A stretch of DNA of 36,065 nucleotides from Desulfobacterales bacterium (GTDB taxonomy: Bacteria; Desulfobacterota; Desulfobacteria; Desulfobacterales; Desulfosalsimonadaceae): the NCBI GenBank assembly GCA_018334555.1, contig JAGXLR010000009.1, positions 1-36,065 of the forward strand, read 5' to 3'. The notes beneath the pieces were generated by a model that saw only the letters and a program-made list of their open reading frames with translations, ran no database searches and was not told the DNA's origin. Of this stretch, positions 1 to 36,065 are shown one piece after another. The position numbers and the translations under genes were made by a program. Each line of letters begins with the position of its first letter. Position 1 is the first letter of the stretch.

Positions 1-439
1 GGATACCCTCATCGCCCGGCAGCTCCTTTGCCTTGGCGATGAGCCGGTCGAGTTTGGTATTCTCTATGATCTCAATCACATCCGCTCTGCGCTCGGAGCT
101 TCTGATTCCCGGCCAGCTCTGGCTTAATTGGTCGATGAGATCGGTGGTAGCCGCAAAAGGGGCCGCCACATCTTCCAGTGTCAACGCAGAAACCGCCTCG
201 TTGAAGTCTTTCAAAAAGGGCCTTCCTACTTCGCGCGCCCGATTCACTGCAAATCTGAGTTTAATCATATTGCCGCCATGACCCGAAAAATTGTAGCCCA
301 TATCATCAAGTGCCCCGGCAATACGCTGAATCGATTTTTCCGGGTTTCCCCCTGAAAGCTCCTGAAGACCGGTCTCAAGGATTTTTTCCTCGATCAACAA
401 CCAGAGAGGCTTTTTTGCTGTGGCTTCGTTTGTCGTCAT
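1..439 (-). CDS. Unrecognised protein, N-terminal part only (runs off left edge)
   Basis: Reading the minus strand from an ATG at 439-437 gives 146 codons without a stop up to the window edge, so the 3' end is missing. A strong ribosome binding site (AAGGAGATTG) lies about 9 nt upstream of this ATG and decides the start. The protein begins MTTNEATAKKPLWLLIEEK and is soluble, mostly helical in character, with no signal peptide, membrane segment or metal motif in the visible part. It contains the phrase DDMGYNFSGHGGNM near residue 55 and an acidic/basic helical stretch afterwards. I do not recognise the family. Its upstream neighbour on the same strand is absent (a 534-bp gene-free region), so it probably has its own promoter there. 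The coding call is confident; the function is unknown. Confidence 0.75.
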   Translation of the reverse strand, partial: MTTNEATAKKPLWLLIEEKILETGLQELSGGNPEKSIQRIAGALDDMGYNFSGHGGNMIKLRFAVNRAREVGRPFLKDFNEAVSALTLEDVAAPFAATTDLIDQLSQSWPGIRSSERRADVIEIIENTKLDRLIAKAKELPGDEGI

Positions 440-973
440 TTTTCAATCTCCTTTCTTAATGTTTTAAACCCATATATAGGCGTCAATTGTTTCTTGATGG
501 CTTCATCAAAAGCGATTAAAGCCGCATCGCGGCATTTTTGCAGCAAGTCGCCCAAAAAAAATACACATTGTCATTTCAAGCGATAGGGAAGAATCTTTAA
601 CAAACAAGATGCCTCGTCACTTTCGCTCCTCGCCCTAACAGAGAGTTAAGCTTCTGGAATTATGATTTGCTGATCCAATCGATGCGCAATAGCCCTTTAC
701 AGGCAAAATGGGTGTTGATAACATTCTATAAAAATAGCCGGTCAGTTTTTACTATACAAATAGAATCAGGCAACCGATTCTATACGCCATCCTTAACAAT
801 GACAAGGCTTTAATAACAATCCAAGCGTCTGTATGCGAAAATAATCAAAAAAATTCTAATCCACTTTGACTGTGAAGTCTATACCTAAATAGTGCCCATC
901 CATAAATGGCAAATTTGCCCAATTTCTGTGTCGGGCTCAAATTTTAATCCACTGAAGGGCGGGAGCGGTCGGC
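440..973. other. Gene-free divergent intergenic region
   Basis: This 534-bp stretch separates the minus-strand gene at 1-439 from the plus-strand methyltransferase at 974. I see no convincing reading frame. The part from about 491 to 660 is a decayed copy of the dispersed repeat described at 19235. Further on there is a 7-bp inverted repeat with an 8-nt loop (TAGAATC at 761-767 and GATTCTA at 776-782), which could be an operator or a chance hairpin. The rest is AT-rich and probably carries the promoters for both flanking genes, but I cannot pick out convincing -35/-10 pairs. Confidence 0.6.
491..660. repeat. Decayed copy of the TCGTAAAAA-end dispersed repeat
   Basis: The left end reads TTGATGGCTTCATCAAAAGC, close to the left end of the copy at 25464 (TTGATGGCTTCGTAAAAAGT). 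The following ~150 bp align with 19241-19402, sharing in the same order GCGATT, CATTTTTGCAG, CATTGTCATTTC, AATCTTTAACAA, CCTCGTCACTTTCG and AAGCTTCT. The right arm of the internal palindrome, CTCGGAATGAC in the 19317 copy, has degenerated here to CTCGCCCTAAC. There is no coding capacity. It appears to be an old, truncated copy. Confidence 0.6.
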
Positions 974-1603
974 ATGCCAAAGACAGCGCCGTTTGAGAAA
1001 TACAGTGATGCCTACGAGCATTGGTTTGAAAAAAACAGCAGGCTTTACGCCGCGGAAGTCGAAGCCGTTCGCCAGCTCATGCCTGGGGCCGGCGGGGAGG
1101 CTTTGGAAGTGGGTGTTGGCACGGGCAAATTTGCCCTGCCGCTTGGGATAGCGGTAGGGGTGGAGCCGTCGGAACAGATGGCAGCCAAAGCAAGAGCCCG
1201 TGGCATTTCGGTCTATTCCGGCACCGCTGAAGCCCTGCCCTTTGCCGATGGCCGCTTTGATGGGGTATTAATGGTGACCACCATTTGTTTTGTGGATGAT
1301 CCCGCCAAGGCCATAGAAGAGGCGTTTCGCGTGCTGAAGCCCGGCGGATGCCTGATTATCGGGTTCGTGGATAAAGAAAGCGAACTCGGCCGTCAGTATG
1401 AAAAGAACCGGGAAAAAAGCCGCTTTTACAAGGATGCCGTATTTTTTTCGTCCCATGAGATATGGCGGCTTATGAGAGAGGCGGGCTTTAGGGTCGGAGA
1501 CGCCAGGCAGGCCATCATCGCCGGAGAACCGTCGGGTACCGTTTGGCAGGGTTGCGGGCAGGGCTCATTTGTCGCAGTTAAAGGAGTGAAACAGGGGGTC
1601 TGA
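974..1603 (+). CDS. Class I SAM-dependent methyltransferase (Methyltransf_11 type)
   Basis: A 209-residue soluble protein with the standard small methyltransferase layout. Motif I is EVGVGTGKFALPLG near residues 45-58. An acidic post-I segment (GVEPSEQMAAKAR) follows. A motif II region lies around ALPFADGRFDGVLMVTTICF, then the characteristic EAFRVLKPGGCLIIGF near residues 116-131. The length fits the stand-alone UbiE-like group. A purine-rich site (GGGAG, 961-965) precedes the ATG by about 8 nt. The stop codon overlaps the ATG of the next gene by one base (TGATG), so the two are translationally coupled. The substrate cannot be read from sequence; a small molecule, lipid or quinone-like acceptor is typical of this group. 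The family is secure, the specific activity unknown. Confidence 0.88.
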   Translation: MPKTAPFEKYSDAYEHWFEKNSRLYAAEVEAVRQLMPGAGGEALEVGVGTGKFALPLGIAVGVEPSEQMAAKARARGISVYSGTAEALPFADGRFDGVLMVTTICFVDDPAKAIEEAFRVLKPGGCLIIGFVDKESELGRQYEKNREKSRFYKDAVFFSSHEIWRLMREAGFRVGDARQAIIAGEPSGTVWQGCGQGSFVAVKGVKQGV

Positions 1604-2448
1604 TGCTCAATTCAGGTGTTTATATGATCACTCAAATAGGCCATATAGCATACCGGATCGGCGGTTACGGGGCGACGGCAATATATGCCGCGTTTGTGTT
1701 ATGTTTTGCCATCAGCTTCGCGCTGCCCGGCATGGCTTCGGACAAGCCGGAAAAAACGGTTACGCGTCTTTATTACGCGGTTAACGACAGCGAAACCGGT
1801 GAAAAAAAGGGGGAGGTCTATATCCGCATCACCAGGGGGGCTGAGCTCAATGAGTGGCACGAAGTTCGGATATACGAGGAAGAGGAGGAAACGGAGACGT
1901 TTGATGTGACCTTTGAGCCCGATACGCTGCGCCCCACAAGCTATAAAAGACGGATTAAAGACCCTGAAGGCGTCCGAACCATAAAGGTGCAGCTGGATGG
2001 AAGGCTGTTGAAGGCCACAATTACCGATCCTGGAGGGAAAATTTCAAAACAGCGTCTGACCCTTCCCAAGGGGACGGTTATCATAGAGCCTTTCATGAAA
2101 TACTATCTCACTCAAGTGGTTGACGCCTCACAGGCAAGCGGTGAGTTTAATGCGGTCGGTCTGCTGGGCGATGAAATGAAAGTATTCCCCGCGGATTGGG
2201 AAGTAACCGGTAATGAAACCATTGACGTACCTGCCGGGCGATTTGAATGTATAAATATTCGGGTGTCCTCATCCTCATGGTACCTGAAACTTTTCGACAC
2301 AAGTACGCCTGTTTGGCTGGATGTTTCCGGAGCGCATCATATTATTCGGACAACCGTTCGCAAGAGCCTGTTTGCCGGGGAAATGCCCATGGTATTAACC
2401 CGCATTGCCCATGGCCCGATTTCTCAACCGCCTGACGGATCAGAGTGA
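1603..2448 (+). CDS. Exported DUF3108-like protein
   Basis: A 281-residue protein whose first ~45 residues contain a hydrophobic segment ending FALPGMA, which looks like a signal peptide with cleavage near the Ala before SDKPEK. The mature part is β-rich, with repeated patterns such as TFDVTFEPDTLRPTSYKRRI and GNETIDVPAGRFECINIRV, the latter typical of DUF3108 (periplasmic/outer-membrane β-fold proteins of unknown function). A downstream in-frame ATG at 1624 is an alternative start that would shorten the N-region without losing the signal. It overlaps the methyltransferase by one base and ends 12 bp from the convergent gene at 2461. Export is well supported; the DUF3108 assignment is from memory of its sequence feel, not a search. 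Confidence 0.75.
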   Translation: MLNSGVYMITQIGHIAYRIGGYGATAIYAAFVLCFAISFALPGMASDKPEKTVTRLYYAVNDSETGEKKGEVYIRITRGAELNEWHEVRIYEEEEETETFDVTFEPDTLRPTSYKRRIKDPEGVRTIKVQLDGRLLKATITDPGGKISKQRLTLPKGTVIIEPFMKYYLTQVVDASQASGEFNAVGLLGDEMKVFPADWEVTGNETIDVPAGRFECINIRVSSSSWYLKLFDTSTPVWLDVSGAHHIIRTTVRKSLFAGEMPMVLTRIAHGPISQPPDGSE

Positions 2449-2460
2449 ACCGGCGAGCGC

Positions 2461-3288
2461 TCAGGCCTTTTGAAGAATGCCCATGATCACTGTGGCGCGG
2501 CCGTCGGCCAGGCTGCGCCCCATGTTGGCGATCTTTTCCTCTGCATTCGGCCCCATCAGCAAGTGAACCCCTAACGGCGAGGGACCATTGGCACGCCTTT
2601 TGGCCCGCATTTTTTGAAACCATTGGGTGGAAATCTCTGTGACATCCCGCCATTCAATAAGGCTGAAATACCTCTCAGTTAATTGCGCCTTCAATTCATC
2701 GGCATGGATGATGAAGCTGGTGGCCTCGTCGCTGGACCAGGGAACCGGCATGTAGGGTTCCCCGGCTTTGCCTTTGAATACCTCATGAAGGGCGATTTTC
2801 CCTGAAGGCTTTAAGACCCTGGCGAACTCGGAAATATATTGACCCTTGTCCGGAATGTTCATCTGGACATGATCCATCCAGACGATGTCAAAGCTTTCAT
2901 CCATAAAGGGCAGGACCGCGCCGTTTCCGCATCCGAATGCGGTCTTGTCATCAAGTTTCAGTCGTTTCGAAAGGTCAGCGGCGAGATGGACATAGCTGGG
3001 CGTGAGATCAATGCCGATGACATGACAGCCATATCTTGACGCCAAATAGCGGGCCGTACCGCCGGAACCGGAGCCGATGTCCAGGACCCGGTCCGTCGGC
3101 CGGACCTGGAGTCGCTCGGCCAGTTCGACAGTCGATTTCCGGCCCCGGATATGGAACCCGTCAATTGCGATCAGGTCGTCCACGCTCAGATTCTCAAGGC
3201 CGCCCTTTTCCTTTTTTATAGCGGCCAGGACATTGGCCGTCAGGTTTTTATCGACATCGTAATGCGCGGTTATGAGATTATTTGTCAT
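2461..3288 (-). CDS. SAM-dependent methyltransferase (UbiE / amine N-methyltransferase-like)
   Basis: A 275-residue protein. Motif I is VLDIGSGSGGTARYLA near residues 70-85, followed by the acidic strand HVIGIDLTPSYVHLA, then FDIVWMDHVQMNIPDKGQYISEFARVLKPSGKIALHEVF (motifs II-III). The N-terminal IDGFHIRGRKSTVELAERL signature is typical of the group containing sarcosine/dimethylglycine and phosphoethanolamine N-methyltransferases, so an amine or lipid head-group substrate is possible but unproved. It follows the antiporter gene after a 12-nt gap on the same strand and was probably co-transcribed with it. Its 3' end converges with the DUF3108-like gene. Family certain, substrate unknown. Confidence 0.85.
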   Translation of the reverse strand: MTNNLITAHYDVDKNLTANVLAAIKKEKGGLENLSVDDLIAIDGFHIRGRKSTVELAERLQVRPTDRVLDIGSGSGGTARYLASRYGCHVIGIDLTPSYVHLAADLSKRLKLDDKTAFGCGNGAVLPFMDESFDIVWMDHVQMNIPDKGQYISEFARVLKPSGKIALHEVFKGKAGEPYMPVPWSSDEATSFIIHADELKAQLTERYFSLIEWRDVTEISTQWFQKMRAKRRANGPSPLGVHLLMGPNAEEKIANMGRSLADGRATVIMGILQKA

Positions 3289-3300
3289 TTTTTTAACCTC

Positions 3301-4323
3301 TTATCCGGTTTTGATCAGGTAGGCGAGGTAGCCCGCATAGCAGCAAAGCAGCAGCACGCCGCCCCACCGTTTGACCGTACAGTCTTTGCGCATCATTAAC
3401 CACGGCAAGATACAGATCCCCATCATCACCCCGTAGTCGATAATCAAGCCGCTTTCAATAAAACCGCCCGGCACCGGAATCGGCCGGACGATACCGGCGG
3501 CGCCTATTACCGAAAGAATGTTGAAGACGTTGCTGCCCACCAGATTGCCGATGCTGATGTCCATCTGTTTTTTCATGGCGGCGACGACGGAAGTCGCGAG
3601 TTCCGGAAGCGATGTGCCAAAGGCCACGACTGTGAGTCCGATAAATTTTTCACCGACGCCGAACTGCTTCATGATCACACAGGCCGAATCAATCATCGTA
3701 TCCGCGCCGATGACGACCCCGGCAATGCCCGCGATAATCATCACCACCTGCCTGGGTCGGGATTGGATGATTTCAATCTCTTCGACTTTGGCCTCGAAAT
3801 TTTTTCCCGCCTCCGGCGTTCCCCCGCCGGCGTTATTGTTCGGCTGAAAATAGGCCGCTTGACTGCTGCGTTTTTCTTTTAGTGATATATAGTAGTTGAA
3901 AATGGTGTATAAAATGACCCCCGTGAACAGGGTGATCCCTTCTATGCGGCTGATGTGCGAGTCCAGGGAGAGCAGCAAAAGGTATATGGATATGACGAGC
4001 ATCAGGGGGATGTCTCGCCTGACTACGGATCGGTTGGCGGTAATCGGCATCAGGGCGGCGGCCGCGCCCAGGACAAGGGCGATATTGCAGATATTGCTGC
4101 CAACGACATTTCCCACGGCGATCATGCTTTTGTCCTGGATCGAGGAGATGACGCTCACAACGAATTCGGGGGCGGAGGTGCCGAATGCGACTACCGTCAG
4201 ACCGATGACCACCGGCGTGATGCCGAGGCTACGGGCCAGATTGGCCGAGCCTTTGACCAGCCACTCCGCCCCGAAATACAGCAGCAGGAACCCGCCGGCA
4301 AGCAATATCAGGTGTATTAGCAT
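3301..4323 (-). CDS. CaCA-family Na+/Ca2+ antiporter (YrbG-like)
   Basis: A 340-residue inner-membrane protein with about ten hydrophobic segments in two homologous halves. Each half carries the α-repeat that forms the ion site: GTSAPEFVVS plus GNVVGSNICN in the first half, and GTSLPELATS plus GNLVGSNVFN in the second, including the conserved acidic Glu of each GTSxPE. A hydrophilic loop (roughly residues 150-185) separates the halves, as expected for the YrbG type. Known members exchange Na+ or H+ for Ca2+. It is the first gene of a two-gene minus-strand unit with the methyltransferase at 2461. Nothing looks truncated. Confidence 0.93.
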   Translation of the reverse strand: MLIHLILLAGGFLLLYFGAEWLVKGSANLARSLGITPVVIGLTVVAFGTSAPEFVVSVISSIQDKSMIAVGNVVGSNICNIALVLGAAAALMPITANRSVVRRDIPLMLVISIYLLLLSLDSHISRIEGITLFTGVILYTIFNYYISLKEKRSSQAAYFQPNNNAGGGTPEAGKNFEAKVEEIEIIQSRPRQVVMIIAGIAGVVIGADTMIDSACVIMKQFGVGEKFIGLTVVAFGTSLPELATSVVAAMKKQMDISIGNLVGSNVFNILSVIGAAGIVRPIPVPGGFIESGLIIDYGVMMGICILPWLMMRKDCTVKRWGGVLLLCCYAGYLAYLIKTG

Positions 4324-4382
4324 AGGGGTTTTGCTTTACCGGAAAAACTAAACATATCCATAAACCGCTTTTTGCGAAGCCG

Positions 4383-6206
4383 TCAAGCCTCGCCGTACAT
4401 ATTGTTTATGGCATCATTGTATCTTTCCGCTACATTTTTGCGCTTGATCTTCATGGTGGGGGTGATTTCATTGCGGTCCACCGAGAATTCATCCGGAAGC
4501 AGCGTGAACTCCTTGACCTTTTCATAACCGGCCAGATCCTTGGAGCGTTCATTGATTCGCTGCCGGTAGAGCTCGATAACGTCCGGATGCTGGACCAGTT
4601 CGGCCCGGCTGTTGTATTCGATATTATTGTCTTGCGCATATTCTTCCAGGGCTTCAAACGAGGGGACGATAAGGGCGGAAACAAATTTTTTCTGCTCGCC
4701 GACCACCATTACCTGCTCAATGTAGTGGTCCGCGCCTAAGGTGGACTCGATAAGCTGCGGGGCGATGTATTTGCCGCCCGAGGTCTTCATCAGGTCCTTG
4801 ATTCGGTCTGTAATCCGCAGCTCTCCGTTTTCATCGAATTCTCCCACATCGCCGGATCTGAACCAGCCGTCTTCGGTGAATGCCTCGGCGGTCGCCTCAG
4901 GCTTGTTATAGTAGCCGCGCATGACATTGCCGCCCTTGATCAGGACCTCGCCGTTGTCGCCGATTTTTACATGAACGTCCGGAAGCGGGGTGCCGACCAG
5001 ACCGAATTTGAAATTATGCGAGGGGTGGCAGGTGACGGTGGCTGTGGTTTCACTTAAGCCGTAGCCGTACCAGACGAACATGCCGGCCGCGTAAAAGAAC
5101 TCCTCGATATTCTGGGCAAGGGGCGCACCGGCGCACGGCATGAACCGGATACGGCCGCCGACAAGATCCCGGATTTTGCTCAACACCAGCTTGTCTGCCA
5201 GCCTGTATTTTATTTCCAGAGTTAAGGGAACGGATTTCTGATCCTTTTTCCGGTTATTGCGCTGCGCCCCGATATCAAGCGCCCAGTGAAACAGCTTCTT
5301 CTTCGTCGGCGAGGCGGATTCAAGGTTGTGGTACACGGCGGCGTATATCTTCTCATAGACCCGCGGGACCGAGCACATGATATGGGGCTTTGCCTCTTTG
5401 ATGAAATCGATGATCAATTTTGGATCATCCAGATAGATATTTTCCATGCCGCGATACAATACATAATAGGTCCAGGTGCGCTCGAAAACATGGGAGAGCG
5501 GCAGAAAGCAGAGGGAGACGTCCTGGTCGCTGACGCTTTCAAGGCGCTGGTCATGGGCGGCGGCCGTGAAAATGAGGTTGAAATGCGTCAATATCACGCC
5601 TTTGGGCTCGCCGGTGGTACCGGAGGTATAGATCAGGGTGAGAATGTCATCCTGTGACGCCCGGGCCATCCGGTTTTCGATTTCATCATCCAGGTTCGAA
5701 TTTTTTCCGATGTCGAGAAAATCGGAAAAGTACATGGCGTTTTCCGTATCATCGAGCCGAATGTTCGGATCGAATGCGATGATTTTTTTGAGTGAGTCCG
5801 AATTGGGAAAAAGGGTTTTGGCCTTGTCGTACTGCTCCTGGTCGCCCACGAAAATCAGGCGGGCCTGGCAGTCGTTGACGATGTATTCGGCCTGGCCGGC
5901 CGTATTGGTGGCATAGATGAACACCGGGACGGCCCGTATGCCAAGCGCCGCAATATCCGTGATGCTGCATTCCGGCTTGTTCTGGGAAAAGATGCTTATC
6001 ATCTGCTGATCTTCAATGCCCATCTCCAGCATGGCCTTGGCCGCCTGGTTAATCTTTTCGCCGAACTCACGCCATGAAATGGATTCCCACTCGCCGTCTT
6101 TCTTGGCCCGTAAGGCGATTTTTTCGCCGTATTTATCGACCCGCTCCCGGATAAATAGATAATAATTGGGCTTATCCGATATTTCCAGTCCTTCATAAGT
6201 TGTCAT
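4383..6206 (-). CDS. Long-chain acyl-CoA synthetase (AMP-forming, FadD/FAA1 type)
   Basis: A 607-residue member of the adenylate-forming superfamily. The phosphate-binding A3 loop is YTSGTTGEPKGVILTH (about residues 193-208), A5 is YGLSETTATVT, and A7 is GWFRSGDVGEFDENG followed by ITDRIKDLMKTSGGKYIAP. The C-terminal catalytic-lysine segment is TPTMKIKRKNV. The short Leu/Met-rich A10, instead of PKTRSGK, marks the long-chain COG1022-like branch. It should activate fatty acids with ATP and CoA for β-oxidation or lipid synthesis. A strong ribosome binding site (AGGAGGA) lies about 10 nt upstream of the ATG at 6206. It stands alone, with 59 bp separating it from the antiporter gene at 4323 on the same strand. 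Confidence 0.92.
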   Translation of the reverse strand: MTTYEGLEISDKPNYYLFIRERVDKYGEKIALRAKKDGEWESISWREFGEKINQAAKAMLEMGIEDQQMISIFSQNKPECSITDIAALGIRAVPVFIYATNTAGQAEYIVNDCQARLIFVGDQEQYDKAKTLFPNSDSLKKIIAFDPNIRLDDTENAMYFSDFLDIGKNSNLDDEIENRMARASQDDILTLIYTSGTTGEPKGVILTHFNLIFTAAAHDQRLESVSDQDVSLCFLPLSHVFERTWTYYVLYRGMENIYLDDPKLIIDFIKEAKPHIMCSVPRVYEKIYAAVYHNLESASPTKKKLFHWALDIGAQRNNRKKDQKSVPLTLEIKYRLADKLVLSKIRDLVGGRIRFMPCAGAPLAQNIEEFFYAAGMFVWYGYGLSETTATVTCHPSHNFKFGLVGTPLPDVHVKIGDNGEVLIKGGNVMRGYYNKPEATAEAFTEDGWFRSGDVGEFDENGELRITDRIKDLMKTSGGKYIAPQLIESTLGADHYIEQVMVVGEQKKFVSALIVPSFEALEEYAQDNNIEYNSRAELVQHPDVIELYRQRINERSKDLAGYEKVKEFTLLPDEFSVDRNEITPTMKIKRKNVAERYNDAINNMYGEA

Positions 6207-6316
6207 TTAAGTTGTCCTCCTGTAATAAATTTTAAGTTAAAAAAAACCAATCGCACAAAATCAGAGAGCGGTCAACCGATATATAGTGGACAGGGTCTTG
6301 ATCCTGATGCGGACGC

Positions 6317-6346
6317 TTGACACAGGGCCATGATTGATTAAATTAT
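6317..6346 (+). promoter_or_regulatory. Possible sigma70 promoter for the eRF1-like gene
   Basis: A perfect TTGACA at 6317-6322 is followed after 18 nt by AATTAT (four of six consensus bases) within a very AT-rich stretch. Transcription from here would leave a leader of roughly 105 nt before the start at 6461. The -35 box is convincing, the -10 only moderate. Confidence 0.35.
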
Positions 6347-6460
6347 TATATAAAACAAAATGTTATAAATATACCAGTCGATTCTTCCCCCCTTTTTGTC
6401 GAAAGGCGAAGGGTAAGTTTTTGAGTGTTAAATAATTTTTTCAAGGAGGAGCAGCCTATA

Positions 6461-7630
6461 ATGATTGACAGAAGCAAACTCGAGTCTTTGGCTGATTATC
6501 AGAATACGGATAATCCGGTAATAAGCCTTTATCTAAACATCACGCCCCCCAGAAACTATGAGAACGAACTCAACTCCATGATCCATAATACGTTAAGAAC
6601 AATCGAGGCGGACCAGCGCTTTGATGAGAAGCAGACAAAGCGGCTGCAAAAATTGATGGAAACCATCGAGAGCTATGCGGAAAAAGAATTCAAACGGCTG
6701 TCCCGAACGCGGCTTGTCGTTATATTTGCGGATGCCGACGGCTTGTGGGAGCAATACGACTTGCCGGTCGGTCTGTCCAGTTCAATGGTCGTGGAGGTGG
6801 ATCCATATACCCGTCCCCTGACCATGCTGATCGATGAATTTGACCGCTATTGCGTCGTGGTCGGCGATTCGCGCAAAGCCCGCATTTTTTCCCTTTATCT
6901 GGGCGAATTCGAGGAGTTCCCGGATATTTTTATCGAGGACAATGTGCCGGACGGCGTGCGCGTCAAGCAGTCCATGACCGCAGGCGCCGGCGGAGCGGTT
7001 CAGGCCGGCCTCGGTGACAAGCGCATTGAACGCCATATCGAGGACCATGTACACCGTCACCTAAAGCACGTGGCCGACAGGACCCTTGATTTTTTCAAGA
7101 GGAAAAATTTTACCCGCCTGATCCTCGGCGGTCCGGATGATAAAACCCGGCCCAGCCTGAAGGAGCATTTACACAGTTATCTGAAGAGCCGGTTGGCTGC
7201 CGAGTTCAGCGCCCATCCGGACAATCCGTCTGAGGAGTTAAAGGAAAAGGCCATTGAAGCCGCCCAAACATGGGAGCGGGACAATGAAAGGGCCCTGATC
7301 GAAGAAATTATCGATCACAGCGGCCCGAAGGATAAGGGTGAGCTCGGCGTTGAGCCGGTACTTGAAGCCCTGATGATGGGGCAGGTGCAGACGCTTGCGA
7401 TCGGCCAGGATTTTAAAACAGACGGCTATATTTGTCCGAATGATCGGACGCTTTCCACATACCAGGCAACCTGCCCGATTTGCGGCGCTGATATGCATTA
7501 TACGGCGTATCTGGCCGATGAGATGGTGGAAGAGGCGCTTTCTCAGAACGGCGAAGTCCAGCATATATTTGCCCGGCATGATACGTTTGATCAATACGGC
7601 ATCGGGGCGAAGCTGCGCTTTACCCTATAG
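6461..7630 (+). CDS. eRF1-like protein of the bacterial baeRF group
   Basis: The start is placed at the ATG at 6461 because an AAGGAGGAG site lies at 6443-6451. An in-frame GTG at 6425 lies upstream of that site and is unlikely to be used. The 389-residue product resembles bacterial homologues of archaeo-eukaryotic release factor 1 (baeRF, sometimes labelled host-attachment proteins). The N-terminal αβ domain is followed by a middle domain with YCVVVGDSRKARIFSLYLGEF, then a Gly-rich loop (AGAGGAVQAGLGDKR) in the position of the release-factor GGQ loop, then the HIEDHVHRHLKHVADR helix typical of the group. The C-terminus has a CPND...CPICG pair suggesting a zinc site. Bacterial members are thought to act in ribosome rescue, hydrolysing peptidyl-tRNA like Vms1, but function here is inference. 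Its last codons overlap the convergent pseudogene by 6 bp. Confidence 0.75.
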   Translation: MIDRSKLESLADYQNTDNPVISLYLNITPPRNYENELNSMIHNTLRTIEADQRFDEKQTKRLQKLMETIESYAEKEFKRLSRTRLVVIFADADGLWEQYDLPVGLSSSMVVEVDPYTRPLTMLIDEFDRYCVVVGDSRKARIFSLYLGEFEEFPDIFIEDNVPDGVRVKQSMTAGAGGAVQAGLGDKRIERHIEDHVHRHLKHVADRTLDFFKRKNFTRLILGGPDDKTRPSLKEHLHSYLKSRLAAEFSAHPDNPSEELKEKAIEAAQTWERDNERALIEEIIDHSGPKDKGELGVEPVLEALMMGQVQTLAIGQDFKTDGYICPNDRTLSTYQATCPICGADMHYTAYLADEMVEEALSQNGEVQHIFARHDTFDQYGIGAKLRFTL

Positions 7631-8591
7631 GCCATATTCGGCCCGTTCGATGAGTTCAATCTGGATGTCTCTGTTTAACATGACAAAATAGGCGTTGTAC
7701 CCGGAGATGCGGACCATGAGTTGGCGATAGGCATCGGGGTTGGCCATGGCATCCTTGAGGGTTTCTGAGTTGACCACGTTGAACTGCATCTGCATGCCGC
7801 CCATATCGAAGTAGGTCTTGACGTAGGAGGCCATGATATCAACGGTTTTTTCCCGGGAATCCTGGGGGCTTGGGTTGAGCTTGACATTGAACGCGATGTT
7901 GTTGTCCATGGTGAAGTATATGGGCGGTTTCATCAGTTATGCGGTAGGGGTTTAGCATCCGTTTGTCAATGGCACCCAGTTCGCCCCAAGCCATGACACC
8001 CTGGGCATCCGGGTAGATGACCACCCCGATATTGTCGTTCGTGGTGGTGGTTCCGGCCACCAGGTCGTTTTTGCGTATGATGGGCTGTTTACCGGCCATC
8101 AGGTAAGCAAATGCATGGGCCTGGCGAAGCTCCGGAATCCATGGCGTGTCCTTGGCCTGGGTCTCAAACCCGTTTTCCCGGAACCATTTTGTCAGGAGCT
8201 GCGGACGTTCCGGGCAGATTTCCGGCATTTCGTTGAAATACCGATCAAGAAAGGGCTGAAGCCGAGGGAAATCAACTAGGCGGAAATGAGAAAGGTAGGG
8301 ATCGTCAAGGTATTTGACGCCCGGATCGGCCTTGTTCCCGGTCATTCGGTAGTGATGGCGGGAGCAAAGTTTTTGCGCGAGGTCCTTGTTTTTCTGATCA
8401 TAGGTCGATTTGCGGTAGGCGGTATCCTGCTGATGGGCTTTTTCAAGCATTTTTTGATGTTTTCGGCCCATCAGCTTAAGGAGCCCGTGGACCAGGGAGT
8501 TATAGAAAATTCGCCGGCTTTTCGAGGTGATGGGATATTTTGTCGTCACAAGCAGCGATTGCCAAAGGGAATAAAGATTTGCGGGTTTCAT
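7625..8591 (-). pseudogene. Internally deleted, frameshifted glycyl radical enzyme (PFL-like)
   Basis: The gene opens well: an ATG at 8591 with a GGAGG site ~10 nt upstream. The first ~218 residues match the N-terminal domain of pyruvate-formate-lyase-like glycyl radical enzymes (FYNSLVHGLLKLMGRKHQKM, AGKQPIIRKNDLVAGTTT). Near 7935 the homology jumps, with a change of frame, to the last ~100 residues of the family: YFTMDNNIAFNVKLNPSP, FDMGGMQMQFNVVNSETLKDA, and the glycyl radical motif RISGYNAYF with its Gly codon at 7702-7700. Full-length members have roughly 760-850 residues, so about 450-530 residues, including the catalytic Cys region, are missing. Neither piece can work alone. No activating enzyme (radical SAM) gene is next to it. 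The original substrate cannot be told. An assembly deletion is the main alternative to true decay. Confidence 0.85.
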
Positions 8592-8627
8592 CTGAAATGC
8601 CTCCAGTGTCAGTTGCCTTTTTTTTTG

Positions 8628-8700
8628 TCATTCCGGCAAACAGCGGCGAGGAGGAATCTTTTACGTGAAGATTCCTCGACGCGGGTGCGCTTCGGAATGA
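8628..8700. repeat. REP-like double hairpin palindrome
   Basis: Two nested inverted repeats: outer TCATTCCG (8628-8635) with CGGAATGA (8693-8700), inner GAGGAATCTT (8651-8660) with AAGATTCCTC (8668-8677) around a 7-nt loop. Both stems are perfect. It sits in the 165-bp gap between the acyl-CoA synthetase stop and the pseudogene start. It could stabilise or terminate the upstream operon transcript, although no T-run follows on the minus strand. A related but diverged palindrome occurs at 19317-19386. Confidence 0.75.
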
Positions 8701-8732
8701 AAGAGGGGAGTGAAGGGGAAAGAATTGATTAG

Positions 8733-8750
8733 CCCAATACCCAATACCAA
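8733..8750. repeat. CCCAATACC short tandem motif
   Basis: CCCAATACCCAATACCAA directly follows (on the plus strand) the palindrome and lies 7 bp from the end of the acyl-CoA synthetase gene. Similar CCCAATACC runs occur at 19527-19562 and 19901-19930, always in non-coding DNA near repeats. Confidence 0.5.
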
Positions 8751-8756
8751 AAGCCT

Positions 8757-10490
8757 TCATTCCTGCATGTTGATCACATCCCCGCCGGGCAGTCCCAGTT
8801 CCCAGGCCCGCAGAACGCGGCGCAGGAGTTTTCCGCTGCGGGTTTTGGGCAGGGCGTCGAGGAAAAGCACTTCACGAATCGCAATATCCGAATTCAGGTT
8901 GGCCTTCACATAGGCCTTGATCTCATAGTTCAGACGGTTCGAGGCGATATAGCCTTTTTTAAGCGTCAGAAACGCCTTTAAATAGGAAGCGTCTTCCTCT
9001 GAATTCGTGCCCTTGGAAATAACGGCGGCTTCGCTTACCGCCGGATGGGACGTCAGGATCTGTTCGACCTCAAACGGTCCGATCAGCTTGTCCCCGCCGG
9101 CTTTTAAGAGGTCGTCATTTCTTCCCTGATGGTAAAAATAGCCTTCTTCGTCGCAAATGGCGATATCACCGGTAACAAACCACTGGTCCCGCTTGAAATA
9201 TTTTCGGAACCGTCCGGTGTCCTGCCATATGTTATGCATCATGCCGGGCCATGGGGCCTTCAGGGCCAATTCCCCCAGGGAGAGAGGCGGCAGCTCTTCG
9301 CCGTCTTCATCCAATATGGTGGCGTATATGCCGGGGACCGGCTTGCCGATGGCCCCCGGCTTGATATCCATGCTCGGATAGTTGGCGATGCAGATGATTC
9401 CGGTTTCCGTCATCCACCAGTTGTCATGCGGATAGCAGTTCAGGTGCTTGCCGGCCCAGTAGAAAATATCCGGCACGAGGGGGGCGCCCACGGTGGCAAT
9501 ATGCTTGAGGGAACTCAAATCGTATCTGGATGGCAGATCGTCGCCGGCACTCATCAAATCCCTTATGATCCGCGGGGTTGTGTACCAGACGGTTACCTTA
9601 TGCCTCTCAATCGTCCAATACCAGTTGGCCGCAGTAAATGGGTCCCCCTGCACCACGGAGGTGATGCCGCAGAGCCACGCTGCAAATCCGCTGTATACCG
9701 TTCCGGTCACCCAGGCCGGGTCTGCATCCGTCCATAGCACGGTATCCGCTCTGACATCCAGCACCCACCGTGCGGTTGCCATCATTCCGGTCATATCCCG
9801 GTGCGTATGGACGATCCCTTTGGGCGGCCGTGTGGAACCGGAGGTAAAAATCATGTAGAGCGGGGTGTCCCCCGGCAGCGGTACGGCCGGAAAGTCCGAG
9901 GGCATCCGTCCAATTTTTTCGGATACCGGGGTTTCGTTGGGAAACAGGCCGGGGCCTTTGGACTGGTTGAGAAATATGTATTCCACCTGCGAGGCAAAAT
10001 CATAGGATAGTTTTTCCACCAGGTCCGGATGGGTCAGCACGCCTTTGGGCGCGGTGGACTCGAGCCGGATTTCAAGCTCATAAAAACCGGCGGTGGCGAA
10101 TATGGGACAAAAAATGACCCCCATGCGGGCGCAGGCGGCCATGGCAAAAAATGTTTCCGGCGAGGGGGGAAGCAGGGTAATCAGCCGATCCCCCTGGACA
10201 AATCCATGTTCGTGGAGCAGGTTCGCCCATTGACAGGATTTTTCCTTGAGCATCCGGTAGGTATAGGTTTCAATAACCCCCTGCTTCTGGAAAACCATGG
10301 CCGGGTGGTCGGCTCTACGGGGATCATCGGCCCACCGGTCAATGGATTCGGTGATAATATTCATCCGGTCATGGCCGTACCAGGAAAACTCTTTTTCGAT
10401 CTCCGCCCAGGAAAACTCCCGGCAGGCGTCATCATATGATTTCAGGTTGGCGGATTCGGTGTTCTGTGCGGGTATTCGTGCTTTAATCAT
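8757..10490 (-). CDS. AMP-forming acyl-CoA synthetase (acetyl-CoA-synthetase-like)
   Basis: A 577-residue adenylate-forming enzyme, last gene of the operon reading from 15403. A5 is DNWWMTETG, which resembles the acetyl/propionyl-CoA synthetase branch. A7/A8 is WFVTGDIAICDEEGYFYHQGRNDDLLKAGG. A10 is LPKTRSGKLLRRV with the catalytic Lys at residue 554. Its A3 loop is odd: FTSGSTRPPKGIVHTH has Arg-Pro where nearly all relatives have Gly-x. It should form an acyl-AMP and then acyl-CoA from a short- or medium-chain acid; the exact acid is unknown. Its ATG overlaps the deacetylase stop (ATGA), which implies translational coupling. The catalytic lysine lies in the same PKTRSGK context that is acetylated in Acs, so the neighbouring deacetylase may act on it. 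Confidence 0.88.
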   Translation of the reverse strand: MIKARIPAQNTESANLKSYDDACREFSWAEIEKEFSWYGHDRMNIITESIDRWADDPRRADHPAMVFQKQGVIETYTYRMLKEKSCQWANLLHEHGFVQGDRLITLLPPSPETFFAMAACARMGVIFCPIFATAGFYELEIRLESTAPKGVLTHPDLVEKLSYDFASQVEYIFLNQSKGPGLFPNETPVSEKIGRMPSDFPAVPLPGDTPLYMIFTSGSTRPPKGIVHTHRDMTGMMATARWVLDVRADTVLWTDADPAWVTGTVYSGFAAWLCGITSVVQGDPFTAANWYWTIERHKVTVWYTTPRIIRDLMSAGDDLPSRYDLSSLKHIATVGAPLVPDIFYWAGKHLNCYPHDNWWMTETGIICIANYPSMDIKPGAIGKPVPGIYATILDEDGEELPPLSLGELALKAPWPGMMHNIWQDTGRFRKYFKRDQWFVTGDIAICDEEGYFYHQGRNDDLLKAGGDKLIGPFEVEQILTSHPAVSEAAVISKGTNSEEDASYLKAFLTLKKGYIASNRLNYEIKAYVKANLNSDIAIREVLFLDALPKTRSGKLLRRVLRAWELGLPGGDVINMQE

Positions 10491-11524
10491 TTTATGAGTC
10501 CATATTGTGAATGAATTTTTCCCAGCTGTTCGATCAGACAGGCAGTCTCTTCATTCGCCGGTGGCGGCTTCGGGATCTCAACGCTATTTTTTATGAGTTC
10601 TAATAACACAGAACGGACACAATTGGCAAGTGCCCTGGGGTTATAGCCGCCTTCGAGCGAGAGAAAAATCGGGGGGTCCCCAACCGTTTTTTTGGCATGA
10701 ATGATCAGCCGGGTGATTGCCGCATACGCGGCCTCCGTCCACACGGATCGCCCCAGCGGATCATCCCGATGGGCGTCAAATCCTGCCGCCACCATAATCA
10801 ATTCCGGCTTGAAGTTGCGCACTACCGGCATCAGTATCGATTGATACAGCCGGATAATATCGTTGTCGGTCATTGAGCGTGAAATCGGGGCGTTAATGGT
10901 ATAGCCCGCGCCCCAGTCGCTGCCGGTCTGTTCGAGCCCCCCGGAGTAAGGATAGAGCATCAGGTCATGAGTGGAGATATAGAGCAGCCGGGGATCATGA
11001 TAAAAAAGCGATTGTAAGCCATTCCCGTGGTGGACGTCCCAGTCAACGACGAGTATACGTTCTAAATAATGCTTTTTTATGGCATATTTGGCAGCTATGG
11101 CGATGTTGTTGAATATACAGAACCCACCGGCCCGGTTGGCAAAGGCATGATGCCCCGGGGGACGCACCAGGCCGAAAAACCCGCTGCACTCGCCATTAAT
11201 CAGGGCGTCAATACCCTGGAGGCAGGCGCCGACGGCCAACCAGGCGGCCATGTAGGATTGTTCGGAAACCGGTGTGTCCGGCGCCAGGTTGGTGACATGC
11301 TGCTCGGCGGTTTGTAATACCCGCTGGATGTGTTCCGGCGAATGGATATCCTCGAGCCGGTCCATAGGGGCTGGGTTTGCTTGAAGGCAAAGCAGGCCTT
11401 CGCCAAAGTCCCGGTCCAGCATTCGGTAAATGGCGTCCAACCGTTTGGGATGCTCCGGGTGAAAATGACCGGTTTTATGCGCCATAAACCGGTCGTCCCT
11501 TGCTATCCCAATTTTTATTGCCAT
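10487..11524 (-). CDS. AcuC-type protein deacetylase (histone deacetylase family)
   Basis: A 345-residue protein with the zinc-dependent deacetylase signature: a His-His pair in RPPGHHAFANRAGGFCIFNN, metal ligands in VVDWDVHHGNG and AAGFDAHRDDP, and the LEGGYN segment near the C-terminus. All catalytic elements I can recognise are intact. In Bacillus, AcuC deacetylates and so reactivates acetyl-CoA synthetase AcsA. Here the gene lies between two AMP-forming acyl-CoA synthetase genes (15 nt after the AcsA stop, 4-nt overlap with the next ATG), which fits that role closely. No clear Shine-Dalgarno precedes its ATG, so translation probably depends on ribosomes finishing AcsA. Acetoin or polyamine deacetylation is a possible alternative. 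Confidence 0.88.
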   Translation of the reverse strand: MAIKIGIARDDRFMAHKTGHFHPEHPKRLDAIYRMLDRDFGEGLLCLQANPAPMDRLEDIHSPEHIQRVLQTAEQHVTNLAPDTPVSEQSYMAAWLAVGACLQGIDALINGECSGFFGLVRPPGHHAFANRAGGFCIFNNIAIAAKYAIKKHYLERILVVDWDVHHGNGLQSLFYHDPRLLYISTHDLMLYPYSGGLEQTGSDWGAGYTINAPISRSMTDNDIIRLYQSILMPVVRNFKPELIMVAAGFDAHRDDPLGRSVWTEAAYAAITRLIIHAKKTVGDPPIFLSLEGGYNPRALANCVRSVLLELIKNSVEIPKPPPANEETACLIEQLGKIHSQYGLIK

Positions 11525-11539
11525 GGCAGGTCTATACGC

Positions 11540-13495
11540 CTATAAAGAGGAGATGTCCACCCGGTCGGAAATCAGTTTGTCAATGACCGACTCATCGGCA
11601 ATGGTGGATGTATCGCCGAGTTCGTCGAGTTTATTGGCGGCGATTTTTTTGAGGATCCGCCGCATGATCTTCCCGCTGCGGGTTTTGGGGAGCCCCTCGG
11701 CCCATTGGATGACATCAATGGTGGCGATCGGCCCGATCTCTTTTCTCACCTGCCCAACAAGCTCCTTTTTCAGGTCATCGGAGGGGGTGACGCCGCTTTT
11801 TAAAATGATATAGGCGTATATGCCCTGGCCCTTAATGTCGTGGGGAAAGCCCACCACCGCGGCCTCAGCCACCTTTTTATTCAGCACCAGCGCGGATTCC
11901 ACCTCGGCGGTGCCCAGGCGGTGGCCGGACACATTGATGACGTCGTCGATGCGTCCGATAATCCAGAAATAGCCGTCTTCGTCCTGCTTGGCCCCGTCAC
12001 CCGTAAAATACATGCCGGGCACATGGCTGAAATAGGTGTCGCGGAACCGTTCATGGTCCCCGTAAACCGTTCGGGCGATACCCGGCCAGGGCTGTCGGAT
12101 GCAGAGGACACCTTCCTCTTCGGGGTATTTGACCGGCTCTCCCGTATCATCCAGGATTACCGGATCCACGCCGAAAAAGGGAAACGAGCAGGAGCCGGGT
12201 TTTATCGGGGCGACCGCGGGGAGAGGGCAGATCATATGGCCGCCGGTTTCGGTCTGCCACCAGGTATCAATTATGGGGCACCAGTCCCGGCCCACGTGAT
12301 GGAAATACCAGCGCCAGGCTTCCGGATTGATCGGCTCGCCGACCGTGCCCAGGAGCTTTAGCGAGGAGATGTCGTGCTTGGTTACATGGTGGTCGCCCTC
12401 CTTGGCCAGCGCTCGTATGGCGGTGGGGGCGGTATAGAATTTATTGACCCGGTATTTTTCGACAATCGCCCAAAATCGGTCAAAGTCCGGGTAGCTCGGT
12501 ACCCCTTCAAACATGACGCCTGACAAACCGTTGATCATGGGGCCATAGACAATGTAGTTATGGCCGGTAATCCATCCGATATCGGCAGTGCACCAGAGGA
12601 TTTCATCGTCTTTTAAGTCGAACACCAGCCGGGTGGTGATGGCTGAGTACAGGAGATAGCCGCCGTGGGTGTGCACCACCCCTTTGGGCTTCCCCGTGCT
12701 TCCGCTGGTATAAAGGATGAACAAGGGATCTTCCGCATCCATGGGCTCCGGTTCCACATAATCCGGCAGGTTCGGATCAGCCATCGCCTCCGCCCACCAG
12801 ATTTCCCTCTTGCCGTCCAATTGTTCGTCGGAGCCGGTGCGGTTGACCACGATCACGGTTTCCACATCAGGGCAGTTTTCAAGCGCCGCGTCCACATTTT
12901 TTTTAAGCGCTACAGTTTTGCCGGCGCGATACCCACCGTCTGCCGTAATCACGAGCCTGGCGCCGCAATCCTTGATCCGGTTGGCGATCGCCTCCGCGCT
13001 GAATCCGCCGAATACCACGCTGTGAATGGCCCCGATCCGGGCGCACGCCAGCATGGCCACCGGCAGTTCGATGATCATGGGCAGATAAATGACAACCCGA
13101 TCGCCTTTTTTGACGCCTTTTGATTTTAACACGCCGGCAAATTTGTTGACCTGCCGGTAAATATCGCCGTATGTATAGGTTCTGGCCTCATTGGGGTCGT
13201 CCCCCTCCCAGAAAAAGGCGACTTTGTCGCTGATCGTATCCATATGCCGATCCAGGCAGTTGGCCGATGCATTGAGCCTGCCGCCGCCGAACCATTCAAT
13301 TTTGGCCTCATGGAAATCGTATTTTAACACAAAATCCCAGTCCCTGTCCCATGTCAGATATTTCCCGGCCTGTTCCGCCCAGAACCCTTCAGGATCCGCT
13401 ACGGACCTGTCATAGAGTTCTTTATATTGCTCCCAGCTGTTAATAAAGGCGGTCTTTCGATACTGTTCCAAATGGGCGTCGTATTTTTCCGTCAT
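11540..13495 (-). CDS. acsA: Acetyl-CoA synthetase, AMP-forming
   Basis: A 651-residue protein of normal Acs length. The start is the ATG at 13495, with GGAGG about 7 nt upstream; a TTG one codon earlier is ignored. Motifs are A3 YTSGSTGKPKGVVHTHGG, WCTADIGWITGHNYIVYGP, DTWWQTETGG, YFTGDGAKQDEDGYFWIIGRIDDVINVSGHRLGTAE and A10 LPKTRSGKIMRRIL. With this start, the catalytic lysine in PKTRSGK is residue 609, the same number as the regulatory acetyl-lysine of Salmonella Acs. It makes acetyl-CoA from acetate, ATP and CoA. It is the second gene of the operon, 12 nt after the GNAT fusion gene, and is followed by a deacetylase gene. That context suggests control by reversible lysine acetylation. Confidence 0.95.
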   Translation of the reverse strand: MTEKYDAHLEQYRKTAFINSWEQYKELYDRSVADPEGFWAEQAGKYLTWDRDWDFVLKYDFHEAKIEWFGGGRLNASANCLDRHMDTISDKVAFFWEGDDPNEARTYTYGDIYRQVNKFAGVLKSKGVKKGDRVVIYLPMIIELPVAMLACARIGAIHSVVFGGFSAEAIANRIKDCGARLVITADGGYRAGKTVALKKNVDAALENCPDVETVIVVNRTGSDEQLDGKREIWWAEAMADPNLPDYVEPEPMDAEDPLFILYTSGSTGKPKGVVHTHGGYLLYSAITTRLVFDLKDDEILWCTADIGWITGHNYIVYGPMINGLSGVMFEGVPSYPDFDRFWAIVEKYRVNKFYTAPTAIRALAKEGDHHVTKHDISSLKLLGTVGEPINPEAWRWYFHHVGRDWCPIIDTWWQTETGGHMICPLPAVAPIKPGSCSFPFFGVDPVILDDTGEPVKYPEEEGVLCIRQPWPGIARTVYGDHERFRDTYFSHVPGMYFTGDGAKQDEDGYFWIIGRIDDVINVSGHRLGTAEVESALVLNKKVAEAAVVGFPHDIKGQGIYAYIILKSGVTPSDDLKKELVGQVRKEIGPIATIDVIQWAEGLPKTRSGKIMRRILKKIAANKLDELGDTSTIADESVIDKLISDRVDISSL

Positions 13496-13507
13496 CAACG
13501 GCCTCCT

Positions 13508-15403
13508 TCAGGATTGTGGGGATTGCGTCGGTGCCTCTTGCGGTTCGAATCGACAGTTAAGAATGATCATTCCGTTATCCAGAGATGAGTGGACCTTGTA
13601 GGGGAGTTTTCGGAAAAGTTTGATCATGGATTTATTGTCAGGCGATGTATAGGCCACCAGTCCTTCAATGCCGTTATTTTTGGCGGTTTCAGCCAGTTTA
13701 TGAAGAATTAGGGTGGCAATGCCCTTTGCCTGCCAGGGGCGGGATACGGAAAATGCGATTTCTGCGATGTTTTTATTCGGCTCCAGCATATAGGCACCCA
13801 GCCCGATGACCGTCCCGAAGCCAAATTCCCCCGTCACGGCCAGAATCGTGAGGTTTTTGATGTAGTCGGTTTCTATCATGGACTCGACATCGTCTTTGAG
13901 GAAGGCGGTTTTTTCGTAAAAAAACCGGGCAATAATATCCTGACGGTCCAGGTTATAGAAATGCTCCTGGATGCGGCGCAAATCCACGGGTTTGGCCGGT
14001 CGGAACTTCACCGTTTGATCGCAGTATCTGCGGGATTCCTCCAAGCCGACGGGATAGACGCTGCGCAACGATTCGCTGAGTTTTCGTTCCGGACTCATCA
14101 AGCCGATATCCCGGGCCTTCTGAAACAATTCATCCCTGAAATCCGGGTGGGCCAGGCTGATCATGGCAGTGGCCCGCTCCTGTAAGTTCTTGCCGTAAAG
14201 ATTGACCGCCCCGTATTCGCTCACCACGTAGGAGACGTCGCTTCTCGGCACGACGACCGCCCCGCTCTCCAGAGTGGGGATAATGCGGCTGGTTTTTCCG
14301 TCCATAGAGGTCGAAGGGATGAGAATAATCGATTTGCCGTCCGGGCAGGCGTCCGTGCCCCTGACAAAGTCCAGCATGCTGGAAACCCCGGCAAAATAGT
14401 TATGCGGTAGCGCATCCACGGCCGCCTGCCCGGTCAGATCCATCTCCATGACCATGTTGACGGAAACCATCTTATTATGCTGGGCGATGACGGCGGGGTT
14501 GTTTACATAATCGGAAGGGGAGAACTCAATGGCCGGGTTGTCATGGACGAACTCATAGAGGTTTTTTGAGCCCACCGCATTGCTGGCCACCGCCTTGCCG
14601 TTATTGATGCCCTTATACCGATTGGTGATTACCCCCATGGAGACGAGATCCATGATGCCGTCGATGATAAACTGGGTATGAACCCCCAGGTCGTTTTTAT
14701 CCGAGAGGGCGAGCAGTATGGCTTTCGGGGTGGCCCCGAGGCCGAGCTGAAAGGTGGCGCCGTCTTCAATGAGATTGGCCACGATTTTGGCGATATTATG
14801 CGCAGTCTCGAATTCGGGCAGCTGGTCAAGGGTCAAAAGCTCTTCATCCTTTTCTACGATGATATCCACGTCATTGACATGGATAAAGCTGTGACCCAAA
14901 ACCCGGGGCATTTTAGGATTCACCTGCACGATGACCCGCTCAGCCGCGCGGGCGGCGGCCTGGCATACATCAACGGATATACCCAGGCTCATCCAGCCGA
15001 AATCATCCGGCGGCGAGGTCTGGATTAAGGCGGTATGGATGGGCAGGTGGCGTTTTAAAAAGAGACCGGGTACGGCGGAGATGTGCATAGGGGTGATAAA
15101 TGGGCGATTGGCGGAGAGATGCTTGGCGGTGGCCGATCCCTGGTAAATGTTTCTGATACTGAAATTCTCATTCTGACTGTCAAAGGCAAGACGCGTGATC
15201 GGCGAGTTCTCAATGCTCATTAGCCGGACGATTTCAAGGTCCGGAAACAGGTGGGCCGATTTTACAAGGTTCTCAACGAGGTGCTGCGGTTCGGCACAGG
15301 AGGAGCCGATGAAAACCCGCTGGCCGGATCGAATGGTGCCCAATGCGTCTTCCACCGTACGCTGTTTCTCAATGTATTCATCCGGCCAATAGGTGGTTTT
15401 CAT
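13508..15403 (-). CDS. Acetyl-CoA hydrolase/transferase-like protein fused to a GNAT acetyltransferase domain
   Basis: A 631-residue two-part protein, first gene of the operon. Residues ~1-455 match the class I CoA-transferase family that includes 4-hydroxybutyrate CoA-transferase (FQLGLGATPKAIL, GVITNRYKG, FSPSDYVNNPAVIAQHN, VPRSDVSYVVSEYGAVNL). In active relatives the motif GxHTEM..DG supplies the catalytic Glu. Here it reads GVHTQFIIDG, with Gln at residue 244 (codon 14674-14672), so CoA transfer is doubtful. Residues ~460-625 form a GNAT domain with the acetyl-CoA-binding loop SRPWQAKGIATLIL near 549-562. Such fusions are known in databases, but I know of no assigned function. The position next to acsA and a deacetylase gene suggests a protein acetyltransferase whose N-terminal domain may sense acyl-CoA. 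A standalone metabolic enzyme remains possible. Confidence 0.88.
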   Translation of the reverse strand: MKTTYWPDEYIEKQRTVEDALGTIRSGQRVFIGSSCAEPQHLVENLVKSAHLFPDLEIVRLMSIENSPITRLAFDSQNENFSIRNIYQGSATAKHLSANRPFITPMHISAVPGLFLKRHLPIHTALIQTSPPDDFGWMSLGISVDVCQAAARAAERVIVQVNPKMPRVLGHSFIHVNDVDIIVEKDEELLTLDQLPEFETAHNIAKIVANLIEDGATFQLGLGATPKAILLALSDKNDLGVHTQFIIDGIMDLVSMGVITNRYKGINNGKAVASNAVGSKNLYEFVHDNPAIEFSPSDYVNNPAVIAQHNKMVSVNMVMEMDLTGQAAVDALPHNYFAGVSSMLDFVRGTDACPDGKSIILIPSTSMDGKTSRIIPTLESGAVVVPRSDVSYVVSEYGAVNLYGKNLQERATAMISLAHPDFRDELFQKARDIGLMSPERKLSESLRSVYPVGLEESRRYCDQTVKFRPAKPVDLRRIQEHFYNLDRQDIIARFFYEKTAFLKDDVESMIETDYIKNLTILAVTGEFGFGTVIGLGAYMLEPNKNIAEIAFSVSRPWQAKGIATLILHKLAETAKNNGIEGLVAYTSPDNKSMIKLFRKLPYKVHSSLDNGMIILNCRFEPQEAPTQSPQS

Positions 15404-15464
15404 TCAGTAGACCTTTCTATTTTAACAGGGCTGGGTTGGATGCCACGGCACCTGCTGAGGATTA

Positions 15465-15493
15465 TTTATAATTTAACACTAACATAAGCTCAA
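15465..15493 (-). promoter_or_regulatory. Sigma70-type promoter for the acs operon
   Basis: On the minus strand TTGAGC (15493-15488) and TATAAA (15470-15465) are separated by exactly 17 nt in an AT-rich setting. The start codon at 15403 follows after a leader of roughly 55 nt. This is one of the best promoter matches in the window and would drive the four-gene operon down to 8757. Confidence 0.55.
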
Positions 15494-15529
15494 GGGGGTG
15501 CAAACAGATTTTCCGGTGCGCTTTTCAGC

Positions 15530-15559
15530 TTGACACTTGAATACGTCCAATTGTATTTT
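15530..15559 (+). promoter_or_regulatory. Sigma70-type promoter for the nfeD-floA operon
   Basis: TTGACA (15530-15535) and TATTTT (15554-15559) are 18 nt apart on the plus strand. Transcription would start near 15566, so any protein start upstream of that (for example the in-frame TTG at 15537) is ruled out. This supports starting the long NfeD at 15618. It lies back to back with the acs-operon promoter. Confidence 0.45.
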
Positions 15560-15617
15560 TAACCTATCAAGATTACAATTATTTTTACCTATCCCGGATA
15601 CAGGATGCGTGCCCTGC

Positions 15618-17111
15618 ATGCAGGTTCCCCAAACATTTCGAAATCTTTGCGGAGTTCTGGTCGTTTCGCTGCTATTGGCGGTGCCACCCGCTGCCCCGCT
15701 TCATGCGCAGACGGCGGATACCCCGCAGCCGGGCCGTCCCGTGTTCGTCATACCGGTGTCCGGTACGGTGGATCCGGGTATGGCCGCATTTATCGAGAGG
15801 GCATGCGGGGAGGCCGCAAAAGCGCCGAACAGCCTGGTTATTCTGGAGATCAATACGTTCGGCGGGCGGGTGGATGCGGCCCTTGAAATTGTCGATACCC
15901 TGCTCACCGTGCCGGCCGAACAATCCATCGCATTCGTGAAAAAAAAAGCGATTTCCGCCGGCTCCCTGATTGCGCTTTCCTGCGGAGATTTGGCGATGCG
16001 GCCCGCAACGACCATTGGTGACTGCGCCCCCATCATCTATTCCCAGGAGGGGCCGAAGATGATGGGGGAGAAGTTTCAATCCCCGATTCGGGCCAAATTC
16101 AGGGCCCTTGCCAAACGAAACGGCTACCCCGAAGCCCTGACTGAAGCCATGGTAACGCCGGAAAAAGTCGTATATGCCGTGGAAATTAACGGGGAAAAAA
16201 AATATATGGACGGCCAGGCATTTGAAGACCTGACCCCGGAAGAAAAAGAGCGGGTGACCAAGAAAAAAACAGTGGTGGAAAAGGGGGAGCTCCTGACCAT
16301 GTCGGCTGCGGAGGCAGCGGATTTGGGATTTTCGTCCATGACTGTATCCAGCATCGACGGGATGCTGGAGAAAATGGGGGGCGGGCCATACAGCCGAAGC
16401 CGGATCGAGCCGTCCTGGTCCGAGACCATGGTGCGGTTTATCGGCAGCATCGCCCCCATATTGATGATGATCGGGTTGGCCGCCCTTTACATGGAAATGA
16501 AGGCCCCCGGATTCGGCGTCCCCGGTTTAGTGGGGCTGGCATGCCTGGCAGTGGTTTTTTTAAACCAGTACATGGTGGGCCTGGCCGATTATACCGAGCT
16601 TTTGATCATCGTGCTGGGCGTCGTGCTCATGGCCATCGAGGTCTTTGTCCTGCCTGGGTTCGGTATCGCCGGTTTTGCCGGGATCGTGTGCATCATTATC
16701 GGATTGATACTAACGTTTCAGGATTTCGTTATACCGGACCCGTCCATTCCATGGGAGACGGAGATCCTGTTGAATAATATCATCAAGGTTCTCGGGGCCT
16801 ATATCGTATCCTTCCTGCTGGGGTTGTTTTTTATCCGGTATGTGCTGCCCCGGTTTTCAACGGCCACGGAGGGTCCGTACCTGACATCGAGCCTTAAGGA
16901 CGCCCATTCGGATTCCCGGCAAACCAGCCGCGTCCATGCCGGCGATACGGGGGTGGCGATGACGGCCCTGCGGCCTTCGGGTAAGGTGAGAATCGGTGCG
17001 GATGTTTTTGATGTGGTAACGGAAAACGAATTCATCGAGCGGGGGGCGCCGGTGGTGGTATCTGAAATTTCCGGAAACCGGGTGATTGTCGCAAGAAAAG
17101 GGGAAGAATGA
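15618..17111 (+). CDS. nfeD: Long NfeD protein: ClpP-type membrane serine protease with NfeD domain
   Basis: A 497-residue protein. The start is taken at ATG 15618; GTG 15609 is a possible alternative. The ATG gives a clean signal peptide (LVVSLLLAVPPAAPLHA). Next is a ClpP/SppA-like protease domain: NTFGGRVDAALEIVDTL, then KKKAISAGSLIALSCGDLAM with the presumed nucleophile Ser in SAG near residue 113. There follow a membrane region of about four to five helices (residues ~275-420) and a C-terminal β-barrel (OB-like) NfeD domain (GDTGVAMTALRPSGKVRIG). Archaeal homologues cleave stomatin C-termini, and the flotillin-like floA gene is two genes downstream, matching the usual NfeD-flotillin pairing. 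It overlaps the next gene by 4 nt. The membrane location with the protease outside the cytoplasm is inferred from the signal. Confidence 0.88.
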   Translation: MQVPQTFRNLCGVLVVSLLLAVPPAAPLHAQTADTPQPGRPVFVIPVSGTVDPGMAAFIERACGEAAKAPNSLVILEINTFGGRVDAALEIVDTLLTVPAEQSIAFVKKKAISAGSLIALSCGDLAMRPATTIGDCAPIIYSQEGPKMMGEKFQSPIRAKFRALAKRNGYPEALTEAMVTPEKVVYAVEINGEKKYMDGQAFEDLTPEEKERVTKKKTVVEKGELLTMSAAEAADLGFSSMTVSSIDGMLEKMGGGPYSRSRIEPSWSETMVRFIGSIAPILMMIGLAALYMEMKAPGFGVPGLVGLACLAVVFLNQYMVGLADYTELLIIVLGVVLMAIEVFVLPGFGIAGFAGIVCIIIGLILTFQDFVIPDPSIPWETEILLNNIIKVLGAYIVSFLLGLFFIRYVLPRFSTATEGPYLTSSLKDAHSDSRQTSRVHAGDTGVAMTALRPSGKVRIGADVFDVVTENEFIERGAPVVVSEISGNRVIVARKGEE

Positions 17112-17587
17112 CTGCCGCATTGATCTTTCCCATTATTTTGCAGATGGCGGGTATTTTTGTCCTGCTGGCCGAGGTTATATTGCCCTCCGGCGGGGTTTTG
17201 ACCATTCTGGCCATCGGCTGCTTCGGTTATTCACTCTATTCGGTGTTTACCAACGTGTCCATGGCCGTCGGTATGATGTTTGTGGTGGCGGATATTATTA
17301 TCTTGCCCGTTGTTCTGATTGCCGGGTTAAAACTGCTCGCCTATTCGCCGGCAGCCCTTCGCAAATCCCTCAAGAAGACCGACGGTGTGACCTCGCAGTC
17401 CGAGAAATTGACGGGCTACATGGGCAGGAGCGGGAAGGCCATAACCCATCTTCGCCCGGCGGGCACGGCGTTGATCGAAGGCCGACGGGTAGACGTGGTC
17501 AGCCGGGGGGAGTTTATCGAAAGGGAAAAACCCGTTACCGTGATCGCGGTGGAGGGAAACCGGGTGGTGGTGCGGGAGTTAGAGTAA
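17108..17587 (+). CDS. Short NfeD-family membrane protein
   Basis: A 159-residue protein. Three hydrophobic segments lie in the first ~85 residues (LIFPIILQMAGIFVLLAEV, GVLTILAIGCFGYSLYSVF, VGMMFVVADIIILPVVLIAG). A soluble NfeD β-barrel domain (MGRSGKAITHLRPAGTALIEGRRVDVVSRGEFIEREKPVTVI) forms the C-terminus. It lacks a protease domain. Its ATG overlaps the stop of the long NfeD gene (ATGA), so they are translationally coupled, and floA follows after 46 nt. Such a protein likely sits in the same membrane complex as FloA. Its family is clear from the C-terminal domain it shares with its upstream neighbour; its own role is unknown. Confidence 0.85.
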   Translation: MTAALIFPIILQMAGIFVLLAEVILPSGGVLTILAIGCFGYSLYSVFTNVSMAVGMMFVVADIIILPVVLIAGLKLLAYSPAALRKSLKKTDGVTSQSEKLTGYMGRSGKAITHLRPAGTALIEGRRVDVVSRGEFIEREKPVTVIAVEGNRVVVRELE

Positions 17588-17611
17588 GAGTAAGATTAAG
17601 ATTAAGACTTA
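17582..17611. repeat. Five imperfect hexanucleotide units at the end of short nfeD
   Basis: GAGTAA, GAGTAA, GATTAA, GATTAA and GACTTA follow each other without gaps from the last codon of the short NfeD gene. The first unit contains its stop. The array ends 22 nt before the floA start and just upstream of the floA ribosome binding site, so a change in unit number would alter the nfeD-floA spacing but not a reading frame. Confidence 0.5.
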
Positions 17612-17633
17612 GGCAAAGATAGGAGAGAGCGTT

Positions 17634-18632
17634 ATGACACTGACCCATATTCTGTTTATCCTGCTTTTTATCGCCGTTATTGTGTTTATCTATTTTATCG
17701 GCTCCGCGATTTCCCTGTGGGTGCAGGCCCTGGTTTCAGGCGCGGCGGTGGGGCTTTTCAATATCGTGTTCATGCGGTTCCGAAAGATCCCGCCCAAATT
17801 AATCGTGAATGCAAAGATCATGGCCGTTAAAGCCGGGTTGGAGATATCCACCAACGATCTGGAATCCCATTATCTGGCCGGCGGGGACGTCATGCGGGTG
17901 GTACAGGCGCTGATCGCGGCGGATAAGGCCAATATCGACCTGATTTTCAACCGGGCGGCCGCTATTGATCTGGCCGGCAGAAATGTTCTGGAAGCCGTGC
18001 AGATGAGCGTCAACCCCAAGGTGATCGAAACGCCCATGGTGGCGGCCATGGCCAAAGACGGGATTCAGCTGCGGGCCACATCCCGCGTCACCGTGCGAGC
18101 CAATATTGACCGCCTGGTCGGCGGGGCCGGCGAGGAGACCATCCTGGCCCGCGTCGGTGAAGGCATCGTCACAACGATCGGCTCTTCCGACAGCCACAAG
18201 AACGTGCTTGAAAACCCGGACAGCATTTCCCGCCGCGTGCTCGAAAAAGGCCTGGATGCGGGAACCGCCTACGAGATTTTATCCATTGATATCGCGGATG
18301 TGGATGTGGGCAAGAATATCGGGGCCGAGCTCGAGACCGACCGGGCCGAGGCGGACAAGAAAATCGCCCAGGCCAAGGCGGAGGAGCGCCGCGCCATGGC
18401 CTATGCGGCCGAGCAGGAGATGAAGGCCAGGGTTCAGGAAATGCGCGCCAAGGTAGTGGAGGCGGAAGCCGAAGTCCCAATGGCCATGGCCGAAGCATTC
18501 CGAAGCGGCAACCTTGGGGTTATGGACTATTACCGGATGAAGAATATCGAAGCCGATACCCAGATGCGCGATACCATCGGCAAGCGCGAAGATGGCGGGG
18601 ATTATCCGGAAACGCCGGAGCATGAAGAATGA
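17634..18632 (+). CDS. floA: Flotillin-like protein FloA (YqfA / UPF0365)
   Basis: A 332-residue protein with a hydrophobic N-terminus (residues ~5-40) that anchors it in the inner membrane. The FloA-specific PHB-like region follows: [88 protein letters not shown] Glu/Ala-rich coiled coil ([35 protein letters not shown]) and an acidic tail complete it. FloA organises functional membrane microdomains with NfeD partners in Bacillus. Here both an NfeD protease and a short NfeD precede it in the same operon. An AGGAGAG site lies ~7 nt before the ATG. Length and motif order are normal. Confidence 0.95.
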
Positions 18633-18653
18633 ACCGACTAAAGGTGGATCAAA

Positions 18654-19169
18654 ATGAATTTTGAGGTTCTGTTTCTATTGTTCATTTTGGGGGTCATGAT
18701 TTTTACCCAGATCCTCAAGCAGATGGCCCGGAAATCGGTAAAGAAGGCTGAAAAGCCCGCAGCCGGATGGCGCAAGGGGCTCGAGAATATACTGGAGGAG
18801 TTCAGACAGGAGATGGAAACCGGTAGGGAGTCCTCGGAAACCGAAGAGAAACCGGCCCGTGTCCGGTCCTGGTGGGAGGATCTGATGCCTGAAGAAGAGG
18901 CCCCCAAACAGACGGCTGCCGAAGCGGCGCCGGCAGAATCCGGGCGCGGCGCCGCTACCGACGAAGGGGAAAAATTTCGGGATGAGGCCGATAGCGGCTT
19001 CAGGCAGTGGGGGGCCGGGGCAAAAGCCCGGCAGGACGCATCCCCGGCCCCTGAAAGAGTCCCCCATCCGGCAAAAAGGGGGCGCCTATCCCGTCAGGAT
19101 TTGCGCCAGGCGGTGATTTGGTCTGAAATTTTGGCGTCGCCTTTAGGCATTCGGGGGCCTAAAAACTGA
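18654..19169 (+). CDS. Unknown single-pass membrane protein of the floA operon
   Basis: A 171-residue protein with one N-terminal membrane helix (VLFLLFILGVMIFTQIL, residues ~5-21), then a positively charged stretch (RKSVKKAEK), a long low-complexity acidic/Ala-rich linker, and a short conserved-looking C-terminal segment (RQDLRQAVIWSEILASPLGIRGP). The helix-linker-peptide layout suggests a tether that presents its C-terminal peptide to a partner in the cytoplasm, perhaps FloA or NfeD. I do not recognise a named family. AAGGTGG precedes the ATG, and the gene follows floA by 21 nt, so it is likely the last gene of the operon. Confidence 0.75.
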   Translation: MNFEVLFLLFILGVMIFTQILKQMARKSVKKAEKPAAGWRKGLENILEEFRQEMETGRESSETEEKPARVRSWWEDLMPEEEAPKQTAAEAAPAESGRGAATDEGEKFRDEADSGFRQWGAGAKARQDASPAPERVPHPAKRGRLSRQDLRQAVIWSEILASPLGIRGPKN

Positions 19170-19234
19170 GGGCTCTTGAGGGAGCATCATTTATTGACAT
19201 CATAAGATTATGTTTATATAGTTATTATATAATT

Positions 19235-19732
19235 AAATTTGACAATCTCGTAAAAAGCGATTTATTGCGCTGGCGCCCCATTTTTGCAGAAAATAACTCT
19301 GAAAAGCGTCCGCATTGTCATTTCGAGCGGTAGCGAGAAATCTTTAACAATCAAGATTCCTCGTCACTTTCGTTTCTCGGAATGACAGCAGCGGAAGCTT
19401 CTAAGATAATATTAAATATTGTCGAGTTCCTTGGAAGTACCTCCCCCGGGCCAAGGCCCGGGACCGAGCTTAGAAGTAACTTCTTTTATGAGTTTAATGG
19501 GTGAAGTGTATAACATTATGATTTTTAACCTAATACCTAAAACCCATAACCCAATACCTAACGAAGTTACTTAGAAGTCCAATATCTGTGTTGCGCTTCC
19601 GTCCCTCGGAATTTCACGTACAGCTAAGTACGCTGCATTCCTCGGGATTTTGCGCGCCCCCGGATCTTAACCGGGGCTTGAACTTTTTACTTTGCCATCC
19701 TAAAATCGACTTTTTACGAGATTGTCAAATTT
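19235..19732. repeat. MITE-like 498-bp element with 23-bp perfect inverted ends
   Basis: The left end (19235-19257, containing GACAATCTCGTAAAAAG) is the exact reverse complement of the right end (19710-19732, containing CTTTTTACGAGATTGTC) over 23 bp. No open frame of transposase size lies inside. The right part (19572-19732) is nearly the same as the copy at 25480-25620: CCAATATCTGTGTTGCGCT, CTCGGAATTTCACGTACAGC, TAAGTACGCTGCATTCCTCG and ACTTTGCCATCCTAAAATCG occur in order in both. The left part matches the decayed copy at 491-660. It may therefore be a composite of two related units. No clear target duplication is visible around it. Confidence 0.7.
19317..19386. repeat. REP-like palindrome inside the large element
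   Basis: GTCATTTCGAG (19317-19327) pairs with CTCGGAATGAC (19376-19386) with one mismatch. An inner imperfect pair is formed by GAAATCTTTAA and the later AAGATTCC. It is related to the decayed version near 570-634 and more distantly to the palindrome at 8628-8700. Confidence 0.6.
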
Positions 19733-19780
19733 TAAAAAGGTAAATTTTTATATTCTTTTTAAGGAGTTGAAGCGTTTTTT

Positions 19781-19817
19781 ACTTGAAAATCGCTCAATTT
19801 AGGTTGTAGAAAGCTGT
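19781..19817. repeat. CGCTCAATTTAGG-family repeat, copy 1
   Basis: ACTTGAAAATCGCTCAATTT plus AGGT (19781-19804) is the exact reverse complement of 22368-22391. The following TAGAAAGCTGT also appears at 27744-27754, where it follows ACTTGCAAATCG after an apparent internal deletion. The repeat lies upstream of the CoA-transferase-family gene. Confidence 0.6.
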
Positions 19818-20117
19818 TTAGACATAACAATATAGCATTTGTCAATAGCATTTGTTTAGAGAATTGGGATTTAATCATCCGCCTTAAACCTTTAATCTGC
19901 CTAACCCAATACCAATACCCAAAACCCCTACATTCCATATTGACTTTTTTTCTTTTTGATGCTCTCGTAATGCCAATTCCTTTTAAATCAGTCGGTTCCG
20001 GATATTTACCCGTCAATTCGGCCGACGACCCGAAGATAATAAAAGGAGGTGTTTGAGAGGTTGATCCAATTCGGATCCTAATTCTATCGAGGTGGATAAT
20101 GACCCGGAGGTTGATTG

Positions 20118-22304
20118 ATGGAAAAACGACCCGTTTTTTATCAAGATGTAGAGAAATGTGTGGATGCCGTTATTCAGAAAGTGGGCAAAAAAATCGTATT
20201 GGGTTTGCCGCTGGGCCTCGGCAAACCCAACGAGTTTGCTAATGCCATTTATCGCAGGGCCAAGAACGACCCTTCGATTGAACTTATTATTTGTACCGCC
20301 CTCTCCCTGGAGCGGCCGAAGGGTAACAGCGATCTGGAGAAACGGTTTCTCGAGCCGTTTGTTGAGAGAAAGTTTGGCGGCGTGGTGGATCTTGATTACA
20401 TGAGCGATCTTCGCGCCGGAGGGCTTCCTGAAAATGTCGAGCTGAGGGAGTTTTACGCCAAGGCCGGCGCCTACCTGAATGTGACCCATACGCAGCAGAA
20501 TTATATCAGCTCCAATTATACCCATGCATGGCGGGATATTCTGGATAACGACGTGAATGTGATCGCCCAAATGGTTTGTAAAAAAGAGCTTGACGGCAGA
20601 ACCCGCTATAGCATGAGCTGTAATCCGGAAGTCGCGCTTGATTTGGGACCGGCCATGCGGGAGCTTGAAAAAAAGGGCAAAAAGATTTGTATCATTGCCC
20701 AGATTAACCAGAATCTGCCGTTTATGTATGGGGATGCAGTGGTCGAACCCGAAATTTACGACATGGTGATCGATAGCTCAGCCTATTATTCCCGACTGTT
20801 CGGGGCTCCAAAAATGTCCATCCCTACGCCGGATTATATGATCGGTCTTCAGGCCAGCACCCTTATTAAAGACGGCGGCACCCTTCAGATCGGGATTGGC
20901 TCTTTGGGGGACGCCCTATGCTATGGCCTTCAGCTGCGCCATGAAAACAACGCCGAGTACAAACGGTTTATCAATGATACCCATATATATGAAAAATTCG
21001 GCCATGTGATTGACCGCGTCGGGGGGTTGGAGGCTTTTGACGAAGGCATCCTTGGGTCCACCGAGATGCTTGTTGACGGCTATCTTCATTTGCTGAAGAG
21101 CCATGTGGTCAAACGCAAGACCTATAACAGCGTGCCTATTCAGCGGTTGATCAATGAGGGCAAAATCGATGAAAAAGTAACCCCCAAGACCCTTGAGTAT
21201 CTGATCGAAGCGGGGGCCGTTCGTCCCCGGCTGTCTTCTGCGGATTTTAATTTTTTGTCCGAATTCGGAATTTTTAAATCCGGCATGAAGTTTAAAGACG
21301 GCGTGATCCATGCCGACGGTCAGGAGATCCCCGCGGATTTGTCCGATTCCCAAAACATGGAGCGGGTGATTCAACACTGTCTGGGCGACACGCTTAAGAA
21401 CGATATACTGATTCACGGCGGATTTTTTCTGGGACCGGAGGGCTTCTATCAGGCGCTCAATGATATGAGCGAAGAAGAGCGCCGGAAAATTTTTATGACC
21501 AGCGTTCTAAATGTCAACCAATTACACGGCAACAACCCGTATTACAGTGAAGAGCTAAAAGTGCTCCAGCGAAGGCATGGCCGTTTTGTCAATGCCTGCC
21601 TGATGGTAACGCTCTCCGGTGCAGTGGTTTCCGACGGCCTGGAAAACGGTCAGGTGATCAGCGGCGTCGGCGGGCAGTACAATTTTGTCTCCCAGGCTCA
21701 TGCCTTACCGGATGCGCGTTCAATTCTGATGTGCAAGGCCACCCGGGCCAGCGGCAAGAATATCGCCTCAAATATCGTTTTTAACTATGGCAATACAACA
21801 ATCCCCCGACATTTGCGCGATATCGTGATTACTGAATATGGGATTGCGGATTTAAGGGGAAAAACCGACAAGGAGGTTATCAGGCAGTTGGTAAATATCA
21901 CGGATTCAAGGTTTCAGGCCGAACTGCTTCAGAAGGCCAAGGATGCCAAAAAAATCCCCGCCAGCTATCAGATACCCGATCAGTTCCGGAACAACTATCC
22001 GCAGCGGCTGGAAGATGAAATGGCCCCCTATAAAAAAGCCGGTTTGTTTCCGCCCTTCCCTTTTGGGACGGATTTTACGGATGAGGAGCTGGTTATCGGA
22101 AAAGTCCTCAAATGGTTAAAATCACAGATGACAGAGGGCTTTACCAAGGTCTCGAGTCTGAGCAAGGCGATGACCATCCGAACCGTGCCGCAGGCGGCTA
22201 TGCCCTATTTGGAACGTCTGGGGCTGGATGCCCCAAATTCCGCCAAAGAAAAAATGATGCAGAAAATGGTAATATATGCCCTTCACGCGCAAAACGTCAT
22301 TTAA
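20118..22304 (+). CDS. Large acetyl-CoA hydrolase/transferase-family protein
   Basis: A 728-residue protein; the ATG at 20118 with GGAGG at 20106-20110 is preferred to the TTG one codon earlier. It belongs to the acetyl-CoA hydrolase/CoA-transferase family but is far longer than the usual 430-520 residues. The N-terminal CoA-transferase-like fold has KKIVLGLPLGLGKPNEF and DGGTLQIGIGSLGDAL. The motif STEMLVDG keeps the Glu (residue 316) expected as the catalytic nucleophile, in contrast to the fusion protein at 13508. An extra ~150-residue insertion (about 335-480) precedes the C-terminal domain with SGVGGQYNFVSQAHALPDARS and VITEYGIADLRGKTDKEV. It probably transfers or hydrolyses CoA thioesters; the substrate is unknown. 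The next gene on the same strand is a PEPCK-like gene 235 bp on. Confidence 0.85.
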   Translation: MEKRPVFYQDVEKCVDAVIQKVGKKIVLGLPLGLGKPNEFANAIYRRAKNDPSIELIICTALSLERPKGNSDLEKRFLEPFVERKFGGVVDLDYMSDLRAGGLPENVELREFYAKAGAYLNVTHTQQNYISSNYTHAWRDILDNDVNVIAQMVCKKELDGRTRYSMSCNPEVALDLGPAMRELEKKGKKICIIAQINQNLPFMYGDAVVEPEIYDMVIDSSAYYSRLFGAPKMSIPTPDYMIGLQASTLIKDGGTLQIGIGSLGDALCYGLQLRHENNAEYKRFINDTHIYEKFGHVIDRVGGLEAFDEGILGSTEMLVDGYLHLLKSHVVKRKTYNSVPIQRLINEGKIDEKVTPKTLEYLIEAGAVRPRLSSADFNFLSEFGIFKSGMKFKDGVIHADGQEIPADLSDSQNMERVIQHCLGDTLKNDILIHGGFFLGPEGFYQALNDMSEEERRKIFMTSVLNVNQLHGNNPYYSEELKVLQRRHGRFVNACLMVTLSGAVVSDGLENGQVISGVGGQYNFVSQAHALPDARSILMCKATRASGKNIASNIVFNYGNTTIPRHLRDIVITEYGIADLRGKTDKEVIRQLVNITDSRFQAELLQKAKDAKKIPASYQIPDQFRNNYPQRLEDEMAPYKKAGLFPPFPFGTDFTDEELVIGKVLKWLKSQMTEGFTKVSSLSKAMTIRTVPQAAMPYLERLGLDAPNSAKEKMMQKMVIYALHAQNVI

Positions 22305-22367
22305 AACCGGCTAAGGCAAATGAACTTGTTGATCATTGCCTGGAAATAGGGTTATAGATATTCTATA

Positions 22368-22525
22368 ACCTAAATTGAGCGATTTTCAAGTTTACCGCTG
22401 ACGCAGTAGATGCGGTGAAATTGGAAATCCCGGAGGGTTTCAAATTTTTTGATCAAAAAATGATTCAATGCCCTGAAAATAAAATAAAAATTAAACCTTA
22501 AAAAAATGAAACGCTCAATTTAGGT
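22368..22525. repeat. Inverted pair of CGCTCAATTTAGG-family repeats
   Basis: ACCTAAATTGAGCG (22368-22381) and CGCTCAATTTAGGT (22512-22525) are perfect 14-bp reverse complements about 130 bp apart, in the 235-bp gap between the CoA-transferase-like and PEPCK-like genes. The left arm extends to a 24-bp exact inverted match with 19781-19804. The right arm ends 15 bp before the PEPCK-like start codon and abuts its AAAGGAG ribosome binding site, so a stem could affect translation. Confidence 0.6.
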
Positions 22526-22539
22526 ATAAAGGAGATATT

Positions 22540-24177
22540 ATGGAAACCAGTCTTAATTTTGAAGATTTCGGGCGGAAACATCTGCGCCGTATTCATCGGA
22601 ATCTCCCCACACCGGCGCTCTATGAAAATATCGTAAAAAACCGGGAGGGGCAACTGGCGCATCTCGGTCCGGTGGTCGTTCGCACGGGCCATTATAATGA
22701 GATGCCGCCGGAGGACAAGTTTATCGTCAAGGATGCATTAAGCGAGGAAAAGGTTTTCTGGAGCGAAGAAAAAAACGAGCTTTCGGAAAATCACTTCGAC
22801 TCCCTGTTTCACCGGTTGTTGGCCTATATGCATGACAAGGAAGCCTATGTGCAGGACTGTCTGATCGGGAGTGTGCCCGAATATCAGATTCCGATCCGGA
22901 TTGTTACGGAGACGGCCTGGCACAGCCTGTTCGCCCGGAACATGTACTATCAGATCCATGACCCGGCACAACTCGAAGCGTTCGCGCCGGATTTTACAAT
23001 TATCCATATTCCCGGGTTTAACGCCATCCCGGAGCAGGACGGAACCCATTCATCGTCGTTTGTTATTTATAATTTAAGCCGGAAGCTGGTTTTAATCGGG
23101 GGGTCCAGTTATGCCGGGGAGATCAAGCAGGCGGTGTTTACGATTGCCAGTTACCTGATGCCGGCGCCGGTCTTTTGTATGCGATGTTCGGCCAATGTCG
23201 GACCGGATGGGGATGTGGCGATCTTTCTCGGCAGGGAGGAGACCGGAAAGACGACTTTGGCTGTGGATGAGAGCCGCCGGTTGCTTGGCGATCACCTCCA
23301 CGGATGGAGCGATAAGGGCATTTTCAACCTCGAGTGGGGGGGGTACGCGAAAATGTACCATCTGTCCGTCGAAGAACAACCGTTTATCTATGATTGTTCG
23401 CGAAAGTTCGGCACCCTGCTGGAAAATATCACCATTGATCCGGATGCCCGGCGGATCGATTTTAAAGAGGGAAGCCTGACGAAGAACACCAGAGGGGTCT
23501 TTCCGATTTCCCATATTCCGAATGCCATTCGCAGCGGAATCTTCGATCCCCCAAAAAATTTATTCCTGTTGACCTGTGATGCTTTTGGCGTTTTGCCGCC
23601 GATTGCCCGGTTGACGCCGGAACAGGCTGTTTATGCATTTTTATCCGCCTATACATCGAAGTTTACCCAGACGGATAGCGGTGAGTTCCAGCCGCAGGTG
23701 ATGTTTAACGTCTGCTTTGGGGATACGGCGCTTGCCCTTCCTGCCTATGCCTATGGCATGCGGCTTTTGGAAAATATTAGATCATACGATATTGCCTGTT
23801 GGCTCATGAATACCGGATGGATCGGGGAGCCCTCCTATAAAGGCGAACGCATCAAAATCCGCTATTCCAGGGCGCTGGCTAATGCGGCAATATCCGGTGT
23901 TTTTGATGATGTGGAATTCGAAACGGATCCGGTTTTTCAATATGAGGTCCCAAAGGCCTGCCCGGGCGTGGATGTGCCCGCCAATATACTGATTCCTCGT
24001 GAAGCAGCGGCAGACCCTGGGGATTATGACCTTCGCGCCAATCGATTGGTCGCTGAGTTCATAAAGGATTTTTCCCAATACGAAGACAAGATGCCGGAAG
24101 ATATGCGGACCATGCTTTCCCAGATCATATCCATGGATGACACCCTGGATCTGGAGGAGTTCGGATTTTCGATATGA
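22540..24177 (+). CDS. ATP-type PEP carboxykinase homologue lacking most catalytic residues
   Basis: A 545-residue protein that aligns end to end with ATP-dependent phosphoenolpyruvate carboxykinase: YAGEIKQAVFTIASYL, CMRCSANVGPDGDVAIF, HGWSDKGIFNLEWGGYAK, DFKEGSLTKNTRGVFPISHIPN, LTCDAFGVLPPIARLTPEQA, NTGWIGEPSYKGERIKI. By alignment from memory with E. coli PckA, the metal ligands K213, H232 and D269 are Q197, R215 and H252 here. The oxaloacetate-binding R65 is M55, and the P-loop GLSGTGKTT is GREETGKTT. K254/T255 (K237/T238) and R333 (R318) are kept. The reading frame is intact and family-like to the last residues, so it is maintained, but normal PEPCK activity is unlikely. An AAAGGAG site supports the start. 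Possible roles include a regulatory nucleotide-binding pseudoenzyme. Confidence 0.88.
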   Translation: METSLNFEDFGRKHLRRIHRNLPTPALYENIVKNREGQLAHLGPVVVRTGHYNEMPPEDKFIVKDALSEEKVFWSEEKNELSENHFDSLFHRLLAYMHDKEAYVQDCLIGSVPEYQIPIRIVTETAWHSLFARNMYYQIHDPAQLEAFAPDFTIIHIPGFNAIPEQDGTHSSSFVIYNLSRKLVLIGGSSYAGEIKQAVFTIASYLMPAPVFCMRCSANVGPDGDVAIFLGREETGKTTLAVDESRRLLGDHLHGWSDKGIFNLEWGGYAKMYHLSVEEQPFIYDCSRKFGTLLENITIDPDARRIDFKEGSLTKNTRGVFPISHIPNAIRSGIFDPPKNLFLLTCDAFGVLPPIARLTPEQAVYAFLSAYTSKFTQTDSGEFQPQVMFNVCFGDTALALPAYAYGMRLLENIRSYDIACWLMNTGWIGEPSYKGERIKIRYSRALANAAISGVFDDVEFETDPVFQYEVPKACPGVDVPANILIPREAAADPGDYDLRANRLVAEFIKDFSQYEDKMPEDMRTMLSQIISMDDTLDLEEFGFSI

Positions 24178-24181
24178 CGGC

Positions 24182-25453
24182 TCAGGGACTTTTTGGCGCC
24201 ATGGCGCTTTTTTCAAAGTTCAGCGTGGAAAAATAGTCCGCCATTGTCTCCGCGCGCCGGATCCGTTCGACGGTGCCGTCCTTTCTCAGCAAAAGCTCCT
24301 GAGGCCGCAGCTTGGCGTTATAGTTAAACCCCATGGCATGCCCGTGTGCCCCGGTATCCTGAATAACCAGGGTATCTCCGGCCTCGATTTTCGGAAGCCT
24401 GCGTTGAACAGCGAATTTGTCAATATTCTCACACAGGGATCCGACGACATCAACGGTTTCTGCCGTTGTTTCGGTCAAATCTTTGCCCAGCACATCGATA
24501 TGATGATAGGTGTTATACATACCCGGACGCATAAGGGCTGACATGCATGCATCCACCCCGATATATTTCCGATAGATATCCTTATGATTGATTGCTTTTG
24601 TCACCAGAACGCCGTGGGGACCGGTCATGTAACGGCCGCTTTCCATGTAGAGTCTGGGGGCATCCCCGTTTCTCGCTTTGAACGCCTCAAACACCTTTGT
24701 AATTTCGCGGCCCATCGCCTCGATGTCCAACGGTCGGTCCTCCGGTCGGTAGGGAATCCCCAACCCTCCGCCGATATTGATGAATTCGAATTGAATGCCC
24801 AATTCTCCGGATAACCATTCGACCATATCCAAAAGCATTTTTGCGGTCTCAACCATGTATTCGTGGCATCGCTCATTAGAGACCAGCATGGTATGCAGTC
24901 CAAAGCGTTCGGTCCCGAGATCCCGCATTTTTTTATAGGCATGGCGAATCTGATCATGGCTGACGCCGTATTTGGCTTCAACCGGATTGCCGATAATGGT
25001 ATTTCCGGAGCGGCGGGGCCCCGGATTATATCGAAAGCTGATGAGCCCAGGAACAACCGGCAGCTTTTCAATAAGGCTGATATCATCCAGATTCAGTATG
25101 CAGCCACCGTCATCCAGAGCCGCTTCAAAATCTTCGATTGTCGTATTATTCGAAGTAAACATGATCTCCTCGCCCCGGGCGCCGATCCTCCGGGTTAACA
25201 CCAGCTCCGGCACCGAACTGCAGTCGAAGCCGAATGCCATATCTCTCATGATGGACAAGATAGAGGGGTTTGGCAGCGCTTTTACGGCAAAAAATTCTTT
25301 GAATCCGTCGATCGCTGTAAACACTTTTTTCAATTTTTCGCCGGTCTCCCGGATACCGGTTTCATCGTAGATATGAAAAGGCGTCCGGAAATGGTCGCAA
25401 ATTTCCGGCAGAACAGGAAAAAGACGGTTTTTAAAGTTCTCTGTCATTGGCAT
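24182..25453 (-). CDS. lysA: Diaminopimelate decarboxylase-like PLP enzyme
   Basis: A 423-residue fold-type III PLP enzyme. The PLP lysine lies in FFAVKALPNPS (about residue 58). The Gly-rich phosphate site is INIGGGLGIPY. ESGRYMTGPHGVLVT matches the conserved EPGR region. GVDACMSALMRPGMYNTYHHI and GSLCENIDKFAVQRRLP carry the C-terminal catalytic Cys motif, followed by GAHGHAMGFNYN. These fit diaminopimelate decarboxylase, the last step of lysine synthesis, better than ornithine or carboxynorspermidine decarboxylase, though sequence alone cannot exclude another diamino acid substrate. AGGA about 8 nt before ATG 25453 supports the start. It converges on the PEPCK-like gene with only 4 bp between the stop codons. 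Confidence 0.82.
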   Translation of the reverse strand: MPMTENFKNRLFPVLPEICDHFRTPFHIYDETGIRETGEKLKKVFTAIDGFKEFFAVKALPNPSILSIMRDMAFGFDCSSVPELVLTRRIGARGEEIMFTSNNTTIEDFEAALDDGGCILNLDDISLIEKLPVVPGLISFRYNPGPRRSGNTIIGNPVEAKYGVSHDQIRHAYKKMRDLGTERFGLHTMLVSNERCHEYMVETAKMLLDMVEWLSGELGIQFEFINIGGGLGIPYRPEDRPLDIEAMGREITKVFEAFKARNGDAPRLYMESGRYMTGPHGVLVTKAINHKDIYRKYIGVDACMSALMRPGMYNTYHHIDVLGKDLTETTAETVDVVGSLCENIDKFAVQRRLPKIEAGDTLVIQDTGAHGHAMGFNYNAKLRPQELLLRKDGTVERIRRAETMADYFSTLNFEKSAMAPKSP

Positions 25454-25456
25454 ATG

Positions 25457-25629
25457 AATATCCTTGATGGCTTCGTAAAAAGTCCAATATCTGTGTTGCG
25501 CTGCATCCCTCGGAATTTCACGTACAGCTAAGTACGCTGCATTCCTCGGGATTTTGCGCGCCTTGATCTTGAACTTTTTACTTTGCCATCCTAAAATCGA
25601 TTTTTTACGAGATTGTCAATATCCTTGAT
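25457..25629. repeat. Short copy of the TCGTAAAAA-end element with flanking 12-bp direct repeat
   Basis: The element runs from about 25469 to 25617. Its ends, CTTCGTAAAAAGTC and GATTTTTTACGAG, are imperfect inverted repeats. Inside is a hairpin around GTACAGCTAAGTAC and sequence nearly identical to 19572-19732. AATATCCTTGAT occurs directly on both sides (25457-25468 and 25618-25629), as expected for a target site duplication. The left copy lies immediately upstream of the lysA start codon (25453) and supplies its AGGA ribosome binding site. Confidence 0.7.
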
Positions 25630-25711
25630 ATATAGAAATAAAACGGCTGAGCCCTATTTCATAATCATAATTTGAGCATTTTTCAAGGAAGAGATGGAGA
25701 TGGGTTTGTTC

Positions 25712-25739
25712 TTGACAAAAAAAGGTGGGGTGTCAGAAT
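25712..25739 (+). promoter_or_regulatory. Possible sigma70 promoter for the HD-GYP regulator
   Basis: TTGACA (25712-25717) is followed after 16 nt by CAGAAT (four of six consensus bases) in an AT-rich context, giving a leader of about 85-90 nt before the ATG at 25834. The -35 is perfect, the -10 is weak. Confidence 0.35.
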
Positions 25740-25833
25740 TTAAATAATTTTTGAACAGGATCGGGAAAATTCGGGAATAAACAGAAGCGTTCCGTTTTCC
25801 GTTTGAAAAAACACAAGGCTAAGCTATCCGCCC

Positions 25834-27363
25834 ATGGATATAAGTAAATCCAGACAGACCATTCTCTTGGTTGACGATGAAATCAGCATTCTTGAAGTGG
25901 CAAGGGAGCATTTTCAGGATCTGGGCTATGATGTGCGGATCGCCCGGGATGGACGTGAAGCGGTTAATATTATAGAAACAAACAGCATGCCTATTGATTG
26001 TTGTTTTACCGATATTAATATGCCGGAAATGGACGGACTGGAGTTGGCCGAATATATAAGAACCCATGACAATACCGTCCCTGTGGTGATAATGACCGGC
26101 TATCCCTCCCTTGACAATACGCTGAGGACATTGAAAAACGGGGTCGTCGATTTTCTGATCAAACCGGTTGACCTCAACCAGATGTCGCTTTGCCTTAAAC
26201 GCGTGTTGCGCGAGCGGGAACTGTTTATCAAGAATATTCTGCTTAACAAGGAGCTCGAGAGCAAGCAGCGGATTGAAGAGCTAAACCGCGAGCTGGTGAT
26301 GAAAGTGGATGAGCTCCGGATTCTAAACAAAATAATGACGGAGCTCGTGTCCCTGCGAAGCGGATCGGAGGTTTTTCAGCATTTGGTTCACATGGCCACA
26401 GACATCGTGCCGGCTGAGAACTCCGTGTTCTATGTGGTCAGCCAAGATTTCGATAGGCCTTTTGAGCTTTCTGTGACGGGTTCTAAAACGCAAAAGGCCA
26501 TTAATTCCGAATTGCATCCAGTGATAGAGGATATGGCTTCAAATGGCAAGCCCTTGTTGATTTCTGAAAACGGCGATTATAGTGAGCTGCCCTTCCCCAT
26601 TTATTCTTTTTTGGGAGTTCCTCTGAATATAAGAAATAAAGTCTTCGGCGTGCTTGCAGCCTATCGCGTAACGAAAGACAGGAGCTTGACAGAGAAGGAT
26701 TTGTACTATCTAACGTTCATGACCCAGCAGGCCGGATATCTTGTTGAAAATCTGGCCTTATACGAGAATATTTATGAAAATCTGTTTGCTACCCTGTCGG
26801 CTTTCGTAAAAACTGTGGAAGCCCGGGATATATATACCAAGCAGCACTCCAACCGGGTAACCGATATGGCGGTTATCATTGCTAGGGCTTGGGGGTGTTC
26901 CAAAGAAGAGCTCGATGTGTTGGATTTTGCCGGACGGCTGCATGATATCGGCAAGATCGGTATCCGGGATGATATTTTACTAAAGCCCGGCCCCCTTACA
27001 ACGGCCGAGTATGAAAAGATCAAGGCGCATCCGGTCATCGGGGAAAGCATTATCGGGCAAATGGGCCTATGGGACCGGGAAAAAAAAATCATTCGGCATC
27101 ATCATGAGAGGTATGACGGCTCCGGATATCCGGATGGCCTGACGGGTCCGGATATTCCGATTCTGGCCAGAATACTGGCTGTTGCGGATGCCTACGATGC
27201 GATGGTTTCAGAGCGCGCGTATCGAAAGGAAATGCCGCCCGAAGAAGTGATCCGAACAATAAAATCGGTCAAGGGCTCTCAATTGGATCCTGAGGTTGTC
27301 GATCTTTTTGTTTCTCTTTGTGAGGGCGACCGGTTTGCCAAAATTTACCAGGCCGCCGGCTAA
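25834..27363 (+). CDS. Response regulator with receiver, GAF-like and HD-GYP domains
   Basis: A 509-residue cytoplasmic protein. The receiver domain (residues ~8-125) has the acidic pair VDDE, phospho-acceptor Asp60 in CFTDINMPEMDG, the MTG threonine and the IKPVD lysine. A coiled linker (ELESKQRIEELNRELVMKVDEL) leads to a GAF-like sensor domain (about 170-315). The C-terminal HD-GYP domain (about 325-500) has GRLHDIGKIGI, HPVIGESI and HHHERYDGSGYPDGLTGPDIP, so all metal and GYP residues are present. Such proteins hydrolyse cyclic di-GMP in response to a sensor kinase. No kinase gene is adjacent, so the partner is elsewhere. The type IV pilus operon starts 615 bp downstream on the same strand, and c-di-GMP commonly controls pili, but a link here is only inferred. 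Confidence 0.92.
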   Translation: MDISKSRQTILLVDDEISILEVAREHFQDLGYDVRIARDGREAVNIIETNSMPIDCCFTDINMPEMDGLELAEYIRTHDNTVPVVIMTGYPSLDNTLRTLKNGVVDFLIKPVDLNQMSLCLKRVLRERELFIKNILLNKELESKQRIEELNRELVMKVDELRILNKIMTELVSLRSGSEVFQHLVHMATDIVPAENSVFYVVSQDFDRPFELSVTGSKTQKAINSELHPVIEDMASNGKPLLISENGDYSELPFPIYSFLGVPLNIRNKVFGVLAAYRVTKDRSLTEKDLYYLTFMTQQAGYLVENLALYENIYENLFATLSAFVKTVEARDIYTKQHSNRVTDMAVIIARAWGCSKEELDVLDFAGRLHDIGKIGIRDDILLKPGPLTTAEYEKIKAHPVIGESIIGQMGLWDREKKIIRHHHERYDGSGYPDGLTGPDIPILARILAVADAYDAMVSERAYRKEMPPEEVIRTIKSVKGSQLDPEVVDLFVSLCEGDRFAKIYQAAG

Positions 27364-27978
27364 CGATACGCTTTGTTCCTTTCGGCTGGGCTGAACGACA
27401 GGCGGACATGTATACCTAAATTTAGGGTATATTTTTGTGAACTCCTGGATACAATCATATACACCCAAAGCGGCGGATAAATGTCCGGCGAAGAATCCTA
27501 TCGCCTCGGAATCAATCGCTTTTTTACGAAAGCCCCAAATCCACGGAGTCGAAAATGTGACTATGGCAGGAAAATTGCAAAGATACAGGCCAGCGACTAG
27601 CTAAACACTTGGATTCTAAGGAATGAACAAGGGTTCTATAAAGAAATGCTTCAGAATAAAAAGTTTTATTGATAATTTTCTTGACATAACAACAATTTAA
27701 CGGCAAAAATGGGTTTAACTATTCAATGCCGACTTGCAAATCGTAGAAAGCTGTGGTAACCGGTCAGTATCTTTAACTGAATGCCTATAACCCTGACAAC
27801 TGGTGCGAGTGAGTGTTTTGAAAAAATACCCCCATGCCTTGACATTGCAGTTATCCGCTTTAAAACATCAGTTTTCCCATATATCGGATATTTTTCTTAT
27901 ATCCCGTGGCACGCAAGTTTTTCCTTCTTTTCCATACGCCAACACAAAACCCTTAAGGATATTACATAGAGACATATC
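27364..27978. other. Intergenic region upstream of the pil operon
   Basis: This 615-bp gap shows no credible gene. It starts with a palindrome at 27411-27431. A fragment resembling the repeat-element end (GCTTTTTTACGAAAGCC) lies at 27519-27535. A shortened CGCTCAATTTAGG-family copy lies at 27732-27754. A weak sigma70 candidate has TTGACA at 27681-27686 with AAAAAT 18 nt later, but it would give a leader of about 270 nt before pilM. The real pil promoter is not obvious to me. Confidence 0.5.
27411..27431. terminator. AT-rich palindrome, possible terminator after the HD-GYP gene
   Basis: TATACCTAAATTTAGGGTAT plus A is a near-perfect palindrome (one unpaired G) followed by TTTTTG, about 48 bp after the stop codon. 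It could be a weak intrinsic terminator or an operator site. The stem is AT-rich, which argues for caution. Confidence 0.35.
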
Positions 27979-29031
27979 ATGATATTTGCGCCTAAGAATC
28001 AGCTTATCGGGTTGGATATCGGGTCAAGAGCCATTAAGGCCGCTGAAGTCGTCGAAACCAAAAATGGTTGGGAGTTGAAAAAATTCGGTAGCATCGATAT
28101 CGAACCGGGGGCAATCGAGGAGGGTGTGATCAAAAACCCCGACGTATTATCAAACGCCATCAACCAGTTGTTCGACCTGTATAGTTTTAGAAAAAAAACG
28201 GTCGCCATTTCCATTGGCGGCTATTCGGTAATCGTCAAGAACATCAATATTCAGAAAATGCCTGAGGAGCAGCTGGCCGATTCGTTGAATTTTGAAGCCG
28301 AGCAGTATATTCCCTTTGATATAAATGATGTTAATATCGATTTTCAGCTGCTGGGGGAAAATGAGCAGAATCCGAATCAGATGAATGTGTTGCTGGTGGC
28401 CGCCAAGAAGGACATGGTCAGCGATTATATTAATTTGATCGACAACGCCCAGCTCAATCTATGCATTATAGATATTGACGCATTTGCCCTGCAGAACATC
28501 TATGAGGCCAACTACGGGGAGCAGGGGGAGAATGTCGCGTTGATCGATATCGGCGCCAGTAAGACCTCAATCAATATATTAAAGGGCAATACATCCGTTT
28601 TTTTAAGAGACGTTTCTTTCGGGTGTGCCCAGATAACAGAAAAGATCGCATCCATCGCCAATTGCTCGCTGGCAGAGGCTGAAACCATTCGGCAGCAGGA
28701 GGAGCCGGATAAAATTTCCCCGGAGAATCTCGCGCAGGTGGTCTCGTCAGTTGTAAACGATTGGTGCGATGAAATTGTCCGGGCGCTCGATTTTTTTAAG
28801 TCAACCAATCCCGATGAAGAGATGAGGCAGATTGTTCTGAGCGGGGGAGGCGCAAATATCAAGGAGTTCAGAGAGCTCCTGGCCATGCAGACGTCGGCCG
28901 AAGTCAGCGTAATTAATCCGTTTAAAAACTTTTCAATCAGTAGTAATCAGAATGACACCTATTTAAAACAGATCGCGCCTCAGGCTGCCATAGCGATGGG
29001 GCTCGCATTAAGAAGAGTGGATGACAAATGA
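27979..29031 (+). CDS. pilM: Type IV pilus inner-membrane platform protein PilM
   Basis: A 350-residue actin-like ATPase-fold protein. LIGLDIGSRAIKAAEVV near residues 10-26 is the phosphate-1 region. VAISIGGYSVIVKNINIQKMPEEQLADSLNFEAEQYIPFDINDV is the PilM signature region. VALIDIGASKTSINIL is phosphate-2, and QIVLSGGGANIKEF the adenosine region. PilM is cytoplasmic and binds the N-terminal INLLPYR peptide of PilN, coupling the assembly motor to the PilNO membrane complex. It opens the pilMNOPQ operon and overlaps pilN by 4 nt. Its ribosome binding site is weak. Length is normal for the family. Confidence 0.95.
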   Translation: MIFAPKNQLIGLDIGSRAIKAAEVVETKNGWELKKFGSIDIEPGAIEEGVIKNPDVLSNAINQLFDLYSFRKKTVAISIGGYSVIVKNINIQKMPEEQLADSLNFEAEQYIPFDINDVNIDFQLLGENEQNPNQMNVLLVAAKKDMVSDYINLIDNAQLNLCIIDIDAFALQNIYEANYGEQGENVALIDIGASKTSINILKGNTSVFLRDVSFGCAQITEKIASIANCSLAEAETIRQQEEPDKISPENLAQVVSSVVNDWCDEIVRALDFFKSTNPDEEMRQIVLSGGGANIKEFRELLAMQTSAEVSVINPFKNFSISSNQNDTYLKQIAPQAAIAMGLALRRVDDK

Positions 29032-29603
29032 TAAGGATTAACTTACTTCCCTATCGGGCTGCCCGGACGAAGGAGAATATACGACGTCAGATTTCTGTTT
29101 TTAGTCTCTCAATCGTTCTGATCATTATCCTTTTTTGGGTATTTAATGGGTATTTAAACGGGCGGATTGAAAAACTTTCCGTCAAGCTTGACGATCTGCA
29201 GAAGGAGGTCAAGCGATATGAAGAAAAGGCCAAGCGGGTTGAGGAGATCAAGGAGAAACTGGCCTCGCTCAATAAGAAGATTGAAATCGTCAACCAGCTG
29301 AAAGCTTTTCGTAAGGCTCCACCGAAACTGCTTGCTGAAATGACCGAAAAGGTCGTTCCCGATCGGATGCAGTTGACAAAGTTCAGTGCGGATAAAAACA
29401 GTGTCTCTCTCGAAGGAATGGCACTCGACAATGAAACGATCGCCGTTTTCATGACCCGCCTGGAACGATCAAGCCTGTTTAACGGTGTAAACCTCAAATC
29501 GGCCAAGCAGGAGACGAAGTTCAATATTGATATGAAAAACTTTAATATCGTATGTAAAAAAGCCGTAACCCAGGAGCCGGATAAAAAGAAGGCGGATAAG
29601 TAA
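29028..29603 (+). CDS. pilN: Type IV pilus assembly protein PilN
   Basis: A 191-residue bitopic inner-membrane protein. The cytoplasmic N-terminal peptide MIRINLLPYRAAR carries the conserved PilM-binding motif. One membrane helix (FSLSIVLIIILFWVFNGYL, ~25-43) follows, then a coiled coil (KLSVKLDDLQKEVKRYEEKAKRVEEIKEK) and a periplasmic ferredoxin-like domain with VSLEGMALDNETIAVFMTRLERSSLFNGV. PilN forms heterodimers with PilO. Its ATG overlaps the pilM stop (ATGA) and its stop overlaps the pilO ATG by one base, so the three are co-translated. Confidence 0.94.
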   Translation: MIRINLLPYRAARTKENIRRQISVFSLSIVLIIILFWVFNGYLNGRIEKLSVKLDDLQKEVKRYEEKAKRVEEIKEKLASLNKKIEIVNQLKAFRKAPPKLLAEMTEKVVPDRMQLTKFSADKNSVSLEGMALDNETIAVFMTRLERSSLFNGVNLKSAKQETKFNIDMKNFNIVCKKAVTQEPDKKKADK

Positions 29604-30235
29604 TGAAAAAGGCCAATTTGTCAAATTCAATTGAACCGTGGATTCAAAAAATCGGTCAACTTTCAAAGCTTCAGCGGATTCTCATTGCTGCCGCTATTTT
29701 GGTGGTGATCGTCGGCGTTTTTATCTATTTTTGCTGTCTGCCGAAGTATCAAAAAATTGACCGCCTAAAAGAGGATATCGCAAAAACCGAAAAGAAACTG
29801 GCGGATACGAAGAAGAAGGCCGCGGCGCTCGAGGAATACAAGGCCCAGATGGAGGCCGCAAGGGCCAAGTTTACGATCGTATCAAGAGCCCTTCCGCTAA
29901 AAGACGAGGTGCCGTCGCTTTTAACCAGTATTTCCCAGGCAGGCAAGGACGCCGGGCTTACCTTCATGCTTTTTGAGCCCAAGGCAGAAAAAAAACAGGA
30001 CTTCTATGCCGAAATCCCGATAAAAATGGAGCTTTCCGGCAGCTACCATGATCTTGGTGAGTTTTTTGATAAGCTCGCCGGTATGTCCCGGATAGTCAAT
30101 GTCAAACAATTTGAAATGACATCAGCGGATGCCGTGTCAAGGAAACTAAAAATAAACTGTACCGCAGAAACCTATAAGTTTATCGAGTCCTCTGAAAAAG
30201 GCGAGGAAAAGAAAGGCAAGAAAAACAAAAAATAG
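29603..30235 (+). CDS. pilO: Type IV pilus assembly protein PilO
   Basis: A 210-residue bitopic protein with a membrane helix at about residues 30-50 (ILIAAAILVVIVGVFIYFCC). A coiled coil follows (LKEDIAKTEKKLADTKKKAAALEEYKAQMEAAR), then a periplasmic domain with the PilO-type LPLKDEVPSLLTSISQAGKDAGL and IPIKMELSGSYHDLGEFFDKLAGMSRIVNV. It aligns the inner-membrane platform with PilP and the secretin. The C-terminus is strikingly Lys/Glu-rich (SSEKGEEKKGKKNKK). The gene starts one base inside the pilN stop and precedes pilP by 21 nt. Confidence 0.94.
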   Translation: MKKANLSNSIEPWIQKIGQLSKLQRILIAAAILVVIVGVFIYFCCLPKYQKIDRLKEDIAKTEKKLADTKKKAAALEEYKAQMEAARAKFTIVSRALPLKDEVPSLLTSISQAGKDAGLTFMLFEPKAEKKQDFYAEIPIKMELSGSYHDLGEFFDKLAGMSRIVNVKQFEMTSADAVSRKLKINCTAETYKFIESSEKGEEKKGKKNKK

Positions 30236-30256
30236 CCTAAAAGAAAAAGATATATC

Positions 30257-30973
30257 ATGCAAAGACTTACTCTAAAAATTGGTTGTTTCCTGTGTTGTCT
30301 GTTTGTCGTGGGAACCTTTGGCAGGGCTCAGGCCGCAAAGTCATCGGTCCGGCATATAAGCAATCGGATAAAAATTGAAAGGCCGGAAAAGCCGTCACCG
30401 CAAACGGCTGAAGCCCCCCGGGAAAAAACGGCGAAGCAGGGCCAAAAGCAAGCGGCAGCGGAAAAACCGGAGAAAGGCCCGGCAGAAAAACAGGCGGTTG
30501 AAGAAGAAGCCGAAAAAACCGCGAAAAAGCCGAAGGCCAAAGGGGAAAGATCCAAAGCGGCGGAAATGCAAGAAGAAGCCGTCAGCCTCATGGGCGACAA
30601 GGAAACGCTTTATGCACGGAAGGGGAAGCCGGATCCGTTTGCCCCCTTTGTCCAGGGGGCCGAACCGGAATCTGCGGCCGAGGGGGAAAAGGAACCGCTG
30701 GGTGCGGATCGAAACCGTCCCAAGACGCCGCTTGAGCGCTTCAGTCTGGGACAGCTTCGCCTGACTGCGGTAATGAAAATGCCGGATCGGCGGATTGCGA
30801 TGGTTGAAGAATCCGCCGGCAAGGGATATGTAGTAAAAAAAGGAACCTATATAGGGGATCAGGGTGGTCAGATAACCCGGATCCTAGAGGAAGCCATTGT
30901 CATTGAGGAAAAGTATCGGGATGCCTTTGGCAATGTCAAAGTCCGGGAAAAAAAATTAAAACTTCAGAAATAG
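30257..30973 (+). CDS. pilP: Type IV pilus assembly protein PilP, without lipobox
   Basis: A 238-residue periplasmic protein. The N-terminal signal (IGCFLCCLFVVGTFGRAQA) ends in an AQA-A type I cleavage site; the cysteines are not in a lipobox, whereas classical PilP is a lipoprotein. A long Lys/Glu/Ala/Pro-rich disordered linker (about residues 40-110) reaches the compact C-terminal PilP domain. That domain has LERFSLGQLRLTAVMKMPDRRIAMVEESAGKGYVVKKGTYIG, then the basic tail KVREKKLKLQK. PilP links PilNO to the N0 domain of PilQ. The linker is longer than in many relatives and could span a wide periplasm. It lies 16 nt upstream of pilQ. Confidence 0.9.
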   Translation: MQRLTLKIGCFLCCLFVVGTFGRAQAAKSSVRHISNRIKIERPEKPSPQTAEAPREKTAKQGQKQAAAEKPEKGPAEKQAVEEEAEKTAKKPKAKGERSKAAEMQEEAVSLMGDKETLYARKGKPDPFAPFVQGAEPESAAEGEKEPLGADRNRPKTPLERFSLGQLRLTAVMKMPDRRIAMVEESAGKGYVVKKGTYIGDQGGQITRILEEAIVIEEKYRDAFGNVKVREKKLKLQK

Positions 30974-30989
30974 CCTGGAGAACTTAAAC

Positions 30990-33392
30990 ATGGGTAATCG
31001 AAGCTACATCATCAATATCGGAAAAGCCCTTTTAATTGGGCTTTTAGTCTCAGTCATTGCCGGCTGTGCTGCAAAATCAGTCAGTGAAAAACAAATCGAC
31101 GAGGCACCCCCTGAATCCCTCAGCATTTCAGGAATCCATACGAGTCAAACCGATGATGGGATGCGCGTTTCGATTAAAGCCAACTCGCAGTTGAACTATA
31201 CGGCGGTCAAGCAGCGCGATCCGCTGGGGGTCATACTCTATCTTCCATTGGCCAAACTGGGGGATATAGGGAAGGTCAAGGTTGCCGAGAACGATATCAT
31301 CGATTCGGTTACCCCCTCGATGTCAGCGAATAAAAAGACCGCCCGGATTGAAATCGGTCTGCAGGCGGATTGCCCGTATAGCGTCGAAAAAGCCGGTTCC
31401 CAGCTAAATGTGATGTTTGGAAAAAAGCAGCCAGTAGCGGAGCCGCCGCGTGAAGCCGAATCGGCAGAGGCTACGCCGTTCGTGAGCGCTTCAAAATCTA
31501 CGGATGTCAAAGAGGCGGCTGAAGCGCCCTGCAAAACAGAAGGCGTGGGGGGCCATGAAGAAGCCCGGGTGACCGAAGAATCAAAAGGCCCGCAGCCGGA
31601 TCGATCCGGCGCCGATAGGGGTGAGCCGGCAACTGTAAAACGCGTTGATTTTTCGGCCCAAGAATCCGGAAAATCCGCTATTATCATTGAAACCTCGAAG
31701 CCGGTTGATTATCGGATCCAAAAGGTCAATCGGCGGGTTTTGAAAGTTCATCTGTTTGACAGCCGCCTGCCGGACTATCATCATCGCCGGCCTCTCATTA
31801 CCACCCGGTTTGACAGTGCGGTCGACCGGATCATCCCGGCTCAGGCTTCCGAGAAAGAGAACCGGACCGATATCGTGGTTGAACTCCGGGAAGAGGTGCC
31901 ATATCGGCCCATTCAATCAAACGATCTTTTAACTATCCATTTCGAACCCTCATCCATTGAGCCCAGGCCGTTTGAGGCCGCCAACCTGCCGCCGTGGCAA
32001 AAGGTGCTGGAGGATTCCGCCACGCCAGGTAAGGTCTCGATGGCAGAGAAACCGACTGAAAAGGCCGCCGAGGCAGAGGATCCTTATGCGGCGTTGCTCG
32101 AAGAGGATAAAGAGTATACGGGCCAGAAGATTGCCCTGGACTTTTTTGAAACAAACATCAAAAACGTGTTCCGCATCCTCCAGAAGGTGAGCGGGAAAAA
32201 TTTCGCCATTGACCCCAATGTTACGGGTACGGTGACGCTTTCATTTCAGGAGCCGGTGCCCTGGGATCAGGTGATGGATCTGGTTTTGCAAATGAACGGA
32301 CTCGGAAAGGTCGAAAAAGGCAACATCGTCCGGATCGCCACAAAAGAAACCTTAAGACAGGAAGAGGAAGCCAGGCGGGAGCGAATTCAGGCCATCAAGG
32401 AGCGGCAGGAACAAAAAAAGCAGCTGGAGCCAATGGTTACCGAGTATATCGAAATCAGCTATGCCAACGCCCAGAATGAAATTCTGCCCCATGTGAAGGA
32501 TGTGCTTTCTGAAGAACGCGGCAATATTTCAGTGGACCAGCGAAATAATCAGCTGATCATTACGGATACCAAGGAAAAAATTCGCAAGGCCAAGGAAATC
32601 ATCGCCAGAATTGATAAGGTGACGCCTCAGGTGATTATTGAATGCCGGATTGTCGAGGCCAATGATAGCTTTAGCCGAAAGGTCGGTGTCAGTTGGAGCG
32701 CAGGAGGCGAAGATATCTATAAATCCGAATTGGGGGGCAACTATTCCTACGAAACGGTCATAAACACGCCGTTTGTCGGCACTGCCGAGGGAGAAGAGGC
32801 CATACAGAGCCCCAGCACCTTCAACTTCTCCTTTGAACGGCTGCCCAGTATGGGCACCCCTTTTGTGCTGGACGCCACCCTGCGGGCAATGGAAACCGAT
32901 CAGCTGGTAAAGATTATCTCCACGCCCAAGGTGGTCACCCTTGACAACAAAGAGGCCACTATTACCCAGGGCATTGAATGGCCCTATCAAAATGTCGAAG
33001 ACGAGGATGTGGAAACCGAGTTTAAGGAAATCGAGTTGACCCTTAAAGTAACGCCCCATATCACGCCGGATGATCGGGTATCCTTGGAGATCAATCTGAA
33101 AAAGGACGATATCTATGAGATTACCCCCGCCGGTGAACCGGCCCTGTCAACCAATGAGGCGCTGACCGAGCTGCTGATTGACGACGGTCAAACCATTGTT
33201 ATCGGCGGCATCGTCAAGCGGACCGAAAATAACGCGGAATCCGGGCTTCCCCTATTAAAGGATGTGCCGGGCATTGGCTGGCTTTTCCGGGCCAACCAGG
33301 ATGAGGTCGAAAAACGGGAGCTTCTGATATTCATGACCCCCAATATCGTCCAACTCGAACAGCGGGGACTCGTTCAGGCGGAAAATGAATGA
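30990..33392 (+). CDS. pilQ: Type IV pilus secretin PilQ, with apparent lipobox
   Basis: An 800-residue outer-membrane secretin. The N-terminus (ALLIGLLVSVIAGCAAKS) has a lipobox with Cys26, so it is probably lipidated. Two AMIN-like β-domains that should bind peptidoglycan follow (about residues 45-150 and 215-320), joined by a Pro/Glu-rich linker. The STN/N0 domain (about 380-450) is FFETNIKNVFRILQKVSGKNFAIDPNVTGTV. An N1 domain (about 480-560) is YIEISYANAQNEILPHVKDVLS. The secretin β-channel (about 640-795) includes STPKVVTLDNKEATITQG and GQTIVIGGIVKRTENNAESGLPLLKDVPGIGWLFR, ending ELLIFMTPNIV. It forms the pore through which the pilus passes. A GGAG site lies ~10 nt before the ATG. Confidence 0.94.
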   Translation: MGNRSYIINIGKALLIGLLVSVIAGCAAKSVSEKQIDEAPPESLSISGIHTSQTDDGMRVSIKANSQLNYTAVKQRDPLGVILYLPLAKLGDIGKVKVAENDIIDSVTPSMSANKKTARIEIGLQADCPYSVEKAGSQLNVMFGKKQPVAEPPREAESAEATPFVSASKSTDVKEAAEAPCKTEGVGGHEEARVTEESKGPQPDRSGADRGEPATVKRVDFSAQESGKSAIIIETSKPVDYRIQKVNRRVLKVHLFDSRLPDYHHRRPLITTRFDSAVDRIIPAQASEKENRTDIVVELREEVPYRPIQSNDLLTIHFEPSSIEPRPFEAANLPPWQKVLEDSATPGKVSMAEKPTEKAAEAEDPYAALLEEDKEYTGQKIALDFFETNIKNVFRILQKVSGKNFAIDPNVTGTVTLSFQEPVPWDQVMDLVLQMNGLGKVEKGNIVRIATKETLRQEEEARRERIQAIKERQEQKKQLEPMVTEYIEISYANAQNEILPHVKDVLSEERGNISVDQRNNQLIITDTKEKIRKAKEIIARIDKVTPQVIIECRIVEANDSFSRKVGVSWSAGGEDIYKSELGGNYSYETVINTPFVGTAEGEEAIQSPSTFNFSFERLPSMGTPFVLDATLRAMETDQLVKIISTPKVVTLDNKEATITQGIEWPYQNVEDEDVETEFKEIELTLKVTPHITPDDRVSLEINLKKDDIYEITPAGEPALSTNEALTELLIDDGQTIVIGGIVKRTENNAESGLPLLKDVPGIGWLFRANQDEVEKRELLIFMTPNIVQLEQRGLVQAENE

Positions 33393-33454
33393 TCGTTCTT
33401 TTTATTTAAGCCTTCGAATGTTTTGAATCATAATTTTTGAAAGGATATTATCTT

Positions 33455-36065
33455 ATGAAAGCCCAATATGCCAAGATAACCATTCAGGTGATCCTTATTA
33501 GCCTGCTGGCATTTTTACTTATCGGCTGCAGTGGCGATAGCTCGCATCATGGCGACGGCGATGATACGGCCTCCATATCCATGTCCGCCAGCTCGACCGA
33601 AGTTCCGGCTGACGGGTCCGGTTCCACGGCAATAACCGCCACGCTCACGAATTCATCGGGTGAGGCCGTTGAAAAAGGGACGGATGTATCCTTTTCTACC
33701 GACATAGGAAAATTTGAGAACGGCCAAAAGACTCACAGTGTCAGCACAACGGGCGACTCGGGCAGCGTCACCGTATCATTGATGTCCGATGAGAGAACCG
33801 GGGACACGATTGTAAAGGCGACATCAAACGGGGTTACCCAAAGTGTCAAGGTTACCTTTGTCGAGGGCGGTATCGCAGAGGCGGCCTATCTTTCCGTGGG
33901 GACCTCGACGAACACGGTAAAAACGGACAACTCCGACAGCGCTGAAATTACCGCCGTCGTGCTGGATAAAAGCAGGGCGCCGATTGAGGGAATATCGGTT
34001 GCGTTCAGGACGATTTCAGAAGATGGGAGTGCCGGTGCCGGCCAGTTAAGCGATTCAAGCATGGTGACCGATGAAAAGGGACAGGCGGTTGTCAAATTCT
34101 CTGCAGGGGTTGGGGACAAAAGAAACCAGGTCGTGACTGTGGTAGCTGCTGTCGAGGGCCTGGCGCCAAAGCAGGTCCCGATTCAGGTGCAGGGCACCCG
34201 GGTTGAGCTGGAAACCGAGGGCTCCACAGACCTTGAAGCCGGGGTCGGTTCCTCGACACTCAAGATTATTGTCAAAGACGCCTCGGAAAACGAGGTGTTC
34301 GACGCCCCTGTAGAGGTGAGCCTGGCGCCGGAATCCACCGGCGTTGTCGCCATTGATCCGGGCACCGGCCGAACAGACGAGAACGGAGAGATCCGGGTGA
34401 CGGTCTCCGGTCTGGGCGTTGGAGAGGCCATAGTTAAAGCCGAATCTTTGGGGGCCTCGGCTACCCAGACCTACATGGTTGACGATCCGAACAAGGTCTT
34501 CCAGATCATCGATCCGGCAGAGGACGTAGTGGCCGCATCAACCAATGAGGGCCGCAGAATCACCGTCCGTTCCCCCGGGATTGAAAAGGTAACCTTTGCG
34601 TCGACCATCGGCGGCTGGGATGCGAACGGGGAAAAAGTCATTGAAAAATCAGTTGCAGATAATAAGGCGTCGGCGGTTTTCCATTCGGCTGATGCCGGCA
34701 CGGCCACTATACAGGTATACGCCTCTGAGGATACCTCTTTAACGGACTCCATGAAGATCGCCGTATCGGCTACCGCCAGCGAGGCAAGAAAAGTCGATCT
34801 ACAGGCCGACCAGAACGTCGTGATGCCGAGTACCGAACAGGCCGAGAACTCCGTGACACTCCGGGCCAAGGTGAAAAATGCCGGCAACCAGGTGGTGGGC
34901 AATGCCCCCGTCCTGTTTAGGATACAGAACCCCATCGGCGGCGGGGAGTATGTATCGCCGGCCATCGCCTATACCGACAATTCGGGGATCGCTAAATCCA
35001 CCTTTACATCAGGCTCTCTGGTCGCAGGGGCTGATGGGGTAACGATAACCGCGGAGCTTATTAATAGAGACGTGTCAGATGATGTCTATATCGTGATCGG
35101 CGGCGAATCCGCATCGGTGACCATGGGCCGCAGCACAGAGGTGGAATCGATCAACAATGATACCTCCTATAAACTGCCCATGTCGGTGCTGGTGACCGAC
35201 GCCAACGGGTCGCCGGTTGAAGACGCGAAAGTGACCCTTAACCTCTTTCCCTCGCATTATCGGGTTGGCGATTGGGAAAGCCGGGAGGTTTGGGAAAACG
35301 ATAAGCTGGAGACCATTTGTGTACCGATAGTTGATGGGACCCGCCCAAATGAGGATACCAACAAAAACCTGATCCTCGATGAGGGCGAAGACATCAATCA
35401 GGATGGCCAGTTGACCCCCCCGATGCCATCGGCCGGCGAAGCCCCGGATGTCGTCACTACGGATGAAAATGGGGTGGCCAACTTCAACCTGATCTATTTA
35501 AAAGCCTACGCCGCATGGGTTAAGGATGAAATCACCGCCAGCACGCTGGTTTCCGGCACCGAAACGTCCACGACTTATCATTTCGTTCTGCCTTGGTCGG
35601 AAAGCGACGCGGATGAATGCAATCTTCCGGATTCTCCGTTCTTTTTTGAAGAAACCGAGTCGGAAATCGATTCCATAGAGGTGGGCAACTCCGGGACGGA
35701 CCAAATCGTCGGGGACGGAAATAGCAGGGCCACCATACGGGCCACCGTAAAGGCCAACGACGGCTCCGGGATAGGCGGAAAGACGGTTGAGTTCAGCACC
35801 ACGCTGGGGAGTTTTACCTCCGGCACTACGAAAACGACGGATGAGAATGGGGTGGCCACCATCATCCTCCGATCGGAAAAAGCCCTGGGCACTGCCGTTG
35901 TGACTGCGAACGCCAGCGGATTCACGGATAAAGTCGAAGTGGAATTCGTCGGCGGTCCACCGGCATCGATTACCGTTGCGGCCATTCCGACAACGGTTCC
36001 GCCGAATGAACCAAGTACGATCGTGGCGACGCTCAGGGATGAATACGGCAACCCGGTCGAAGGGG
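33455..36065 (+). CDS. Ig-like repeat (Big_1/invasin-type) lipoprotein, C-terminus beyond window
   Basis: The frame is open from ATG 33455 to the right edge (870 codons) with AAAGGA about 10 nt upstream. The signal (VILISLLAFLLIGC) has a lipobox with Cys25, followed by SGDSS and an Asp/His-rich spacer, so the protein is anchored to a membrane as a lipoprotein. At least seven tandem Ig-like domains of ~90-110 residues follow, and an eighth begins at the edge. Each has the Big_1 pattern ITATL.N..G.PVEG..V.FST..G and TDENGVA. Between domains six and seven, DTNKNLILDEGEDINQDGQL (35356-35415) resembles a calcium-binding loop. It directly follows pilQ by 62 bp on the same strand, so it may be a surface or pilus-associated adhesin. 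Its position suggests, but does not prove, a pilus role. Confidence 0.85.
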   Translation, partial: MKAQYAKITIQVILISLLAFLLIGCSGDSSHHGDGDDTASISMSASSTEVPADGSGSTAITATLTNSSGEAVEKGTDVSFSTDIGKFENGQKTHSVSTTGDSGSVTVSLMSDERTGDTIVKATSNGVTQSVKVTFVEGGIAEAAYLSVGTSTNTVKTDNSDSAEITAVVLDKSRAPIEGISVAFRTISEDGSAGAGQLSDSSMVTDEKGQAVVKFSAGVGDKRNQVVTVVAAVEGLAPKQVPIQVQGTRVELETEGSTDLEAGVGSSTLKIIVKDASENEVFDAPVEVSLAPESTGVVAIDPGTGRTDENGEIRVTVSGLGVGEAIVKAESLGASATQTYMVDDPNKVFQIIDPAEDVVAASTNEGRRITVRSPGIEKVTFASTIGGWDANGEKVIEKSVADNKASAVFHSADAGTATIQVYASEDTSLTDSMKIAVSATASEARKVDLQADQNVVMPSTEQAENSVTLRAKVKNAGNQVVGNAPVLFRIQNPIGGGEYVSPAIAYTDNSGIAKSTFTSGSLVAGADGVTITAELINRDVSDDVYIVIGGESASVTMGRSTEVESINNDTSYKLPMSVLVTDANGSPVEDAKVTLNLFPSHYRVGDWESREVWENDKLETICVPIVDGTRPNEDTNKNLILDEGEDINQDGQLTPPMPSAGEAPDVVTTDENGVANFNLIYLKAYAAWVKDEITASTLVSGTETSTTYHFVLPWSESDADECNLPDSPFFFEETESEIDSIEVGNSGTDQIVGDGNSRATIRATVKANDGSGIGGKTVEFSTTLGSFTSGTTKTTDENGVATIILRSEKALGTAVVTANASGFTDKVEVEFVGGPPASITVAAIPTTVPPNEPSTIVATLRDEYGNPVEG

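Follow-up and report, generated by a model that had tools for sequence, protein, structure and literature searches.

PEP carboxykinase (PEPCK), which converts oxaloacetate and ATP to PEP, CO2 and ADP, is described in textbooks, and its Mn2+ site is regarded as unvarying. The ligands of this catalytic Mn2+ are K213, H232 and D269, and R65 is the substrate arginine. In PEPCK structures, Mg-ATP is held by G253, K254, T/S255, D268, R333 and R449, the Thr or Ser at 255 coordinates Mg2+, and Y207 belongs to the substrate pocket (E. coli PckA numbering throughout, with 449 being presumably the E. coli number of that arginine). A related P-loop fold is found in HPr kinase/phosphorylase and other PEPCK-superfamily kinases, which offer a model for the phosphorylation of proteins or metabolites. 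Here we analyzed a window of 36,065 nucleotides from the 3.2-Mb draft genome of a Desulfobacterales bacterium, in which a gene at 22,540–24,177 on the forward strand encodes a PEPCK_ATP-family paralogue with Q197, R215 and H252 in place of K213, H232 and D269. Like PckA (EC 4.1.1.49; T. thermophilus 1j3b, E. coli 1aq2), to which it is homologous over its whole length (about 43% to T. thermophilus), the protein has the Walker A lysine and threonine, D268, R333, R449 and Y207. Unlike PckA, it has other residues at K213, H232, D269, E270, L249-S250-G251 and, in the window's family, R65, and it has an additional C-terminal tail and a fixed neighbor gene. A full-text search of the open-access literature found no published description of such a paralogue, and there was no match in PHROGs.

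The initial annotation of this locus, made from sequence, described an intact frame of 545 residues with a strong PEPCK fold signature, and both descriptions hold: the ORF is uninterrupted over 545 codons, and PF01293 (PEPCK_ATP), the only Pfam match of the 545-residue product, aligns at 540 bits over profile positions 2–463 of 465 (462 covered), with no match to the HprK Pfam family. An AF2 model built on a shallow alignment of 14 sequences reached a mean pLDDT of 63, and Foldseek placed its nearest fold among PEPCKs; the active-site segments 207–224, 232–276 and 285–336 fell under 50, too weak for metal-site geometry. The protein scores 494.5 against the pckA equivalog TIGR00224, whose cut-off is 590, and it is likewise under the cut-off of all other NCBIfam pckA models.

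We assigned residues from phmmer alignments of the window protein to PDB chains. The mutated residue of the E. coli D269N chain 6com (GDNEHGW) aligns to H252, and that of the R65Q chain 6crt (TGQSPKDK) aligns to M55. The same registers equate K213 with Q197, H232 with R215, L249-S250-G251 with R232-E233-E234, K254 with K237, T255 with T238, D268 with D251 and R333 with R318. Each residue call of the initial annotation is thus right, both for the replaced positions (the metal triad, R65 and the LSG of the P-loop, now REE) and for the retained P-loop Lys-Thr and R333 equivalents. In the window, E54-M55, replacing G64-R65, is encoded at 22,699–22,704, the codon of Q197 at 23,128–23,130, that of R215 at 23,182–23,184, the Walker A loop GREETGKT (G231–T238) at 23,230–23,253, and D251-H252, in which D268 is kept and D269 is His, at 23,290–23,295. 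The canonical loop is GLSGTGKT, so LSG is gone while the pattern GxxxxGK[ST] is preserved.

We compared 37 paralogues, drawn from relatives of the window genome, an order-level search (291 genomes) and a genome_contigs scan, with 59 canonical PckA sequences. At H232, which is His in all 59 canonical proteins, 36 paralogues have Arg and one has Gln; D269, also invariant in the canonical set, is His in 35 of 37; and the invariant L249 is Arg in all members except one. K213, again fixed in the 59, is Gln in 30 paralogues and still Lys in one, and its replacements vary (Q, H, L, E, R, D), as do those of E270. Five switches are clade-wide (G64E, H232R, L249R, a Ser-to-Ala change four residues past the P-loop lysine, and D269H), and three of them belong to the metal site or P-loop. 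G64E is fixed in 31 members, and R65 is still Arg in seven but gone in the window's family. In contrast, G253, K254, T255 (as T or S), D268, R333, R449 and Y207 are kept in 36 or 37 of the 37, and Walker A fits GxxxxGK[ST] in every one. The switch of metal-site residues is far beyond chance.

Individual members depart from this pattern. The single paralogue with Ala at L249 (L118) has Asn rather than Glu at position 64, and this one case may point to a salt bridge joining the new Glu64 to the new Arg249. A partner-paired paralogue at L028:1480–3174 (genome G059) has GGQ for GDD and is the only member to have also lost D268, which may take it still further from nucleotide chemistry. A second paralogue copy in genome G074 (L138:4409–6043), lying away from the partner gene described below, carries Gln at H232 (Q-Q-H) and has the C-terminal tail.

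Without the Mn2+ ligands and R65, we infer that oxaloacetate binding and decarboxylation would be impossible in the usual way, and the residues at these positions suggest that the paralogue very probably no longer catalyzes the PEPCK reaction. That the protein is still a PEPCK, or a related carboxylase or decarboxylase, with its metal site rebuilt is improbable. Such a reading would fit its 45–53% identity to canonical Desulfobacterota PckA and the presence of Y207 and R333, and E. coli K213S was crystallized with ATP-Mg-Mn (2py7, by its PDB title), so loss of a single ligand need not abolish metal binding. Here, however, all three ligands are replaced, and one of the replacements is a cationic Arg that is almost fixed. 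In addition, the window's family lacks R65, canonical pckA copies exist alongside, and the score lies under every NCBIfam pckA cut-off. Partial metal binding might persist in L040, which retains D269 and R65.

The loss of several catalytic residues in a metagenome-assembled genome could also signal a decaying pseudogene, a frameshift, or a sequencing or assembly artefact. We rejected this explanation, to which we give a negligible probability, because the same replacements occur in 36 further sequences, in intact frames from independent assemblies, and because pairwise dN/dS for the paralogue is 0.05–0.10, a sign of strong purifying selection. The corresponding values are 0.03–0.09 for canonical PckA and 0.06–0.09 for the partner gene, all of them rough because dS nears saturation in several pairs. 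The 36 sequences come from some ten families within a single order of Desulfobacterota. Orthologues from the same family occur in 25 genomes among 60 relatives, at 65–87% identity and with the same residue set, and named database neighbors, at 69–86% identity, are Desulfobacterales MAGs. We found no paralogue beyond the order in a phylum sample of 395 genomes (E <= 1e-160), where all 20 out-of-order matches inspected were canonical; the phylum was the reach of this search, with a pattern-based scan covering what lies beyond it, and the genomes sampled were mostly drafts or MAGs.

Most paralogue-bearing genomes also carry a canonical pckA. In the window genome this gene lies on contig C81, where the contig end truncates it; the copy belongs to the E. 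coli type and has an intact KHD and GLSGTGKT. The initial annotation had proposed a new function (nucleotide sensor, kinase-like activity or regulator) rather than decay, without foreseeing the link to the CoA-transferase-like gene described below, and had pointed to further homologues and a canonical pckA in the same genome as checks; both were found, no close strain showed a triad reverted to the canonical residues, and the clade-wide fixation, the canonical-like dN/dS and the pckA elsewhere in the genome together support its proposal.

In a maximum-likelihood tree (LG+I+G4) including the 36 paralogues that were complete enough, the paralogues form one clade (UFBoot 99) that arises from within canonical Desulfobacterota PckA and has a stem of 0.27 substitutions per site. 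Its sister is the canonical PckA of a family of the same order, f67 (UFBoot 100), and two genomes (G194 and G238) hold both a paralogue and a canonical copy of this f67 sister group. The gene is very probably a neofunctionalized duplicate of a Desulfobacterales ATP-dependent PEPCK. The earliest lineage to split off within the clade, L040, carries D-R-D in place of the metal triad together with R65. This single branch suggests that H232R and the loss of K213 preceded D269H, and that R65 was lost last.

Directly upstream of the paralogue, on the same strand, lies a gene (20,118–22,304, +) for a 728-residue protein resembling family-I CoA-transferases and acyl-CoA hydrolases, which we call the partner and which is about 729 residues long across relatives. 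Its C-terminal half contains an AcetylCoA_hyd_C domain (131.8 bits against a gathering score of 23.7), and it is related to 4-hydroxybutyrate CoA-transferase (3gk7) in two stretches. Compared with family-I CoA-transferases and acetyl-CoA hydrolases, it matches the C-domain and part of the N-domain and conserves GVGGQ, EYGIA and TEM, but is about 280 residues longer and scores far under the named NCBIfam models. The motifs GTLQIGIGSLGD, TEM, SGVGGQ and EYGIA are kept. Between the two domains, in the region that contains the catalytic Glu of family-I enzymes, an invariant Glu forms part of a (T/S)EM motif. The local alignment to the family-I enzyme ends before this motif, and this Glu may be the catalytic nucleophile of family I. 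An AF2 model of the partner, again from a shallow alignment, had a mean pLDDT of 49, too weak for docking.

The pairing of the two genes is close to obligate. In the order-level sample the partner is present in 24 of 24 paralogue-bearing genomes and adjacent and co-directional in 23 (in G015, G016, G238 and G244 one gene of the pair is a contig-edge fragment). In keeping with this pairing, genus g5 of the same family has no paralogue and at best a distant partner homologue (47–48%). Partners paired with a paralogue form one clade of the partner tree (support 0.86). The exceptions are L138, without a partner, and L122 (genome G199), which lies 1 Mb from a partner that still falls inside the paired clade; two further genomes (G177 and G257) have a partner of this clade without a visible paralogue, at a contig end in both. 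Only four conservative residue switches separate paired from solo partners, with no clear interface signal.

The adjacency could be a legacy of the site at which the duplicate inserted, the paralogue having a new function unrelated to its neighbor. Within family f1 the convergent LysA-like decarboxylase gene (24,182–25,453, −), a conserved flank in that family, and pil genes are syntenic too, and partner homologues occur elsewhere without the paralogue: among those of other clades, L154, L156 and L157 stand beside the same LysA-like gene, and L151 and L160 stand downstream of an acetyl-CoA synthetase. In other families, by contrast, the partner alone stays adjacent while every other neighbor changes. 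We found none of the other window genes around the pair in families f7, f8, f25, f30, f40, f60 and f67, and no recurrent third gene around it outside family f1. We therefore consider an unrelated function unlikely. The LysA-like decarboxylase is probably not functionally tied to the paralogue.

The partner and the paralogue are separated by 235 bp in the window and by about 70–140 bp in several relatives. A dispersed MITE-like repeat family, marked by the 22-mer CTTGAAAATCGCTCAATTTAGG (108 genome copies at <=2 mismatches, against 0 for a control pattern), occupies the intergenic regions on both sides of the partner in inverted arrangement, at 19,781–19,811 and 22,361–22,391 (also 22,509–22,525), and accounts in part for the wide gap.

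The paralogue also has a derived C-terminal tail (about residues 519–545; 24,094–24,174, +) of some 20 residues, roughly PExMRxMLSQIISxDDxLDLxxFGFSI. All paralogue sequences that are complete at the C-terminus have it, L040 and the copies unlinked to a partner among them, and the canonical PckA sequences compared lack it. The tail is as conserved as the body but no more so (entropy 1.12 for residues 519–534, 1.28 for the whole tail and 1.12 for the body).

Because the Mn2+ ligands are lost, the ATP site is kept, the tail is new and the neighbor is nearly obligate, we read the paralogue as neofunctionalized and acting with its partner. Judged from sequence, it may serve the CoA-transferase-like protein as an accessory or regulatory subunit that depends on ATP, a reading to which we give a probability of roughly 0.45. 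The paralogue would bind Mg-ATP; the new arginines (H232R, L249R) and histidine (D269H) would replace the lost Mn2+ charge and bind an anion such as the gamma-phosphate, a carboxylate or a CoA phosphate; and the protein, docked through the C-terminal tail, would gate CoA transfer or hydrolysis by the partner. Acyl-CoA turnover would then track energy charge, and canonical PckA would handle gluconeogenesis. Pseudoenzyme regulatory paralogues that stand beside an active enzyme share with this protein the retention of ligand-binding residues, the loss of catalytic residues and co-inheritance with another enzyme, but here that neighbor is an unrelated CoA-transferase-like enzyme and the regulation is putative. 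Against a regulatory subunit, the conserved adjacency may stem from a shared pathway rather than a complex.

The main rival to a regulatory subunit, somewhat less probable though still a serious contender, is that the paralogue works as a phosphotransferase on some new substrate, in which case it would use Mg-ATP alone and the new Arg and His residues to phosphorylate a carboxylate or a protein. A protein acceptor would perhaps be the paralogue's own H252 or the partner; the partner would use or make the product, and the two would be a two-step acyl-activating system. Strict conservation of K254, T/S255, D268 and R333, which grip and polarize the phosphates of ATP, goes beyond the needs of a mere scaffold, a legal Walker A is present in all members, and the motif with the apparent catalytic Glu is retained in the partner. 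However, the paralogue has no sequence match to HPr kinase/phosphorylase or the related kinase families, the positions that we take to be equivalent to the HPr kinase catalytic His and second Asp are replaced and not conserved, the site has gained no conserved acid, and the varied replacements of K213 and E270 look more like lost catalysis.

Taken more broadly, we tentatively propose, short of even odds, that the paralogue is a PEPCK fold with fixed arginines and a histidine in place of the catalytic Mn2+, and that it makes up, together with the long CoA-transferase-like protein, an ATP-coupled acyl-CoA system of sulfate-reducing bacteria that has not been described before. This system would be a CoA-transferase/hydrolase gated by energy or else an acyl-activating enzyme of two proteins. 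A functional link to the CoA-transferase would mean that energy-limited anaerobes couple acyl-CoA turnover to the level of ATP by a new route. The clade is a natural experiment in which a P-loop carboxykinase becomes something else, its metal ligands turning to Arg, His and Gln with the ATP site kept. The transition can be read against L040, an intermediate that has D-R-D and R65, and against a canonical sister group that still exists. Automatic annotation likely labels the paralogue pckA, which would credit these sulfate reducers with a second gluconeogenic enzyme.

Elsewhere in the window, genes for an AMP-dependent ligase, a histone-deacetylase-family (AcuC-like) protein, an acetyl-CoA synthetase and an acetyl-CoA hydrolase-GNAT acetyltransferase fusion lie in a row at 8757–15,403 (−), an arrangement that resembles a module for acetate activation, with control by lysine acetylation and deacetylation built in. 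Genes for NfeD1b, NfeD and the flotillin FloA follow in series at 15,537–18,629 (+), and after the FloA gene comes a 171-residue protein without a family match (18,654–19,166). At 7839–8591 (−), a 250-residue protein matches only the first 130 or so positions of the pyruvate formate lyase-like PF02901, and is either a fragment or a short PFL-like protein.
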